From the NCBI RefSeq assembly GCF_014359565.1, contig NZ_JACIZD010000007.1, forward strand, positions 1 through 64,000: a stretch of 64,000 nt of DNA. The letters run 5' to 3'. The position numbers were made by a program, and so were the translations under genes. Shown one piece after another: positions 1-64,000 of this stretch; within the stretch, counting starts at the first letter, position 1, and the number at the start of each line of letters is the position of its first letter. This DNA comes from Immundisolibacter sp. (GTDB lineage: Bacteria; Pseudomonadota; Gammaproteobacteria; Immundisolibacterales; Immundisolibacteraceae). Below the pieces are notes generated by a model. It saw only the letters and a list, made by a program, of their open reading frames with translations. It searched no databases and was not told where the DNA came from.

Positions 1-2
1 GC

Positions 3-131
3 CGCTACGCCAATCCCAACGAAGCCATCGCCGACGTCACCCACTACATCGTCGGCTTCTACAACACCCACCGGCTGCACTCCACCCTCGGCTACCGTTC
101 CCCGGCCGACTACGAGAAAGCCACCGCCTGA
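3..131 (+). CDS. IS3-family transposase OrfB, C-terminal end (cut by window edge)
   Basis: The frame is open from the window edge to a TGA at 129-131 and gives the last 42 residues of an integrase-core transposase. The ending (YIVGFYNTHRLHSTLGYRSP followed by ADYEKATA) is the usual C-terminus of IS3-group OrfB proteins, just after the catalytic glutamate region, which lies outside the window. The right end of the element should lie within about 40 bases after the stop, before the REP array that starts at 179, but I cannot define its terminal repeat because the left end is not visible. It is a different subgroup from the IS3 copy at 37195. Confidence 0.85.
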   Translation, partial: RYANPNEAIADVTHYIVGFYNTHRLHSTLGYRSPADYEKATA

Positions 132-178
132 AATCCCCTATCCCGGTGTCCACTGAAACTTGACCATGACAGCCAATC

Positions 179-337
179 ATTCGGCCCGGGGGCGGGCCTC
201 CCACAAATAGCGAATCTTCCAGCCAATCATTCGGCCCGAGGCGGGCCTCCCACAGTCTCGGCCTTGGCCATTCGGCCCGAGGGCGGGCCTCCCACAGGTG
301 CAGCCTTGGCGATTCGGCCCGGGGGCGGGCCTCCCAC
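179..337 (-). repeat. REP array 1: four family-A hairpins
   Basis: Four copies (about 179-205, 229-254, 270-296, 312-337) of a 27-base unit whose minus strand begins TGTGGGAG and contains the perfect inverted repeat GGCCCG-loop-CGGGCC. The second copy lacks one base in the loop. Spacers are AT-richer and recur elsewhere. The first three copies with their spacers are repeated almost unchanged at 1078-1196, on the other side of the toxin-antitoxin pair. There is no protein gene between 131 and 359. Confidence 0.9.
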
Positions 338-358
338 GGAAAAGGCACGATCGACGGG

Positions 359-700
359 CTACGCGCCCAGCAGCCTTTTCGCCAGCATCGACTGCATGTC
401 ACGGCGATCGTCGGCAATCAGATAGATGATGACCTGGCCGTTCGTGATTCGGTAGATCACACGGTATGGCCCGAAGAAGGTCTGGCGGTACTCCTTGATG
501 CCAAGGCCAACCAGTTCCTTCGGGTAGCTGCCGCGCTGCGGAAGCTTCGACAGACTCTCCACGACATCCATCAACTCATCCAGCACGCGGTTGGCGTTGG
601 CTGCACAGTCGTACTCGCAGATGTGGTCGTGAATGGACTGCAAGTCCTGCTGCGCACCGTCGGTCAGCAGGACCTCGAATCTGGCTGATGAGTCGGCCAT
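359..700 (-). CDS. RelE/ParE-family toxin
   Basis: A 113-residue protein of the ParE/RelE plasmid-stabilisation fold. The C-terminal half carries the family signature: a basic strand (GIKEYRQTFFGPYRVIYRI) followed by an isoleucine/valine-rich strand (GQVIIYLIADDRRD). Proteins of this type are either ribosome-dependent mRNA interferases or gyrase poisons; the sequence does not decide which. Its ATG shares one base with the stop codon of the antitoxin gene upstream (TGATG at 698-702), so translation is probably coupled. It is neutralised, by inference, by the Phd-like protein encoded at 700-975. Confidence 0.88.
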   Translation of the reverse strand: MADSSARFEVLLTDGAQQDLQSIHDHICEYDCAANANRVLDELMDVVESLSKLPQRGSYPKELVGLGIKEYRQTFFGPYRVIYRITNGQVIIYLIADDRRDMQSMLAKRLLGA

Positions 701-975
701 CAGGCAGTGCTTCGCCTGGCGCGCAGACCGGCAACGACCTCGGCCACGGATTTGACCTTGCCGGCCGCCACATCCTGATTGCCCAGCGCCAGGATTTTCA
801 GCAGGGCCAGGGTTTCCTGAGTCTCCTCGAACGAGACCACGTCCTGCAGTACAGCCTTGGCCTCGCCGTTCTGGGTGATGACCAGCGGCTCACGCCGTTC
901 GGCGAGGCGCTTCAGGACCTCGGCAGCGTTGGCCTTGAGGTAGCTGATCGGCTTGACTTGAGACGAGTAGCGCAT
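700..975 (-). CDS. Phd/YefM-family antitoxin
   Basis: A 91-residue protein. Its N-terminus (VKPISYLKANAAEVLKRLAE, then PLVITQNGEAKAVL) is the DNA-binding fold of Phd/YefM antitoxins, and the rest would be the toxin-wrapping tail. It is the first gene of a two-gene operon with the ParE/RelE toxin. A GGAG ribosome-binding site lies about 8 bases before the ATG. Overlapping inverted repeats just upstream fit autoregulation by the antitoxin. The pair is flanked on both sides by nearly identical REP arrays. Confidence 0.88.
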   Translation of the reverse strand: MRYSSQVKPISYLKANAAEVLKRLAERREPLVITQNGEAKAVLQDVVSFEETQETLALLKILALGNQDVAAGKVKSVAEVVAGLRARRSTA

Positions 976-994
976 GGTGGTGCTCCGGATTTCG

Positions 995-1026
995 AAAGGA
1001 CCACATATAGTCCTTTAAAGGTCCTT
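995..1026 (-). promoter_or_regulatory. Operator/promoter of the toxin-antitoxin pair
   Basis: Two nested inverted repeats: AAAGGA (995-1000) with TCCTTT (1011-1016), and AAGGACC (996-1002) with GGTCCTT (1020-1026). A TATA-like -10 (minus strand CTATAT) lies inside them, 25-35 bases before the antitoxin start. Phd/YefM antitoxins typically bind such palindromes to repress their own operon; that role is inferred here. Confidence 0.6.
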
Positions 1027-1077
1027 CCGCAAGATGCCGATCGCAGGCAGTGGTGCAGTCAGGGACCAAGAAAGCCA

Positions 1078-1196
1078 ATTCGGCCCGGGGGCGGGCCTCC
1101 CACAAATAGCGAATCTTCCAGCCAATCATTCGGCCCGAGGGCGGGCCTCCCACAGTCTCGGCCTTGGCCATTCGGCCCGGGGGCGGGCCTCCCACA
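1078..1196 (-). repeat. REP array 2: three family-A hairpins, copy of array 1
   Basis: Three family-A units (1078-1104, 1128-1154, 1170-1196), all reading TGTGGGAG on the minus strand. Units and spacers match 179-296 almost base for base, so the toxin-antitoxin pair sits between two direct copies of a block of about 120 bases. The array occupies most of the 975-1304 gap and lies upstream of the secretion cluster. An open frame through it from 1034 exists only because these repeats contain no stop codons in that frame. Confidence 0.9.
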
Positions 1197-1303
1197 AAAA
1201 AACAAAACAATGGCGGGCCTCCGGCACCGGATCGAGTTTGTCGCAAAACTGCAACGTTGCTGTAACGCCTCGTCGCCAGACTTCCCGCAACCCGAGGGCG
1301 TGC

Positions 1304-2914
1304 ATGGCGCCGGCGGTGTCGTGTTTCCGACCTTTTCCTGTGGACGGCCCCTTGGCGAGCAAATCGATACGACGTGTTCTTGGCGCGTCGCTGCTGGGTG
1401 TTTGTGCGCTGGCCCGGGCCGCCGAGGCGCCGGCGCGCTTCGACGTCTGGGAGTACCGGGTGAACGGGAATTCGCTGCTGCCACAGACCACCATCGAAAA
1501 GGTGGTGTACCCGTTCCTGGGTCCGGACCGCAGTTTCGAGGACGTGGACGCCGTGCGCGGCGCGCTGGAACAGGCCTACGCCGAGGCCGGCTACCGCACC
1601 GTGGCGGTCAATCTGCCGCAGCAGGAAGTGCGCGGCGGCGTGGTGCAGATCGAGGTGGTGGAACGGCCGGTCGGCCGCTTGCGCGTCAGCGGCGCGCGCT
1701 ATTTTTCGCCGGAACGCATGAAGGCCGCCGTGCCGGCGCTGGCCGAAGGCACGGTGCCGCATTTCCCGACCGTGCAGCAGCAGCTGGACCGTCTGCGCGG
1801 CAATCCGGACCGCGAGTTCTTCCAGGTGCTGCGCGAGGGCCGGCGCGAGGACGAGGTGGAGGTTGAGCTCAAGGTCAAGGACCAATCGCCGCTGCACGGC
1901 ACCTTGTCGCTGAACGACCGCTACTCGGCCAACACCGAGCGCCTGCGCAGCACCGTCAGCCTGCGCTACGACAACCTGTGGCAGCGCGAGCACGGGGTCG
2001 GCCTGACCTGGATCACCGCGCCGCAGAACCCGAAAGATGCCACCGTGTTCGCGGCCACCTACAGGCTGCCCTTCGGCGGGGACCGGCGCGTGCTGGCGCT
2101 GTACGGGGTGCATTCGGAAAGCGACGTGGCGGCGCTGGGTGGCGTCGGCGTGATCGGCAACGGCGACATTTTCGGCGCCCGCTGGGTGCTGCCGCTGGGC
2201 GGGGACGCCAGTTTCTGGCACACGCTGACGCTGGGCGTGGATTACAAGAAGTTCGACGAGACGCTGAATCTGCTGGGCGCCGATGCGCTCAAGACGCCGA
2301 TCAGCTACACGCCGCTGTCGGCCGAGTACAGCGCCACCCGCCGCGACGAGCCTGGTTTCTGGCAGGGCAACCTGGGGCTGCATTTCGCGCCGCGCGGCCT
2401 GCTGGGCAACGACGAGGCCGAATTTGCCGAAAAGCGCTACAACGCCAAGCCGAATTTCGTTTACCTGAACGCCGGCATCGAGCGGCAGCGGCGCCTGCCG
2501 GGCGGCTTTGGCCTGAACCTGAGTGTCGACGGCCAGCTCGTCGACGCGCCGCTGATCAGCAACGAACAGTACGCCGCCGGCGGTGCCGACACGGTGCGCG
2601 GTTACGTGGAGGCCGAGGAACTGGGCGACCGCGGCGTGCGCGGCGGCATCGTGCTGTCCAGACCGGTCGGGGGGGTGCCGGGGGTGGATGAGCTGATCGC
2701 CCTGAGTTTCGTCGAGGGCGCCCGCCTGTGGCTGGTGGACGCGCTGCCCGGACAGGACGCCCGTCTGCAACTGGCCAGCGTCGGCGCCGGACTGCGCCTG
2801 ACAGTGCGCAAGCAGCTGAGCACGGCGGTGGATTTCGCCCTGCCGCTGACCGATGCCTCCACCACGCAGGCCGGCGACTGGCGCTGGCTGTTTGCCGTTG
2901 ACTACGCGTTCTGA
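1304..2914 (+). CDS. Two-partner-secretion outer-membrane transporter (FhaC/ShlB type, TpsB)
   Basis: TpsB proteins are 16-strand outer-membrane barrels that export one large partner exoprotein. Residues about 17-42 form a signal peptide (basic SKSIRR, hydrophobic core, ARAAEA). A POTRA domain follows (FDVWEYRVNGNSLLPQ onward, with AYAEAGYRTVAVNLPQQ), then POTRA2 and a barrel ending in a phenylalanine (VDYAF), as expected for BAM-dependent insertion. The chosen ATG at 1304 has GAGGG six bases upstream; an in-frame GTG at 1340 or TTG at 1352 would give a shorter, more usual signal peptide. The frame also runs back through the REP array to 1034, but that part is not protein-like. The partner exoprotein gene starts nine bases after the stop. 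Confidence 0.88.
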   Translation: MAPAVSCFRPFPVDGPLASKSIRRVLGASLLGVCALARAAEAPARFDVWEYRVNGNSLLPQTTIEKVVYPFLGPDRSFEDVDAVRGALEQAYAEAGYRTVAVNLPQQEVRGGVVQIEVVERPVGRLRVSGARYFSPERMKAAVPALAEGTVPHFPTVQQQLDRLRGNPDREFFQVLREGRREDEVEVELKVKDQSPLHGTLSLNDRYSANTERLRSTVSLRYDNLWQREHGVGLTWITAPQNPKDATVFAATYRLPFGGDRRVLALYGVHSESDVAALGGVGVIGNGDIFGARWVLPLGGDASFWHTLTLGVDYKKFDETLNLLGADALKTPISYTPLSAEYSATRRDEPGFWQGNLGLHFAPRGLLGNDEAEFAEKRYNAKPNFVYLNAGIERQRRLPGGFGLNLSVDGQLVDAPLISNEQYAAGGADTVRGYVEAEELGDRGVRGGIVLSRPVGGVPGVDELIALSFVEGARLWLVDALPGQDARLQLASVGAGLRLTVRKQLSTAVDFALPLTDASTTQAGDWRWLFAVDYAF

Positions 2915-2922
2915 GGTGGGCC

Positions 2923-5900
2923 ATGACTGAGCGCATATCGAAGTCGCGGATTCGGCCCGAGGGCGGGCCTCCCACAAAGAAAACTTCCTGTGGGAGCAGT
3001 GCCCCCTGTGGGAGCGGCGCCCTCGCCGCGAATCGTCGTGGCGACCCATTCGGCCCGGGGGCGGGCCTCCCTCAGAGTAGCGAATCTTCCAGCCAATCAT
3101 TCGGCCCGGGGGCGGGCCTCCCACAGGGTGGCGATTCGGCCCGGGGGCGGGCCTCCCACATCTGCTGTGGGAGCGGCGCCCTCGCCGCGAATCTTCAGGC
3201 AACCATTCGGCCCGAGGGCGGGCCTCCCACAGGGCCGAAGCTTCGGACGACCCCATCCCAGAGTGAATATCCGGCTCCACGGCGGCTGCTGGCCACCGCA
3301 CTGGCGATTGTCGGCACCCTGCAGCACAGCCTGCTGTGGGCGGCGCCAGCGCTGCCGGCCGGCACGCTGCCGGTGCCGGCCGCCGCCTGGGTGGCCAGCG
3401 GCGCGGCCAGCCGCGCGGTCAGCGGCGCCAACCTGACCATCACCCAGCAGTCGCAGCGGGCGGTGCTGGACTGGCAGTCGTTCAATGTCTCGGCCGATGC
3501 CAAGGTGCGCTTCGATCAGCCCAATGCCACCGCGGCGGCGCTCAATCGCATCCACGACGCCAACCCGTCGGTCATCCAGGGCCAGCTGACCGCCAACGGC
3601 GAGGTGTACCTGATCAACGCCAACGGCATCCTGTTCGACCAGGGCGCGCGGGTGAACGTTGGCGGGCTGGTGGCGTCGGCGCTGGGTATTTCCCAGGACG
3701 CTTTCAATGCCGGCCTGCTCAGTGTGCCGGTCGGTCAGGCGGCGTTTTCCTTCGGCGGTGACGCTGAGGCCTTCGCCAGCAGCGAGGTGGCGGTCGAGCC
3801 TGGTGCGCAGATCAGCGCCGCCAACGGTGGCCGGGTGATGCTGCTGGCGCCGCGGGTGCGCAACGCCGGCAGCATCAGCACGCCACAGGGGCAGGCGGTA
3901 CTGGCCGGCGGCGACAAGGTGTATCTGGCGCTGCCGCAGTCCTCGCAACTGCGCGGTTTCCTGGTGGAGGTGGACCCGCACGCCTCTGCTGGCGGCGGCA
4001 GCGTGGTCAACGCTCTGGGCGCGCGCGTGCACGCCGAGCGCGGCAATGTGACGTTGGTCGGTTCCACGGTGCGTCAGGACGGCGAGGCCAGCGCGACCAG
4101 CGCTGTGGGACTGAACGGCTCGGTGCGCCTGTTGGCGCGCGACGGTGCAACGGCCAGCGGCGACACGCTGGTGGCCAACAATGGCGGTGCGCTCACGCTG
4201 GGCAGTGGCAGCGTCACCGCCGTCACCCCTGTCGACGACTCGGCCACTGCGCGCGACGATGCACCGTTCGCTGCGTCCAGCATCGAACTGACCGGCCGCA
4301 GCGTGCATCTGCAAGGCGGCGCGCAGGTGCTGGCGCCGGGCGGCAACGTGAGCATCAGCGCCCAGCGCGGCGCGCAGTTCGTGGCCGATGGCGCGGTGCG
4401 CGAGGACGTGCGCATCCAGATCGACCCCGGTGCGCGGGTGGACGTGTCCGGCCTGCGCGAGGTGCCGGTGCCGGTGGAGCGCAACGTGGTCGGCGTCGAG
4501 CTGCGCGGCGACGAACTGAAGGACTCGCCCCTGCAGCGCGACGGCATGCTGCGCAACAAGACCGTGTTCGTCGATGCGCGCGAGGGCACGCCGCTGGCCG
4601 ACGTGTCCGGCGCAGTGGGCGGCATCGAACGCGGCATAGCCGAGCGCAGCACCTCCGGCGGTGACATCACGCTGCGTTCCGAGGGCGACGTGATCGTGCG
4701 CAGCGGCGCGGTGCTGGACGTGTCCGGCGGCTCGGTGACCTGGCAGGGCGGCTTCATCAGCACCACGCTGCTGGTGGGCGAGGATGGCCGCCTCTACGAC
4801 ATCAGCGTTGCCAGCCCGGATCGGCGCTACCTGGCGATCGCCGGCCGCTACGCGGTGACCGACCCCAAATGGGGCGTGATACGCGAGTTCAACACGCTGT
4901 CCGGTCGCTACGAGGCGGCCTATGCGCAGGGCCGGCCGGCCGGGTCGATCAGCGTGCTGGCGCATCGCGCGGTGCTGGACGGCGAGCTGCGCGGCCAGGT
5001 GATGCTGGGGCCGCACCAGCGGGCCATGGCCGAGCGGCCGGCCGCAGGCCGGCTGATTCTGGGCAATGCCGCCGCCGGCGGCGCGAGCCCCGATTTCATG
5101 TTGCCGGACCTGGCGCTGCTGGCCGCGCCACCGGCGCTGGATGACGGCTTCACCTTCGGTTTGCCTGAGGCCCTGATGCCGCTGCCAGCCGGCGCCGCGC
5201 AGCGGCTGGTACTGGATCCGCAGCGTCTGGCGGCGGGCGGTTTCGGCACGCTCGAAGCCTACGTGAACGGCAGCATCGAGGTGGCCGCGCCGGTGTCGCT
5301 GGCGCCCGGCGGGTCACTGCGCCTGACCGGCCGCAGCCTGCAGGTGGCGGCCGACATCAGCGTGCCGGCCGGCACGATCAGCTTGCGGACGCGGCGCACT
5401 GCCGCTTCCACCGACTTGACCGCCGCCGATCACGCGCTGGAGGTGGCAGGCAACGTGCGCCTGTCGGCGGCCGGGCTATGGAGCAACGATCGACTGGGCG
5501 CGCCGGCCGACCTGCTGGCCGCCGACGCCGGCTCCGTCACGCTCGATTCGGTCGCCGATCTGCGCCTGCACGCCGGCAGTGTGGTGGACGTGAGCGGCGG
5601 CGGCGAACTGAACCGCGACGGCGCGCTGCGCGGCGGCCGTGGCGGCAACATCACGCTGTCGGTGGGCCGCTTCGACCTGAGTGATAACGATCCGCAGACC
5701 AGCAGCATGCTCCTGGACGGCGAGTTGCTGGGTTACGGACTGGCCGGTGGCGGGCGGCTGCAGGTGTCGGCCTCCAGGGTGCAGATCGGCGGCGCGGCGC
5801 CGGGCGAACGGCGCGTGTTGCACCTGCTGCCGGAATTTTTCCAGCGCGGTGGCTTCGGCGCCTACCAGGTAAACGGTCAGGACGGCCTGGATGTGGCCGA

Positions 5901-8900
5901 CGGTACGCGCATCGCGCCGCGTACACAGACCTTGCGCCCGTTTGGCGAACTGGCCCTCTTGCCCAGCGGGCAGTCCCTGGCGGGCCTGACCAGGCCGCTG
6001 CTGGAAGACCTGCCGCAGCGCCCGGCGGCGAGCCTGACCCTTTCGGCCGGCAGCCTCGCGTTTGGCGACCTGCGTCTGGGCGCCGGCAGCGTGATCGACG
6101 CCGACCCCGGCGCGGCGGTTGCTCTGAGCGCCGGCCGGCAGTTGACGGTGCTGGGGCAGATCAACGCGCCGGCCGGCAGCATCGCACTGTCCACCCAGCC
6201 CGGTGGCGGTCCGGACGACGCCTATGTGTTCGGCCAATCCATCTGGCTCGGCGCCGCCGCGGCGCTGCGCGCCACCGGCTACGCCGAGCTGCTGCCGGAT
6301 GCCCAGGGCCTGCGCCGTGGCCGGGTCCTGCCGGGCGGCAGCGTCAGCCTGGACGCCGGCAAGGGATATGTGATCGCCGAGGCCGGTTCGCTGATCGACG
6401 TGTCCGGCACCAGCGCCGTGCTGGACATCCAGCTTGCCGATCGCACGCGTGACGTCAAGGTGCCCGGCTCGACGGCGGCCGATGACGCGGCCGTGGTGCC
6501 GACGGTCATCGCCAGCGGCGGCGGCCGGATCACCATCACCGCCCGCGAGGGCGGCATCCTGGCCGGCCAGCTGCGCGGCGCCGCTGCGCCCGGCGCGGCG
6601 GGCGGCAGCCTGACGGTGGTACTGGAGCGTCCGCCGGTCAGCAACCCCGGCTTCCCCACCGGCCCGGTGCGCCTGGAACTGGGCAGCGCCGTGCCGGAAC
6701 TGCCGGCCGGGCTCGCTCCTGGCGAGGATGTTCCGGACAACGGCGTGCTGCACCTGGGCGCGGCGCAGGTGGTGGCCGGCGGCTTTGCCGACCTCGCGCT
6801 GGCCAGCCGCGACCGCATCGACTTCACCACCGATCTGGACCTGCGCCTGTCCGGTCGGCTGACGCTGTCGGCGCCGGAGTTGGGTGCCGCCGCCGGCACG
6901 CAGGTTTTGCTGGCCGGCCAGTCCATCCAGGTGGCGAATCCTGGCAGCCTGCAGGCGCCGCGGGCAGCCGCGTCCGGCGATGCCGGCCTCGAACTGCGCG
7001 CCGACCTGATCGACCTGGCCGGCGAGGTCGCCCTGCAGGGCATCGACACGCTGCGTCTGGACAGTGCCGGCGACCTGCGCCTGCGCGGTGTGCTGGCCGG
7101 CTCCAGCAGCCGGGAGCTGAACGGCCGCCTGCACGGTGCGGGCGAGGTGTCGGTGCGGGCGGCGCAGGTTTATCCGACCACGCTCAGCCGCTTCCGCATC
7201 GAGGCCGACCGGCAGATTTCGATCGCAGCAGCGCCGGGATCGGCCACGCTGCCGCTGTCCGCGGCCGGCGAACTGACGCTGGCGGCGCCGCGCATCGATC
7301 AGGCGGGCACGCTGCGGGCGCCATTCGGCACGCTGTCCCTGGTCGGTGATGACATTCACCTGCGCGATGGCAGCCTCAGCAGCGTGTCCGGCGCCGGCTT
7401 GCTGGTGCCGTTCGGGCGCACCGAGCTGAGCGGCCGCGACTGGGCCTATGCCCTGGCCGGCGATGCCAATCTGCTGCTGTTCGACACGCTACCGGACAAG
7501 GCCATCAGCCTTGACGGCAGCACCGTCGACATCGCCGCCGGCGCCCGGCTCGACGTGCGTGGCGGCGGCGACCTGCTGGCGCACGAGTTCCTGCCCGGGC
7601 CGGGTGGCTCGCGCGACGTCCTGGCGCCTGCCAACGTGGCTGGCGGCTTTGCCGTGCTGCCGGGTCTTGGTGCCGGCACGGCGCCGTTCGATCACCAGAT
7701 CGCCGGCGAGGGCCAGTTCGCGCCGGGCGAGCTGGTGTGGCTGGGCGGCGTACCGGGTCTTGAGGCCGGTTTCTACAGCAAGCTGCCGGCCCGTTACGCG
7801 CTGCTGCCGGGGGCGTTCCTGGTCACGCCGACCACCGCCGTGGCGGATGTGTCGGACACGTTCCAGCTTGGCCTGCCATTGGGCGACTATCTGGTGGCCG
7901 GGCGCGAGGCCCGCGCGCTCGCCAGCGGCCCGCTGGCGGCTCCGCGCAGCGGCATCTATAACGTGCAGTCGGGGGCCGTGCTGGCCCGCCGCGCCGAATA
8001 TGCGCCGTTGCGTGCCAGTGAGTTCTTTGCCCAGAGCGGGGGCGGGCAGGTGGCCGATGCCGGTCGCGTGTCCATCGCCGCCCGTGAGGACTTGATCCTG
8101 GCCGGCAATCTGCTCACGGCCGCCGCGGCCGGTGGTCGCGGGGGCGCGCTGGACATCGCCGCGCCGCGCCTGGCCGTGCTCGGCGGCGGCGCGCTGGCAC
8201 CGGGCGCCGATTACGTGACGCTGGATGCCGGGCACCTCTCGTCGCTGGGTGTGTCCAGCCTGCTGCTGGGCGGCACGCGCCGACAGGGCGGCGCCGTCGA
8301 TGCGCTGACCGTGGTGGCGCAGGACGTGGTGGTCGATACCGGCGGGGCGGTGTTGAGTGCGCCGGATATGATCGTCGCCGCCCGGCAGCAGGTGACCGTG
8401 CGCAGCGGCAGCCAGCTGCAGGCCGGGGCCGGCACAGCGCCGGCACGTGCGCTCGAAATCGGCGCCGACGGCGATGGCGACGGTGCCCTGCTGCGCCTGG
8501 CCGCTCAGCCGACGGCGCGCACTGTACGTGTCAACGTGGACCGTGATCGAGGCGACCTGGTCATCGAAGCCGGCGCGTTGCTGGCGGCGAACGGCTCGAT
8601 AGAACTGGACGCCACGCGTAACACCACGCTCGGCGGTGACCTGCGGCTGGCGGCCGGTGGCGAGCTGGCGGTCGCCGCCGGTAGCCTGAGTCTGGGCGCC
8701 GCGCCCGTCGGCACGCCGGGGCTGCTGCTGGATGCAGCCCGCCTGGCCGGCTTGGCCGGTGCCGGCGCGCTCGCCCTGCGCAGTTACAGCACGCTCGATG
8801 TCTACGGCGCGGTGAACCTGGGCGGCTCCGGGCTGGCAAGCCTGACGCTGGAAACCGGCAGCCTGCGTGGTTTTCTGGGTGCTGGCGAACTGGCGCAACT

Positions 8901-11900
8901 GCAGGCGCGCCGCCTCACGCTGGGCAACCCCAGCGCCGGCAGCGGTGATGTAGCGGTCGCGTCGAACGGCACGCTGCGCCTGCTGGCCGACCAGCTGATC
9001 CTGGCCGACGGTGGCCGGGCCGGCGATGGCACGGTGGTCGGCACGCAGGTGTCCGGCGTGCAGCGTCTGGAACTGGTCGCCAACGAGCGTCTCGAGTTCA
9101 CCGGCCGCGGCCGGCTCGACGTGGCCGGCGATCTGGCCATTACTGCGGGCGTGATGACCGCGGCCGGTGCCGCCGACCACGGCGTGACGGCCACCGGCGC
9201 GTTGACCACGGCTGCGCTGACGGCGCCGACCGACGCGCCGACCGGTGGCGTCGGTGCGCGGCTCGGCCTCACCGGCGCCAGCGTGCAGCACGGCGGGCGG
9301 CTGCGGCTGCCGTCGGGACAGGTCACGCTGGCGGCCACCGCCGGCGATGTGAGCTTGCAGGCCGGCAGCGTGCTGGATGCGGCCTCGGTGTGGCAGGCCT
9401 TCGGTTCCAGCGGGCGGGCCAGCCCGGCCGGCAGCGTCGTGCTGCGCGCCGATGCCGGCGACGTGACGGTGCTGGCCGGCGCGCAGGTCGACCTGCGCGG
9501 CCGCGACGGCGCCGATGCCGGTCGACTGGAGTTGTCCGCTCCGACCGGCACGGTGACGCTGACTGGCGAGCTGCTCGCCAGCGCCGCGGCGGACGGCGCC
9601 GGTCGACGCGGGCAGGGCGGCGAGGTGAGCCTGGACGTCGCCAGCTTGAGCGATTTTTCGGCACTGAATCAGGTGCTGGAAAACGGCGGCTTCAGCGCTG
9701 AGCGGCAGCTGCGGGTGCGCACCGGCGACGTGCTGGTCGGCGCCGGCGATACCGTCACCACGCAGCGCTTCGGCCTGGCCGTGGACGGCGGCGGCCTGAC
9801 CGTGGCCGGCCATCTCGATGCGCGCGGTGGCAAGGGCGGCCGGGTGGTGCTGTACGCACATGACAGCCTGGTGCTGGCCGACAGCGCGGTCATCGACGCC
9901 TTCGCCACCGACGCGGCGGGCGCGGGCAGCGCCGGTCGCGGCGGGCAGGTGGAACTGGGCAGCGACAGCCGGCTCGATCTGGCGGCAGGTTCGGTGATCG
10001 ACGTGTCGGCTGGTGCCGGGGCGCATGCCGCGCAGGGTGGCCAGGTGCTGCTGCGCGCGCCGCGGGTCGGGACGACCGACGTGGCAATCGGCAGCCTCGG
10101 CAGCGCCATTTTCGGCGCCCGCGAGGTGGTGGTGGAAGCGGTGCGCCGCTACGAGGGCATCGGCATGCTGAACACCACCGGTGGTGCCGGCGCGCTGAGT
10201 CTGGCCACCCTGTCCGCTGACAACGCCGCCTTCATGGCCGGCGCGGCGAGCATCGCCAGCCGCCTGGGCCAGAGCGGCAATCCGCTGTTCCACCTGCGCC
10301 CGGGCGTGGAGGTGCGCAGCAACGGCAACCTGACCCTGGCCAGCGACTGGCAGCTGCAGCCGCTGCGTGCCGGCGGCGAGCCGGGTGTGCTGACCTTGCG
10401 TGCGGCCGGTAACGTGCTGCTGAACGGTTCGCTGTCCGACGGCTTCAGCACGGCGACGACGGCCGGCGTGCTGCAGGCCGGCGAGTCGTGGTCGTACCGG
10501 CTGGTCGCCGGGGCGGACCTGGGCGCTGCCGACCCGCTGGCAGTTCGGCCGTCCGGCGACGACATCGGCGACATTAGCCTTGCCGCCAACAAGATGGTGC
10601 GCACCGGCACCGGTGCTATCGCGCTGGCCGCCGCCCGCAATCTGAAGCTGAACGCCGACAGCTCGGTGATCTACACCGCCGGTCAGGTGGGTCCGGTGGT
10701 TGACGACTTCACGGCACCGACCATCGGCGGCGTGCTGGCGCAGTTCCCGACCGCCGGCGGCGACCTGCGTATCGCCGTCGGGCGCGATATCGACGCGGCA
10801 CCTGCCCGCCAGTTGCCGACCGCCTGGCTGTTCCGGCAGGGCCGCGTGAATGCCGACGGCAGCGCGATAGCGGCGGCCAACCGCACCGCCTGGTGGCTGC
10901 GCTATGGCGACTTCAAGCAGGGTGTCGGCGCGCTCGGCGGCGGCGACGTGGACATCCGCGCCGGCGGCGATGTGCGCAACCTGGGCGTGTCGCTGCCGAC
11001 CAACGCGCGTCTGCCGTCGGCGGCCGGCAGCGCGCAGGATGCCGCTCAGCTGGTGTTGCAGGGCGGCGGCGATCTGGACCTGCGCGCCGGTGGCGACATC
11101 GGCAGCGCGTTGCTGTTCCTGGGCGCCGGTTCCGGCCGGGTGCGCGCCGGGGGCGACATTGCCTCCGCGCGTACGTCGGGCGGGCAGGCGATCAACGCGT
11201 TGGCCTTGCTCGGTGACGCGCGTCTGGCGCTGACCGCCGGCGGTGAGGTGGCGCTGGACGCGGTGGCCAATCCCACCGTGCTGACCCAGGTCAGTGCCAA
11301 TACCAGCGGTGTGTCCAGCACCAGGAGGAACTATTTCTTCACCTACGGCGAGCAGGCCGGTGTGGATGCCCAGGCGCTGACCGGCGATGTGCGCTTCACG
11401 CAAAACCTCCTGGCCGTCTTGCAGGGCTATCCCCAGCACGGCATCGCGTCCAGTGACCAGCGGGCGCTGGGCATGTTGCCGCCGAACCTGGCCGTGGCGG
11501 CGTTCGGCGGCTCGATCGACCTGCTCGGCAATGCCGTCCTGTATCCGGCCCCGGCCGGCTCGCTGATTCTGCAGGCAGCAGCGGACCTGAGCCTGCTGGG
11601 CACGCTCGCCATGTCGGACCTGTTGCCGGCGAGCCTGCCGTCGGTAGCGTTGCCGGTGAATGTGTCCGATCCGGTCAATCGCCTGTCGGCGGCCTCGTCG
11701 GGCGTGCTGGCCCACGGCAATCCGCCCCTGCATGCCGGCGACGCGGAGCCGGTGCGTCTGGCGGCCGGCGGCGCGTTGCGCGGCCAGCCTGGCACCGTGA
11801 GTCTGGTGCTGCCCAAGGCGGCGCTGCTGGAGGCGGGGGAAGACATTGCCAACCTGTGGCTTTTCGGCCAGCACCTGGTGGCCACCGACGTGACGCGCGT

Positions 11901-13209
11901 GGTGGCCGGCGGCCAGATTCGCTACGACACGCCGCGCAGTGCACAGGGTGCCCTGGGCAGCGGCAGCAACTACCTGGAGCTGGGCGGCCTCGGTCGGCTG
12001 GAGGTGCTGGCCGGCGGCGACGTGGATCTTGGCTCCGGCGGCGGCATCGTCACGCGCGGCAATCTGAACAATCCGTTCCTGCCCGATGAGGGCGCCGCGG
12101 CGCTGGTGATGGCAGGTCTTGGCCAGTCGCCGGCGTACGGCGAGTTCGCCGCCCTGTACCTGGACCCGGCCAGTGCGCTGGCGGCGCCATACCAAGACGC
12201 GCTGCTCGTGTATCTGCGGGCTCTGGGCATCGAGCCGGCCGATGCGCAGGACGCTTTCGCCCGCTTCGCCGCACTGCCGGTCGAGCGCCAGGCACCCTTG
12301 CTGCACGACGTGCTGTTTGGCGAATTGCGCGCCGCCGGGCGTCAGGCGGTGGCCGAAGGCGGTGACGACCCGGCGCGCTACCGGCGCGGTTTCGACGCCA
12401 TCGCGGCGCTGTTTCCGGGTGCCGGCGGCGAGCAGTCGCCGTACCGCGGCGACATCAACCTGTTCTTCAGCCAGATTCGCACCGAACAGAACGGCGGCAT
12501 CGACCTGATCGCGCCGGGCGGCCAGGTGAACGCTGGCCTGGCCAGCGTGACCGGTTTCAGCAAGAGCGCCAGCGAGCTGGGCATCGTCACGGTGCGCGGC
12601 GGAAGCGTGCGGGCCCTTACCGATGGTGATTTCCTGGTCAACCAGTCGCGCGTGTTCACGCTCGGCGGCGGCGACATCCTGCTGTGGTCCTCGCGCGGCA
12701 ACATCGATGCCGGCCGTGGCGCCAAGAGTGCCGGTGCCACACCGCCGCCGCAGCTGGTGCTGCGGGGCGACCAGTTCGTGTTGGATACCTCGCGCTCGAT
12801 CAGCGGCTCGGGCATCGGTGTGCTGCTGTCGAGCCCGGACATCGTGCCGGGCGACGTGGACCTGATCGCGCCCAACGGCGAGGTCAACGCCGGCGACGCC
12901 GGCATCCGCTCGGCCGGCAACCTGACCATCGCCGCGCCGCGCGTGGTCGGCGCCGACAACATCCAGGTCGGCGGTGTGTCGAGCGGTGTGCCGGTGACCA
13001 GTACCGGCGTGTCCGGCAGCGTGGCCGGTGCCGCTGCTACCGGCAGCTCCGCCACCAAGGCCGCCATCGAAGCCGGCGCCGATCCGACCAAAATGCTGCC
13101 GCCCACTGCGGCCGGCGATTCCCTGGGCACGGTGATGGTGGAAGTGCTCTGTTTTGAAGGGGAAGAGAATGACTGTCACCCGGGCGGGGCGCGTGTCAAG
13201 GCGCTGTAA
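2923..13209 (+). CDS. Giant filamentous-haemagglutinin-like exoprotein (TpsA)
   Basis: This is the presumed substrate of the transporter encoded just upstream. It would be exported by the Sec system and then secreted to the cell surface as a long beta-helix. The ATG at 2923 has a strong GAGGTGG site. Codons 10-103 are REP repeats; the hydrophobic signal core (LLATALAIVGTLQHSLLW) lies only at about residues 122-138. The TPS secretion domain follows at about 150-265, with QSQRAVLDWQSFNV and the LINANGILF signature (NxNG). The next 3000 residues are Gly/Ala/Val-rich beta-helix repeats (many DVSGG, LRAGGDI and AAGGEL units). A region around 2600-3300 resembles the filamentous-haemagglutinin DUF3739 family. 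The only two cysteines after the signal region are C3410 and C3418, near the C-terminus. No toxin domain is visible. Confidence 0.9.
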   Translation: MTERISKSRIRPEGGPPTKKTSCGSSAPCGSGALAANRRGDPFGPGAGLPQSSESSSQSFGPGAGLPQGGDSARGRASHICCGSGALAANLQATIRPEGGPPTGPKLRTTPSQSEYPAPRRLLATALAIVGTLQHSLLWAAPALPAGTLPVPAAAWVASGAASRAVSGANLTITQQSQRAVLDWQSFNVSADAKVRFDQPNATAAALNRIHDANPSVIQGQLTANGEVYLINANGILFDQGARVNVGGLVASALGISQDAFNAGLLSVPVGQAAFSFGGDAEAFASSEVAVEPGAQISAANGGRVMLLAPRVRNAGSISTPQGQAVLAGGDKVYLALPQSSQLRGFLVEVDPHASAGGGSVVNALGARVHAERGNVTLVGSTVRQDGEASATSAVGLNGSVRLLARDGATASGDTLVANNGGALTLGSGSVTAVTPVDDSATARDDAPFAASSIELTGRSVHLQGGAQVLAPGGNVSISAQRGAQFVADGAVREDVRIQIDPGARVDVSGLREVPVPVERNVVGVELRGDELKDSPLQRDGMLRNKTVFVDAREGTPLADVSGAVGGIERGIAERSTSGGDITLRSEGDVIVRSGAVLDVSGGSVTWQGGFISTTLLVGEDGRLYDISVASPDRRYLAIAGRYAVTDPKWGVIREFNTLSGRYEAAYAQGRPAGSISVLAHRAVLDGELRGQVMLGPHQRAMAERPAAGRLILGNAAAGGASPDFMLPDLALLAAPPALDDGFTFGLPEALMPLPAGAAQRLVLDPQRLAAGGFGTLEAYVNGSIEVAAPVSLAPGGSLRLTGRSLQVAADISVPAGTISLRTRRTAASTDLTAADHALEVAGNVRLSAAGLWSNDRLGAPADLLAADAGSVTLDSVADLRLHAGSVVDVSGGGELNRDGALRGGRGGNITLSVGRFDLSDNDPQTSSMLLDGELLGYGLAGGGRLQVSASRVQIGGAAPGERRVLHLLPEFFQRGGFGAYQVNGQDGLDVADGTRIAPRTQTLRPFGELALLPSGQSLAGLTRPLLEDLPQRPAASLTLSAGSLAFGDLRLGAGSVIDADPGAAVALSAGRQLTVLGQINAPAGSIALSTQPGGGPDDAYVFGQSIWLGAAAALRATGYAELLPDAQGLRRGRVLPGGSVSLDAGKGYVIAEAGSLIDVSGTSAVLDIQLADRTRDVKVPGSTAADDAAVVPTVIASGGGRITITAREGGILAGQLRGAAAPGAAGGSLTVVLERPPVSNPGFPTGPVRLELGSAVPELPAGLAPGEDVPDNGVLHLGAAQVVAGGFADLALASRDRIDFTTDLDLRLSGRLTLSAPELGAAAGTQVLLAGQSIQVANPGSLQAPRAAASGDAGLELRADLIDLAGEVALQGIDTLRLDSAGDLRLRGVLAGSSSRELNGRLHGAGEVSVRAAQVYPTTLSRFRIEADRQISIAAAPGSATLPLSAAGELTLAAPRIDQAGTLRAPFGTLSLVGDDIHLRDGSLSSVSGAGLLVPFGRTELSGRDWAYALAGDANLLLFDTLPDKAISLDGSTVDIAAGARLDVRGGGDLLAHEFLPGPGGSRDVLAPANVAGGFAVLPGLGAGTAPFDHQIAGEGQFAPGELVWLGGVPGLEAGFYSKLPARYALLPGAFLVTPTTAVADVSDTFQLGLPLGDYLVAGREARALASGPLAAPRSGIYNVQSGAVLARRAEYAPLRASEFFAQSGGGQVADAGRVSIAAREDLILAGNLLTAAAAGGRGGALDIAAPRLAVLGGGALAPGADYVTLDAGHLSSLGVSSLLLGGTRRQGGAVDALTVVAQDVVVDTGGAVLSAPDMIVAARQQVTVRSGSQLQAGAGTAPARALEIGADGDGDGALLRLAAQPTARTVRVNVDRDRGDLVIEAGALLAANGSIELDATRNTTLGGDLRLAAGGELAVAAGSLSLGAAPVGTPGLLLDAARLAGLAGAGALALRSYSTLDVYGAVNLGGSGLASLTLETGSLRGFLGAGELAQLQARRLTLGNPSAGSGDVAVASNGTLRLLADQLILADGGRAGDGTVVGTQVSGVQRLELVANERLEFTGRGRLDVAGDLAITAGVMTAAGAADHGVTATGALTTAALTAPTDAPTGGVGARLGLTGASVQHGGRLRLPSGQVTLAATAGDVSLQAGSVLDAASVWQAFGSSGRASPAGSVVLRADAGDVTVLAGAQVDLRGRDGADAGRLELSAPTGTVTLTGELLASAAADGAGRRGQGGEVSLDVASLSDFSALNQVLENGGFSAERQLRVRTGDVLVGAGDTVTTQRFGLAVDGGGLTVAGHLDARGGKGGRVVLYAHDSLVLADSAVIDAFATDAAGAGSAGRGGQVELGSDSRLDLAAGSVIDVSAGAGAHAAQGGQVLLRAPRVGTTDVAIGSLGSAIFGAREVVVEAVRRYEGIGMLNTTGGAGALSLATLSADNAAFMAGAASIASRLGQSGNPLFHLRPGVEVRSNGNLTLASDWQLQPLRAGGEPGVLTLRAAGNVLLNGSLSDGFSTATTAGVLQAGESWSYRLVAGADLGAADPLAVRPSGDDIGDISLAANKMVRTGTGAIALAAARNLKLNADSSVIYTAGQVGPVVDDFTAPTIGGVLAQFPTAGGDLRIAVGRDIDAAPARQLPTAWLFRQGRVNADGSAIAAANRTAWWLRYGDFKQGVGALGGGDVDIRAGGDVRNLGVSLPTNARLPSAAGSAQDAAQLVLQGGGDLDLRAGGDIGSALLFLGAGSGRVRAGGDIASARTSGGQAINALALLGDARLALTAGGEVALDAVANPTVLTQVSANTSGVSSTRRNYFFTYGEQAGVDAQALTGDVRFTQNLLAVLQGYPQHGIASSDQRALGMLPPNLAVAAFGGSIDLLGNAVLYPAPAGSLILQAAADLSLLGTLAMSDLLPASLPSVALPVNVSDPVNRLSAASSGVLAHGNPPLHAGDAEPVRLAAGGALRGQPGTVSLVLPKAALLEAGEDIANLWLFGQHLVATDVTRVVAGGQIRYDTPRSAQGALGSGSNYLELGGLGRLEVLAGGDVDLGSGGGIVTRGNLNNPFLPDEGAAALVMAGLGQSPAYGEFAALYLDPASALAAPYQDALLVYLRALGIEPADAQDAFARFAALPVERQAPLLHDVLFGELRAAGRQAVAEGGDDPARYRRGFDAIAALFPGAGGEQSPYRGDINLFFSQIRTEQNGGIDLIAPGGQVNAGLASVTGFSKSASELGIVTVRGGSVRALTDGDFLVNQSRVFTLGGGDILLWSSRGNIDAGRGAKSAGATPPPQLVLRGDQFVLDTSRSISGSGIGVLLSSPDIVPGDVDLIAPNGEVNAGDAGIRSAGNLTIAAPRVVGADNIQVGGVSSGVPVTSTGVSGSVAGAAATGSSATKAAIEAGADPTKMLPPTAAGDSLGTVMVEVLCFEGEENDCHPGGARVKAL
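2950..3231. repeat. REP array 3, inside the exoprotein reading frame
   Basis: Five family-A units on the minus strand (2950-2976, 3048-3074, 3099-3125, 3134-3160, 3205-3231) and two family-B units on the plus strand (3007-3034, 3166-3193), plus a partial B-like head at 2989. Family B is TGTGGGAG followed by a GCGGCG-CCCT-CGCCGC hairpin. The array lies between the ATG with its ribosome-binding site and the signal-peptide core of the exoprotein. Its length preserves the reading frame and no stop codon interrupts it. Confidence 0.9.
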
Positions 13210-13265
13210 CAGAGCCGGCGGAGAATTCGCCGGATTGGGCGCGTCGAACATGAAGCCGCGGGTTC

Positions 13266-13404
13266 ATTCGGCCCGAGGGCGGGCCTCCCACAGTCTCGGC
13301 TCTGGCGATTCGGCCCAAGGGCGGGCTTCCCACAGCCGCTGTGGGAGCGGCGCGAACGATGGCCTTCCCGTTTGCTGTGGGAGCGGCGCCCTCGCCGCGA
13401 ACGA
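13266..13404. repeat. REP array 4
   Basis: Two family-A units (13266-13292, and a diverged copy at 13308-13334) on the minus strand, then a truncated family-B unit (13340-13358) and a full one (13376-13404) on the plus strand. They fill most of the 237-base gap between the exoprotein gene and the ExbB-fusion gene. A hairpin array here may weaken read-through or stabilise the long upstream message; this is inference. I see no other feature in the gap. Confidence 0.88.
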
Positions 13405-13446
13405 TAGCCCCTGTTTTTCCGGTCGCCTGTCACGGACTGTCTGCCC

Positions 13447-15195
13447 ATGTTGCGTCTTTCTTACGCCCGTTTGTTGCTGACCGTGGCGCTGCTGGTGCCG
13501 CCGCTGGCCCATGCCTGGTGGCAGCCGGACTGGCAGTTTCGAAAGCCGCTGACGGTGCAGCCGCCGGCCGAGGAAGCCGGCCTTGCGGCCAGCGACCTGC
13601 CGGTGCTGCTGCGTCTGCACGCCGGCAATTTCGGATTCTTTGCCGACACCAAGCCGGACGGCGCGGACCTGCGCCTGATGGCCGGCGACGATACGACGCC
13701 GCTGAAGTACCACATCGAACGCTATGACCCGGTCACCGGCATGGGTCTGCTGTGGGTGCGCATGCCGCAGCTGGCGACCGGTGCGCCGGCCAGCGCCTTT
13801 CTTTATTACGGCAACGCGGCGGCGCCCGCCGGTGATGACGCGGCCGGCACTTACGATGCCGAACAGGCGCTGGTGTTTCATTTCGGCGAGGCGCAGGGCG
13901 CGCCGCGCGACAGCACCGCCAACGCCAATCACGCGGCCGAGTCGGGCGCGCAGGCGGCGGCCGCCAGTCTGATCGGCGGCGGCCTGCGGTTCACCGGTAC
14001 CGAGACGCTGCGCGTGCCCGGTTCGGCCTCGTTGGCGATCGACCCGGCCAAGGGGCTGACGGTCAGCCTGTGGATCAGGCCCGAGACGGTCGCCAGCGGC
14101 GCCGTGCTGGAAATGGGCAGCGCCGAGCAGCCGTTGCTGCTGAGCCTGGCCGACGGCGTGCCGCTGGCGCGGATCGGCACGGTCGAGGCGCGCGCCGCCG
14201 CGCCGCTGCCGGCCGGCGAGTGGCACCACCTGGCGCTGACCGTGGATGCCGGCACGGCAACGTTGTACGTCGATGGCGCGCCGGTGAGTAGCGCGGCGGT
14301 GCAGCTCAAGCCAATCGCCGGCGACCTGGTGCTCGGTGCCGGTCCGCTGGCGCAGGCGGCGGGCCTTGCCGGCCTGGCGATGGACATCGACGAGTTCGGC
14401 CTCGCCCGGGTGGCGCGTGGCGCGGGTTATCTGCGCCTGCTGGCCCTCACGCAGGGCACCGCGGCGAGTCTGATCAGTTACGGCGAGGACGAGTCCGGCG
14501 AAGCCGCCGGTGGGCATGGCTCGTACATCGGCGTGGTGTTGCAGAACGTGACGCTGGATGGCTGGATCATCATCGGTCTGCTCAGCGTGATGTCGGCAAT
14601 CTCCTGGGTGGTCATGGCCAGCAAGGCGCGCTTTCTGAGCACCGTGCGGCGGACCAATGCCAAGTTCCTGGAAGCCTTTCGCAGCATCGGCGACGGCGAT
14701 CTGACGGCTCTGGCGGCGCGCACCGAGTTCGCCGGCTCGCCCCTGCACCGGGTTTGCGCGGCCGGCGTGCAGGAGCTGACCGGGCGCCTGCACCGCAGTG
14801 CCGGTGCGCAGGCGACGGGTCTGTCGCCGCAGGCCCTGGAGGCGCTGCGCACGCGCATCGACGCGTCCGCAGTGCGCGAGCAGCAGCGTCTGAACGCCGG
14901 CATGGTGCTGCTGACCATTGCCATTTCCGGCGGGCCTTTCCTGGGTCTGCTCGGTACGGTGGTGGGTGTGATGATCACCTTCGCCGCCATCGCCGCGTCG
15001 GGCGAGGTGAACGTCAACTCGATCGCGCCCGGCATCGCCGCCGCCCTGGTGGCGACGGTAGCCGGCCTGGTGGTCGCCATCCCGGCCCTGTTTGGCTACA
15101 ACTACCTCGGCACCCTGATCCGCGACACGACCACGGACCTGCGCGTGTTCGTGGACGAGCTGGTGGCGGGCATCGCCGAGCGGCACGCGGCATAA
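13447..15195 (+). CDS. ExbB/TolQ/MotA proton-channel protein fused to periplasmic DUF2341 and LamG-like domains
   Basis: ExbB-type proteins form the proton channel that energises TonB. This 582-residue protein begins with a signal peptide (residues 1-23, ending AHA). A DUF2341 domain follows (about 25-125: WQFRKPLTV ... AFLYYGNAAAP), then a LamG/concanavalin-like beta-sandwich (about 170-330: LTVSLWIRPE, GEWHHLALTVDAG). One membrane segment follows (about 371-392), then a cytoplasmic stretch and the paired ExbB helices (about 484-555: GGPFLGLLGTVVGVMITF and AAALVATVAGLVVAIPALFGYN). The ExbB core is complete. The large exported front part, probably a glycan- or protein-binding module, is the unusual feature. 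exbD follows after 12 bases and tonB soon after, so the three likely form one motor complex. Confidence 0.88.
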   Translation: MLRLSYARLLLTVALLVPPLAHAWWQPDWQFRKPLTVQPPAEEAGLAASDLPVLLRLHAGNFGFFADTKPDGADLRLMAGDDTTPLKYHIERYDPVTGMGLLWVRMPQLATGAPASAFLYYGNAAAPAGDDAAGTYDAEQALVFHFGEAQGAPRDSTANANHAAESGAQAAAASLIGGGLRFTGTETLRVPGSASLAIDPAKGLTVSLWIRPETVASGAVLEMGSAEQPLLLSLADGVPLARIGTVEARAAAPLPAGEWHHLALTVDAGTATLYVDGAPVSSAAVQLKPIAGDLVLGAGPLAQAAGLAGLAMDIDEFGLARVARGAGYLRLLALTQGTAASLISYGEDESGEAAGGHGSYIGVVLQNVTLDGWIIIGLLSVMSAISWVVMASKARFLSTVRRTNAKFLEAFRSIGDGDLTALAARTEFAGSPLHRVCAAGVQELTGRLHRSAGAQATGLSPQALEALRTRIDASAVREQQRLNAGMVLLTIAISGGPFLGLLGTVVGVMITFAAIAASGEVNVNSIAPGIAAALVATVAGLVVAIPALFGYNYLGTLIRDTTTDLRVFVDELVAGIAERHAA

Positions 15196-15207
15196 CGGAG
15201 ATCCGCC

Positions 15208-15612
15208 ATGCAGGTCCAGGAAGAAGGCAAGCCCTACGACGACATCAACATCGTGCCGATGCTCGACCTCACGTATGTGCTGCTCATCATCTTCATCATC
15301 ATGACCACGGCGGCGGTGCAGGGCATCCAGGTCAACCTGCCCAAGGCCAGCGCCACGCCGAGCCTGGGCCAGAACCAGACCAAGGCCATCTCGATCACTG
15401 CCGACGGAACGATCTATCTGGACACCTATCCGGTCACGCTGGCCGAGCTGGAAACCACCCTGCGCGGCTACAAGGCGGCCAACCCGGCGCTGCCGGTGGT
15501 GGTCAAGGCCGATGCCAGCATCCAGTACCAGCAGGTGGTGGACGTGCTGGACCTGCTGGGGCGGCTGGAAATCACCCAGCTCGGCCTGGTGACGCAGCGC
15601 CTGGTCAAGTAG
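15208..15612 (+). CDS. exbD: ExbD/TolR biopolymer-transport protein
   Basis: A 134-residue single-pass inner-membrane protein. A short cytoplasmic N-terminus (DDINIVPMLDLTYVLLIIFI) carries the essential membrane aspartate (D20) at the start of the transmembrane helix. The periplasmic domain has the ExbD/TolR fold, with VNLPKAS and an ISITADGTIYLD strand pair. ExbD partners ExbB in converting proton motive force into TonB movement. A GGAG site precedes the ATG, and the gene lies 12 bases after the ExbB fusion. The N-terminus resembles ExbD more than TolR, and the neighbouring tonB supports that reading. Confidence 0.92.
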   Translation: MQVQEEGKPYDDINIVPMLDLTYVLLIIFIIMTTAAVQGIQVNLPKASATPSLGQNQTKAISITADGTIYLDTYPVTLAELETTLRGYKAANPALPVVVKADASIQYQQVVDVLDLLGRLEITQLGLVTQRLVK

Positions 15613-15691
15613 GCGTGGCTGGTGGCTTGTCCTCGTGTCGGGCGCCGTGGCGCTGTGGGTGGCCCGCCTCGGACCGAATGTTTGAGTCGAG

Positions 15692-15719
15692 GATTCGCGG
15701 CGCGGGCGCCGCTCCCACC
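15692..15719 (-). repeat. Single family-B REP
   Basis: One family-B unit in reverse orientation (GGCGCGGGCGCC-type core, head CTCCCACC on the plus strand) in the 160-base gap between exbD and tonB. No other feature is seen in that gap. Confidence 0.75.
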
Positions 15720-15772
15720 GGGGCGCCGCCTGCGGTCGGCGTGTCCGTCGGCGACACGATGATGCGTTCGGC

Positions 15773-16411
15773 ATGAAATCCGTGCTGCGAAAGGCGGTGC
15801 CGCTTGCCGTGGCGCTGGCGGTGATCGTCGGTCTGGGGCTGATCGTGCGCAGTCTGCTGTCGCAGGCGCCGGCCCCCGATCTGCGCCGGCCGCAGGAGGT
15901 GACGCTGATCAAGCCGCCGCCTCCGCCGCCGCCGCCCAAGGAACAACCACCCCCGCCGGAAGTGAAGGAAGAGGTGGACATCCCGGAACCGGAAGCGGTG
16001 CCGGAAGAGGTTCCGGAGGCGGCCAACGAGCCACCGCCGGGTGAGGCGTTGGGTTTGGATGCCGAGGGCGGCGCCGGCGGCGATGGCTTCGGTCTGGCCG
16101 CCCGCAAGGGCGGACGGGATCTGCTGCAAAGCGGCGGCGGTGATGGCGAGGCCTGGCTGCGCGGTGAGCTGGATCGGGTGCTGACGGCCGCGCTGAGCAA
16201 CGACGAGACACTGCGGCGCAAGCGCTTTCGGGTGCCGGTGCGCATCGAGATGGCGCCGGATGGGTCGGTGCTGCGGGTGGAGTTGTTGAGCAGCACGGGC
16301 GATCGCGAGGTCGATCGGCTGCTGGAGAGTCGCCTGGGCAGCGTGCGCCTGTCGGACCCCTTGCCGCCCGGTGTGCGCCGCGTGGTGCGCCTGCGCGTCG
16401 GGTCGGTGTGA
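15773..16411 (+). CDS. tonB: TonB energy transducer
   Basis: A 212-residue protein with the three parts of TonB. It has an N-terminal membrane anchor (about 10-32), a periplasmic proline/glutamate-rich spacer (a run of eight prolines at about 49-56, then EQPPPPEVKEE and EPEAVPEEVPEAAN), and a C-terminal domain (about 125-212: RVPVRIEMAPDGSVLRVELL ... VDRLLESRL). TonB spans the periplasm to open outer-membrane transporters at the expense of proton motive force. Its place directly after exbBD and before an outer-membrane porin suggests a dedicated transducer for this cluster. No TonB-dependent receptor with a plug domain is visible in the window. Confidence 0.85.
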   Translation: MKSVLRKAVPLAVALAVIVGLGLIVRSLLSQAPAPDLRRPQEVTLIKPPPPPPPPKEQPPPPEVKEEVDIPEPEAVPEEVPEAANEPPPGEALGLDAEGGAGGDGFGLAARKGGRDLLQSGGGDGEAWLRGELDRVLTAALSNDETLRRKRFRVPVRIEMAPDGSVLRVELLSSTGDREVDRLLESRLGSVRLSDPLPPGVRRVVRLRVGSV

Positions 16412-16470
16412 TTTGCCGTCTGCGCCGGGCACATGCCCGGCCGGCGCTGGGTTCAATTTCCGGAGGACAC

Positions 16471-18105
16471 ATGAATTCGATGCGGCCGACGCATATCTTG
16501 CGTGCACGGCGATTGGCGACGGGGATCGCGCTGCTGGCCTTGACGGGTGTCGCGGCGGCGGACGAGCGCGCCGACCTTGAAAAGCTGCGCGCGACGGTCA
16601 CCGGCCTGATCGGTGCGCTGGTCGATCAGGGCGTGCTCAGTCGCGAGGCGGCCGAGGGCATGATCAAGAAGGCCGAAGCCGACGCCGCGCGCACCGTCGC
16701 GGCGCAGGCGGAGCAGGCCCCGCCGGCCAGGCCCGGCGAGGTGCGCGTGACCTACGTGCCGCAGTTCGTGAAGGACGAGATTCGCGCCCAGGTGCGCGAC
16801 GAACTGCGCCAGGAGGTGGCGCAGGACGTGATCGACCGCGCCCGTCAGGAGCAATGGGGTGTGCCGGCGGCGCTGCCGGACTGGGTGGCGCGCCTGAAGT
16901 TCAAGGGTGACCTGCGCCTGCGTGAACAGAGCGACCGCTTCGCCGACGGCAACGCGCAGTTCGCCTATTTCGATTTCCTGGCCATCAACGATGCCGGCGG
17001 CCTGGCCGATGCGGGTGTCGATGGACTGCTGAATACCGCCGAGGACCGCGACCGTTTCCGCGCCCGGGTGCGCCTGGGACTGGATGCGCGCATCACCGAT
17101 TCGCTGCTGGCGGGTTTTCGGCTGAGCACCGGCAACACGCGCGATCCGGTTTCCACCAATCAAAGCCTCGGCAACTATGGCAACCGTTACGACACGGTGC
17201 TCGACCAGGCATTCCTGAAGTACGAGGCGCCGGGCGCCACGCCGTGGCTGACCGCGCTCGGCGGGCGTTTCGAGAATCCCTGGCTGTCGACCGACCTGGT
17301 GTGGGATGCCGATCTTGGCTTCGAGGGCGCGGCGGCCACCCTGCGCCACGACTTCGCCGGCGCGGGCCGCCCGTCGCGCACGCTGTTCCTGACCGCGGGC
17401 GGTTTCCCGCTGCAGGAGGAGGAGCTGTCCTCGAAGGACAAGTGGCTGTTCGGCGGGCAGATCGGCTTCGATGTTGCATTTGCCGACCAGTCGCGCCTGA
17501 AGGCGGGGCTGGCCTACTACAGCTTCAGCAACGTGGTCGGCCGGCGCAACGCGCTCGACGGCGTCGAGTACGACTTCACCGCGCCGGACTACCTGCAGAA
17601 GGGCAACACGCTGTACGACATCCGCAACGACGCTGACCCGCAGTCGCAGTTGTTCGCGCTGGCGGCGGACTACAACCTCGCCGACCTCACGGTGCAGTAT
17701 GACCTGGCGCGCTTCGCGCCCTACCACGTGATCCTGACCGGCGATTTCGTGCGCAATGTCGGTTTCGACAAGGACGAGGTCGCGGCGCGCATCGGCGGGC
17801 CCATCGAGGCCAAGATCAACGGCTATCAGTTCATGGCCAGCGTCGGTTGGCCGGAAGTGACGGCGGCCGGCCGCTGGCGCGTGTTCGGCGGCTACAAGCA
17901 CCTGGAACGCGACGCGGTGCTGGATGCCTTCACCGATTCGGATTTCCATCTGGGCGGCACCGACGCCAAGGGCTGGCTGCTGGGCGGCGACTACGGCCTG
18001 GCGCGCAACACCTGGCTGACGATGCGCTACCTGAGCGCGGACGAGATCGATGGCCCGCCGCTGGGCATCGACGTGCTGCAGCTCGACCTGAACACGCGCT
18101 TCTGA
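16471..18105 (+). CDS. Putative outer-membrane porin
   Basis: A 544-residue exported protein. A signal peptide (about 1-26: RRLATGIALLALTGVAAADE) is followed by a short coiled-coil or amphipathic region (about 28-75) and a Lys/Glu/Arg-rich helix (VKDEIRAQVRDELRQEVAQD). The rest is a long series of amphipathic beta-strands (LKFKGDLRLREQSDRF ... LLGGDYGLARNTWLTMRYLS), ending in LQLDLNTRF with a terminal phenylalanine. This matches the family annotated putative porin (Porin_5-like). The ATG at 16471 is preceded by CGGAGG. Its position after tonB makes it the best candidate outer-membrane partner of the ExbBD-TonB motor, although no TonB box is evident. Confidence 0.78.
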   Translation: MNSMRPTHILRARRLATGIALLALTGVAAADERADLEKLRATVTGLIGALVDQGVLSREAAEGMIKKAEADAARTVAAQAEQAPPARPGEVRVTYVPQFVKDEIRAQVRDELRQEVAQDVIDRARQEQWGVPAALPDWVARLKFKGDLRLREQSDRFADGNAQFAYFDFLAINDAGGLADAGVDGLLNTAEDRDRFRARVRLGLDARITDSLLAGFRLSTGNTRDPVSTNQSLGNYGNRYDTVLDQAFLKYEAPGATPWLTALGGRFENPWLSTDLVWDADLGFEGAAATLRHDFAGAGRPSRTLFLTAGGFPLQEEELSSKDKWLFGGQIGFDVAFADQSRLKAGLAYYSFSNVVGRRNALDGVEYDFTAPDYLQKGNTLYDIRNDADPQSQLFALAADYNLADLTVQYDLARFAPYHVILTGDFVRNVGFDKDEVAARIGGPIEAKINGYQFMASVGWPEVTAAGRWRVFGGYKHLERDAVLDAFTDSDFHLGGTDAKGWLLGGDYGLARNTWLTMRYLSADEIDGPPLGIDVLQLDLNTRF

Positions 18106-18124
18106 CGCGCCGGCAGCGGAGGAC

Positions 18125-18769
18125 ATGCGCATGATCCGGCGATGTGGGCTGGTGGTGACGACCCTGCTGCTGGCGGCCAGCCTGCCGGCGCAGGCGGAGG
18201 CGGTGCGCCGCCCGGCCAGCGGGGCGGCCGGCGCCCAGGTGCAGGCGCTGCTGCAACAGATATCGGCCGAGCGCGATGCCCTGAAGGCCGATGCCGCGCG
18301 CATGAAGGCCGATCTGGAAAAAGCCCAGCAGGAGCGTGACGCCGCGCAGGCAAAGGCGGACGGCGCCGAGCAGGAGGCGGCTCGACTGCGCGAGGCACTG
18401 GCGGCCTTCCAGGCGCAGAACGAGGCCCTGCGCGCCCGTCTTGGGGAAGCGCAGACGGCCATCGGCGGGTTGCGCGACGAACAGTCGGCCACCAGCGCGG
18501 CGCTGGCGCAGGCACGCGCCCGGGGCGAGGCGCTGGATGGCGATCTGGCGCAGTGCCGGGCGCGCGTGGACGAACTGGTCGGGCACAACCTGCGTCTGTT
18601 CGAGATCGGCAACGAGCTGCTGGACCGTTACGAGCGCAAGGGTGTGTGGTCGGCGCTCAAGGCCGCCGAGCCGTTCACTGGCCTCAAGCGCGTGGAGCTC
18701 GAGAACATCGTGCAGGACTACCGTTTCGCGCTGGACGACCAGCGCGTCGCCGCACCAGCGGCGCAGTGA
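18125..18769 (+). CDS. Periplasmic coiled-coil protein, function unknown
   Basis: A 214-residue protein with a clear signal peptide (MRMIRRCGLVVTTLLLAASLPAQA). From about 38 to 150 it is a nearly uninterrupted heptad-rich coiled coil (AERDALKADAARMKADLEKA onward) and has one cysteine (AQCRARVDE). A better-ordered C-terminal motif follows (LFEIGNELLDRYERKGVWSA, LKRVELENIVQDYRF). GGAGG precedes the first ATG; an ATG two codons later is possible. I do not recognise a named family. The conserved-looking C-terminal motif and its position suggest a structural or chaperone role for the surface cluster. Confidence 0.75.
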   Translation: MRMIRRCGLVVTTLLLAASLPAQAEAVRRPASGAAGAQVQALLQQISAERDALKADAARMKADLEKAQQERDAAQAKADGAEQEAARLREALAAFQAQNEALRARLGEAQTAIGGLRDEQSATSAALAQARARGEALDGDLAQCRARVDELVGHNLRLFEIGNELLDRYERKGVWSALKAAEPFTGLKRVELENIVQDYRFALDDQRVAAPAAQ

Positions 18770-18771
18770 CG

Positions 18772-19437
18772 GTGGCGTCGGTCGTGGGGCCGCCCTGGCT
18801 GCGGCTGCTGCCGTGGGTGTTGCCGTTCGCGGTGTTCGTCGGGCTGCTGGCGGTAGCGCCGCTGGCTCAGTACGCGGGTGTCGACCCGCGCGACTGGTAC
18901 GCCGTTCGCACCGGCGTGACGCTGCTGGTTCTCGCCGTGATGTGGCGGCGCTGTGCCGACCTGCATCGGCTGCCGGACCGGCGCGGTGTGGCGCTGGGCG
19001 TCGCCGCCGGTGGGCTGGTGCTGGCGCTGTGGCTGGCGCTGGATCAGGACTGGGCGAGCCTTGGCGCGCCGCAGGTGTCGCCCTTCGCGGCCGAGGACAC
19101 GGCCTTGTGGCAGTTTGCCGCGCGCATCGCCGGCGCCGTGATCGTGGCGCCGCTGGCCGAGGAGCTGTTCTTTCGCAGTTTTCTCATGCGCTGGCTGGTG
19201 CGGCCGGACTTTGCGGCAGTCGATCCGCGCGCCGTGGATCGGCGGGCGTTTCTGATCCAGGCGGCGCTGTTCGCCAGCATGCATCAGCTCATCGTGGCCG
19301 GATTCGCGGCCGGACTGATCTACGGCTGGCTGTATCGGTATACCGGCAGCCTGTGGACCCCGGTGCTGGCGCATGCGCTGACCAATGCGCTGCTGGCGGC
19401 CTGGGTGCTGACGCAGGGTGCCTGGCATTTGTGGTGA
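18772..19437 (+). CDS. CPBP/CAAX-protease-like membrane protein, resembling the exosortase-associated type
   Basis: A protein of about 221 residues with six or more membrane helices. It carries the CPBP glutamic-protease motifs: EELFFRSFLMRW (EExxxR), FASMHQL (FxxxH) and HALTN. The front half (GVDPRDWYAVRTGVTLLVLAVMWRRCADL) resembles the CAAX-protease-related family found beside exosortase/PEP-CTERM systems (TIGR03008, from memory), yet no exosortase or PEP-CTERM protein is visible here. The chosen GTG at 18772 follows the preceding stop by two bases and has no clear ribosome-binding site, so translation may be coupled. Substrate unknown; processing of an exported protein of the cluster is an inference. 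Confidence 0.78.
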   Translation: MASVVGPPWLRLLPWVLPFAVFVGLLAVAPLAQYAGVDPRDWYAVRTGVTLLVLAVMWRRCADLHRLPDRRGVALGVAAGGLVLALWLALDQDWASLGAPQVSPFAAEDTALWQFAARIAGAVIVAPLAEELFFRSFLMRWLVRPDFAAVDPRAVDRRAFLIQAALFASMHQLIVAGFAAGLIYGWLYRYTGSLWTPVLAHALTNALLAAWVLTQGAWHLW

Positions 19438-19456
19438 AGCTTTTTCGGATTTCCTC

Positions 19457-20359
19457 ATGACGCGTGACAGACGAAGCCTGCCGACGCTGGCGGGTGCGGT
19501 GGCCTTGTTGCTGGTGGCCGGATTCGTGGCGCGTGCCCTGACGGGCAGCTCGGCGGTCCTGGCGCAGGCTGGCGATGCCCGGCTGACGCAGGCCGAAGCG
19601 CAGAGCCTGCTGGCGGCCCTGCCGGCGGCGACCCGCAAACAGCTGGCCGAACAGCCGCAGGCGCTTGCCGATGCCATACGGCGCGAGGTGCAGTGGCGGG
19701 CGCTGGTGGAAACCGCCAGGCGCTCGCCGCAGGCCGCAGAGCCGGCGGTGCGGGCGCGCATGCGTCAGGCGGCCGACCTGGAGCTGGTGCAGGCGCACCT
19801 GGATGCCATGAGTGTCGTTGCCGACGATTACCCGCCGCAGGAGCTGATCGTCGCCACTTACGAGGCCAACCGCGAGCGGTTTCGGGCCGCGCCGCGCTAT
19901 CGCCTGTCGCAGATCTTTGTGGCCGGACGGCCGGACGACGCCGACGCGGCGCGTCGGGCGCGTGAGCTGGCGCAGGAAGCCCGCCTGGCCAAGGCCGACT
20001 TCGCCGACCTGGCACGCGAGCATTCGCGCCACGCCGAAAGCGCCGCCCGCGGCGGCGAGGTCGGTTGGGTGAGCGAGCCGATGCTGCGTCCGGAATTCCG
20101 CGAGACGGTGACCGCCATGGCGGTGGGGGCGATCAGCGATCCGGTGCCGGTCGCCGACGGCTGGCACATCCTGAAACTGACCGAGCGTCAGGCGGCGCGC
20201 GATCTGTCGCTGGACGAGGCGCGCGCCGACATCGTCACCGCGCTGCGGGCGCAGGAACAGCGCCGGCGGCGCGCCGAATACGTCGAGCGCTTGGCTGCCG
20301 CGATGCCGGTACGCGTCGATGAGCTGATGCTCGGCACGCTGCAGGTGCCGGTCGAGTGA
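19457..20359 (+). CDS. Parvulin-type peptidyl-prolyl isomerase, membrane-anchored
   Basis: A 300-residue protein with an N-terminal anchor or signal (about 8-30), a helical SurA/PpiC-like chaperone region and a parvulin domain at about 148-250 (RYRLSQIFVAGR ... ARLAKADFADLAREHSRHAESAARGGEVGWVSEPML ... DPVPVADGWHILKLTER). Such proteins help outer-membrane and secreted proteins fold in the periplasm. As last gene of the cluster, it probably assists the barrel proteins or the giant exoprotein; that is inference. The ATG at 19457 was chosen because residues before it match no family; its ribosome-binding site is weak. Confidence 0.85.
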   Translation: MTRDRRSLPTLAGAVALLLVAGFVARALTGSSAVLAQAGDARLTQAEAQSLLAALPAATRKQLAEQPQALADAIRREVQWRALVETARRSPQAAEPAVRARMRQAADLELVQAHLDAMSVVADDYPPQELIVATYEANRERFRAAPRYRLSQIFVAGRPDDADAARRARELAQEARLAKADFADLAREHSRHAESAARGGEVGWVSEPMLRPEFRETVTAMAVGAISDPVPVADGWHILKLTERQAARDLSLDEARADIVTALRAQEQRRRRAEYVERLAAAMPVRVDELMLGTLQVPVE

Positions 20360-20385
20360 TGCCGCCGGCCTCGGTCGGGCGCCGC

Positions 20386-20994
20386 TCAGCGCTGTATTTC
20401 GTCGCCGGCGCGCAGTTCCTCGATGAACTGCGCCAGCGCTTCCAGGCGCAGCGTGGGGTTGGTCAGTTCCAGTAACCACTGGCGCCGCGCCGGCGGCAGC
20501 GGCAGCAGTTCGGCCAGCCGAAACCCGACCCAGCTGGCGTCCAGCAGTTCCTCGGCGCGGCCAAAGTCGGGGTCGTACTCCTCCATCGCCTGGCGCAGCA
20601 GGTCCAGCAGCGGCCGGTGCCGCTCGGCGATGCCGGTGACCGGTTCCGCCTCCAGGTGCAGGGCCTGGCCGATGACCAGCTGGTCGGGGCGCACGGTGCT
20701 CGTGAGCACCTGCACGCGTTGGTCGCCGCGCACCGTGATGTGCAGCATGCCGGCTGCGTCCTGGTCGTGATCCTCGATGCGGGCCAGCGTGCCGATGGGA
20801 TGAAAGCGCGCCGCCTGGCCGGTTTCGCGACCCTCGCTGATCAGGCACACGGCAAAGCCGCGCTGCTCGCGAAGGCACTCGCGCACCATGCCCAGATAGC
20901 GTGGCTCGAAGATGCGCAGCGGCAGCAGGCCGCCCGGGTACAGCACGCTGCCCAGCGGAAACACCGGCAGGGTGAAGGTTTGCAGTTCTGGCAC
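20386..20994 (-). CDS. LON substrate-binding-domain protein
   Basis: A 202-residue protein equal to the N-terminal substrate-binding domain of Lon without ATPase or protease parts (LPVFPLGSVLYPGGLLPLRIFEPRYLGMV ... GTLARIEDHDQDAAGMLHITVRGDQRVQV). Stand-alone copies are common in proteobacteria and their role is unknown. The GTG at 20994 follows the stop of mpl by one base, so it is translationally coupled to mpl and is the last gene of the minus-strand operon that starts at 24672. Confidence 0.88.
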   Translation of the reverse strand: MPELQTFTLPVFPLGSVLYPGGLLPLRIFEPRYLGMVRECLREQRGFAVCLISEGRETGQAARFHPIGTLARIEDHDQDAAGMLHITVRGDQRVQVLTSTVRPDQLVIGQALHLEAEPVTGIAERHRPLLDLLRQAMEEYDPDFGRAEELLDASWVGFRLAELLPLPPARRQWLLELTNPTLRLEALAQFIEELRAGDEIQR

Positions 20995-20995
20995 G

Positions 20996-22363
20996 TCAGG
21001 ATTCCCCGCTGGCTGAGTTTTTGAGCCGCGCCGCGAGTGTGGCATGCACGCCGCCGAAGGCGCCATTGCTCATCAGCAGCACGTGATCGCCCGGCCGGGC
21101 GGCCTGCGCAAGCGCATCGACCAGTGCCTCGCCGGTACGGAAAAAGCCGCCGCCGCGGGGAAGGTCGCGCAGCACCTCGTCAATGTCCCAGGCCAGCGGC
21201 TGCGCGCAGTGCAGCAGCGCCAGATCGGCATCCGCCAGCGCCGCGGCCAGACCGGCCCGGTGGGCGCCGGAGCGCATGGAGTTCGAGCGCAGGTCGACCA
21301 CCGCCAGGATGCGCGCGGCGCCAACCCGGCCGCGCAGCGCCGCCAGCGTGGCAGCAATCGCCGTCGGGTGATGGGCGAAATCGTCGTAGACGGTGACGCC
21401 GCCGGCCTCGGCCACGATCTCCAGTCGCCGGCGCACGTTCCTGAAGCTGCCGAGCGCCGCCAGGCCCTGGGCCGGGCTCACGCCCACTTCGGCCGCCGCC
21501 GCCAGCGCCGCCAGCGCGTTGTGCAGGTTGTGCACGCCGGCCAGCGACCATTCGCCGCTGCCGATGCGCTCGCCGGCCACCGTCAGCTCGAAGCGGCTGG
21601 CGTCCGGTGTGAGCGGCGTGGCCTGCCAGTCGCCGCCGGGCCCGAAGCGCGTCACCGGTGTCCAGCAGCCGCGCTCCAGAAGCCGCGCCAGGTTGGCGTC
21701 GGCGGCGTTCACGATCAGCCGCCCGTTGCCCGGTACGCCGCGCAGCAGCTGGTGGAACTGCCACTCGATGGCGGCCAGGTCCGGGTAGATGTCCGCGTGG
21801 TCGAATTCGAGGTTGTTCAGGATCGCGGTGCGCGGCCGGTAGTGCAGGAACTTGGCGCGCTTGTCGAAAAACGCCGTGTCGTACTCGTCCGCCTCGACCA
21901 CGAACGGCCCGCTGCCAAGGCGCGCCGAGACGCCGAAGTTCTGCGGCACGCCGCCGATCAAAAAGCCCGGCGCGAGGCCGGCCTGGTCCAGAATCCACGC
22001 CAGCAGGCTGGCGGTGGTGGTCTTGCCGTGGGTGCCGGCCACGGCCAGCACGTGCCGGCCGGCCAGCACCTGCTCGCCCAGCCACTGCGGGCCGGAGATG
22101 TAGGGCAGGTCGGTGTTCAGGATGTGTTCGACCAGCGGGTTGCCGCGCGACAGGGCGTTGCCGATCACGCACAGGTCCGGCCGGGGCGTGAGCTGCGCGG
22201 GGTCATAACCTTCCTGCCAGTCGATGCCGGCGGCGCCCAGCTGCTCGCGCATCGGCGAGTAGACGCCCGCGTCGCAGCCGCTGACGCGGTGGCCCAGCGC
22301 CTTGGCCAGCTGCGCCAGGCCGCCCATGAAGGTGCCGCCGATACCAAGAATGTGCAGGTGCAT
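20996..22363 (-). CDS. mpl: UDP-N-acetylmuramate:tripeptide ligase (murein recycling)
   Basis: Mpl joins recycled L-Ala-gamma-D-Glu-meso-DAP to UDP-MurNAc in the cytoplasm. The protein has 455 residues from the ATG at 22363 (MHLHILGIGGTFMGG), the usual Mpl length. It shows the Mur-ligase ATP loop (GTHGKTTTASL), VVEADEYDTAFFDKRAKFLHY, NNLEFDHADIYPD, the NLHNALAA region and the C-terminal DDFAHHPTAI motif typical of Mpl rather than MurC. The start codon overlaps the stop of the upstream membrane-protein gene (TGATG). It is the only well-understood gene of this six-gene operon. Confidence 0.95.
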   Translation of the reverse strand: MHLHILGIGGTFMGGLAQLAKALGHRVSGCDAGVYSPMREQLGAAGIDWQEGYDPAQLTPRPDLCVIGNALSRGNPLVEHILNTDLPYISGPQWLGEQVLAGRHVLAVAGTHGKTTTASLLAWILDQAGLAPGFLIGGVPQNFGVSARLGSGPFVVEADEYDTAFFDKRAKFLHYRPRTAILNNLEFDHADIYPDLAAIEWQFHQLLRGVPGNGRLIVNAADANLARLLERGCWTPVTRFGPGGDWQATPLTPDASRFELTVAGERIGSGEWSLAGVHNLHNALAALAAAAEVGVSPAQGLAALGSFRNVRRRLEIVAEAGGVTVYDDFAHHPTAIAATLAALRGRVGAARILAVVDLRSNSMRSGAHRAGLAAALADADLALLHCAQPLAWDIDEVLRDLPRGGGFFRTGEALVDALAQAARPGDHVLLMSNGAFGGVHATLAARLKNSASGES

Positions 22364-22869
22364 CAGGAAAGCAGTCCGAACAGATAACCGAGCCCGAAAT
22401 AGGCGGCGAAAAAGAAACCCAGATTGACCAGCACGCTGCCGGGCACCGGGAGGTCGAGCGCCAGGCGCAGGATGTGCACCGACACCGCAAAGCTCCACGC
22501 CACCAGCGCCAGAATCAGCAGGCCGAGGCCGTTTTCCGGCCGGGCGAGCGCCGTCAGCGGCAGCGACAGGGCGTTGAACACCACCCCGACCAGCAGCAGC
22601 GCGGTCAGCGTCTGCACGTAGCGGGCCGGCCGGCGGCGGACGGCGACCGACACATACACCAATACGGCCAGCAGGGCGGCCTCGGTGGGGCCGTAAAGCA
22701 AGGCTCGCGACGCCGGCATGGCAAACGCCGCCAGCGTGCTGCCCAGCAGCGCGTAGGGAATCAGCGCCAGCAGCAGCAGGGTGGGCGAGTAGGGCACATC
22801 CTGCGGCCCGCGCCGCAGGCGCAGCAGATCCCCCACCAGCTCGGCCAGCGCCCGCCAGGGCGAACTCAT
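22363..22869 (-). CDS. Small integral membrane protein, function unknown
   Basis: A 168-residue hydrophobic protein with about four or five membrane helices (TLLLLALIPYALLGSTLAAFAM, AALLAVLVYVSVAV, TLTALLLVGVVFNALSLPLTAL, LGLLILALVAWSFAVSVHIL, VLVNLGFFFAAYFGLGYLFGL). I do not recognise the family; YIP1-like membrane proteins are a possibility. Its ATG overlaps the stop of the upstream DUF4124 gene by four bases (ATGA), and its stop overlaps the mpl start. Confidence 0.75.
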   Translation of the reverse strand: MSSPWRALAELVGDLLRLRRGPQDVPYSPTLLLLALIPYALLGSTLAAFAMPASRALLYGPTEAALLAVLVYVSVAVRRRPARYVQTLTALLLVGVVFNALSLPLTALARPENGLGLLILALVAWSFAVSVHILRLALDLPVPGSVLVNLGFFFAAYFGLGYLFGLLS

Positions 22870-23330
22870 TGCGCCGGCGTGCCGCCGCAATGCGTGCGGA
22901 TGGCGGCTTCCAGGTCCTGCATTTTTTTCAGCCGCTCCTCGCCGGTGTACCAGTGGCCATCGGCGTCGCGGATGCGCCGCGCCGCCTGCAGGGCATCCTG
23001 CTGCCGGCGCGCGGCGGCGCACTCGGCGGCGCGCTGTTTTTGCTCGGCCGCGGCCTTGGCTTGCGCTTCCTTGGCCAGGGCGCGTTCCTCGGCGGCCTTT
23101 TCGCGCTCGGCGCGGATGGCTTCGAGTTTGGCCTTGGCCTCGTCCGGCGACAGATCGCTGGGCGGCGGTGGCTCGACGATTTTTTCCGCGCCGCTGGCCG
23201 GCGGCCGGTCGCCGTAATGCGTGCGGCCCTGGGCGTCGGTCCAGCGGTAGATGTCGCCGGCCTGAGCGGCGCTGCCAAGCAGCAACAGGAACAGCGGCAG
23301 GAGCCGGCCAGGGCGGATACGGCGGGTCAC
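22866..23330 (-). CDS. DUF4124 periplasmic protein
   Basis: A 154-residue protein that begins at a GTG overlapping the upstream stop (GTGA). A signal peptide (RLLPLFLLLLGSAAQA) is followed by a DUF4124 domain (GDIYRWTDAQGRTHYGDRPP), then a charged Lys/Glu/Ala-rich coiled coil (DLSPDEAKAKLEAIRAEREK onward) and a short C-terminal segment with cysteines. DUF4124 is a small beta-sheet module of unknown role found in many proteobacterial envelope proteins. The window has two further proteins with such a module, at 24803 and 50336. Confidence 0.85.
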   Translation of the reverse strand: MTRRIRPGRLLPLFLLLLGSAAQAGDIYRWTDAQGRTHYGDRPPASGAEKIVEPPPPSDLSPDEAKAKLEAIRAEREKAAEERALAKEAQAKAAAEQKQRAAECAAARRQQDALQAARRIRDADGHWYTGEERLKKMQDLEAAIRTHCGGTPAQ

Positions 23331-24163
23331 GGGGCGAGCTCCACTTTGATGGCGATGCGCCGCGCGCTGCGGCCGGTTCGGGCCGTAGACGCTAGCACGC
23401 CGCGTTCGCCTTCGCCCGAGGTGGCGACCTCGCCGCCCAGCTCCAGCCACTGCCCGAGCGGCCCGTGCAGCTGCGTCTGGGCGATCTGGAACGCCACCAC
23501 GCCGGCTTCGGCCAGTTGCTGCGACTGCGGCGATATATCGAGCGTCACGCCGCCGGCGCCGAGCCGGGCCAGCACCTCGAAGCCGGTGCTCACCTCGCGG
23601 TATTCGGTGCACATGCGGCGGCCGCCGTAACTGTCCTCGCAGACGCTGTCGAAGGGGGCGATCAGGCCGACCGCGATGCGCGCCGGGCGGCCTTCTTGCG
23701 CCAGCACGGTCTGCTCGCCGGATTCGTACTGGCGGCCCTGCGGATCGGTGCCGTACACGCCGATGCCGCGGTAGCGCGCCTGCGCGCCGCTGCCGGCATC
23801 CGGCGGGCTGACGATGACCCGCGCGTGCGGGTCGCCAAGCTCGGCGCTGACGCCGGCCGCGTTCATGCGGTCCTCGGCATACAGTTGTTGGCGCACGGTG
23901 ATGCGCAGCTGGCGCGGCGCGCGGTCCAGCTCGGCCACGGTGGCGCGCAGCTGCTCCAGGCGCGCCGGCTCCACGTTCAGGATCAGCGTGTAGCCGTCGC
24001 CGGTGACGCTTTCCTGCGGCCCGAGCAGGGGTTGCAGCACTTGCGCCATCTCGGCCGCCGGGCGCTGCTGCAACGCAATCGTCGCCAGTTGCGGGCGGGC
24101 CGGTGCGCCGGCCGGCAGCAGCGCGACGGCAATCAGCGGCAGCAGGGCGCGCAGCCGCCTCAC
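23327..24163 (-). CDS. Secretin N-domain-like periplasmic protein
   Basis: A 278-residue protein with a signal peptide (VRRLRALLPLIAVALLPAGAPA). Residues about 27-95 (TIALQQRPAAEMAQVLQPLL ... LNVEPARLEQLRATVAELDR followed by APRQLRITVRQQ) resemble the NolW/secretin-N repeats of type II/III/IV secretins. The rest resembles part of a secretin core but is too short to form a full gate. It may be a pore-less relative or an assembly partner; the function is unknown. The GTG start at 24163 overlaps the upstream stop by four bases, and its own stop overlaps the next start. Confidence 0.72.
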   Translation of the reverse strand: MRRLRALLPLIAVALLPAGAPARPQLATIALQQRPAAEMAQVLQPLLGPQESVTGDGYTLILNVEPARLEQLRATVAELDRAPRQLRITVRQQLYAEDRMNAAGVSAELGDPHARVIVSPPDAGSGAQARYRGIGVYGTDPQGRQYESGEQTVLAQEGRPARIAVGLIAPFDSVCEDSYGGRRMCTEYREVSTGFEVLARLGAGGVTLDISPQSQQLAEAGVVAFQIAQTQLHGPLGQWLELGGEVATSGEGERGVLASTARTGRSARRIAIKVELAP

Positions 24164-24672
24164 AGGCTCAGCCGGCGCAGGTCCGGGTCCGGCTCGCTGT
24201 TCAGCCACAGGGCGGCGAAGCGCAGGTTCAGGTCCCTGGCCCGCGCCGGTTGCTCCAGGCTCGCCTGGGCCGCCAGGCGCTCCGGTTGCGGGCGGTACAG
24301 GTAGCCACGCTCGTCGACGGTGAACCAGGCTTCGCTCACTTGGGCATCCTCGTCGGCCAGTCGGTGCAGGGCGACCGAGCTGGTCAGGCGCTGCGCCAGG
24401 TTCCACAGGGGGCGTCCCTGGTCATCGCGTGCCACATCCGCCGGCACCAGGATTTCCAGGCGTGCGCGCCGGTTGCGCAGCAACAATGCGCGCAGGGCGC
24501 CGATCACCGCGTCGTCGGTCAGATAGCGCAGGTCGGCGCGCTGCGGCAGGATGCGTACGCGCTCGCGCGCTGCTGCCATCAGGCGCTGTGCCACCAGGGT
24601 GCACTCGGCTGCGCCTTGCGGGCGCAGGACGGCGCGCGGGTCGTCGGCTTCGGGCTGCACGGGCTCGGTCAT
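24160..24672 (-). CDS. Conserved cytoplasmic protein, PLD-like family of unknown function
   Basis: A 170-residue protein, first gene of the operon running to 20386. It has no signal peptide. The pattern (ARERVRILPQRADLRYLTDD ... LRALLLRNRRARLEILVPAD ... LTSSVALHRLADED) recalls a truncated phospholipase-D-like fold (DUF7931-like, from memory), but the HxK catalytic motif is absent, so catalysis is doubtful. Its stop overlaps the GTG of the secretin-like gene. Confidence 0.65.
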   Translation of the reverse strand: MTEPVQPEADDPRAVLRPQGAAECTLVAQRLMAAARERVRILPQRADLRYLTDDAVIGALRALLLRNRRARLEILVPADVARDDQGRPLWNLAQRLTSSVALHRLADEDAQVSEAWFTVDERGYLYRPQPERLAAQASLEQPARARDLNLRFAALWLNSEPDPDLRRLSL

Positions 24673-24802
24673 GGCCGTTGGCTCAACTGTATGGCACTGC
24701 CGGACGATAGTACGTTTGCCGCATTATCGGCGCAGCACGGTTATCCTTGACCGGGTCGCGCGTGGTTGCGGTTTCGTCCAGCGGGAGGCGGCGGCAGGTC
24801 TT

Positions 24803-25441
24803 ATGTGGCGCTTGTGGATGCTCATGCTCGGGCTGTGCGCCTGCCAGGTGCCGCGCGCCGAGCTGTTCATGTATCGCACGCCGGGCGGACACACGGTGTT
24901 CAGCGACCGGGTGTTGACCACGCCCGGCTATGCGGCGGCCAATTACGCCGCCCGGCGCGGTCCGCGCAAGTACGTGGCACCGACGCTGATCGTTCCGACC
25001 GTGGCCGGTCGGCCGACCCTGATCGGCCCCGGCCGGCAGGCGGTGGAGCAACTCATCGATCGCCTGGCGCCGCAATACGCGCTCGATCCGGCGCTGGTCA
25101 AGCAGGTGGTGGCCGCCGAGTCGGCCTTTCGCACCGATGCCCGCTCGCCCAAGAACGCGCAGGGCCTCATGCAGCTGATCCCGGCCACCGCGCGGCGCTT
25201 TGGCGTGCAAGACCCCTGGGATGCCGAACAGAACTTGCGTGGCGGCATGGCCTACCTGAGCTGGCTGCTGGGGCAGTTCCGCGGCGACGTGCGCCTGGCC
25301 CTGGCCGGCTACAACGCCGGCGAGGGTGCCGTCGCCCGCCATGGCGGCCTGCCGCCGTATGCCGAAACGCGCCACTATGTGGCCGGCATCATCGGTCGTT
25401 ACGGCAAGACCGAGCATCCGTACGTTGTGACGGCGGAGTGA
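24803..25441 (+). CDS. Lytic transglycosylase with DUF4124-like N-terminus
   Basis: A 212-residue exported protein. A short signal peptide or lipoprotein-like start (MWRLWMLMLGLCACQVPRA) is followed by a DUF4124-like stretch (ELFMYRTPGGHTVFSDRVL) and a C-terminal SLT domain (LDPALVKQVVAAESAFRTDA, AQGLMQLIPATARRFG, LALAGYNAGEGAV). The glutamate in AAESAF is the expected catalytic acid for cleaving murein between MurNAc and GlcNAc. It is transcribed away from the mpl operon. The ATG was chosen because the hydrophobic signal begins there; the ribosome-binding site is modest. Confidence 0.87.
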   Translation: MWRLWMLMLGLCACQVPRAELFMYRTPGGHTVFSDRVLTTPGYAAANYAARRGPRKYVAPTLIVPTVAGRPTLIGPGRQAVEQLIDRLAPQYALDPALVKQVVAAESAFRTDARSPKNAQGLMQLIPATARRFGVQDPWDAEQNLRGGMAYLSWLLGQFRGDVRLALAGYNAGEGAVARHGGLPPYAETRHYVAGIIGRYGKTEHPYVVTAE

Positions 25442-25522
25442 CCGCCGACCGCGGCGGGCTCCGCGACGGTCCGGGCAGTGACTGACGCGCGCCGGAGCTG
25501 ACGATGTACCGGACGCCGCTCC

Positions 25523-25951
25523 TCAGCCCGTCCGCCCGACGATCTGTGCCGTGGCCATCAGTTCCTCCAGCAGCGCCATGGCCGCGCAGCCGGGCGTGAC
25601 GAACGGGTCCAGCTGCGGCTTCTCGGAGTACTTGAGCAGGATCGACGGGTTGACCTTGTGCAGGTTGACCTGGCCCATGGTCCAGCCGGCGAAGCGACGC
25701 TCGGTGATTTCCTGGTAGTGGAGCAGGGTAACCGGGTCGTGGCGGGCGTCGCGCACGATGCGGTTGTAGAGCGCGTTCACGGCCTCCCGGCCGCCCTCGA
25801 GCACCTGCATGTAGACGTCCCCACCGTGGCACAGGATGCCGGTGATGCCCAGGGCCGGGTTGTTGCGGCGGGATTCGGCCAGGATGCCGTCCAGGGTGTC
25901 CTGGGTCACCGGGCCGCTGGCGCGGCTGGCGTAGAGCAGTCGAACGAGCAT
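25523..25951 (-). CDS. BLUF-domain blue-light sensor
   Basis: A 142-residue stand-alone BLUF protein that should bind FAD. The key residues are all present: Y7 (LLYASRA), N31 (NNPALGITGIL), Q49 (YMQVLEG), W90 and M92 (FAGWTMG), matching the AppA/BlrB/PixD photocycle positions. The tail after about residue 95 is short and has no output domain, so signalling must go through a partner. It starts 13 bases after folE with a perfect GGAGGT site, so the two are very likely co-transcribed. Confidence 0.93.
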   Translation of the reverse strand: MLVRLLYASRASGPVTQDTLDGILAESRRNNPALGITGILCHGGDVYMQVLEGGREAVNALYNRIVRDARHDPVTLLHYQEITERRFAGWTMGQVNLHKVNPSILLKYSEKPQLDPFVTPGCAAMALLEELMATAQIVGRTG

Positions 25952-25964
25952 GGCGAACCTCCAG

Positions 25965-26678
25965 TCAGGAGCCGTTGCGGCGCAGCAGGGCCAGGAACTC
26001 GCGCCGCAGGCTGGCGTCGGTCAGGAATACCCCACGCATGACGCTGTTGATCATCTTCGAGTCGCTGTCCTTGACGCCGCGCCACTGCATGCAGAAATGA
26101 TCCGCCTCCATGACGATGGCCAGCCCGTCCGGCTGCATGCGCTCCTGCAGCAGGTCGGCCAGGCGCGTGACGGCCTCTTCCTGGATCTGCGGCCGGCTCA
26201 TCAGCCAGTCGGCCAGGCGCACGTACTTGGACAGGCCGATCAAATTGGAGTGTTCGTTCGGCATGACGCCGATCCACACCTTGCCCAGGATCGGGCAAAG
26301 ATGATGCGAGCAGGCGCTGCGGATGGTGATCGGCCCGACGATCATCAGCTCGTTCAGGCGCTCCACGTTCGGGAACTCGGTCACGTCCGGCGCCGGCCGG
26401 TAGCGGCCGCTGAACACCTCGTTCAGGTACATCTTGGCCACCCGGCGGGCGGTCTCGCGCGTGTTGTGGTCGCTGTCGGTGTCGATCACCAGGCTGTGCA
26501 GCACCTGCGTGAGCTTGTCCTCGACCTCGGCCTGCAGCAGCGGCAGCTCGCCCGGCTCGATGTACGCGGCGATGTTGTCGTTGGCGTGAAAACGCACCCG
26601 CGCGCGCTCCAGACGCTGGCGGATGCGGTCCGAAACCGGCTGCGTGGTCGCGGCGGAAGGTGACTCTGGCTGATTCAT
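25965..26678 (-). CDS. folE: GTP cyclohydrolase I
   Basis: This enzyme catalyses the first committed step of folate/tetrahydropterin synthesis, from GTP to 7,8-dihydroneopterin triphosphate. The 237-residue protein contains the zinc ligands and family motifs (SACSHHLCPILGKVWIG, with the second zinc cysteine in ADHFCMQWRGV), DTDSDHNTRETARRVAKMYL, IGLSKYVRL and the QEE helix. The ATG at 26678 starts a short unconserved tail before the conserved core. It diverges from arfB and is followed by the BLUF gene. Confidence 0.95.
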   Translation of the reverse strand: MNQPESPSAATTQPVSDRIRQRLERARVRFHANDNIAAYIEPGELPLLQAEVEDKLTQVLHSLVIDTDSDHNTRETARRVAKMYLNEVFSGRYRPAPDVTEFPNVERLNELMIVGPITIRSACSHHLCPILGKVWIGVMPNEHSNLIGLSKYVRLADWLMSRPQIQEEAVTRLADLLQERMQPDGLAIVMEADHFCMQWRGVKDSDSKMINSVMRGVFLTDASLRREFLALLRRNGS

Positions 26679-26788
26679 TGGGGGACCGGGGCGATGACCT
26701 GATGCGCCGATGCTAAACCGAATCACCGGCGCCGACGCACTGCGCCGGCAAGGCAGAATGGCCCCTGCCTTGCCGACCGAGCCTTCCA

Positions 26789-27196
26789 ATGGACCTCACG
26801 CCCGACCCGCGCGACCTCGAATTCCAGTTCATCCGCGCCAGCGGTCCCGGCGGCCAGAACGTGAACAAGGTGTCCAGCGCCGTGCAGCTGCGCTTCAACA
26901 CGCGCGGCTTTACCGAGCTGCCGGATGCCGTGCGCGAGCGCCTGACGCGCCTGGCCGGGCGGCGGCTGACGGCCGACGGGGTGCTGATTCTCGAAGCCCA
27001 GCGCTTTCGCACCCAGGAGCGCAACCGCGCCGATGCGCTGGCGCGGTTGGCGGCGCTGCTGGATGCGGCTGCAACGGCGCCCAAGCCGCGGCGGTCGACG
27101 AAGCCGTCGCGCGCCCAGCGCGAACGACGCCTGGAAAGCAAGCAGCACCAGGGCACCGCCAAGCTGCGCCGCCGCCGGCCCGACCTTAACGAGTGA
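26789..27196 (+). CDS. arfB: Alternative ribosome-rescue peptidyl-tRNA hydrolase
   Basis: A 135-residue protein with the release-factor catalytic motif GGQ (residues 21-23, in SGPGGQNVNKV) and a basic C-terminal tail (RSTKPSRAQRERRLESKQHQ...KLRRRRP) that in ArfB/YaeJ enters the empty mRNA channel of stalled ribosomes. It lacks the codon-recognition domains of RF1/RF2. It would back up trans-translation, whose genes (smpB, ssrA) lie about 7 kb away. Confidence 0.93.
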   Translation: MDLTPDPRDLEFQFIRASGPGGQNVNKVSSAVQLRFNTRGFTELPDAVRERLTRLAGRRLTADGVLILEAQRFRTQERNRADALARLAALLDAAATAPKPRRSTKPSRAQRERRLESKQHQGTAKLRRRRPDLNE

Positions 27197-27310
27197 CCGG
27201 TCATGCGGCGGTTCGTGAGACCATTTGTCGCCAGTCCTGCCCCGGCCCGGGCAGGTACTGCTGCAATCGATGGTCTGCCGCCATCGGTTGTGTGAGCCAC
27301 CGGAGAACCC

Positions 27311-27357
27311 TGGGAGCCCGGCTGTGCCGGGCGATGATCGCGCAGCGAAGCTGCGCA
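27311..27357 (+). repeat. Family-C REP hairpin with second stem
   Basis: TGGGAG head followed by GCCCGGC-TGT-GCCGGGC and a second hairpin GCGCAGC-GAA-GCTGCGC. The first part matches 34187-34221 closely. It occupies the 250-base gap between arfB and the thiolase gene, which otherwise shows only the GAGGAG ribosome-binding site of the thiolase. Confidence 0.8.
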
Positions 27358-27446
27358 CCTACAAGGTTTTTTCCGCTGGCAGGCGCTGGAAGATCCAGAA
27401 TGGATTTGTTCGGCGCCACCCCTATCGCCCCGCGAGGAGACCTGCC

Positions 27447-28655
27447 ATGCCGGAAGCCTTCATCTACGACGCCGTGCGCACGCCGCGCGGGCGCGGCAAA
27501 CCCGACGGTGCGCTGCACCAGGTGCCGCCGATCCGCCTCGCCACCACGGTGCTGAACGCCCTGCGCGCGCGCCTGCAGCTGGACACCGCCAACATCGACG
27601 ACGTGATCCTGGGCGTGGTCAGCCCGGTCGGCGAGCAGGGCTCGAACATCGCCCGCGTGGCGGCCATCGACGCCGGTTATGCGGAAACGGTGGCCGGCGT
27701 GCAGGTCAACCGCTTCTGCGCCTCGGGTCTGGAAGCGGTCAACATGGCCGCCGGGCAGGTCATGGCCGGCCAGTCGGACCTGGTGGTCGGCGGCGGTGTC
27801 GAGTCCATGTCGCGCATTCCGATGTCGTCGGCCGGCGGCGCCTGGTTTGCCGATCCGCAGGTGGCCTTCCACAGCCATTACGTGCCGCAGGGCATCTCGG
27901 CCGACCTGATCGCCAGCCTCTACGGCTACTCGCGCGCCGACGTGGACCGCTTTGCCGTGCAGTCGCAGACGCGCGCCGCGCAGGCCTGGGAAGAACGGCG
28001 CTTCGCCCGCTCGGTGACGCCGGTGTATGCGGTGGACGGGCAGATGCTGCTGGATCACGACGAGCACCGCCGCCCCGGCACCACGCTCGAGAGCCTGGCC
28101 AAGCTGCCGGCCTCGTTCGAGAAGCTCGGCGCCGAGTACGGCTTCGACGCCGTGGCGCTGCAGCGCTACCCGCAGCTCGAACGCATCGAGCACGTACACC
28201 ACGCCGGCAACTCGTCCGGCATCGTCGACGGCGCCGCGGCGGTGCTGGTCGGCAGCAAGGAGATCGGCCAGCGACTGGGCCTGAAGCCGCGCGCGCGCAT
28301 CCGTGGCTTCGCCTCCATCGGCAGCGAGCCGACCATCATGCTGACCGGCCCGGCGCCGGCCACGCAAAAGGCGCTCAAGCGCGCCGGCATGAGCCCGGCC
28401 GACATCGACCTGTACGAGGTCAACGAGGCCTTCGCCGCCGTGGTGCTGCGCTTTGCCGACGTGGTCGGCGTGCCGATGGACAAGATCAACGTCAACGGCG
28501 GCGCCATTGCACTCGGCCACCCGCTGGGCGCCACCGGCGCCATCCTGATCGCCACCGTGCTCGACGAGCTCGAACGGCGCAATCTGGGCACGGGTCTGGT
28601 GACGCTGTGCATCGGCGCCGGCATGGGCACCGCCACCATCATCGAACGGCTGTGA
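27447..28655 (+). CDS. Acetyl-CoA acyltransferase (thiolase)
   Basis: A 402-residue thiolase that releases acetyl-CoA from 3-ketoacyl-CoA in beta-oxidation, or a related thiolysis. The nucleophilic cysteine is C91 (VNRFCASGLEAVN). The histidine motif is NGGAIALGHPLGATGA and the second cysteine motif is LCIGAGMGTA. GAGGAGA precedes the ATG. It is followed after 10 bases by a multifunctional FadB-like gene, and together they form a complete beta-oxidation core with the BadI-like gene. Confidence 0.93.
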   Translation: MPEAFIYDAVRTPRGRGKPDGALHQVPPIRLATTVLNALRARLQLDTANIDDVILGVVSPVGEQGSNIARVAAIDAGYAETVAGVQVNRFCASGLEAVNMAAGQVMAGQSDLVVGGGVESMSRIPMSSAGGAWFADPQVAFHSHYVPQGISADLIASLYGYSRADVDRFAVQSQTRAAQAWEERRFARSVTPVYAVDGQMLLDHDEHRRPGTTLESLAKLPASFEKLGAEYGFDAVALQRYPQLERIEHVHHAGNSSGIVDGAAAVLVGSKEIGQRLGLKPRARIRGFASIGSEPTIMLTGPAPATQKALKRAGMSPADIDLYEVNEAFAAVVLRFADVVGVPMDKINVNGGAIALGHPLGATGAILIATVLDELERRNLGTGLVTLCIGAGMGTATIIERL

Positions 28656-28665
28656 GGAGGACGCG

Positions 28666-30792
28666 ATGATCGACTACCGCGTGGACGGCGACGGCATCGC
28701 CATCGTCACCTGGAACGTTCCCGGTTCGCCGGTGAACACCTTGAGCGACGCCGCCACGACCGCCTATGTGGCGGCCGTGGACAAGGCGCTGGCCGATCCG
28801 GCCGTCAAGGGCATCGTCGTCACCAGCGCCAAGAGCGACTTCATCGCCGGCGCCGACATCCATGACTTCCTGGCCGACCGCAGCGTGGCGGGCCTCGAAG
28901 CCGGCAGCCATGCCATCAACCGCGTGTTCCGGCGCCTGGAGACGGCCGGCAAACCGATGGTCGCGGCCATCAACGGCACGGCGCTGGGCGGCGGACTGGA
29001 ACTGGCGCTGGCCTGCCACTACCGCATCGCCGCCGACAACCCCAAGACCCGCATCGGCCTGCCGGAAGTCACGCTGGGCATATTGCCGGGCGCCGGCGGC
29101 ACTCAGCGCCTGCCGCGGCTGATCGGCGTGCGCGCGGCGGTGCCGCTGCTGGTGGAAGGCACGCGCCTGCCGGTGGCAGAGGCCCTCAAGCTCGGAATCG
29201 TCCATGCCGTGGTGCCGGCCGCTGAGTTGCTGGACAAGGCCAAGGCCTGGATTCTGGCCGGCGGCAAGGCCGAGCAGCCCTGGGATCGCAAGGGCTTTCG
29301 GGTGCCCGGCGGCAACGCAAGCGATCCGGGCGTGCAGGAATTCCTGTCGGTCGTCATTGCCAAGGTGCACGAGCGCACCGCCGGCAACTACCCAGCGCCG
29401 ATCAACATCCTGTCGTGCGTGTATGAGGGCGTGTCCTCGCCGATCGAGGTCGGCACGGACATCGAGAGCCGCTATTTCGGCGTGACGGCCGCCACGGTGC
29501 AGGCGGAAAACCTGATCCGCAGCGGCTTCCTGGCCCTGAACGACGCCCGCAAGCTCAAGCGCCGCCCGGCCAGCGTACCCAAGGCCGAATACCGCAAGGT
29601 CGGCGTGCTGGGCGCCGGTCTGATGGGCAGCGGCATCGCCCACGCCTGCGCCACGGCCGGGCTCGACACCGTGCTGCTGGACCGCGAGCCGGCACTGGCC
29701 GAGCGCGGCAAGGCGCACGCCGAAAAACTCCTCGGCCGCGAAGTGGAGCGCGGACGCCTGGACGCCGCCGGCCGCGCGGCGGTGCTCACCCGCATCACGC
29801 CGACCACCGATTACGCGGCGCTCGCCGGCTGCGACATCGTCATCGAGGCGGTGTTCGAACAGCGCGAGGTCAAGGCCGAGGCCACGCGCCGCACGGCCGA
29901 GGCGACCGGCCCCGACATCCTGTTCGCGTCCAATACCTCCACGCTGCCGATCTCGGGTCTGGCCGAGCACTGGCCACGGCCGGACAACTTCATCGGCCTG
30001 CATTTCTTCTCGCCGGTGCACCGCATGGCGCTGGTGGAGGTCATCCGTGGCCGCCAGACCTCCGAAACCTGCCTGGCGCAGGCGCTCGATTTCGTGGCGC
30101 GCATCGGCAAGACGCCGGTGGTGGTCAACGACAGCCGCGGCTTTTTCACCAGCCGGGTGTTTGCGACCTACTTCGAGGAAGGCATGGCCCTGCTGGCCGA
30201 GGGCGTGAACCCGGCGCTGATCGAAAACGCCGGCCGCCAGACCGGCATGCCGCTCGGCCCGCTGGCGGTGGCCGACGAGGTGGCGCTGGACCTGGTGCAC
30301 AAGATCATCCTGCAGACGCGCGCCGACCTTGGCGCCGCCTACACCGCGCCGCCGTCGGCGCCGGTGATCGAGCTGTTCGTGGAAAAACTCGGCCGGGTTG
30401 GCAAGAAGGCCGGCAAGGGCTTTTACGACTACGCGGACGGTCAGCGGCGGCTGTGGCCGGGTCTGGCCGAACACTTCCCGCGCGCCGCCCGGCAGCCGGA
30501 CGTCGACAGCGTCAAGCGCCGCCTGCTGCACATCCAGTCCGTGGAGGCCGCGCGCTGTCTGGCCGAAGGCGTGATCGAGAACACGACCGATGCCGACGTG
30601 GCGTCCCTGCTGGGCTGGGGCTATCCGGCCTGGGCCGGCGGCGTGCTGTCGTACGTCGACACCATTGGCGTGGACCGCTTCGTGGCCGAGTGCGAGGCGC
30701 TTGCTGCCAGCGTCGGGTCGCGTTACGCGCCGCCGGACATCCTCAAGCGCCTGGTCGGCACCGGTACGCAACTGCGCGCCGCCGGCCGCTGA
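28666..30792 (+). CDS. FadB/FadJ-like enoyl-CoA hydratase / 3-hydroxyacyl-CoA dehydrogenase
   Basis: A 708-residue bifunctional enzyme. The N-terminal crotonase domain (about 1-190) has the oxyanion-hole segment NGTALGGGLELALACHYRIA and the catalytic GLPEVTLGILPGAGGTQRLP. The NAD-binding dehydrogenase domain (about 305 on) begins KVGVLGAGLMGSGIAHACAT, with FASNTSTLPI and IGLHFFSPVHRM, and ends with two C-terminal HCDH domains. Length and order match FadB-type proteins. GAGGA lies before the start. It acts between the thiolase upstream and the BadI-like hydrolase downstream. Confidence 0.93.
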   Translation: MIDYRVDGDGIAIVTWNVPGSPVNTLSDAATTAYVAAVDKALADPAVKGIVVTSAKSDFIAGADIHDFLADRSVAGLEAGSHAINRVFRRLETAGKPMVAAINGTALGGGLELALACHYRIAADNPKTRIGLPEVTLGILPGAGGTQRLPRLIGVRAAVPLLVEGTRLPVAEALKLGIVHAVVPAAELLDKAKAWILAGGKAEQPWDRKGFRVPGGNASDPGVQEFLSVVIAKVHERTAGNYPAPINILSCVYEGVSSPIEVGTDIESRYFGVTAATVQAENLIRSGFLALNDARKLKRRPASVPKAEYRKVGVLGAGLMGSGIAHACATAGLDTVLLDREPALAERGKAHAEKLLGREVERGRLDAAGRAAVLTRITPTTDYAALAGCDIVIEAVFEQREVKAEATRRTAEATGPDILFASNTSTLPISGLAEHWPRPDNFIGLHFFSPVHRMALVEVIRGRQTSETCLAQALDFVARIGKTPVVVNDSRGFFTSRVFATYFEEGMALLAEGVNPALIENAGRQTGMPLGPLAVADEVALDLVHKIILQTRADLGAAYTAPPSAPVIELFVEKLGRVGKKAGKGFYDYADGQRRLWPGLAEHFPRAARQPDVDSVKRRLLHIQSVEAARCLAEGVIENTTDADVASLLGWGYPAWAGGVLSYVDTIGVDRFVAECEALAASVGSRYAPPDILKRLVGTGTQLRAAGR

Positions 30793-30827
30793 TTCATTCA
30801 CTCACCGCAACTGCAAGGAACCCGCTC

Positions 30828-31613
30828 GTGGACTACCAGGACCTTCTTTACGTCGAACAGGACGGCGTCGCCACCATCACCATCAACCGGCCGGAGGTCT
30901 ACAACGCCTTTCGCGCCCAGACCGTGGAAGAACTCATCCACGCCTTCCAGCGCGCCGGTTGGAACCCGGACATCGGCGTCATCGTGCTGACCGGTGCCGG
31001 CGACAAGGCGTTCTGCACCGGCGGCGACCAGAAATCCCACGCCGGCAGCTATGGCGGCCGCGGCACCATCGGCCTGCCGGTGGAGGAGCTGCACACCGTC
31101 ATCCGCGACGTGCCCAAGCCGGTGATCGCCCGCGTGCAGGGCTACGCCATCGGCGGCGGCAACGTGCTGGCGCTGCTGTGCGACCTGACCATCGCCTCGG
31201 ACAGGGCTCAGTTCGGCCAGGTCGGCCCCAAGATGGGCTCGGTCGATCCGGGCTACGGCACCGCCTATCTGGCGCGCGCCGTCGGCGAGAAGAAGGCGCG
31301 CGAAATCTGGTACCTGTGCCGCCGCTACAAGGCCGACGAGGCCGAGCGCATGGGCCTGGTCAACAAGGTGGTGCCGCACCAGGAACTGGACGCCGAAGTC
31401 GCCGCCTGGTGCGCCGAGATCATGGCCAAGAGCCCGACCGCGCTGGCCATCGCCAAGCGCTCCTTCAACGCCGACAGCGAGCACATTCGCGGGCAGGCCG
31501 CCATGGGCCTGCAGGCGCTGGCGCTGTACTACGAGACCGACGAGTCGAAGGAAGGCGTGCGCGCCTTCAACGAAAAGCGCCCGGCCGAGTTTCGCAAGTT
31601 CCACAAAAAATGA
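30828..31613 (+). CDS. badI: 2-ketocyclohexanecarboxyl-CoA hydrolase-like ring-cleaving crotonase
   Basis: A 261-residue crotonase of the MenB/BadI branch. The segments GDQKSHAGSYGGRGTIGLPV, EELHTVIRDVPKPVIARVQG, YAIGGGNVLALLCDLTIAS, QVGPKMGSVDPGYGTAYLAR and KKAREIWYLCRRYKA match what I recall of BadI from Rhodopseudomonas palustris much better than MenB. BadI hydrolytically opens the ring of 2-ketocyclohexanecarboxyl-CoA to pimelyl-CoA. The GTG at 30828 has AAGGA upstream. No other men genes are present, which argues against menaquinone synthesis. The exact ring substrate here is not known; the symbol rests on similarity from memory. Confidence 0.8.
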   Translation: MDYQDLLYVEQDGVATITINRPEVYNAFRAQTVEELIHAFQRAGWNPDIGVIVLTGAGDKAFCTGGDQKSHAGSYGGRGTIGLPVEELHTVIRDVPKPVIARVQGYAIGGGNVLALLCDLTIASDRAQFGQVGPKMGSVDPGYGTAYLARAVGEKKAREIWYLCRRYKADEAERMGLVNKVVPHQELDAEVAAWCAEIMAKSPTALAIAKRSFNADSEHIRGQAAMGLQALALYYETDESKEGVRAFNEKRPAEFRKFHKK

Positions 31614-32485
31614 CCCAACCGGACGCTCCCGACTGGTTCTGCGAGGCGGTCGGTACCCCGGCCGACGCCCACTGGGTGCCGGTCGCCGGCTGCAGCATCC
31701 ACTATCGCCGCTGGGGTGAGTCCGGCCCGCCGCTGCTGCTGGTGCATGGCGGCGGTGCGCACAGCCACTGGTGGGACTTCATCGCGCCGTGGCTGGCTGC
31801 CGATCACCGCGTGGCGGCCATGGACCTGTCCGGCATGGGCGAGAGCGGCCGGCGCGAGCAGTACTCGCTGGACGATTTCGCCGCCGAGGCGATCGGCGTG
31901 TGCGAGGCCGCCGGCTTCGGCCCGGACGTGACCCTGGTCGGTCACAGCCTGGGCGGGGCGGTGTGCCTGCGCGCCGCCGCCAGCCAGCCAGAGCGCGTAG
32001 GCGGCCTGGTGATGGCCGACTCGCCGATCCGCCCGCCGGGCTTCCAGTTCCCCGGCACCGCCCGCAACCCGCTGCGCCAGCCGCGCCGCGACTACCCGGA
32101 CTTCGACAGCGCCCTGGCGCGCTTTCGGTTGATTCCGGAGCAGCCCTGCGACAACGCCTACATCCTGGACTACATCGGTCGGCATTCGATCATCGAAACG
32201 CCCGATGGCTTCTGGACCTGGAAGTTCGACGACCGCGGCCTGGCCCACATCAAGGTCGGCGAACAGGCGGAGGAGCTGCGCCAGCTGCGCTGTCGCATCG
32301 GCATCCTGTACGGCGAGAAAAGTGCCCTGTTTCCGCCCGAAGTGCGCCAGTACGTGCACCAGCTGGTGGACCGTCGCGGCCCGGTGTCGGCCATCCCGGA
32401 GGCCTACCACCACCTGTTCGTGGACCAGCCGCTGGCCTTCGTGGCGGCGCTGCGCATCCTGCTGGCCGACTGGCACGCGCTCTGA
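31610..32485 (+). CDS. Alpha/beta hydrolase
   Basis: A 291-residue alpha/beta-hydrolase-fold protein. The oxyanion region is LLLVHGGGAHSHWWDF, the nucleophile elbow is VGHSLGGAVCL (serine), the acid region is near YGEKSALFPPE, and the late histidine is in EAYHHLFVDQP. Its ATG overlaps the stop of the BadI-like gene (ATGA), so it is the fourth gene of this catabolic operon. It may hydrolyse an ester, lactone or C-C bond in the pathway; the substrate cannot be read from sequence. Confidence 0.88.
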   Translation: MTQPDAPDWFCEAVGTPADAHWVPVAGCSIHYRRWGESGPPLLLVHGGGAHSHWWDFIAPWLAADHRVAAMDLSGMGESGRREQYSLDDFAAEAIGVCEAAGFGPDVTLVGHSLGGAVCLRAAASQPERVGGLVMADSPIRPPGFQFPGTARNPLRQPRRDYPDFDSALARFRLIPEQPCDNAYILDYIGRHSIIETPDGFWTWKFDDRGLAHIKVGEQAEELRQLRCRIGILYGEKSALFPPEVRQYVHQLVDRRGPVSAIPEAYHHLFVDQPLAFVAALRILLADWHAL

Positions 32486-32510
32486 GACGGGCCGACGCCC
32501 AATCGCAGGC

Positions 32511-32596
32511 AAAAAAAACCCGGCCAGGGGTGGCCGGGTTTGATGGGATAAACCCGCTCAGGGAGGGGAAGCGGGCGATACCTCGCAGAGGTCTCG
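32511..32596 (-). ncRNA. Putative small RNA, copy 1, with C-rich anti-Shine-Dalgarno loop
   Basis: The minus strand shows three ordered elements: a small ACCTC-TGC-GAGGT hairpin, a CCCGCT/AGCGGG stem (32553-32575) whose 11-base loop is TCCCCTCCCTG, and a strong terminator (ten-base-pair stem AACCCGGCCA/TGGCCGGGTT followed by eight Ts, ending near 32511). An identical promoter-like block lies upstream. The second copy at 32713-32800 keeps all elements, with sequence changes in the terminator that preserve pairing. No ORF is conserved. The exact ends are estimates. Confidence 0.68.
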
Positions 32597-32601
32597 CTTG
32601 T

Positions 32602-32630
32602 TAAGACCGGGGCTGATACCGGAAAGTTTC
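32602..32630 (-). promoter_or_regulatory. ECF (sigma-E)-like promoter of small RNA copy 1
   Basis: Minus strand GAAACTT (-35, 32630-32624) and GGTCTTA (-10, 32608-32602), 15 bases apart. This resembles the sigma-E pattern GGAACTT-N15/16-GTC. A sigma-32-like reading is also possible. The block is identical in copy 2 apart from two bases in the spacer. Confidence 0.45.
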
Positions 32631-32712
32631 ACGGTCGACCAGAATTGTTTTCGACGGCCGCCACGGCGCGTGGGTAGGCTCGATGTCGGACATGCGCACG
32701 CCGATCGCAGGC

Positions 32713-32800
32713 AAAAAAAACCCCGGTCACGAGTGGCCGGGGTTAGAAGGGATAAACCCGCTCAGGGAGGGGAAGCGGGTGATACCTCGCAGAGGTCTCG
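32713..32800 (-). ncRNA. Putative small RNA, copy 2, with C-rich anti-Shine-Dalgarno loop
   Basis: Same architecture as the copy at 32511: an ACCTC/GAGGT hairpin, a seven-base-pair ACCCGCT/AGCGGGT stem (32756-32780) with the identical loop TCCCCTCCCTG, and a terminator AACCCCGG...CCGGGGTT with eight Ts ending near 32713. Its promoter overlaps the last codons of ratB, so it could also be released from the ratAB message. The two copies are about 202 bases apart. The loop is complementary to GGAGGGG-type ribosome-binding sites, suggesting base pairing with mRNAs. Confidence 0.68.
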
Positions 32801-32805
32801 TTGGT

Positions 32806-32834
32806 TAAGACCGGGGCTGGCACCGGAAAGTTTC
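32806..32834 (-). promoter_or_regulatory. ECF (sigma-E)-like promoter of small RNA copy 2
   Basis: Minus strand GAAACTT (32834-32828), 15-base spacer, GGTCTTA (32812-32806), as in copy 1. The -35 element overlaps the ratB stop codon (32833-32835). Confidence 0.45.
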
Positions 32835-33123
32835 ACCTGCGGTCAGGCTTTTTTGCGTTGGCCGCCGCGCGTTGCCGTCGCGCCGTTTTCGGGTCCACCT
32901 GCAGCGGCAGGTACAGCTCCAGCCGGTCGCCGTCGGCGAGCGGCGTGTCCGCGCTGACGGCCCGTCCGAACAGGCCCAGCGTCCGGCCTTCGCTCAGCGC
33001 CAGATCGAAGGCCGCAAGCGCATCGCGGGCCGTGGCGCCGACCGGCAATTCAGCTTGAATGATCCGGTAGTCGGCCCCGTCCGGGCAGGCAACCTCGATC
33101 CGGATCCGCTCAGCGGCGGCCAT
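32833..33123 (-). CDS. ratB: RnfH/RatB ubiquitin-like-fold protein
   Basis: A 96-residue protein of the RnfH family (beta-grasp): [21 protein letters not shown], a variable middle, then [37 protein letters not shown], the family signature. The ATG at 33123 overlaps the end of ratA by 14 bases. The ratA-ratB pair next to smpB is a conserved gammaproteobacterial arrangement. The biochemical role is unclear. Confidence 0.88.
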
Positions 33124-33568
33124 GCAGCGCATCCGCGCGGCGACAGAACGAATCGACCAGCCCATCCGCTACCACGCCCAGCACCGGGCCCAGCGCCATG
33201 CCCAGCAGCCGGCCGGCCAGTGCGTAGGCGATGTGAAAGCCGACCCGCGTCTGCGGCCGTGCCGCGGCTTCACCCAGTTCATCGAAGGTCCACACGGCGT
33301 GAAAGCGGCTGAACGGCCCCTCCACCAGGCGCAACTCCACGCGCCGATGCGGCTGAAGCAGATTTCGCGTGGTCAGGCGCTTGTGCAGGCCGGCCATCGC
33401 CATGTCGAGGCTGGCCAGCATGGTGGTTTCGTCCTGCTCCAGCACCCGCGCCGAGGCACACCAGGGCAGGAATTGCGGGTACGACTCGACATCGTTCACC
33501 AGGCCGAACATTTCCTCGGCCCGATGCGCCACCACCACCGACTTGCGTATTTCCCGAACCGCCGCCAT
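33110..33568 (-). CDS. ratA: RatA-type START/coenzyme-Q-binding domain protein
   Basis: A 152-residue protein with the polyketide-cyclase/START fold: [40 protein letters not shown], then [20 protein letters not shown] and [14 protein letters not shown]. RatA (YfjG) was reported to hinder 70S ribosome assembly in E. coli; relatives (Coq10) bind ubiquinone, so the true role is debated. It diverges from smpB, and ratB follows with overlap. The ATG at 33568 matches the usual family start. Confidence 0.9.
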
Positions 33569-33699
33569 CCGCCCTCGTACCCTCGTTGCGTGGCGACCAT
33601 GCCACCAGCGCATGATAGCGGACCGGTCCGGCCGGCCCCGGCGCGGCGTCGATCGGCCATCCCCTACAATGCCCGCCCGCTCCTGTCCGCGATCCGCCC

Positions 33700-34167
33700 A
33701 TGTCCAGCGCACCTTCCGCCACCATCATCGTCAACAAGAAGGCGCGCTTCGACTACCACCTTGAAGACCGCTTCGAGGCCGGCATCGCACTCGAAGGCTG
33801 GGAGGTCAAGAGTCTGCGCGCCGGGCGCGTGCAGCTGGTCGACAGCTACGTGATCATCAAGAACGGCGAGGCCTTCCTGCTGGGCGCCATCATCACGCCG
33901 CTGGCCACCGTGTCCACCCACTACGTGCCCGAGCCGCGGCGCACCCGCAAGCTGCTGCTGCACCGCGAGGAGCTGAACAAGCTGATCGGCGCCGTCGAGC
34001 GCAAGGGCTATACCCTGGTGGCGTTGGCCATGTACTGGAAGCGCGGCAAGTGCAAGGTGGAAATCGGCCTGGCCAAGGGCAAGCAGGCGCACGACAAGCG
34101 CGACAGCGAGCGCGACCGCGACTGGCAGCGCGAGCGGGGGCGGATATTGAAATCGTCCAAGCGATAG
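33700..34167 (+). CDS. smpB: SsrA-binding protein
   Basis: SmpB carries alanyl-tmRNA into stalled ribosomes. The 155-residue protein has the oligonucleotide-binding barrel ([60 protein letters not shown]) and the basic C-terminal tail ([20 protein letters not shown]...ILKSSKR) that enters the mRNA channel. A TACAAT -10 box lies at 33665-33670. The tmRNA gene is 130 bases downstream. Confidence 0.97.
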
Positions 34168-34186
34168 GGGGATGTCGTCGGAGCAC

Positions 34187-34221
34187 TGTGGGAGCCCGGC
34201 TGTGCCGGGCGATGATGGCGC
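34187..34221 (+). repeat. Family-C REP hairpin
   Basis: TGTGGGAG head followed by GCCCGGC-TGT-GCCGGGC and GATGATGGCGC, nearly identical to 27311-27340. It lies between smpB and ssrA. Confidence 0.8.
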
Positions 34222-34298
34222 GTTTCCTGGGCGCGGAAAATGTTTTGTCTGGCCGGGAACCGCAACCAGGCGTACTATGTCTTACACACCGATCACAT

Positions 34299-34657
34299 GG
34301 GGGCGACCTGGCTTCGACGTGGGTTGCGAAACCTGAGGTGCATGCCGAGGTGCAGTGACCTCGTAAATCACTCTGCAAAACTTTAGTTGCCAACGACGAC
34401 AACTACGCACTCGCTGCTTAAAACCCAGTAGGGTGCCGTCTGACCGGATGTGCTTGTGCGTTCGGGGTTCAGGCGTCGACACACACAAGCTCGCGGCAAG
34501 GCAGGCCTGGGGCCGACCCGCTAAAACCTTTCAGGATCGCTGGCTGTTTTCCCTGCCCGTCGGGTAGCAGCCGGCTAAAATAATAGACTGGGATAAGCAT
34601 GTAGAGCCAACGGCAGAGGACTTGCGGACGCGGGTTCGATTCCCGCCGCCTCCACCA
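34299..34657 (+). ncRNA. ssrA: tmRNA
   Basis: About 359 bases. The 5' end GGGGGCGACCTGGCTTCGACG pairs with the 3' acceptor CGCCTCC followed by ACCA at 34657. The T-arm GGGTTCGATTCCC precedes it. The tag reading frame at 34389-34421 encodes A-NDDNYALAA followed by TAA, the standard degradation tag with Asp in place of Glu at the fourth position. The encoded CCA end is complete. smpB lies immediately upstream. The 3' end appears to be the attachment site of the island that follows. Confidence 0.96.
34625..34644 (+). other. Left attachment repeat (tmRNA 3' end)
   Basis: CGGACGCGGGTTCGATTCCC within the tmRNA T-arm. The same 20 bases with one change (CGGACGCGGCTTCGATTCCC) recur at 41349-41368. 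tmRNA 3' ends are common integrase targets. Confidence 0.65.
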
Positions 34658-34661
34658 TCTC

Positions 34662-34696
34662 AAAAACCCCAACCGTTCGCGGTTGGGGTTTTTTCT
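34662..34696 (+). terminator. Rho-independent terminator of ssrA
   Basis: CCCCAACCG, a TTCG tetraloop and CGGTTGGGG form a nine-base-pair stem, followed by six Ts. It begins a few bases after the tmRNA CCA end. Confidence 0.92.
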
Positions 34697-34734
34697 TGCC
34701 CGATCGCGCCGGCTCCCGCGTGTTGTCGGGGGTT

Positions 34735-35005
34735 CCTCGGAGATGTCGGCCGACGGTGTCCCCAAGGCCACGTTGACGTTTTCGGCATGCCAGCATGCAA
34801 GCAGAACATGCTTGAAGTCGGTCGTCCCGAGCTTGGCGAATGTTGGCGCGGTGGTTGCGAGCAACCCTTTTGCGTCAGCAACGCTGTGGAGTGTTGGATA
34901 TGCATACTCCTTGTGGATGGCGATGCTCGCGCCGTTGCCCAGAAGGAGGGTGCTCTAACTTTCTGCGCTGACCGAGGACCAAGCCTGAATATCAACTCTG
35001 CCCAT
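34735..35005 (-). pseudogene. Remnant of a DUF4917/SIR2-like gene
   Basis: Reading the minus strand from the ATG at 35005 gives MGRVDIQAWSSVSAES, an in-frame TAG (codon 17), then STLLLGNGASIAIHKEYAYP, LATTAPTFAKLGTTDFKHVL and LACWHAENVNVALG. The LLLGNGASIA and TTDF...LACWHAENVN pattern resembles the N-terminus of DUF4917 family proteins, which I recall as related to SIR2-like folds in defence contexts. The similarity stops about where the ssrA terminator begins, so the 3' part of the gene is missing. The assignment is from memory and moderate; the stop and truncation are plain. Nothing else is seen between 34700 and 35058. Confidence 0.5.
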
Positions 35006-35057
35006 AATTTTCACAAGTCGTCATTGTGGGTTGATTTCGCCACGCGAATCCCCACCG

Positions 35058-35276
35058 CTATGCAACCCAACCCATGCCACACGATCCGGTCTCGTGCAGC
35101 CATTCGTGGCCGCACACCTTGCCGCGGTAGTAAACTTCATCGGCAGCGCCCATCATCGACGAGACCCTTCTGTCGTCCTTGTATTCGAGATTGGCATGAG
35201 GCTTGGTGCTTCGCGCTGCACATACCAGGGCATTGCAGTCAGCGCACATCGGCGCGGGTGGTCTCGTATCAGCCAT
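35058..35276 (-). CDS. Small zinc-ribbon-like protein, function unknown
   Basis: A protein of about 72 residues from the ATG at 35276 (77 from a GTG at 35291 that lies three bases after the stop of the upstream gene). It has two cysteine/histidine clusters: MCADCNALVCAAR and VCGHEWLHETGSCGMG, which together resemble a zinc ribbon. Codon position and spacing suggest it is translated with the DUF262 gene. I do not recognise a named family. It may be an accessory factor of the restriction-like protein. Confidence 0.6.
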   Translation of the reverse strand: MADTRPPAPMCADCNALVCAARSTKPHANLEYKDDRRVSSMMGAADEVYYRGKVCGHEWLHETGSCGMGWVA

Positions 35277-35294
35277 GGTGATTGCGCTCACACA

Positions 35295-37133
35295 TCAAAC
35301 GTCAATTGGCGTCGTCTTCCAAACATCCTGCGCCAAGGCAATGAGCATTGCGTGGCGCTTCTCGATGGACACCGCATTCCAGTTGGGGAAGGCTTCCAGC
35401 TTGGCGTTGATCCGCGAGATGGACGTGTTTTGCCCGACGTCGGTCAGCGCCACCAGACTGCGGGTCAGGTAGTTACCGCTCTTTCCGTACTCGGCCTGCT
35501 TAGCCTTGTAGAAGTCATTGCCCGCGACGATGTTGATGGGCTTTTCCAGCAAGGTCAGATTGCCGAGGCGATTCTTGTAGTCGTCGTAGACCGCATTCGG
35601 GTTTTCTGCCGCCCACGTTGCACGCAGTTCCGCCTTCGGGTTGTCGGGCAGGATGTGCTCGATCTCCAGCTTGGTGAAGGGCTCCAGACTGCCCGCGGTC
35701 TTGAGGCCGCTGAACGCCATCTCGACGTGCTGGGTCAGCCGTGCCAGCAAGTAACGTGTGCGGTACTGCTGCATTGAATACAGCGTGAAGCGCTTGAGGG
35801 CGTCGGCGAGTTCTTGCGACTTGCTTTCCATATTCTTCTCGAAGCGGTCGGCGACGAAGGCGTTGAGCTGAACCTTTTGCTTCACCGGATCAGTCGTCTC
35901 CGCAATCGCGCGGAGCTCGTCGGCCCATTGAGAGAAGCTGCGTTCCAGATCCTTGGTCGGCGTCTTGGTGAAGATGTAGTAGAAGAGGAAGCTCTCCAGC
36001 TGCGCCACGAAGTGGTCGAACAACGGCTTCGGAAAGTTCGCCGCTGCCAGCAGCAAGACGTAGTGCAAGCTGAACGCGCCGCCGGCCAACCGCTTGAGAC
36101 TGTCCATTGCCAGACTGGGCTTGCCGTCATTACCCAGCCCGTTGGCAAAGGCCAGGTAGTGCTCGACGTTGCGGATCACCTTGCGGACGAACTCGAAGGG
36201 TTTGCCTGCGTAGTCGCACAGCGCCGCGTTGTCCTTGGCGATGAACCAGTCGTAGATCTCGTCCTCGCGTACCACCGCGTCGCCGCGCTCGTTCTTGATG
36301 ATGTAGTTGGCCATCAGGAAGTAGCGCAGGAAGCGCAGCGGCTTTTCCTTCTCCTTCTCCAGCGGCTTGGTGATCTTCTTCCACTCGTCTTTGAGCTGAG
36401 TGAACTGAGCCTGCTTGACCTGCGTGAACAGCAGGTTCTTGAGCAAGTCCATCGGATTCAGACCTACGCCACGCTCGTTGATGGTCTCGAAAATCTTCAG
36501 GGCGCTGCTGACGTCGGTGGAGATCTGGATGAACACCACGTAGTTGGCCAGATAGCCCCAGTATTTCTTCAGCTTGGATGCGTCGTCGTAGTTGTCCTTC
36601 AAGTAGCTGTATAGGGTGCTGTAGGCGTTGACCAGATTTTCAAGCGACCCGAAGCTCGTGATACCTGCGGCTTGAATGCCCGCGCGCACGGCCTGCGGGT
36701 CAGAGTCCAGTTCCACCAGCTTGGCCATCACTTCGCCCGCGCTTTCGTAACGTGGCTCCAGCTTCAGGTTGGTGTGCACCTCGCCGTCGCTGTCCACATA
36801 GCTGGTCGAGATCAACCCGGAAATCATCTGCCGTTGCTGCGGCTCGCCCTGGAATAAATGCTTCAGCGCACACAACAGCAGGAAGAAAGTGGTCAGGCGT
36901 TGCTGGCCGTCGATCACCTCGTAATGGGTCTTCTGCTCGGTGGGTGATACCAGAACGGTGCCGATGAAATACTGCCGCGCCGTGCCAGCATCGATCTGCT
37001 CGCCGATGTCCTCCAGCAGCTGATGCACTTCCTTGTCGGTCCAGACGTACTCGCGCTGGTAGTCCGGAACGATGTAGAAGCACTCCCGGAATGCTTCCCC
37101 GATGCTGTATTGGTGGTTTTCGATGCGTGCCAT
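35295..37133 (-). CDS. DUF262-DUF1524 protein (GmrSD-like restriction/defence protein)
   Basis: A 612-residue protein with the two halves of GmrSD-type systems. The N-terminal DUF262 domain is ParB/Srx-like and predicted to hydrolyse nucleotides, with IVPDYQREYVW and the signature IDGQQRLTTF at residues 74-83. The C-terminal DUF1524 HNH-type nuclease has KLEIEHILPDNP and NRLGNLTLLEKPIN. Such proteins cut modified phage DNA (GmrSD, BrxU) or sense other DNA modifications (SspE). Key motifs look intact. A GAAGGAAG site precedes the ATG. The IS3 element lies 61 bases upstream and may have displaced the original promoter. Confidence 0.88.
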   Translation of the reverse strand: MARIENHQYSIGEAFRECFYIVPDYQREYVWTDKEVHQLLEDIGEQIDAGTARQYFIGTVLVSPTEQKTHYEVIDGQQRLTTFFLLLCALKHLFQGEPQQRQMISGLISTSYVDSDGEVHTNLKLEPRYESAGEVMAKLVELDSDPQAVRAGIQAAGITSFGSLENLVNAYSTLYSYLKDNYDDASKLKKYWGYLANYVVFIQISTDVSSALKIFETINERGVGLNPMDLLKNLLFTQVKQAQFTQLKDEWKKITKPLEKEKEKPLRFLRYFLMANYIIKNERGDAVVREDEIYDWFIAKDNAALCDYAGKPFEFVRKVIRNVEHYLAFANGLGNDGKPSLAMDSLKRLAGGAFSLHYVLLLAAANFPKPLFDHFVAQLESFLFYYIFTKTPTKDLERSFSQWADELRAIAETTDPVKQKVQLNAFVADRFEKNMESKSQELADALKRFTLYSMQQYRTRYLLARLTQHVEMAFSGLKTAGSLEPFTKLEIEHILPDNPKAELRATWAAENPNAVYDDYKNRLGNLTLLEKPINIVAGNDFYKAKQAEYGKSGNYLTRSLVALTDVGQNTSISRINAKLEAFPNWNAVSIEKRHAMLIALAQDVWKTTPIDV

Positions 37134-37199
37134 CTTCTTCCTTCTTCCTTCTTCAAATTGTGCTGCGCAAAGCGACGAACTGGTTACTCGGGCCGGGTT

Positions 37200-38081
37200 C
37201 TACCCCGAAATCACGGACGGTTGTGAAAGGGTTGAGAACTTCTGATCCTGCCTGGCGACCCTTCGCCGCATCCTCGGGTTGTGGAACCGCTCGATGTATT
37301 CGAACACATCAGCCCGTGCGGCATCGAGCGTCGGGTACGTCATGCGGTGGTTGAGCATGCCAAAGAAGCCTTCGCATGCTGCGTTGTCCCCGCAGTGGCC
37401 CACCGCGCTCATCGAGCACACCAGCCCGTTGGCCGCCACGTAACGCTGGTAGTCGCCGCTTTGGAACTGGCTGCCCCGATCGGAGTGCAGGATCGTTGGG
37501 TGGCTGTTTTGGCGCTTCCAGACAGCCATCTGCACGGCCCGGATCACCCTCTGCCGGTCCTGGCGGTGGTGCATCGACCACCCCACGATCCGTTGGTCGA
37601 ACAGGTCCAGCACGATGCACAGGTACAGCTTGCCCTGGTGGGTCTTGATCTGGGTGATGTCGGTGACCCACTTGGTCTGCGGCTCCAATGCAGTGAAGTC
37701 CCGCTCCAGCAGGTTGCGCACGCCCGGCGGCGTCAGCGCCGGCTGGCTGCGCTGACCGCGCCGCTTCGGCCGAGGCCAGCCCTGCAGGCCATCGGCCGCC
37801 ATCAAGCGCGCTACCCGGTTCGGGCTCGCTGACTCGCCTTCCTCGGCAAGATCTTCCTGCATGCGACCCGCGCCCAGCGTGCCCCGGCTGTCCTCGTGCA
37901 GCTCACGGATCCGGCCGAGCAAGCGCTGGTTGTCGAGCTGTCGGGCACTGGGCAGGCGCTTGCTCCAGTCGTAGTAACCGCTGGCCGATACCCGCAGGCA
38001 ACGGCACATCAGTCGAACCGGAAACTCATCGCGGCAACGTTCGATCACCTGATACCTCAGGATGATCCCTTGGCAAAGAAC
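37200..38081 (-). CDS. IS3-family transposase OrfB (DDE integrase core)
   Basis: This part carries the HTH_21-like linker ([20 protein letters not shown]) and the rve integrase core, with catalytic residues visible as [10 protein letters not shown] (Asp), LHSDRGSQF (Asp) and [11 protein letters not shown] (Glu). It ends [20 protein letters not shown] followed by PSVISG. The open frame reaches back to 38249 and overlaps orfA, and no good start codon is present, so the active transposase is probably an OrfAB fusion made by frameshifting near the T-run at about 38095-38100. The upper coordinate is approximate. Confidence 0.85.
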
Positions 38082-38329
38082 GTCGCCGCTTCTGGCAAAA
38101 AATCCCGCTCCTTCTTCACCCGGGCCAGTTCCTCGTCCCGGGGCGTTCCGGTACCGCCGAAGGCGACCTTGCCCTGACTCTGGGCCTCCCGCCTCCAGCG
38201 GGTCAGCAGGGTGTCCCGGATCCCAAGCTCCCGGGCCACCTGGGCACAACTGACGCCCGGCTGGCTCGCCTGCTCAACTGCACCGCGCTTGAACTCCGCA
38301 CTGAACTTCCTTCGCTTCGACATGAACAC
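38057..38329 (-). CDS. IS3-family OrfA (helix-turn-helix)
   Basis: A 90-residue protein with the HTH_Tnp_1 domain: [20 protein letters not shown], then [24 protein letters not shown] and a leucine-zipper-like tail ([20 protein letters not shown]). It provides DNA binding for the transposase and overlaps orfB by the usual margin. Confidence 0.88.
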
Positions 38330-38392
38330 TCCTCATGGCCTCGATCGGCCTTCTCGTAAGTGTCCGTGAAAACGGGGTGAACCCAGACGCGG

Positions 38393-39517
38393 CTACTCCG
38401 GCAGATCGTTCAGTTTATAGCTGGTGCTGCGCCCGCCCGCATTCGATTTCCGCAGCACGCCCCGCGCAAGCAGGTCGTTGATGTCGCGCAGCGCCGTGTC
38501 CGGCGAGCACTTGGCAATGGCCGCCCACTTGCTGCTGGTGAGTTTGCCTTCGAAGCCGTCGAGCAGCTGGTTCAGCAACTTCACCTGTCGCTCGTTCAGT
38601 GGTGTGGTCGCCCAGCGCTGCCAGAACCGCGCCTTGGTCAGTACGGCGTCGAGCGTGTGCTGTGCCTGATCGACGGCGCGATGGAGCGTGTCGAGGAACC
38701 AGGCAAGCCACTCGGTGACGTCCATCGACCTTTTTTGGGTCCGCTCCAGGATGTCGTAGTAGGCCTTGCGTTCGCGCTGGATCTGCGCCGACAGGCTGTA
38801 GAAGCGTTGCGGGCTGCCGTCGGCGCGTGCCAGTAGCAGATCGCCGATGGCACGGGCGATACGGCCATTGCCGTCGTCGAACGGGTGCAAGGTGACGAAC
38901 CACAGGTGGCCAAGCCCGGCCTTGAGCAGCGGCGGGGCGTTCGATACGCCATTGACCCAGTCGAGGAATCGGCTTGTTTCGGCTTCAAGGCGATCGGCCG
39001 GCGGTGCCTCGAAATGCACCTTCTGGCGGCCGATGGGGCCAGACACCACCTGCATAGGGCCGCTGGCATCGTCGCGCCAGGCGCCAACCTTGATCTTGGC
39101 AAGGCCGGAGTAGCCGGTGGGAAACAGCGCGGCATGCCAGCCGAACAGCCGCTCCCGCGACACCGGTGCATGACAGTTGGTGGTGGCATCGAGCACCATC
39201 TCGACCACGCCCTCGACGTGCCGATCCACCGGGGCCAGGGCGCCGATGTCCACGCCCAATCGGCGCGCGATGCTCGAACGCACCGATTCGACGTTGAGCT
39301 GCTCGCCCTCGATCTCGCTGGTCTTGACCACGTCCTCGGTGAGCGCGGCCAGGCTGGCCTGATCGCGCAGCGCCATGCCCACGTCGGCCAGACGGCCCAT
39401 CAAGAGCCCCTGGGCGCGACTGACCTCGGCCATTGGGCCGGCCAGCGCTGCCAGGTCGAAGTGCCAGTTCGGCCAGTCGCTCGCCTGCCAGATGTACTTG
39501 TAATCTCCGCTATTCAT
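38393..39517 (-). CDS. Fic-domain AMP-transferase with N-terminal inhibitory motif
   Basis: Fic proteins usually transfer AMP to target proteins. The 374-residue protein has an N-terminal DUF4172-like region (YIWQASDWPNWHFDLAAL), a class II inhibitory motif (TSEIEGE, residues 66-72), the Fic active site HPFDDGNGRIAR (H211) and a C-terminal winged-helix region (SSKWAAIAKCSPDTALRDIN, DLLARGVLRKS) that may bind DNA. The active-site and inhibitory glutamate residues are intact, so it should be an auto-inhibited, regulatable enzyme. The start codon lies in the loop of a perfect inverted repeat. The IS3 element begins nine bases after its stop. Confidence 0.92.
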   Translation of the reverse strand: MNSGDYKYIWQASDWPNWHFDLAALAGPMAEVSRAQGLLMGRLADVGMALRDQASLAALTEDVVKTSEIEGEQLNVESVRSSIARRLGVDIGALAPVDRHVEGVVEMVLDATTNCHAPVSRERLFGWHAALFPTGYSGLAKIKVGAWRDDASGPMQVVSGPIGRQKVHFEAPPADRLEAETSRFLDWVNGVSNAPPLLKAGLGHLWFVTLHPFDDGNGRIARAIGDLLLARADGSPQRFYSLSAQIQRERKAYYDILERTQKRSMDVTEWLAWFLDTLHRAVDQAQHTLDAVLTKARFWQRWATTPLNERQVKLLNQLLDGFEGKLTSSKWAAIAKCSPDTALRDINDLLARGVLRKSNAGGRSTSYKLNDLPE

Positions 39518-39526
39518 GCGGAGATT
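39502..39526 (-). promoter_or_regulatory. Inverted repeat around the fic start codon
   Basis: AATCTCCGC and GCGGAGATT form perfect nine-base arms (39502-39510, 39518-39526) with the seven-base loop containing the fic ATG. It could be an mRNA hairpin that limits translation or an operator for autoregulation by the winged-helix part of Fic. Confidence 0.5.
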
Positions 39527-39662
39527 GTGGGCCGCAATCCCCGCATGCGCAAGTTATTCGCCGCATGTTGTGCGGTGATAGAGGGCGCCATTCGCCGCAC
39601 CACGGGCTGTCTTGCCCCGGAATGGGTGTAAATGGGTGCCTGTTTGGAGGCGAGCCCCACCT

Positions 39663-39786
39663 TATATTTCCCGATCGGGAAATATATTGCCAAGCCACGG
39701 CCTACGCACACGCAACATTCCCGATCGGTAAATATCGATTGCCCAGAGGCCGGTTGTGGTTGATAATTTCCCGAACGGGAAACTTG
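39663..39786 (+). promoter_or_regulatory. Three HipB-type operators upstream of hipBA
   Basis: A 24-base perfect palindrome centred on TTTCCCGATCGGGAAA (39663-39686), a weaker copy TTCCCGATCGGTAAA (39718-39732) and TTTCCCGAACGGGAAA (39767-39782), spaced about 50 bases apart and ending eight bases before hipB. HipB-type antitoxins bind such palindromes to repress hipBA. The remaining 39527-39660 stretch between fic and hipB shows a small CCGCA/TGCGG repeat and no gene. Confidence 0.72.
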
Positions 39787-39793
39787 AAAAGCC

Positions 39794-40054
39794 ATGACAT
39801 CCATTCGATCACCTCAACAACTCGGCGACGCAGTTCGTGTCGCTCGCAAGCAGCTCGGGTTGACTCAGCCCCAGTTGGCCCTGGCGGCAGGGGTTGGTGT
39901 GCGCTTCATCGTCGACCTTGAAGCTGGCAAGCCCACCTTGCGACTGGAAAACGTGCTGCGGGTCATCGATGCCCTGGGTGGGGAGATCCAGTTGAGCGGA
40001 TTGCCCTGCGTTGCGGCCGACGATCGAAGTGAGGGCAGCGACCATGGCGCCTGA
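39794..40054 (+). CDS. hipB: HipB-like antitoxin (XRE helix-turn-helix)
   Basis: An 86-residue DNA-binding protein: LGDAVRVARKQLGLTQPQLA, then LAAGVGVRFIVDLEAGKPTL, a Cro/C1-type helix-turn-helix followed by the HipB-like stretch RLENVLRVIDALGGEIQL. It overlaps hipA by 11 bases. By family, it represses the operon through the upstream palindromes and inhibits HipA. Confidence 0.9.
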   Translation: MTSIRSPQQLGDAVRVARKQLGLTQPQLALAAGVGVRFIVDLEAGKPTLRLENVLRVIDALGGEIQLSGLPCVAADDRSEGSDHGA

Positions 40055-41339
40055 GCTGGAAGTCTGGCTTTTCGCCGATCGTGTCGGCACCCTGGCGCTG
40101 GTCGATGGACGACTGAGCTTTTGCTATGCGCCCGGCTGGCTGTCGCGGCCAGACGCCGTTGCCTTGTCCGCCTCGCTGCCTTTGCAAGCGGAGCCGTTCG
40201 ACGATCGCAAAACGCGCCCCTTCTTTGCCGGTCTGCTCCCAGAGGGGCAGATGCGCCGTCTGATTGCGCAGCAGTTCCAAGTTTCGGACCGGAACGACTT
40301 TGCGCTGTTGGATCACATCGGTGGCGAATGCGCCGGGGCCGTGACGCTCCTGGAAGCCGGACAGGCGTTGCCCGCGCCCGCCCACGGTGAAGACATTCAA
40401 TGGCTGAGCGACGAGGAAGTGGTTGTCATCCTGGATGAATTGCCGCGTCGCCCCATGCTGGCAGGCAAGGATGGCTTGCGGCTTTCCTTGGCGGGTGCCC
40501 AGGACAAACTGCCGGTGGTTTTCGATGGTGTACGCATCGGATTGCCCCTCAATGGCACGCCGAGCTCCCATATCCTGAAGCCCGCTATCCACGCCATTGA
40601 GGACAGTGTGGTCAACGAAGGATTTTGCATGGCACTGGCTGAGGCCATGCAGCTCAAACCGGCAAAGTCAAAAGTTCACCTTGTGTTGGATCGCTCGTTC
40701 CTGTTGGTTGAGCGCTACGACCGAATGATCGATGCCCAGGGGCGCCGGCAACGCCTTCATCAGGAGGATTTCTGCCAGGCGCTTGGCGTGGTGCCTGAAA
40801 TGAAATACCAGAATGAAGGTGGCCCCGATCTGGCCCAATGCTTTGATCTGGTGCGCCGTGCGACGCGCCCCAGTGCGCCGCAGGTCCTGCGTCTGCTCGA
40901 CTACGTGATCTTCAATGCGCTGATCGGCAATCATGATGCGCATGCCAAGAATTTTTCACTGCTGTATTCAGGCAAGGCACCCGTTCTGGCGCCGCTCTAC
41001 GACGCGCTCTCGACCGCGGTCTATCCCACACTGACGCCGAAGATGGCGATGAAGATCGGCAGAAAACAGACGTTCAGCGAAGTCCAGGCGCGGCACTGGG
41101 ACCAGTTCGCCGAAGGCGTAGGCTTTACCAAGGCTCAAGCCAAACGGCGCATCCTGGAGTTGGCAAAGTCACTGCCACCCACCGCGCACGAACTCCAATC
41201 CGCCAGTGGACACCGCTTTGCCGGAAATGCGGTGGTCGGGCGAATCATTGCCTTGATCGAACAGCGCTGCGCCCTGACGATTCGGCGGCTCACCGACCCC
41301 GCCGCCGAAAATGAAGCGGCCGCCAAACCATCTGCCTGA
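40044..41339 (+). CDS. hipA: HipA-like serine/threonine kinase toxin
   Basis: A 431-residue HipA-fold kinase. Visible features are the N-terminal subdomain (ELEVWLFADRVGTLALVDGR), the ATP-binding segment RLSLAGAQDKLPVVF, the SHILKP segment (regulatory serine loop), ERYDR, the catalytic loop NHDAHAKNFSLL, and the metal-binding APLYDALSTAVYP. HipA of E. coli phosphorylates glutamyl-tRNA synthetase and causes growth arrest; the target here is unknown. GAGGG precedes the ATG at 40044, inside hipB. The stop lies ten bases before the right attachment repeat. Confidence 0.92.
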   Translation: MAPELEVWLFADRVGTLALVDGRLSFCYAPGWLSRPDAVALSASLPLQAEPFDDRKTRPFFAGLLPEGQMRRLIAQQFQVSDRNDFALLDHIGGECAGAVTLLEAGQALPAPAHGEDIQWLSDEEVVVILDELPRRPMLAGKDGLRLSLAGAQDKLPVVFDGVRIGLPLNGTPSSHILKPAIHAIEDSVVNEGFCMALAEAMQLKPAKSKVHLVLDRSFLLVERYDRMIDAQGRRQRLHQEDFCQALGVVPEMKYQNEGGPDLAQCFDLVRRATRPSAPQVLRLLDYVIFNALIGNHDAHAKNFSLLYSGKAPVLAPLYDALSTAVYPTLTPKMAMKIGRKQTFSEVQARHWDQFAEGVGFTKAQAKRRILELAKSLPPTAHELQSASGHRFAGNAVVGRIIALIEQRCALTIRRLTDPAAENEAAAKPSA

Positions 41340-41348
41340 GCCATTGGA

Positions 41349-41368
41349 CGGACGCGGCTTCGATTCCC
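41349..41368 (+). other. Right attachment repeat (copy of tmRNA 3' end)
   Basis: CGGACGCGGCTTCGATTCCC, 19 of 20 bases identical to the tmRNA T-arm at 34625-34644 and in the same orientation. The rest of the gap to 41563 has no gene; only the GGAG ribosome-binding site of the next gene is evident. Confidence 0.65.
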
Positions 41369-41562
41369 ATATTGGAAATTGAACTGGCCCCGAGGAGCAG
41401 ACGAAGTCAGGATCGATCGCGGCGCTCGGCTTGCGTCGCGCCCGGCGGTTCGCCTGGAACTTCGCATTTGGCTACCGGGCGTCCGGCATGACCCCGATCA
41501 GTGCCCCGCGCGTACGTGGTTCCTACACTGCTGTGTGCCGCTGCACCGGACCGGAGCCCGTC

Positions 41563-43316
<1,754 letters not shown>

Positions 43317-43317
<1 letters not shown>

Positions 43318-44291
43318 TGGCCCTGCCGGACGCCGATACCGCACACGCCCTGCTGCGGCACATGCTGCGCATCCGTGCCTTCGAGGACGCCTGCGCCGAG
43401 CAGTACAGCGCCACCCGGATTCGCGGCTTCCTGCACCTGTACAACGGCGAGGAAGCCATCGCCGCCGGCATCATCCCGCTGCTGGACGCGGCCGACGCCA
43501 TCGTCGCCACCTACCGCGAACACGGCCACGCGCTGGTGCGCGGCGTCGACATGGGCGCCGTGATGGCCGAGATGTTCGGCAAGCAGGAGGGCTGCAGCCA
43601 CGGCCGCGGCGGCTCCATGCACCTGTTCGACGCCGCCGCGCGCCTGTACGGCGGCAATGCCATCGTCGCCGGCGGCCTGCCGCTGACGGTCGGACTGGCG
43701 CTGGCCGACGCCATGCAGCAGCGCCCGCAGGTCAGCGTGTGCTTCTTCGGCGAGGGCGCGGCGGCCGAGGGCGAGTTTCATGAGTCGCTGAACCTGGCTG
43801 CCCTGTGGCGCCTGCCGGCGCTGTTCGTGTGCGAGAACAACCAGTACGCCATGGGCACGGCGCTGGCCCGTTCCGAGGCCGAGACCGACATTCACCTGAA
43901 GGCCCGCAGCTACGGCCTTGCCTCGGCGGCCGTGGACGGCATGGATCTGCTCGCCGTGTGCGAGGCGGCGCAAACCGCCATCGCCTACGTGCGCGGCGGC
44001 CACGGTCCGTACCTGCTCGAATGCCACACGTTCCGCTTTCGGGCGCACTCCATGTTCGACAGCCAGCTGTACCGCGACAAGGCAGAGGTCGAGCGCTGGC
44101 GCGCCCGTGACCCGATCGACCTGTTCGAGCGCGAGGCGCGCAACCTTGGCCTGCTCGCGGACGACGCACGCGCCGCGCTGCAGGCCGAAGTGGACGCCGA
44201 AGTGGCGGCGGCGGTGGCCTTTGCCGAGGCCGGCACACTCGAACCGGTAGACCGGCTGACGCGCGACGTCTACACGGACCAACCGGCATGA
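43317..44291 (+). CDS. 2-oxoacid (pyruvate/acetoin-type) dehydrogenase E1 alpha subunit
   Basis: A 324-residue thiamine-diphosphate enzyme subunit: [45 protein letters not shown], and the TPP motif from [20 protein letters not shown] to [10 protein letters not shown]. The pattern fits the PdhA/AcoA group. The ATG overlaps the ligase stop (TGATG), and its own end overlaps the beta-subunit start by four bases. The substrate cannot be read with certainty. Confidence 0.92.
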
Positions 44292-45271
44292 ACGCCGCCA
44301 CCCTGACCTACCGCGAGGCGATGCGCCAGGCGCTGCGCCAGGCACTGGCGAGCGACCCGCGGGTGTTCCTGATGGGCGAGGACGTCGGCCGCTACGGCGG
44401 CTGCTACGCCGTCAGCAAGGGCCTGCTGGAGGAATTCGGCGAGGAGCGCATCCGCGACACGCCGCTGTCGGAATCGGCCTTCACCGGCGCCGGCATCGGC
44501 GCGGCGCTGGGCGGTATGCGGCCGATCGTCGAGATCATGACCGTCAACTTCAGCCTGCTGGCACTGGACCAGATACTGAACAACGCCGCCACGCTGCGCC
44601 ACATGTCCGGCGGCCAGGTGTCGGTACCGTTGGTGATCCGCATGGCCACCGGCGCCGGCCGGCAACTGGCGGCGCAGCACTCGCACAGCCTGGAGGGCTG
44701 GTACGCCCACATCCCGGGGTTGAAGATCGTCGCCCCGGCCACCGTCACCGATGCCCGCCACATGCTGGCCGCCGCGCTGGCCGATCCGGACCCGGTGATC
44801 GTGTTCGAGCACGTCATGCTCTACAACGCCGAGGGCCCGCTGGACGCGGTCGATTCGGTGCCGCTGACCGGCGCCGCCGTGCGCCGGCCCGGCCGGGACG
44901 TGACGCTCATCAGCTACGGCGGCAGCCTGCCCAAGACGCTGACCGCGGCCGAGCAGATGGCCGGCGACGGCATCGAGGCGGAGGTCATCGACCTGCGCTG
45001 CCTGCGCCCGCTGGACGACGCCACGATCATGGCCTCGGTGCGCCGGACGCGGCGGGCGGTGATCGTGGACGAGGGCTGGCGCAGCGGCAGCCTGGCGGCG
45101 GAAATCAGCGCCCGCATCGTCGAGCAGGCCTTCTACGACCTGGACGCGCCGCCGGCGCGCGTGTGCAGCGCCGAGGTGCCGATTCCGTACGCCAAGCACC
45201 TGGAGGATGCCGCCCTGCCGCAGGTGAATGGCATCGTCGCCGCCGCGCGCGGGGTACTCGGGCGTGGCTGA
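44288..45271 (+). CDS. 2-oxoacid (pyruvate/acetoin-type) dehydrogenase E1 beta subunit
   Basis: A 327-residue transketolase-like beta subunit: [52 protein letters not shown], the TPP-activating glutamate region ([20 protein letters not shown]) and [18 protein letters not shown]. It forms the alpha2beta2 E1 with the preceding gene, and the genes overlap (ATGA). Confidence 0.93.
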
Positions 45272-46604
45272 TTTCGTCATGCCGTCGCTGGGCAGCGACA
45301 TGGAAAGCGGCAAGCTGATCGAGTGGCGCATCAAGCCGGGGGACCGGGTCCGGCGCGGCGACATCGTGGCGGTGGTGGAGACGCAGAAGGGCGCCATCGA
45401 CGTCGAGATCTTCGACAGCGGCGTGGTCGAATCGCTGGTGGTGCCACCGGGCGCCGAAGTGCCGGTCGGCACCGTGCTGGCCACCGTGCGCAGCGACGGC
45501 GAGACGGCGCCAGAGCCACCCGCCACAGCCGCCGCACCAATGCATCCGCCTGCACCAGCCGCCGCTCCTGCACCACCGGCTGCGCCGGCCCCGGCGCCTG
45601 CCATCCCAAGCGGCGAACCGTCCCCGCGCGAACGGCTGCGTGCCTCGCCGGCAGCCCGCCAGCGCGCCGCCGCGCTGGGCATCGACCTGGCCACGCTCAC
45701 CGGCAGCGGCCCCGGCGGCGCCATCACGCTGGCCGACGTCGAGGCGGCACCTGCAAAGCAGCCGGTACGGGAGCCCCGTGCCAGCCCGTCGGTGCGCCAG
45801 CGGGCGCTGGAACTGGGGATCGATCTGGCGCAGGTCACCGGCAGCGGCGCCAAGGGGGCGATCACCGTGGCGGACCTGGAGCGCGCCGCGGCCAGTGCGA
45901 AGCCGGCGGCGCCCGCCCGACCATCCGCCGCGCCGTTCGAGCCCGACGCCATGCGTCGCGCCATCGCCGCCGCCATGGCCCGCTCCAAGCGCGAAATCCC
46001 GCACTACTACCTGGCCACCACGGTCGACTTCGAGCCGGCGCTGCGCTTCGTCGAGCGCGTCAATGCGCAGCGCGATCCCGAACAGCGCCTGCTGTACGCC
46101 GTGCTGCTGATCAAGGCGCTGGCGCGGGCGCTCAAGGAAGTGCCGGAACTGAACGGCTTCTGGCGCCAGGAGCGCTTCGAGCCATCAGCCGCTGCACATG
46201 TCGGCGTGGCCGTGGCGCTGCGCCGGCGCGGGCTGATCGCGCCCGCCCTGCACGACGTGGCGGACAAGGATCTGGATACGCTGATGACGGAGCTGAAGGA
46301 CCTGGTGCAGCGCGCCCGCGCCGGCGGGCTGCGCAGCTCCGAACTGACCGACCCCACCATCACCCTGTCCAGCCTTGGCGACAACGGCGTCGAGACGCTG
46401 TATCCCATCATCACCCCGCCGCAGGTGGCAGTGGTGGGTGCGGGCTCCGTGGTGCGCCGGCCGTGGGTGGTCGGCGAGGGGCTGGCCGTGCGCCGCGTCA
46501 TCACCCTCACCCTGGCCGGCGATCACCGTGTCAGCGACGGCCACCGCGGCGCGCTGTTCCTGGCGGCGCTCGACCGCCTGCTGCAAAAACCGGAGGAGCT
46601 ATGA
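45264..46604 (+). CDS. 2-oxoacid dehydrogenase E2 acyltransferase with tandem E3-binding domains
   Basis: A 446-residue dihydrolipoamide acyltransferase. The lipoyl domain (1-76) has lipoylated K42 in [12 protein letters not shown] Pro/Ala linker follows, then two successive peripheral-subunit-binding domains (about 126-160, [20 protein letters not shown]; about 172-207, [20 protein letters not shown]), then the catalytic domain (about 225-446) with the active-site motif [11 protein letters not shown]. Most E2s have one such binding domain. The GTG at 45264 overlaps the E1 beta gene by eight bases. No E3 gene is present, so dihydrolipoamide dehydrogenase must come from elsewhere. Confidence 0.9.
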
Positions 46605-46849
46605 CCGAAGCCGAACTGCGCGAGCGCCTGCTCGCCATCCTGGGCGCCATCGCGCCCGAGGCGCGCGAGATCGACATCGACCCCGAGCAGAGCTTTCGCG
46701 ACCAGCTCGACATCGACTCGATGGACTTCCTGAACTTCGTCACCGCCGTGCACAAGCAGCTCGGCGTGCCGATTCCGGAACTGGACTACCCGCGCCTGGC
46801 CAGCCTCAATGGCGCGGTGCATTACCTCATGAAAAAGCTGCCGGGCTGA
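46601..46849 (+). CDS. Acyl carrier protein-like protein
   Basis: An 82-residue acidic helical protein with the phosphopantetheine site DIDSMDFLNF (S40). It overlaps the E2 stop (ATGA) with GGAGG upstream. As last gene of the ligase-E1-E2 operon, it may accept an acyl group made by the complex, linking 2-oxoacid decarboxylation or acid activation to lipid or polyketide-like synthesis. That link is inferred from order alone. Confidence 0.88.
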   Translation: MTEAELRERLLAILGAIAPEAREIDIDPEQSFRDQLDIDSMDFLNFVTAVHKQLGVPIPELDYPRLASLNGAVHYLMKKLPG

Positions 46850-46978
46850 CGCCGCCGCCCAGTCGCGACGCGGCCACTGCGCCCAGCCGGCGGCAACACA
46901 TACCTCGCGGGACCGCCTAGAATGCCGGGCGCTTCGGACCGGGTGCCCATCGGGTCCGCCAATCACCAGCAGGGTGTC

Positions 46979-47761
46979 TTGAAAGTCGCGACCTGGAACG
47001 TCAATTCGCTGCGCGTGCGTCTGCCGCAATTGCTCGACTGGCTGGAGCGGGCGGCGCCCGACATCGTCGGGCTGCAGGAAACGAAAGTCGCCGACGAGGA
47101 GTTTCCGGTAGCGCAGCTGGCGGCGGCGGGCTACCGAGCGGTGTTTGTCGGTCAGCGTACGTACAACGGCGTGGCCTTGCTCAGTCGCGAGCCGCCGGGC
47201 ACCCCGCTGATGGCGCTGCCTGGGCGGCTTCAGGACGAGCAGAAGCGCTTCGTCGCCGCCCGTTTCGGCGCGTTGGACGTGGTGTGCGCTTACGTGCCAA
47301 ACGGCAGTGAGGTCGGTTCCGACAAGTACGCGTACAAGCTCGGTTGGCTGGAGGACTTGCGGCGCTACCTGCAGGCGCTGCTGCGCGAGTCACCCAAGGT
47401 GCTGGTGATGGGCGATTTCAACATCGCCCCGGCCGATATCGATGTGCACGATCCGGTTGCCTGGCAGGGTCAGGTGCTGGTCAGCGACCCCGAGCGGGCA
47501 GCCCTGGCCGGGATCATGGCGCTGGGTCTGCACGACACGTTCCGGCATCTGAATCCGGACCTGCGGGCGTTCACCTGGTGGGATTATCGTGCCGCCGCAT
47601 TCCGGCGCGACCATGGGCTGCGCATCGACCACATTCTGGCCAGTACGCCGCTATTGGGCGCGTGCCGCGCCTGCCGGGTGGAGCTTGACCTGCGCCGTGC
47701 CGAGCGGCCGTCGGATCACGCGCCGGTGTTGCTGGAACTGGACGCCGCCGCGCTGGCCTGA
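46979..47761 (+). CDS. xth: Exodeoxyribonuclease III
   Basis: An AP endonuclease/3'-5' exonuclease of base-excision repair. The 260-residue protein has LKVATWNVNSLRVRLPQLLD, IVGLQETKVADEEFP, YNGVALLSR, VCAYVPNGSEVGSDKYAYKL, MGDFNIAP, FTWWDYR and LRIDHILAS...ERPSDHAPV: all exonuclease III active-site motifs. The TTG at 46979 aligns with the usual family start and has AGGG upstream. An ATG at 46922 would add 19 residues that look unconserved. It converges on ntrC. Confidence 0.93.
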   Translation: MKVATWNVNSLRVRLPQLLDWLERAAPDIVGLQETKVADEEFPVAQLAAAGYRAVFVGQRTYNGVALLSREPPGTPLMALPGRLQDEQKRFVAARFGALDVVCAYVPNGSEVGSDKYAYKLGWLEDLRRYLQALLRESPKVLVMGDFNIAPADIDVHDPVAWQGQVLVSDPERAALAGIMALGLHDTFRHLNPDLRAFTWWDYRAAAFRRDHGLRIDHILASTPLLGACRACRVELDLRRAERPSDHAPVLLELDAAALA

Positions 47762-47800
47762 CCGGACGGCGAGCTGCTGCGGCAGGCGCGGGAGCGGCGG

Positions 47801-49201
47801 TCAGTCGTCGGCGATCCCCAGTTCCTTGATCTTGCGGGTCAGCGTGTTGCGACCCCAGCCGAGCAGCAGGGCCGCGTCCTGGCGACGCCCGCCGGTGCGC
47901 TCGAGCGCAACGCCGATCATCAGCCGCTCGAAGGCCGGCGTCAGGTCGTTCATGACGCCACGCTCGCCGCAGGCCAGGCGTCCGGCGGCCCAGCGGCGCA
48001 GCGCGCTTTGCCAATCCTCGTCCAGCGTCGCCGGCGCGCCGACCACCTCGGTCGGCAGGTCGTCGATCCGTACCACCTGCGTGGGTGTCATGACGGTCAG
48101 CCAGCGGCAGACGTTTTCGAGTTGGCGCACGTTGCCGGGCCAGTCGAAATGGCTGAGCCGCTCCAGCACCTGCGGGGCGACGGTCTTGCAGTCGACCTGC
48201 AATTCCTTCGCGGCGCGGGTCAGGAAGTGCAGCACCAGGCCCGGGATGTCCTCGCGCCGTTCGCGCAGCGGCGGCACGCGGACGCGCACCACATTGAGGC
48301 GGTGCAGCAGATCCTCGCGGAACTTGCCGGCCTGTACCTGCAGTTCGAGATTCTGGTGGGTGGCCGCGATCACCCGCACGTCCACCTGCAGCGGCGCGTG
48401 GGCGCCGACCCGGTAGAACTCGCCTTCCTGCAGCACGCGCAGCAGTCGGGTTTGCAGTTCGGCCGGCATGTCGCCGATCTCGTCCAGAAACAGCGTGCCG
48501 CCATGCGCCTGTTCGAAGCGTCCGCGGCGCAGCGCCTGGGCGCCGGTGAAGGCCCCGCGCTCGTGGCCGAACAGCTCGGATTCGAGCAGTTCGCGGTTGA
48601 TGGCGGCCATATTCAGCGCGATGAACGGCCCGCTGCTGCGCGGGCTGTGGCGGTGCAGGGCGCGCGCGATCAGCTCCTTGCCAGTACCCGACTCGCCGGT
48701 GATCAGCACGTTGATGCTGGACCGCGACAGGCGCCCGATGGCCCGAAACACCTCCTGCATGGCCGGCGCGGAACCGATCATGTCAGACGGCGCGGCCGGT
48801 TGCGGCTGCTCTGCGGTGGTCGTGTTCTCGCGCCGCTGCGCGATGGCCCGGCTGACCAGGTCAACCGCATCGTCGATGTCGAACGGCTTTGGCAGGTGCT
48901 CGAAGGCGCCACCCTGGAAGGCCGACACCGCGCTGTCCAGATCTGGGTAGGCGGTGGTGATGATCACCGGTACCTTGGGCGCGCGCTCGCGCAGCTCGGC
49001 CAGCAGATCGAAGCCGCTGCGACCGGGCATGCGCACGTCGGAAACGATCGCATCGGGCTCGTCACCGGCCAGGGCCGCGCTGGCACGTTCGGCGTCTTCG
49101 AACTCAATGGCCTGGAAGCCCGCACTTTGCAGCGCGCGGCACAGTACCCAGCGTATCGAACGGTCGTCATCGACCACCCATACGCGTCCCTGGCGATTCA
49201 T
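47801..49201 (-). CDS. ntrC: Nitrogen regulation response regulator NtrC
   Basis: A sigma-54 activator of 466 residues. The receiver domain has the phospho-acceptor D55 (IVSDVRMPG) and KPFDIDD. The AAA+ domain has Walker A GESGTGKELIARAL, the sigma-54-contacting GAFTGA loop, Walker B GGTLFLDEIGDMP and the DWPGNVRQLENVCRWL sensor region. The C-terminal Fis-type helix-turn-helix is RQDAALLLGWGRNTLTRKIK. Phosphorylated by NtrB, it activates nitrogen genes, including the glnA promoter in this window. Its start overlaps the ntrB stop by four bases. Confidence 0.97.
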   Translation of the reverse strand: MNRQGRVWVVDDDRSIRWVLCRALQSAGFQAIEFEDAERASAALAGDEPDAIVSDVRMPGRSGFDLLAELRERAPKVPVIITTAYPDLDSAVSAFQGGAFEHLPKPFDIDDAVDLVSRAIAQRRENTTTAEQPQPAAPSDMIGSAPAMQEVFRAIGRLSRSSINVLITGESGTGKELIARALHRHSPRSSGPFIALNMAAINRELLESELFGHERGAFTGAQALRRGRFEQAHGGTLFLDEIGDMPAELQTRLLRVLQEGEFYRVGAHAPLQVDVRVIAATHQNLELQVQAGKFREDLLHRLNVVRVRVPPLRERREDIPGLVLHFLTRAAKELQVDCKTVAPQVLERLSHFDWPGNVRQLENVCRWLTVMTPTQVVRIDDLPTEVVGAPATLDEDWQSALRRWAAGRLACGERGVMNDLTPAFERLMIGVALERTGGRRQDAALLLGWGRNTLTRKIKELGIADD

Positions 49202-50295
49202 CGGCGTTCTCCGGCAATCGGCAGCAGCACGGAAAACACGGTGTTCCCCGGCGCGCTGTGGAAGTTGATGCAGCCTTCGTGCCGACTGACCAGGGACTGA
49301 GCAATCGACAGGCCAAGCCCGGTGCCGGTGCTGCGACCGGTGATCAGCGGATGGAAAATCTGTTCGCGCAGGTGCTCCGGCACGCCCGGGCCGTTGTCGA
49401 TCACGTCCACCTGTACCAGCAGGCGGTGGTGCCGGCCGGCGATGGTCATGCGGCGGCGTACCCGGGTGCGCAGCACTACCCGGCCGGGGCGGCAATCGGC
49501 TTCGTCCACCGACTGGACGGCATTGCGGACCAGGTTCAGAAACGCCTGTATCAGCTGTTCGCGGTCGGCCCACAGGTCCGGCAGGCTGGGGTCGTAGTCG
49601 TACTCGATGCTCAGTTGCGGCGGCAGGTCGGCGGCCACCAGCGCGCGGACCCGTTCCAGCACCTCGTGCACGCTGACGCGGGCCATCTCGGGTGCCAGTT
49701 CTGGGCTGAGCATGCGATCGATGAGTTTCTTCAGGCGATCGGCTTCGCCGATGATGATCTGCGTGTACTCGGCAAGCTCTGGGTCGGCCAGTTCCCGCTC
49801 CAGCAGCTGAGCGGCACCGCGCAGGCCACCGAGCGGGTTTTTGATCTCGTGTGCCAGGCCGCGCAGCATCAGCCGGTTGGCTTCCTGCTGGGCCAGCAGC
49901 TGGCTCTCGCGCTGGGTATCGCCAAGCGGGCCGGTGGCTGCAATTTCAAGGATGAGTCCTTTGGCATCTGGCCCGTCGAGCGGCGTCAGCCAGCAGTTGA
50001 AGCGTTTGGCGGGGTTGCCGGGCAGCTCGAAATTGAGGTCGTGCCGCAGCACCGGTTGCTGACGCTCGAGGGTTTCCGCAACCAGGGCGGGCAGGGCCGG
50101 ATCATGCAGCAGGTGCCCAAGCGGCTGGCCGCGCAACTGGCGGGCACTTGCGCCCAGCAAGATCTCGCCCGCCTGGTTCAGGTAGGCCACGCGCTGCTGG
50201 TCATCGATGACCAGCACGGCCGTTTGCAGGTTGTCCAGTACCGCACGCCCGGCGTGGTCGGTGCTGGCGACATCGTGGTCCAGGGGGATTTGCAT
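49198..50295 (-). CDS. ntrB: Nitrogen regulation histidine kinase NtrB
   Basis: A 365-residue soluble sensor kinase: a PAS domain (about 15-125), the H-box RGLAHEIKNPLGGLRGAAQL (phospho-accepting H149), an N-box NLVRNAVQSV, DNGPGVP and STGTGLGLSIAQS ATP-lid motifs. It has no membrane segments, as expected; PII proteins should control it. It is co-transcribed with ntrC. Confidence 0.96.
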   Translation of the reverse strand: MQIPLDHDVASTDHAGRAVLDNLQTAVLVIDDQQRVAYLNQAGEILLGASARQLRGQPLGHLLHDPALPALVAETLERQQPVLRHDLNFELPGNPAKRFNCWLTPLDGPDAKGLILEIAATGPLGDTQRESQLLAQQEANRLMLRGLAHEIKNPLGGLRGAAQLLERELADPELAEYTQIIIGEADRLKKLIDRMLSPELAPEMARVSVHEVLERVRALVAADLPPQLSIEYDYDPSLPDLWADREQLIQAFLNLVRNAVQSVDEADCRPGRVVLRTRVRRRMTIAGRHHRLLVQVDVIDNGPGVPEHLREQIFHPLITGRSTGTGLGLSIAQSLVSRHEGCINFHSAPGNTVFSVLLPIAGERR

Positions 50296-50335
50296 GGGCA
50301 GATCGCGGCAAGAGCAGATGCCGCTGAAGGATGTA

Positions 50336-50905
50336 TCAGCTGCCGCTGCGGGGTGGTGGTTTGCGGGCCGGAAGGTTCAAGGACTGGCGTTTGAAATGAA
50401 AGCGGATGGCAGGGCTTTGCTTCAGGTCCTTGCCCTGCGCGTCGCGAATGACGACCGACAGCTCGTACGTGCCGGGGTCGAGATCCGTCAGGGCAAAGCC
50501 GCTGGCAGGGACGCCATCGCCTTGCGCCACGCCGTCCAGCAGCGGGACCAGTACATGTCCCTCGGCAAGCGGCGGGACGATCCGTGCCTGCACCCTCACC
50601 GGTCCTTGCGCGAACCAGTGCACGGAATCGTTGGCCGGTTCGGTGATCAGCAAGGTGGTGTAAGCCTCGGTCTTGTCGGCCTCAGTGGGCGACGCGGTGG
50701 CAGCGGCTGGCTTTGGTACTGCCGTCGCCGCGGGCTCACTGGCGGCCGGCAGGTCGATATCGATCTCGCGTGCGCCCGGGCTGGGCTGGTCCGAGAACAC
50801 CGTCGAGCCGTCCGGTCCCTTCGACTGATAAACCCGCGTCGCCAGACCCGGCAGGGGCAGGGTCAAAACAACGAGACAGAACACTACCGGGCGGAAAGAA
50901 ATCAT
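50336..50905 (-). CDS. DUF4124 periplasmic protein in the glnA-ntrB gap
   Basis: A 189-residue exported protein: signal peptide (PVVFCLVVLTLPLPGLA), a DUF4124 module (TRVYQSKGPDGSTVFSDQPS), a low-complexity Ala/Pro linker and a beta-sandwich-like domain (LLITEPANDSVHWFAQGPVR ... LDPGTYELSVVIRDAQGKDL). Similar proteins commonly sit between glnA and ntrB in gammaproteobacteria; the role is unknown. The ATG at 50905 was preferred to an upstream TTG. Confidence 0.85.
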   Translation of the reverse strand: MISFRPVVFCLVVLTLPLPGLATRVYQSKGPDGSTVFSDQPSPGAREIDIDLPAASEPAATAVPKPAAATASPTEADKTEAYTTLLITEPANDSVHWFAQGPVRVQARIVPPLAEGHVLVPLLDGVAQGDGVPASGFALTDLDPGTYELSVVIRDAQGKDLKQSPAIRFHFKRQSLNLPARKPPPRSGS

Positions 50906-50939
50906 GCTGACGCCCAATCGATATGCCGACGGCTGAAAT

Positions 50940-50975
50940 ATCCCGTGGGGGCTTCTCGCGAAGCCCCCACGGGAT
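50940..50975 (-). terminator. Terminator-like hairpin after glnA
   Basis: A perfect 16-base-pair inverted repeat (ATCCCGTGGGGGCTTC and its complement) with a four-base loop, starting four bases after the glnA stop. The T-rich tail is weak (ATATTTC), so it may attenuate rather than end transcription into the DUF4124-ntrBC genes. Confidence 0.8.
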
Positions 50976-50978
50976 GGG

Positions 50979-52388
50979 TCAGCAACTGTAGTACATGTCG
51001 AACTCGACCGGATGGGTCGTCATGCGCACGCGCGTGACGTCCTGCATCTTCAGCTCGATGTAGCCGTCGATCATGTCGTCGGTGAACACGCCGCCTGCGG
51101 TCAGGAAGTCACGATCCGCGTCCAGCGCGTCCAGCGCCATATCCAGCGAATGGCACACCTGCGGGATGGCCTTGGCTTCCTCGGCCGGCAAATCGTACAG
51201 ATCCTTGTCCATCGCCTCGCCCGGATGGATCTTGTTCTTGATACCGTCGAGGCCCGCCATCAGCATGGCGGCAAAGGCGAGGTAGGGGTTGGCGGTCGGG
51301 TCCGGGAAGCGCACCTCGATACGCCGAGCCTTGGGGCTGGACACCCACGGGATGCGCACCGAGGCCGAGCGGTTGCGGGCCGAGTAGGCCAGCATCACCG
51401 GTGCCTCGAAGCCGGGCACCAGGCGCTTGTAGCTGTTGGTGCCCGGGTTGGTGAGGGCGTTCAGCGCCTTGGCGTGCTTGAAGATGCCGCCGATGTAGTA
51501 CAGCGCCAGTTCCGACAGGCCGCCGTACTTGTCGCCGGCAAACAGGTTCACACCGCCCTTGGACAGCGACTGGTGTACGTGCATGCCGCTGCCGTTGTCG
51601 CCGACCAGCGGCTTGGGCATGAAGGTGGCCGTTTTGCCGTAGTTGTGGGCGACGTTCAGCACCACGTACTTGAGCACCTGGACCTCGTCGGCCTTGCGCA
51701 CCAGGGTGTTGAACTTGACGCCGATTTCACACTGACCGGCAGTGGCGACCTCATGGTGATGCACTTCCACTTCCAGGCCCATCTCCTCCATCGCCAGCAC
51801 CATTGCGGTGCGGATGTTGTGCAGGGAGTCGACCGGGGGCACCGGAAAGTAGCCACCTTTCACGCCCGGCCGATGGCCCTTGTTGCCAACATCAAACGCG
51901 GTGCCAGAGCGCCAGTGGGCTTCCTCGGAATCGATTTCGACGAAGCTGCCGCTCAGGCCGGCACCCCAGCGCACGTCGTCAAAAATGAAGAATTCCGGCT
52001 CCGGGCCGAAAAACGCCGTGTCGGCGATGCCGGTCGATTTCAGGTAAGCCTCGGCGCGGCGCGCCACGGAGCGCGGGTCGCGTTCGTAGCCCTGCATGGT
52101 GTGGGGTTCCAGCACGTCGCAGGTGATGTTGATCGTGGCCTCGTCGGTGAACGGGTCCATGACCGCGGTCTGCGTGTCGGGCATGAGCACCATGTCGGAT
52201 TCGTTGATGCCCTTCCAGCCGGCGATGGACGAGCCGTCGAACATCATGCCGCGCTCGAAGAAGTCGCCATCGATGCGCGCGGTGGGGATGGTGAGGTGTT
52301 GCTCCTTGCCGCGCGTGTCGGTGAAGCGAAGGTCGAGGAACTTGACGTTCTGCTCACCGATCTTCTTGAGCACATCAGACGCTGACAT
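50979..52388 (-). CDS. glnA: Glutamine synthetase, type I
   Basis: Makes glutamine from glutamate, ammonia and ATP. The 469-residue protein has the class motifs [20 protein letters not shown], the catalytic core [20 protein letters not shown], the ATP-binding [17 protein letters not shown] and the adenylylation site [11 protein letters not shown] (tyrosine near 397), so it should be controlled by GlnE. It ends [11 protein letters not shown]. It is expressed from a sigma-54/NtrC promoter upstream. Confidence 0.98.
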
Positions 52389-52499
52389 GTAGGTACGCTC
52401 CTTAGGGCGGATTGCTGACTAGGCGAACGGGAAAACAGCCCGGGCGGATGTCCGGTCGGACATCGACTTTCGGGCCAATATGAGGACGAAGGCTGGAAA

Positions 52500-52515
52500 G
52501 CAGCAGATGTGCCAA
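52500..52515 (-). promoter_or_regulatory. Sigma-54 promoter of glnA
   Basis: Minus strand TTGGCACATCTGCTGC keeps the -24 GG and -12 GC exactly ten bases apart and matches the consensus apart from one base in the -12 box. Transcription would start near 52488, about 100 bases before the ATG. Confidence 0.82.
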
Positions 52516-52566
52516 GCCAGTATCCGCACATGGCCGGCATTATCCACCGAAAATACCGCTTCAGCA

Positions 52567-52583
52567 TTCACCAAGTTGGTGCA
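52567..52583 (-). promoter_or_regulatory. NtrC binding site
   Basis: TTCACCAAGTTGGTGCA, a near-perfect dyad matching the NtrC consensus (TGCACCAA-N-TTGGTGCA type), about 50 bases upstream of the sigma-54 promoter. A weaker GCATGC-rich half-site pair follows at about 52581-52599. Confidence 0.78.
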
Positions 52584-52634
52584 TGCATATCACGCATGCT
52601 CCACAAAGGGGCGGCCGCCAGGTGGCTTCGATTC

Positions 52635-54950
52635 CTAGAACAGATTTGATTCCTGCGCCGGTGTCGGCGTGTCGTCCGGCGCCGAGGTTTGGGTCGCCAG
52701 GATGGCAGGCAGCCGATCGGCACTGAACCACTCGAACAGCGTGTCCGGTCCGCTGTCGACTGTTCGCTGGCCGCTGTGACGGTCGATTCGCAGCGCGACC
52801 AGGCCGGCGGGTGCCGGCGGGTAGCCGACCGGGAGCTCCGGCAGTATTGCCGACATGAAATCCATCCAGATGGGGAGCGCTGCGCGGGCGCCGGTTTCGC
52901 CCTTGCCAAGCGATTGCGGTTGATCGAAGCCGACCCATGCCGTGGCCAGCAGGTGGCTGTTGAAACCGGCAAACCAGGCGTCCCGCTCATCGTTGGTGGT
53001 GCCGGTCTTGCCGGCCAGGTCGGCGCGTCCCAGGCTCTTGGCGCGTACGGCGGTGCCGTGGTCGATCACATCCCGCAGCATGGAATTGAGGATATAGGCA
53101 TCGGTGGCGGGCAGCACGCGGGGCGCGTGTGTCACCGCATCGGTTGCTGCGGGGTCGACTGCGCAATCAGCCTCGCAGGACACCACCTGCGGGGCCTGCC
53201 ACAGCACCCGACCCTGCGAATCCAGCACGCGCTCGACCACGTAGGGGTCGACGCGAAAGCCGCCGTTGGCGATCACCGCGTAGCCGGCGGCAAGCTCCAG
53301 CGGCGTGACGGAGGCCGTGCCAAGCGCCAGCGATAGGTTGGCCGGCAAGCGCTCGGCCGCGAAACCGAACCTGAGGCAGTAGCGGCGCGTGAAATCGACG
53401 CCGACCGCGTTCAGCAGGCGCACGGAAACCAGATTGCGGGACTGCGCCAAGGCCTCACGCAGGCGCGTCGGCCCGTAAAAGCGGCCGGTGTAGTTCTCCG
53501 GTCGCCAATACCCGTCGGGGGTTTCGGCCGGGAAGGCCACCGGTGCGTCATTGATGATCGATGCCGCCGTATAGCCGGTGGCCAGGGCCGCTGCATAAAT
53601 GAACGGCTTGAACGTGGATCCGGGCTGGCGCTGCGCCTGTAGCACCCGGTTGAAGCGGCTGCGGTTGAAGTCGTAACCGCCGACCAGGGCGGTGATTGCG
53701 CCGGTGCCAGGCCGCAGGGCCACGAATGCCCCCTCCACCTGCGGCAGCTGGGCAAGGCGCCATCCGTCGGCCCCCTGCGACAGGTAAACGACGTCGCCGC
53801 TGCGCGGCTGCCAGCGGGCGCCAAAGCGATCGGCGCTCCGGTCGCCCAGATTGATGGGGCCGGCAGCCGACAGGTATTGGCCGCTCGACAGGCGCACGGC
53901 TGGCAGCAGATCTGCGGCCGTGGGCAAGGCACGCAGGCGGGCCTGCAGCTGTGCCTGATCGCCCAGTTCGGTGTCCGGCAGGCGGCCGATCGGCCCACGG
54001 AAACCGCGTCGGCGGTCGTAGGCTCGCAAACCCGACCGAAGCGCCTGATTGGCGGCCCGCTGCTGTGTGCCGAGGATCGTGGTGATGACCTGGTAGCCGT
54101 TCTCGTACGCGGCGTCGCCATAGCGTTCCAGCATCCAGGCGCGCGCCATTTCGGCGACATGGTCGGCTTCGAGTTGCGGCGCGAAGCCGTGGTGACCGGC
54201 CGTGTCCACATGCGCCAGCGCACGGCGGTAGCCGTCCGCGTCCAGGTAGCCCAGGGCATGCATGCGTCCGAGCACATAGTCGCGTCGTTCGAGTGCGCGT
54301 TGGCGATTTACCAGCGGGTTGTCACGCGAGGGCGCCTTAGGCAGCCCTGCCAGCAGCGCCATCTCAGCCACGTCGAGTTGGTCGACCGGTCGTCCGTAAT
54401 AAAGCTCGGCAGCCGCGCCGAAGCCATAGGCCCGGTTGCCGAGGAATATCTTGTTCACGTAAAGGCCCAGAATCTGGTCCTTGCTCAAGTTTTGCTCAAT
54501 ACGGATCGCCAGCAGAATTTCGAGCGCTTTGCGACGAAACGATTTTTCCCGGCTCAGATAAAAATTGCGGGCGACTTGCATCGTGATGGTGCTGCCGCCC
54601 TGGCGCATTTTTCCTGTGCGCAGCAGTTGCCAGGCCGCCCTTGCCAGGCCGCCGGTGTCAAATCCGGGATGTTCGAAAAAATTGGCATCTTCTGCCGCCA
54701 GGATTGCCTGCACCAGATGCTCGGGCAGGGCGCCGCCATCGAGTGGCACGCGCCGCTGGTCGCCGAACTCGGCAATGCGTTGCCCGTCCAGGGAGTAAAT
54801 CCGCAGCGGCTGTGCAAGCCGGGACTGGGCCAGCTGATCGACCGCCGGCAGCTCCCGTTCGAGCAGGAGGTATCCGCCGACGGCCACCAGCGAAAGCAGT
54901 AAAGCGAGGTTCGCGATAGCCGCCGCGACCACAGGCGACCAACGCTTCAT
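52635..54950 (-). CDS. mrcA: Penicillin-binding protein 1A (bifunctional murein synthase)
   Basis: A 771-residue class A penicillin-binding protein. It has an N-terminal membrane anchor (about 9-30), a glycosyltransferase domain with catalytic E87 (AAEDANFFEH) and RQGGSTITMQVARN, and an OB-like insert. The transpeptidase domain has the serine motif GSTFKPF, SRN (SQSRNLVSV) and KTGTTNDERDAW. It polymerises and cross-links peptidoglycan. It diverges from pilM, an arrangement conserved in many gammaproteobacteria. Confidence 0.96.
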   Translation of the reverse strand: MKRWSPVVAAAIANLALLLSLVAVGGYLLLERELPAVDQLAQSRLAQPLRIYSLDGQRIAEFGDQRRVPLDGGALPEHLVQAILAAEDANFFEHPGFDTGGLARAAWQLLRTGKMRQGGSTITMQVARNFYLSREKSFRRKALEILLAIRIEQNLSKDQILGLYVNKIFLGNRAYGFGAAAELYYGRPVDQLDVAEMALLAGLPKAPSRDNPLVNRQRALERRDYVLGRMHALGYLDADGYRRALAHVDTAGHHGFAPQLEADHVAEMARAWMLERYGDAAYENGYQVITTILGTQQRAANQALRSGLRAYDRRRGFRGPIGRLPDTELGDQAQLQARLRALPTAADLLPAVRLSSGQYLSAAGPINLGDRSADRFGARWQPRSGDVVYLSQGADGWRLAQLPQVEGAFVALRPGTGAITALVGGYDFNRSRFNRVLQAQRQPGSTFKPFIYAAALATGYTAASIINDAPVAFPAETPDGYWRPENYTGRFYGPTRLREALAQSRNLVSVRLLNAVGVDFTRRYCLRFGFAAERLPANLSLALGTASVTPLELAAGYAVIANGGFRVDPYVVERVLDSQGRVLWQAPQVVSCEADCAVDPAATDAVTHAPRVLPATDAYILNSMLRDVIDHGTAVRAKSLGRADLAGKTGTTNDERDAWFAGFNSHLLATAWVGFDQPQSLGKGETGARAALPIWMDFMSAILPELPVGYPPAPAGLVALRIDRHSGQRTVDSGPDTLFEWFSADRLPAILATQTSAPDDTPTPAQESNLF

Positions 54951-55303
54951 AATGGTGCTGGGGTCCCGACAAGTCGCCGGAGTGACGCAGCCCCAGGGCG
55001 GTTACCCGGCACCCTGGTTCCGTGGCACAGGCGGCACACTAAATGGAGCAGTCCGGGCGGGGGGTATGCCGATGCCGCCCGGCGCCTATTGAATTTCTGG
55101 TCCGGTTGTTGCGTTGGCAAACGGCGGGCCAGGCGAATTGTGATGCGCCGGGCCGGGGCGCCGGGCGGTTGCACAACGGCTGGCGTTTTCCTCAGCACCC
55201 TGTGATATAAACGCTCAAGCCTTGAGCGCAAGGGTCGATAGCTGTGGCAGCGGGGGGTCGCTGGGGCGATCGGGCGGGGGACACCCAAGGTTCGGGTAAT
55301 CAC
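54951..55303. other. mrcA-pilM divergent intergenic region
   Basis: About 350 bases with no convincing gene. The side near pilM holds a TATAAA -10-like box and a palindrome (separate entry). I find no clear -35 and no clear promoter for mrcA by eye. Confidence 0.6.
55206..55228 (+). promoter_or_regulatory. Promoter -10 and 17-base palindrome before pilM
   Basis: TATAAA at 55206-55211 is followed at once by CGCTCAAG-C-CTTGAGCG (55212-55228), a perfect palindrome where transcription would start. It is a plausible operator for the pilMNOPQ operon; the regulator is unknown. Confidence 0.5.
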
Positions 55304-56383
55304 TTGATTCACAATATCTTTAAACAAAGAATTCCGCCGTTGCTGGGGCTCGATATTAGCACGTCGGCGGTGCGGCTCCTGGCCCTCGACAGCACCTCCA
55401 GGGGGTTCCGGGTGGAGTCCTGCGCGCAGGTTCGGTTGCCGCACGGAGCGGTCGCCGAAGGGTCAGTGGCGGATGCAGAGGCCGTTGCGCGGGCCGTCGG
55501 CGAAGCGTTGACCCGGGCCGGCAGCAAACGTCGTCGCGTTGCCCTGGCGGTTTCGGGATCGCAGATCATCAGTCGCCAGATCGCCATGCCGGTGGATTTC
55601 TCGGACGCTGATATCGAACAACAGATCACTTTGGAGTCGGATCAGTACATTCCATACCCACTGGACGATGTCTATTTCGATTTCGTGGTCCTGGGTCCAA
55701 ATGCTCGCAACCCGCAGACGGCGGATGTGCTGCTGATCGTTGCCCGAAACGAGGTGGTTGACAAACGGCTCGAGCCGCTCTCGGCAGCAGGACTTGCTGC
55801 CGCGGTCGTAGACGTCGAAGCGTATGCGCTGGAATCGGCCTTTCCCCTGATTGCGCCGCAGATGCCACCCACGGCGCGCACCGGTGTTACCGCAATGGTG
55901 GATGTCGGTGCTTCAACCACGACACTGAACGTCTTGCAGGGTGGTGTCACGCTGTTCACGCGTGAACAGTCCTTCGGTGGCGAGCAGCTGCTGCAGCAAA
56001 TCCAGGAGCGCTATGGTCTGGCCTATCCCGAGGCCAGCGCGGCCCTGCTGGAAGGCAGTTTCCCCGAAGAATGGCGCAGCACCATCATCGAGCCATTTCT
56101 GGACTCCTTGGCCAACCAGGTCGGACGTTTGTTGCAGGTGTTTTTTTCCGCCACCGGGCAGTCTTCATTGGATCACATCGTGCTCAGCGGCGGCTGTGCC
56201 GGGTTGGCCGGAGCAGCTGGAATCGTGGGTCGCTATCTCGGGCTGGATACCAGAGTCGGTAATCCGTTTCTGGGGGTGGAGTTTGCGCCGGGCATTGACG
56301 CTGCCCGCTTGCGCGAACACGGTCATGCCTGGATGATCGCGGCGGGTCTGGCCATGCGGAGCACGACCGATGTCTCGCGTTAA
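55304..56383 (+). CDS. pilM: Type IV pilus assembly ATPase-like protein PilM
   Basis: An actin-like cytoplasmic protein that binds the N-terminus of PilN and helps form the pilus alignment complex. It shows LLGLDISTSAVRLLALD, the ATP-binding MVDVGASTTTLNVL and IVLSGGCAGLAGAAGIV. The TTG at 55304 gives 359 residues, the normal PilM length; an upstream GTG at 55244 would add unconserved residues. No strong ribosome-binding site is visible for either. It overlaps pilN by 14 bases. Confidence 0.93.
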   Translation: MIHNIFKQRIPPLLGLDISTSAVRLLALDSTSRGFRVESCAQVRLPHGAVAEGSVADAEAVARAVGEALTRAGSKRRRVALAVSGSQIISRQIAMPVDFSDADIEQQITLESDQYIPYPLDDVYFDFVVLGPNARNPQTADVLLIVARNEVVDKRLEPLSAAGLAAAVVDVEAYALESAFPLIAPQMPPTARTGVTAMVDVGASTTTLNVLQGGVTLFTREQSFGGEQLLQQIQERYGLAYPEASAALLEGSFPEEWRSTIIEPFLDSLANQVGRLLQVFFSATGQSSLDHIVLSGGCAGLAGAAGIVGRYLGLDTRVGNPFLGVEFAPGIDAARLREHGHAWMIAAGLAMRSTTDVSR

Positions 56384-56930
56384 CCTGCTGCCATGGCGGC
56401 GCGTGCGCAGGCAGCGCCGGCAGAACGAATTTCTGGCGATGCTCGGGGCCGGAGCGCTTGCCGCTGTCGTAATGGTGGTGGTGTGGCAATTGATCGCGTT
56501 GGCGGCGGTTGGCCGGCAGGAAGACAGGAACAACATCTTGCGTGGCGAGATTGCTCTCTTGGACATAAAAATCCGTGAGATTAAGGATCTGCAGGCACAA
56601 AAGGCAAAGCTGCAGGCAAGGATGGACGTGATCCAGGAATTGCAGGTCAAGCGCCCGATGTCGGTACGCCTTTTCGATGCCTTGGCGCGCAGCACGCCGG
56701 AAGGTGCATTTCTTACCAACTTCGTGCAGCGCGATTCGACCCTCAGCTTGCAGGGTTGGGCCCAGTCGAATGCACGCGTGTCCACCTACATGCATCAACT
56801 GGACGACTCCGAGCAGTTCGATCCTTCGACGTTGCTTGTTGCGCGCGCTGGCGAGTACCGCGGCATGCACGCGAGTCAGTTCGAGCTTCGGGTGCCGCAA
56901 CACGTAGCCAAGGACGAGCCAGCGCAATGA
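56370..56930 (+). CDS. pilN: Type IV pilus assembly protein PilN
   Basis: A 186-residue inner-membrane protein. The conserved N-terminal motif SRVNLLPWR binds PilM, one membrane helix spans about 22-46, a coiled coil follows (EIALLDIKIREIKDLQAQKA), and the C-terminal half is a ferredoxin-like periplasmic domain. It pairs with PilO. Its stop overlaps the pilO start. Confidence 0.94.
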   Translation: MSRVNLLPWRRVRRQRRQNEFLAMLGAGALAAVVMVVVWQLIALAAVGRQEDRNNILRGEIALLDIKIREIKDLQAQKAKLQARMDVIQELQVKRPMSVRLFDALARSTPEGAFLTNFVQRDSTLSLQGWAQSNARVSTYMHQLDDSEQFDPSTLLVARAGEYRGMHASQFELRVPQHVAKDEPAQ

Positions 56931-57547
56931 CTCTGGATGATCTTCGCAAGTTCGATCTTCGCAGTCTGGACGTGCGTGACATCGATGTGCGGGCGGCCGG
57001 GGAATGGCCGCCGGCGGGCAAGATGTTTGCCATCGCGCTGGTGGGTTTGCTGATACTGATTGCCGGCTACTATTTCGTCATCAGCAAAACGCTGGAAGAT
57101 CTCGAGTCGCGGCGCCAGGCCGAGCAGCAGCTGCGGCAACAGTTTGTCGTCAAGTACCGACAGGCAGTCAATCTGGACGCGTACCGCGAGCAGCTGGTCC
57201 AGCTCAAGGAGAGCTTCGAGACCATGCGCCGGCAGTTGCCGGACAGCAACGAGATTGCAAACCTGTTGGTCGAGATTACCCAGGCCGGGCTGGGGCGCGG
57301 TCTCGAGTTCAAGCTGTTCCAGCCCGGCGAGGCACGTCCGGTCGGATTCTATGCGGAATTGCCCATCAGCATCGAGGTGACGGGTACCTATCATCAGCTG
57401 GCGGAGTTCGCGAGTGATGTCGCCGGTTTCCCGCGGATTGTGACCCTGCATGACCTCAGCTTGACGCCGGTTGGCAAGGATTCGAATTTGTTGGTCATGA
57501 AGGGCATGGCCAAGACTTACCAATACCAGGACGAGGACAAACCTTGA
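56927..57547 (+). CDS. pilO: Type IV pilus assembly protein PilO
   Basis: A 206-residue inner-membrane protein with one helix (FAIALVGLLILIAGYYFVI), a coiled coil (LEDLESRRQAEQQLRQQFVV), and a periplasmic domain containing RRQLPDSNEIANLLVEITQA and YHQLAEFASDVAGFPRIVTL, both family signatures. ATGA overlap with pilN. Confidence 0.95.
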   Translation: MTLDDLRKFDLRSLDVRDIDVRAAGEWPPAGKMFAIALVGLLILIAGYYFVISKTLEDLESRRQAEQQLRQQFVVKYRQAVNLDAYREQLVQLKESFETMRRQLPDSNEIANLLVEITQAGLGRGLEFKLFQPGEARPVGFYAELPISIEVTGTYHQLAEFASDVAGFPRIVTLHDLSLTPVGKDSNLLVMKGMAKTYQYQDEDKP

Positions 57548-58071
57548 GCGGGGGCCGTAGTGCGCTGTTGACTCTGGTCTGCCTGGCGCTGGCCGGTTGC
57601 GGCAGAAGTCATGAGGATCTGTATGCCTGGATGGATGAGGTCAGGGCTTCGGAGAAGGTGTCGATTGATCCGTTGCCGGTCCTGAAGCCCTACGAGCAGT
57701 TCGTTTACAAGCCGGACGACCTCAAAGACCCTTTCCTGGACACGCTGGAGGAACAGCGGATCGAGAATGTCGCAGACGCAGGCGCCCAGGGGCCTCGTCC
57801 CGACCTCGATCGGCGTAAGGAAGCGCTGGAGGCCTATCCCTTGGATGCGCTGCGGATGGTCGGTACGCTCAGTCGGGCAGGCGCGACCTGGGCATTGATT
57901 CAGGCGCCGGATCAAACCATCAGCCGGGTCGGGGTTGGGAATTACATTGGCGAGAACTACGGCCGTGTGACGCAGGTCGAGCCCAGCGTGGTGCAGTTGG
58001 TCGAGCTCGTTCCAAATGGCACCGGCGGCTGGATGGAGCGTCAGGCATCAGTAGCAATCGTGGAACAGTAA
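57544..58071 (+). CDS. pilP: Type IV pilus lipoprotein PilP
   Basis: A 175-residue lipoprotein. The TTG start overlaps the pilO stop, and the lipobox is LALAGC. Residues about 50-80 (YKPDDLKDPFLDTL) and the C-terminal beta domain (LDALRMVGTLSRAGATWALI ... VGVGNYIGENYGRV) are typical. PilP links the PilNO complex to the PilQ secretin. Confidence 0.95.
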   Translation: MSGGRSALLTLVCLALAGCGRSHEDLYAWMDEVRASEKVSIDPLPVLKPYEQFVYKPDDLKDPFLDTLEEQRIENVADAGAQGPRPDLDRRKEALEAYPLDALRMVGTLSRAGATWALIQAPDQTISRVGVGNYIGENYGRVTQVEPSVVQLVELVPNGTGGWMERQASVAIVEQ

Positions 58072-58102
58072 CAGTATGACGATGGCCAGGGAGATGAATC
58101 AA

Positions 58103-60226
58103 ATGAAACGTCGTCATCGGTCTTTGTTCCGAAAGGCCGTCAGTTGGTCGGCGGTCATGCTGCCGATGCTGCTGCTGAGCACCGGCCTGCACGCGGTGAC
58201 GCTGACCGGCATCGACCATGCGCCAACCCCGGCCGGGGGGCTGCAGTTGCAAATTCAGGCGGACGGTGAGTTACCGTCGGGCAACACTTTTATGATCAGC
58301 GATCCACCGCGCCTGGTTGTCGACCTGCCGGCGGTGGGTTCCTCGCTTGCCCAGCGTACCCGGCAGATCGACTCCGGGGCCGTGCAGAGCGTGACGGTGG
58401 TGCCGGCGGAAGGTCGCACGCGGCTGGTCGTGAACCTGAATCAGGCGGTGCGATGGACCACGCGGCCCGCTGGAAACAAGCTCCTGATAATGCTCGAGGC
58501 TCCTTCGTCCGCGGGCATGGCGGCGGTTCGCGCCGGGACCGGGGCCGCGGTGTCATCGGGCGCGCCGCGCGTCAGCGGGGTGGATTTTCGCCGCGGCGAG
58601 CGCGGTGAAGGCCGCGTCGTCGTCAGTTTGTCGTCGCCGAATGTGCAGGTGGACACCCGCCCGCAGGGTGGGCGTGTGGTCATTGATTTCAAGGGCGTTG
58701 GCCTGCCGGCCGAGCTCAGCCGCCGCCTTGACGTGACCGATTTTGCGACGCCGGTGACGCGGGTGGAAACCCGCCAGTACGCCGGGGGCGTGCGGATGGA
58801 AGTGGCCACTACCGGGCCGTTCGAGCATCTGGCCTACCAGGCGAACGGACTGTACACGCTCGAAGTCTCTCCGGTGCGTGATGACCCGGCCGCGCTGCGG
58901 AATGTGAAGAAGGCCTACGTCGGGGAGCCCATATCGCTCAATTTCCAGACCATCGAGGTGCGCGCGGTGCTGCAGTTGCTGGCCGACTTCACCGGCAAGA
59001 ATCTGGTCGCTGCCGACACGGTTGCCGGAAACATCACGCTGCGCCTGCAGAACGTTCCCTGGGATCAGGCGCTCGACATCATTCTGACCACCAAGGGCCT
59101 GGGCAAGCGCGAGGACGGCAACGTCATGTGGATCGCTCCGGCCGAGGAGATCGCCGCGCGCGAGCAGGCAGAGTATGAAGCGCGCCAGAAGCTGGCAGAG
59201 CTTGCCCCGCTGTACACGGAATTCATGCCGGTCAATTTCGCCAAGGCGACGGATGTGGCGGGTTTGCTCAAGAACGCAGACCGCAAGGTCCTGACCGAGC
59301 GCGGCAACGTAACCGTCGATGAGCGCACCAATACGCTGATCGTCAACGACACCGAACAGAAATTGGCGGAGATCCGCGAGCTGATGAAGGTGCTGGACGT
59401 GCCAGTCCGGCAGGTGTTGATCGAGTCGCGCATCGTCAATGCCAGCACCAACTTCAGCAAGAATCTCGGCGTCCGCTTCGGTGCCAGCGACACCCGCGAC
59501 ATCGCCGGCGGGACAACGGCGGTTTCGGGCACGCTGCAGGGCACCCAGCAACTGATTAATAAGGAGACCTTGACGGCGGGATTCGGCAGTGGTGATCCGA
59601 ACGGTCGACTGAACGTCAACATGCCCGCCCAGCGCTTGCAGGGCGTACCGTTCAACCCCACATCCATCGGTCTTGCCATCGCCAAGCTACCCTTCGGGCG
59701 CTTGCTGGAACTTGAACTGTCGGCGCTGCAGGCCGAGGGTGAAGGGGAAATCATCTCGAATCCGCGTGTGGTTACGTCGAACCAGAAGGAGGCCGTCATT
59801 TCGCAGGGCACGGAGTTCCCTTACCAGGAAGCGTCGGCCAGCGGCGCGACCAACACGGAGTTCAAGGAAGCCGTGTTGCAGTTGAAGGTGACGCCGCAGA
59901 TCACGCCGGACGATCACATCATCATGGATATCGAGGTCAATAAGGACGCTCTCAATACCACGGCCACCAACAACAATGGTGAGCCGGCCATCGACACGCA
60001 GAAGGTGCAGTCGCAGGTGCTGGTGAACGATGGCGAGACCATCGTGATCGGCGGCATCTATGAGCAGACCAAGGTAAACAACGTGGTCCGCACGCCGTTT
60101 TTTGGCGACCTGCCCTACGTCGGAATGCTGTTTCGCAACCGAAGCGGCAGCAACGAGAAGAAGGAACTGCTGATCTTCGTGACGCCCAAGATCGTGCGCG
60201 AGGGATTGGCCACCGCCAGTCCCTAA
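58103..60226 (+). CDS. pilQ: Type IV pilus secretin PilQ
   Basis: The outer-membrane gate for the pilus. It has a signal peptide (MLPMLLLSTGLHA), two AMIN domains (about 35-110 and 155-235), an STN/secretin N0-N1 region (ISLNFQTIEVRAVLQLLADF, then GKNLVAADTVAGNITLRLQN), and the secretin core with VPFLGDLP-like TPFFGDLPYVGMLFR and KKELLIFVTPKIV. The ATG at 58103 has AGGGAG nine bases upstream; in-frame ATGs at 58076 and 58094 are alternatives. Length about 707. Confidence 0.95.
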   Translation: MKRRHRSLFRKAVSWSAVMLPMLLLSTGLHAVTLTGIDHAPTPAGGLQLQIQADGELPSGNTFMISDPPRLVVDLPAVGSSLAQRTRQIDSGAVQSVTVVPAEGRTRLVVNLNQAVRWTTRPAGNKLLIMLEAPSSAGMAAVRAGTGAAVSSGAPRVSGVDFRRGERGEGRVVVSLSSPNVQVDTRPQGGRVVIDFKGVGLPAELSRRLDVTDFATPVTRVETRQYAGGVRMEVATTGPFEHLAYQANGLYTLEVSPVRDDPAALRNVKKAYVGEPISLNFQTIEVRAVLQLLADFTGKNLVAADTVAGNITLRLQNVPWDQALDIILTTKGLGKREDGNVMWIAPAEEIAAREQAEYEARQKLAELAPLYTEFMPVNFAKATDVAGLLKNADRKVLTERGNVTVDERTNTLIVNDTEQKLAEIRELMKVLDVPVRQVLIESRIVNASTNFSKNLGVRFGASDTRDIAGGTTAVSGTLQGTQQLINKETLTAGFGSGDPNGRLNVNMPAQRLQGVPFNPTSIGLAIAKLPFGRLLELELSALQAEGEGEIISNPRVVTSNQKEAVISQGTEFPYQEASASGATNTEFKEAVLQLKVTPQITPDDHIIMDIEVNKDALNTTATNNNGEPAIDTQKVQSQVLVNDGETIVIGGIYEQTKVNNVVRTPFFGDLPYVGMLFRNRSGSNEKKELLIFVTPKIVREGLATASP

Positions 60227-60238
60227 GGCACCGACTGC

Positions 60239-60775
60239 ATGGCGCGGCGCAGCATTTTTCTTGTAGGCCCGATGGGGGCCGGCAAGACGACGGTCGGGCG
60301 TCGGCTGGCGCAGAGTCTTGGGCTGGAGTTCTTCGACAGTGACGAGGAAATCGAGCGTCGCACCGGCACCACGATCCCGATCATCTTCGAGATCGAGGGC
60401 GAGGCCGGTTTTCGCAAGCGCGAACATCAGGTGCTCAGCGACCTGACAGCCTTGTCCGGCGTGGTGCTGGCTACCGGTGGCGGCGCGGTGATGCTGCCGG
60501 AGAACCGGGAACTGCTGCGCAGCCGTGGTACGGTGGTGTACCTGCGAACTTCGGTCGCCGAGCAGTTGCGCCGCACGCGAAGTTCGACTCATCGCCCGCT
60601 GTTGCAGGCCGACGATCCTGAGCAGCGCCTGCGCGATCTGGCCGAGATGCGCGAGCCGCTGTACGAATCCGTGGCGGACATCGTGGTCGAGTCACCGGGC
60701 CGCAAGGTGGGCGCCACTGTCAAGGACGTTCTGGATCGTTTGGCGGATGCGCACTTTACGACTCGACCTGGCTGA
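60239..60775 (+). CDS. aroK: Shikimate kinase
   Basis: A 178-residue kinase of the shikimate pathway. Walker A GPMGAGKTTVGRRLA, FFDSDEEIERRTG (shikimate-binding Asp), FRKREHQVL, the GGGAV motif (VLATGGGAVM) and the lid RPLLQ are all present. It follows pilQ by 12 bases and overlaps aroB by 29 bases. Confidence 0.97.
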   Translation: MARRSIFLVGPMGAGKTTVGRRLAQSLGLEFFDSDEEIERRTGTTIPIIFEIEGEAGFRKREHQVLSDLTALSGVVLATGGGAVMLPENRELLRSRGTVVYLRTSVAEQLRRTRSSTHRPLLQADDPEQRLRDLAEMREPLYESVADIVVESPGRKVGATVKDVLDRLADAHFTTRPG

Positions 60776-61838
60776 TCGCAGCTACCCCATTCACATCGGC
60801 TCCGGCCTGCTGGACGACGCGGCGCTGTACCGCCCGCATATCCTGGGTCGGCGGGTGGTGGTGGTCAGCGACAGTCAGGTGGCGGGGCTGTATGGGACGC
60901 GGGTGTGTGCGGCGCTGGCCGATTACCGGCCGCTGTTGCTCCAGTTCCCGCCGGGGGAGGGTTCCAAGACCCTGGAAACCTACGCCGCGCTCGCCGACCA
61001 GCTGATCGAAGGCCGTTTCGACCGGCGCGTGGCCTTGGTGGCGCTCGGTGGCGGCGTAGTCGGCGACATGACGGGCTTTCTGGCAGCCACCTACCAGCGT
61101 GGCGTCGACTTCATCCAGATACCCACCACACTGCTCGCGCAGGTGGACTCCTCGGTCGGCGGCAAGACCGGGGTCAACCGGCCGGGCGGCAAGAATCTGC
61201 TCGGTGCCTTCCATCAGCCGCGCTGCGTGCTGGCGGACACCGGCACGTTGAGCAGTTTGCCCCGACGTGAAGTGGCGGCCGGGCTTGCCGAGGTCATCAA
61301 GTACGGATTGATTGCGGACGCGCCGTTCCTGTCCTGGATCGAGCGGGAACTGGACACGCTGTTCGAGGGCGACGACGTTGCGCTGCAGCATGCCATCTAC
61401 CGGTCCTGCCAGATCAAGGCCGCGATCGTCGCCGCCGACGAGCGCGAGTCCGGCCAGCGGGCGCTTTTGAACCTGGGCCACACCTTCGGGCATGCGGTGG
61501 AGGCGGCAACCGGGTATGGCGCCTGGTTGCACGGCGAGGCGGTGGGCCTGGGAATGCTGATGGCGGCCGATCTGTCGCATCGCTTGGGGCGCCTGCCTGC
61601 CGAGGCGGTTGCGCGCGTAGCAGCATTACTTGAACGTGCCGAATTGCCGACGCAACTGCCGCCCGACATAGCCACCGATACGCTGCTTGGCTACATGGCG
61701 GGCGACAAAAAAGTGCAGGACGGGCAACTGCGGCTGGTGGCGCTGGATGCGATTGGTCAGGGCGTGATCGTCAGCGGCGTCGAGACAGAGGTTCTGGCGG
61801 CCGTAATCGACGCCGCACGGGCGTCCAGGGCCGCCTGA
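60747..61838 (+). CDS. aroB: 3-dehydroquinate synthase
   Basis: Makes 3-dehydroquinate from DAHP with NAD and a metal ion. The 363-residue protein has GEGSKTLETYA, LGGGVVGDMTGFLAATYQRG, QIPTTLLAQVDSSVGGKTGV, NLLGAFHQP and the metal ligands in NLGHTFGHAVEA and LHGEAVGLGM. The ATG at 60747 inside the aroK end gives the usual start TLRLDLADRSYPIHIG. Confidence 0.97.
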   Translation: MRTLRLDLADRSYPIHIGSGLLDDAALYRPHILGRRVVVVSDSQVAGLYGTRVCAALADYRPLLLQFPPGEGSKTLETYAALADQLIEGRFDRRVALVALGGGVVGDMTGFLAATYQRGVDFIQIPTTLLAQVDSSVGGKTGVNRPGGKNLLGAFHQPRCVLADTGTLSSLPRREVAAGLAEVIKYGLIADAPFLSWIERELDTLFEGDDVALQHAIYRSCQIKAAIVAADERESGQRALLNLGHTFGHAVEAATGYGAWLHGEAVGLGMLMAADLSHRLGRLPAEAVARVAALLERAELPTQLPPDIATDTLLGYMAGDKKVQDGQLRLVALDAIGQGVIVSGVETEVLAAVIDAARASRAA

Positions 61839-62986
61839 TGGCGCTGGCCCCGTACGCGGCGAGCGACCACAACAGCCGCGGCCGGCGTCATGCCGAGCCG
61901 GCACCCGCTGATCGCACCGAGCATCAGCGCGACCGCGACCGGATCATCCACTGCAGTGCATTTCGGCGTCTCGAATACAAGACGCAGGTGTTCGTCAACC
62001 ACGAAGGCGACATGTTTCGTACCCGCCTCACGCACTCGCTGGAGGTGGCGCAAATCTGTCGCTCGCTGGCGCGCTCGCTGGGTTTGAGCGAAGAACTCGC
62101 CGAAGCCATCTCACTGGCGCACGACCTGGGCCACACGCCCTTCGGCCACGCCGGGCAGGACGCGCTGAACGCCTGCATGGCCGACTACGGCGGCTTTGAG
62201 CACAACGTGCAGTCGCTGCGTATCGTCGACAGCCTGGAGCAGCGCTACCCGACGTTTCCGGGCATCAACCTGAGCTTCGAGACGCGCGAGGGCATCCTCA
62301 AGCACTGCGCGCCGCAGATCGCGGCCAAGCTCGGCGACGTCGGCGAGCGTTTTCTGAGCGGCGGGCAGCCCACGCTCGAGGCGCAGCTGACCAATCTTGC
62401 CGACGAGATCGCCTACAACTCGCACGACCTGGATGACGGCCTGCGCGCGGGCATGCTCAGCTTCGAGCAACTGGCCGACGAGTCGACCTTCTTCAAGACC
62501 CACCACGATGCCGTGCACCGCGAATTCGGCGCGCTGCCCGGCAGGGTCGGTCAGCACGAGATCATCCGTCGCATCATCAAGGCGCAGATCGCGGACTTGC
62601 GGGAAACCAGCGCCGCGCGGCTGGCCGCGGCCGGCGTGACGAGCCTGGACGCGGTGCGGTGCAGCGCCGGTCCGCTGATCGCCTTTGGTGATGCCATGCG
62701 CGCCGACAACGACCGGCTCAAGGCCATCCTGAACCGGCGCGTTTACCAGCACTATCGCGTGCGGCGCATGAGCAGCCGCGCCCGGCGCGTGGTCACCGAC
62801 CTGTTCGGCGCGTTCCTGGACGACCCTTTGCTGTTGCCCCCCGATTCTCTGGCCCGCGTCGAGCAGCGCGAGCGGGATCACGGCCGGCGTGGCCGCGCGC
62901 GCGCGGTGGCCGACTACGTCGCCGGCATGACCGATCGCTACGCCCTGGCGCAGCACTCGGCGCTGCTGGGCAGCGTGCCGGACTGA
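61838..62986 (+). CDS. dgt: dGTPase-like HD-domain triphosphohydrolase
   Basis: A 382-residue HD-superfamily protein that hydrolyses dNTPs to nucleoside and triphosphate. HD metal ligands are seen in RLTHSLEVAQI and LAHDLGHTPFGHAGQDAL, with FRRLEYKTQVFVNHEGD and FETREGILKHC further family marks. It is the shorter, dGTPase-like type rather than E. coli Dgt (about 505). TGATG overlap with aroB. No further gene until 63087. Confidence 0.9.
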   Translation: MALAPYAASDHNSRGRRHAEPAPADRTEHQRDRDRIIHCSAFRRLEYKTQVFVNHEGDMFRTRLTHSLEVAQICRSLARSLGLSEELAEAISLAHDLGHTPFGHAGQDALNACMADYGGFEHNVQSLRIVDSLEQRYPTFPGINLSFETREGILKHCAPQIAAKLGDVGERFLSGGQPTLEAQLTNLADEIAYNSHDLDDGLRAGMLSFEQLADESTFFKTHHDAVHREFGALPGRVGQHEIIRRIIKAQIADLRETSAARLAAAGVTSLDAVRCSAGPLIAFGDAMRADNDRLKAILNRRVYQHYRVRRMSSRARRVVTDLFGAFLDDPLLLPPDSLARVEQRERDHGRRGRARAVADYVAGMTDRYALAQHSALLGSVPD

Positions 62987-63086
62987 CGGCGGTCGGCGCG
63001 TTTACCGTCCACGGCGGGCTGTGCCAAGCTTGCGGCGTCAGCAGGCCGCCCACGATTCACACCAGCCACACAGCGAGGAGCGCACG

Positions 63087-63641
63087 GTGCGCGAACTGAC
63101 CCTGGAAGAAGTACAGACCATCCTCACCGAGGGTGTGGCCCTGGCCCGTGCCAAGGGTTTTCCGTCCACCGTGGCGGTGGTGGACATGGGCGGCAATCTG
63201 CGCGGCGTGCTGCGCCCGGAGAAAGGCCGCATCGCCAATCCGGACATTGCCATCAAGAAAGCCTGGACCGCTGTGGCGCTGCACCGCAGCACGGCCCAGG
63301 TGCGCGAACTGATGATTACGCCGGACCGCTTCGGCCATGGCCTGCAGTTCACCGACGAGCGTTTTTGCATGGTGGCCGGCGGCTTTCCGATCAAGGACGA
63401 GGCCGGCGACATCATCGGCGGCGTCGGCACCAGCGGCGGGCCGGTGGAGCTGGACATCGAGTGCTCGCTGGTCGGCCTGCGCAAGCTCGGCTTTCCGACC
63501 GATTCTGCCGATCCCCTGGCGGCCACGGCCAAGCCCGGCAAGGCTGGCAAGACCGTCAAAGCGGCAAAGGCGGCAGCTTCCGCGAAGGCCGTCAAATCCA
63601 CCGCGCCGGCCGGTGGCGGCGCCAAACGCAAGACGAAGTAA
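63087..63641 (+). CDS. GlcG/HbpS-family protein with basic Lys/Ala-rich tail
   Basis: A 184-residue protein. Residues about 1-138 form the GlcG/HbpS (DUF336) fold: LTLEEVQTILTEGVALARAK, STVAVVDMGGNLRGVLRPE, AIKKAWTAVALHRST, FPIKDEAGDIIGGVGTSGG. Relatives bind haem or cobalamin. The last 40 residues (AKPGKAGKTVKAAKAAASAK onward, ending KRKTK) resemble histone-H1-like tails, which is unusual for the family. The GTG at 63087 has GAGGAG upstream. The YciI-like gene follows after 10 bases. Confidence 0.86.
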   Translation: MRELTLEEVQTILTEGVALARAKGFPSTVAVVDMGGNLRGVLRPEKGRIANPDIAIKKAWTAVALHRSTAQVRELMITPDRFGHGLQFTDERFCMVAGGFPIKDEAGDIIGGVGTSGGPVELDIECSLVGLRKLGFPTDSADPLAATAKPGKAGKTVKAAKAAASAKAVKSTAPAGGGAKRKTK

Positions 63642-63651
63642 GGAGGTTCCC

Positions 63652-63957
63652 ATGCTTTATGCAATCTGGATCGAGGATGTGGCCGACAGCCTGCCGCGGC
63701 GCCTGAAGGTGCGCGAGGCGCACCTGAACCGCCTGCGCGGCTTCGTGACCGAGGGCAAGGTGAAAATGGCCGGCCCGTTTCCGAGGGTGGCCGGCGAGGA
63801 TCCGACCAAGACCGGTTTTGCCGGCGGCCTGATCGTGGCCGACTTCGACAGTGCGGAAGCCGCCGAGCAGTGGTTGAAGGAAGACCCCTACTACGCCGAA
63901 GGGGTGTTCAAGAACTACTGGATTCAGCCGTACATCAAGGTGTTGCCGGCGGACTGA
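63652..63957 (+). CDS. YciI-family protein
   Basis: A 101-residue ferredoxin-like protein: MLYAIWIEDVADSLPRRLKV, REAHLNRLRGFVTEGKVKMA, GPFPRVAGEDPTKTGFAGGL, FDSAEAAEQWLKEDPYYAEG, VFKNYWIQPYIKV. The conserved histidine (REAHL) and aspartate (KEDPY) of YciI are present. The biological role is undefined. AGGAGG precedes the ATG. Only 43 bases of non-coding sequence follow to the window end. Confidence 0.92.
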   Translation: MLYAIWIEDVADSLPRRLKVREAHLNRLRGFVTEGKVKMAGPFPRVAGEDPTKTGFAGGLIVADFDSAEAAEQWLKEDPYYAEGVFKNYWIQPYIKVLPAD

Positions 63958-64000
63958 TGCGGTCCGCCGGGCGCCGCGCTGGTACGCCGTCGGCGCGCGG

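Follow-up and report, generated by a model that had tools for sequence, protein, structure and literature searches.

Predicted tandem anti-hemB (RF02837) family small RNA genes with sigma-E-type promoters downstream of ratB in an Immundisolibacter genome

The window, which is the whole 64,000-nucleotide stretch of Immundisolibacter sp. DNA analyzed here, carries two copies of one small RNA (sRNA) unit on the minus strand at positions 32511 to 32834. The pair is flanked on one side by genes for RatB, a RatA-like protein, SmpB, and tmRNA and on the other by an alpha/beta hydrolase gene. ratB (32833 to 33165, minus strand) encodes an RnfH-family ubiquitin-like protein (PF03658, 56.7 bits), and ratA (33110 to 33712, minus strand) encodes a START-like protein of the RatA family (PF03364, 104.9 bits; NF007999 below its cut-off), with the true start of ratA probably internal to this open reading frame. 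smpB was identified at 33700 to 34167 on the plus strand (PF01668, 196.9 bits; NF003843). Just past the tmRNA gene (34299 to 34657), a common site for islands, lies a gene for a GmrSD-family type IV restriction enzyme (35298 to 37133, minus strand; PF03235 and PF07510, and the PADLOC Orf5/HEC-06 models); a search of the remainder of the window for direct repeats of the 3′ end of the tmRNA, of at least 20 nucleotides, gave none. Elsewhere in the window, a 105-nucleotide direct repeat with 70% identity and a spacing of 138 was present at 45639 to 45881.

Each sRNA unit consists, in order, of a promoter, a 5′ hairpin (H1), a hairpin with a C-rich loop (H2), a linker, and a U8-tailed intrinsic terminator. 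In copy 1, the −35 element GAAACTT (32828 to 32834), which is the same in two other genomes of the genus, is followed by a sigma-E-type −10 element, GGTCTTA (32806 to 32812), with a predicted start near 32800. The sRNA gene of approximately 88 nucleotides (32713 to 32801; matched by RF02837 at 32713 to 32782 and by our covariance model R1, described below, at 32714 to 32800) folds into H1 (GA-n-ACCTC/GAGGT-n-TC; 32781 to 32799), H2 (32756 to 32780, with CCCCUCCCU unpaired at 32764 to 32772), and the terminator (32713 to 32744), the helix of which covaries throughout the family. Copy 2 repeats this layout, with its −35 (GAAACTT) at 32624 to 32630, its −10 (GGTCTTA) at 32602 to 32608, a predicted start near 32596, and an sRNA gene of approximately 86 nucleotides (32511 to 32597; RF02837, 32511 to 32578; R1, 32511 to 32596) that comprises H1 (32575 to 32597), H2 (32554 to 32574, with CCCCUCCCU unpaired at 32560 to 32568), and the U8-tailed terminator (32511 to 32541). 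The predicted RNA of copy 1 would span about 32800 to 32713 and that of copy 2 about 32596 to 32511. The −35 element of copy 1 overlaps the ratB stop codon, TGA (TGAAACTT; 32828 to 32836), and no terminator was seen between ratB and copy 1; because of this arrangement, the ratAB transcript may also terminate at copy 1.

In both copies H1 reads ACCTC-TGC-GAGGT, and the H2 stem CCCGCT/AGCGGG presents the loop core CCCCUCCCU. Folding energies were −33.1 and −39.1 kcal/mol. Pairing probabilities left the CCCCTCCCT loop unpaired at approximately 0.97 to 1.0 in both copies (at least 0.97 for the first C and 0.73 for the flanking C), and the CCCUCCCU loop bases were likewise unpaired at 0.97 to 1.0 in copies 1 and 2, in line with an exposed loop complementary to ribosome-binding sites, as the first-pass annotation of this DNA had proposed. 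The promoters, the ACCTC/GAGGT hairpin, the CCCGCT/AGCGGG stem with its C-rich loop, and the eight-T terminators that it listed were all present; the spacing of 202 bases that it gave needs correction, as pattern matches at 32760 to 32832 and 32556 to 32628 place the copies 204 bases apart. Its remark that the terminator stems differ and still pair was also accurate, since CCCCGGcCACTCGTGaCCGGGG and CCCGGCCACCCCTGGCCGGG are unlike in sequence and both retain pairing. The ACCTCTGCGAGGT 5′ hairpin is the same in all five copies found in the genus.

Searches against Rfam identified the pair as belonging to family RF02837 (anti-hemB, "Burkholderia RNA 7"). The copies scored 53.4 and 52.1 bits against a gathering score of 49.5, with E values of approximately 1e−9 over the 64 kb, and no further match above the cut-off was found in the genome. 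Scores in the congeners were 57.6, 57.6, and 53.2 bits (a single copy in G001 and a tandem in G002), and no match was obtained in four genomes of the same taxonomic family. As RF02837 matches at E values up to 10, in Escherichia coli and others, proved to be noise, only scores above gathering or R1 E values are used as evidence here. The middle hairpin of the Rfam consensus is deleted in both window copies, where the alignment and fold show a short linker instead. The copies lie between ratB and the hydrolase gene and not beside hemB; genomic position is no part of the RF02837 model, and many relatives also sit elsewhere. The window element is no new kind of RNA, since it belongs to a family already described in Rfam.

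An independent covariance model, R1, was built from 13 sequences from other genera of the class. The genus of the window was left out because a MAFFT alignment (A1) had placed its terminator onto the middle hairpin. R1 recovered copy 1 at 47.5 bits (E value, 1.3e−12) and copy 2 at 46.4 bits (E value, 2.8e−12), and at E values of ≤1e−4 it matched 180 of 369 genomes of the class, mostly once per genome. No R1 match was found in two genomes that represent the family and order of the window (G003 and G007). Among 299 sampled genomes of the phylum, 16 matches were obtained, every one of them within the same class. Among the matches listed, a scan for promoter plus loop returned Nitrosospira, Herbaspirillum, Undibacterium, Thauera, Azoarcus, Chitiniphilus, and Ectothiorhodospira together with many uncultured relatives. 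Tandem arrangements recur, with pairs in Ectothiorhodospira mobilis and Nitrosospira briensis and R1 sets of two copies in G113, G155, G247, and G327 and of four in G177 and G284. The quadruplets lie beside engB (locus L219 of G177, 2476 to 3227; locus L220 of G284, 2240 to 3176), and most of their copies have a sigma-E-type promoter of their own.

Family-wide covariation showed that the RNA structure is under selection, which bears out what had been read from the window alone. Across 95 distinct sequences, 96.2% of the cells in paired columns could pair, and double-sided changes occurred in 21 of 22 pairs; none of 500 shuffles reached values as high on any of five covariation measures, and pairing fell to 55% when partners were shifted by one column. 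This alignment was fitted to the structure of R1 and is biased towards it; in an unfitted MAFFT alignment (A2), double changes were found in 14 of the 22 pairs. The loop core C-T-C-C-C-T was kept in 95 to 97 of 97 rows, which makes CCUCCCU near-invariant. The 5′ hairpin lies outside the R1 model; at least five pairs were possible there in 79 of 81 relatives, with a mean z score of −2.0 against mononucleotide shuffles.

Both window promoters read GAAACTT-N15-GGTCTTA (32834 to 32806 and 32630 to 32602, minus strand). They are the only two exact sites for GAAACTT-N15..17-TCTNA in the 3.09-Mb genome and stand one mismatch from the sigma-E motif used for scanning, the −35 being GAAACTT and not GGAACTT. 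The copy 1 hexamers were 100% the same in G000 and G002, with 53% identity across the 15-nucleotide spacer. To extend the comparison to the family, a site was defined as GAACTT-N15..17-TC(T/A)NA with at most one mismatch, and 34 loci were chosen by the RNA model alone, with no promoter information used. Such a site preceded 28 of the 34, compared with 0.43% of control windows, a figure that refers to the full set selected by covariance model and not to the 34-locus subset; this enrichment substantiates the sigma-E-like character first assigned to the window promoters. The distance from promoter to RNA was nearly fixed among the 28. Three loci of one family (L078, L079, and L085, in G169, G016, and G278) have an intact RNA with the sigma-E-type promoter absent, which suggests that control was switched in that lineage. 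The genome of the window encodes RpoE (TIGR02939, 283 bits, above the curated cut-off), and frames recognized by eye in translation as RseA- and RseB-like follow rpoE. A gene for a DegP/HtrA-family protease in this genome lies downstream of GAACTT-N17-TCTCA; the scan found no sigma-E-type promoter upstream of rpoE itself, which, like the −35 mismatch of the window copies, counts against sigma-E control. On our reading, the window pair is probably transcribed and dependent on sigma-E in this organism.

To locate the usual home of the family, neighboring frames of 120 loci, a set that includes duplicates of one place, were clustered and identified by Pfam (HemB and PolA) or by a GTPase match (EngB). 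Among these frames EngB occurred 59 times, HemB 51 times, and PolA 19 times, and the usual home is the polA-engB interval in Gammaproteobacteria or the hemB-engB interval in beta-type genomes, the latter explaining the name anti-hemB. In the genus of the window, engB has other neighbors and no R1 match lies there. The position beside ratB was found in three genomes of this genus only, with a tandem in two of the three, among the part of the matches for which neighbors were classified; this agrees with the earlier statement that no such RNA had been described next to ratAB-smpB. In the genus of the window, the sRNA appears to have relocated behind ratB, been duplicated, and lost its middle hairpin; the high frequency of the engB position suggests this direction of the move. 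Acquisition by horizontal transfer is a possible alternative. In a further genome (G075, contig C9, locus L069), a family member sits beside rimO with engB on another contig, which shows another relocation.

The reading we favor, with fair confidence, is that the window carries two tandem RF02837-family sRNA genes, each with its own sigma-E promoter, whose loops mask G-rich Shine-Dalgarno sites. Each copy would be driven separately by its sigma-E (RpoE/AlgU)-type promoter to give an RNA of approximately 87 nucleotides, so that envelope stress would lead RpoE to transcribe both. The free CCCCUCCCU loop could then bind by base pairing to G-rich Shine-Dalgarno sequences of the GGGAGG type in selected mRNAs, blocking ribosome binding and turning translation off, and the U8 tail would suit Hfq. 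Two near-identical copies could raise the dosage and may allow divergence between them. Hfq binding and target masking by the window RNAs are part of this proposal. In one pattern search, CAGGGAGG was found 3 to 12 nucleotides before ATG at 11 sites in the genome and the reversed pattern at none; because the reversed control is not Shine-Dalgarno-like, part of this excess reflects ordinary Shine-Dalgarno usage. About half of the listed CAGGGAGG-N-ATG sites open very short or doubtful frames. Genes of the NnrU, GspH-type pilin, DUF4345, and VdcD families are plausible candidate targets and are offered as leads only. A 67-amino-acid frame (L243) has 11 bases in common with the complement of the loop and had no family match. 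The only family member found with published expression tests is ncS04 of Burkholderia cenocepacia (anti-hemB), an expressed transcript that is reported to be Hfq bound and showed no significant change in any tabulated condition (PMC5688073); in that study, short stress exposures, including membrane stress by SDS, mostly had no effect (PMC5688073). The unchanged levels of ncS04 would argue against simple induction by envelope stress everywhere.

Other explanations of the locus were weighed against this one. Because the ratB stop codon overlaps the −35 element of copy 1 with no terminator between, any transcript reading through from ratAB must terminate at copy 1, which might then be mainly the 3′ untranslated region or terminator of ratAB (an sRNA derived from that region or a plain terminator), with copy 2 as its duplicate and the promoters of minor importance. 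We consider this unlikely, as the spacer diverges between conserved promoter hexamers, the same promoter precedes relatives in other gene contexts, and copy 2 has a full, separate promoter; nor would H1 and the C-rich H2 loop be expected to persist in a bare terminator. The loop also resembles the 16S anti-Shine-Dalgarno core, CCUCC, and the RNA could mainly bind a protein or the ribosome, acting as a decoy or as a mimic of the anti-Shine-Dalgarno sequence that influences translation broadly, and not particular mRNAs. A CsrA-type decoy needs GGA, however, and the C-rich loop lacks it. In keeping with a broad effect, growth slowed when ncS27, a homologue of RF02278 ("toxic small RNA") from Burkholderia with unpaired stretches rich in C and U, was overexpressed (PMC5688073), but ErsA and sX13 are reported to act post-transcriptionally on specific mRNAs, which they repress (PMC7565897, PMC3771888), and we judge this mode of action to be improbable for the window RNAs.

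The first-pass annotation had likened the pair to cuckoo/CcsR-type stress RNAs, and this comparison did not hold up. Descent shared with ar14 (RF02344) of Alphaproteobacteria would be in keeping with a similar C-rich-loop logic, the loops of ar14 being anti-Shine-Dalgarno-like as in the window, and the ar14 model scored the window and some relatives at 27.8 to 38.6 bits. These scores lie far under the ar14 gathering score of 58.8, and membership was rejected at 27.8 bits. ar14 has three hairpins with CCUCCUCCC on each (PMC10746234), whereas a single CCCCUCCCU loop is present here, and the R1 matches of the phylum sample were confined to the class of the window, so that we regard common descent with ar14 as very unlikely. 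The Betaproteobacteria toxic sRNA family RF02278 was also set aside (24.9 and 24.3 bits; gathering score, 50), as were sX11, mmgR, and rnk-leader matches in the window, all of which were below gathering. Taken as a whole, the earlier interpretation stood as to the sRNA pair, the selection on structure, the promoter, and the loop, and failed as to the cuckoo/CcsR group; it had overlooked RF02837 and the ErsA and sX13 connection.

Three points are new here: the relocated tandem form that has no middle hairpin, a promoter of sigma-E type across the family, and evidence that links anti-hemB to the locus of ErsA, and perhaps to sX13, as one family. In 2013, the authors of the sX13 study asked whether the polA loci of other bacteria encode sRNAs that act in a like manner (PMC3771888). 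The present survey offers a testable answer, in that one alignable C-rich-loop sRNA family occurs in about half of the genomes sampled from the class, commonly by engB and behind a sigma-E-type promoter. If borne out, this would assign a role to an Rfam family known chiefly through a name taken from its position and would extend sigma-E control by sRNAs well past enterobacteria and Pseudomonas. The window pair provides a natural experiment, with the same RNA out of its home and doubled.

Among known systems, RF02837 itself shares with the window the C-rich loop, the stem CCCGCT/AGCGGG, and the terminator design; the window differs in having no middle hairpin, a place by ratB and not hemB, and a tandem arrangement, and the Rfam model covers neither the 5′ hairpin nor the promoter of the window copies. 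The interval between polA and engB is also the site of Spot 42 (spf) of E. coli. Spot 42 is controlled by CRP and not sigma-E and had no match in the window; it has only the address in common with the family. It has been described as encoded beside polA (PMC3771888). NmsR of Neisseria, compared by description, consists of homologous sRNAs in tandem whose CU-rich, unpaired stretches are complementary to ribosome-binding sites (PMC5688073).

ErsA of Pseudomonas aeruginosa (RF01719, Pseudomon-1) is located in polA-engB (PMC8575079), a home that it shares with the family of the window but not with the window pair. By experiment, ErsA is strictly sigma22 dependent (PMC7565897), and it reportedly needs Hfq for other targets (PMC8575079). 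Like the window copies, it has a sigma-E-type promoter (GAACTT..GTCAGA in ErsA) and a terminator hairpin with a C-rich loop; a long single-stranded domain takes the place of H2. RF01719 had no match in the window, even at E values of ≤1. R1 weakly found Pseudomonadaceae sRNAs at polA/engB (approximately 28 to 38 bits, loci read), and RF01719 scores above gathering confirmed four Pseudomonadaceae loci as ErsA. The first Pseudomonadaceae genome searched (G168) had no R1 match at engB, which is faced there by a GcvP-like frame; ErsA was found by R1 in the wider sample of this family taken afterwards. Weak Pseudomonadaceae matches away from polA/engB (e.g., L229 to L231 and L235) look like chance C-rich hairpins and were left out of the evidence. 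In the reverse direction, two family loci reached 35.0 and 30.3 bits against the ErsA model and one reached 35.2 bits against the sX13 model, all below gathering.

sX13 of Xanthomonas (RF02232) lies downstream of polA, and its C-rich loops mediate repression of mRNAs that carry G-rich motifs close to the start of translation (PMC3771888). It shares the PolA-downstream locus and C-rich loops with the family and differs from the window RNAs, with their one C-rich loop, in having three; it is Hfq independent and reported to be restricted to Xanthomonadaceae, and RF02232 had no match in the window. By structure and locus, sX13 is an analogue of the window pair and ErsA a close functional relative; common descent of the family is likely with ErsA and possible with sX13. 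No paper joining anti-hemB, ErsA, and sX13 into one family was found in a literature search, and a full-text search for the loop sequence returned nothing. We propose, with the balance of evidence about even in our judgment, that anti-hemB, ErsA, sX13, and the sRNAs of this survey are lineages of a single ancient sRNA under sigma-E control in Gamma- and Betaproteobacteria, with an anti-Shine-Dalgarno loop and a home at polA/hemB-engB, of which the genus of the window would carry a relocated, tandem, three-hairpin form.
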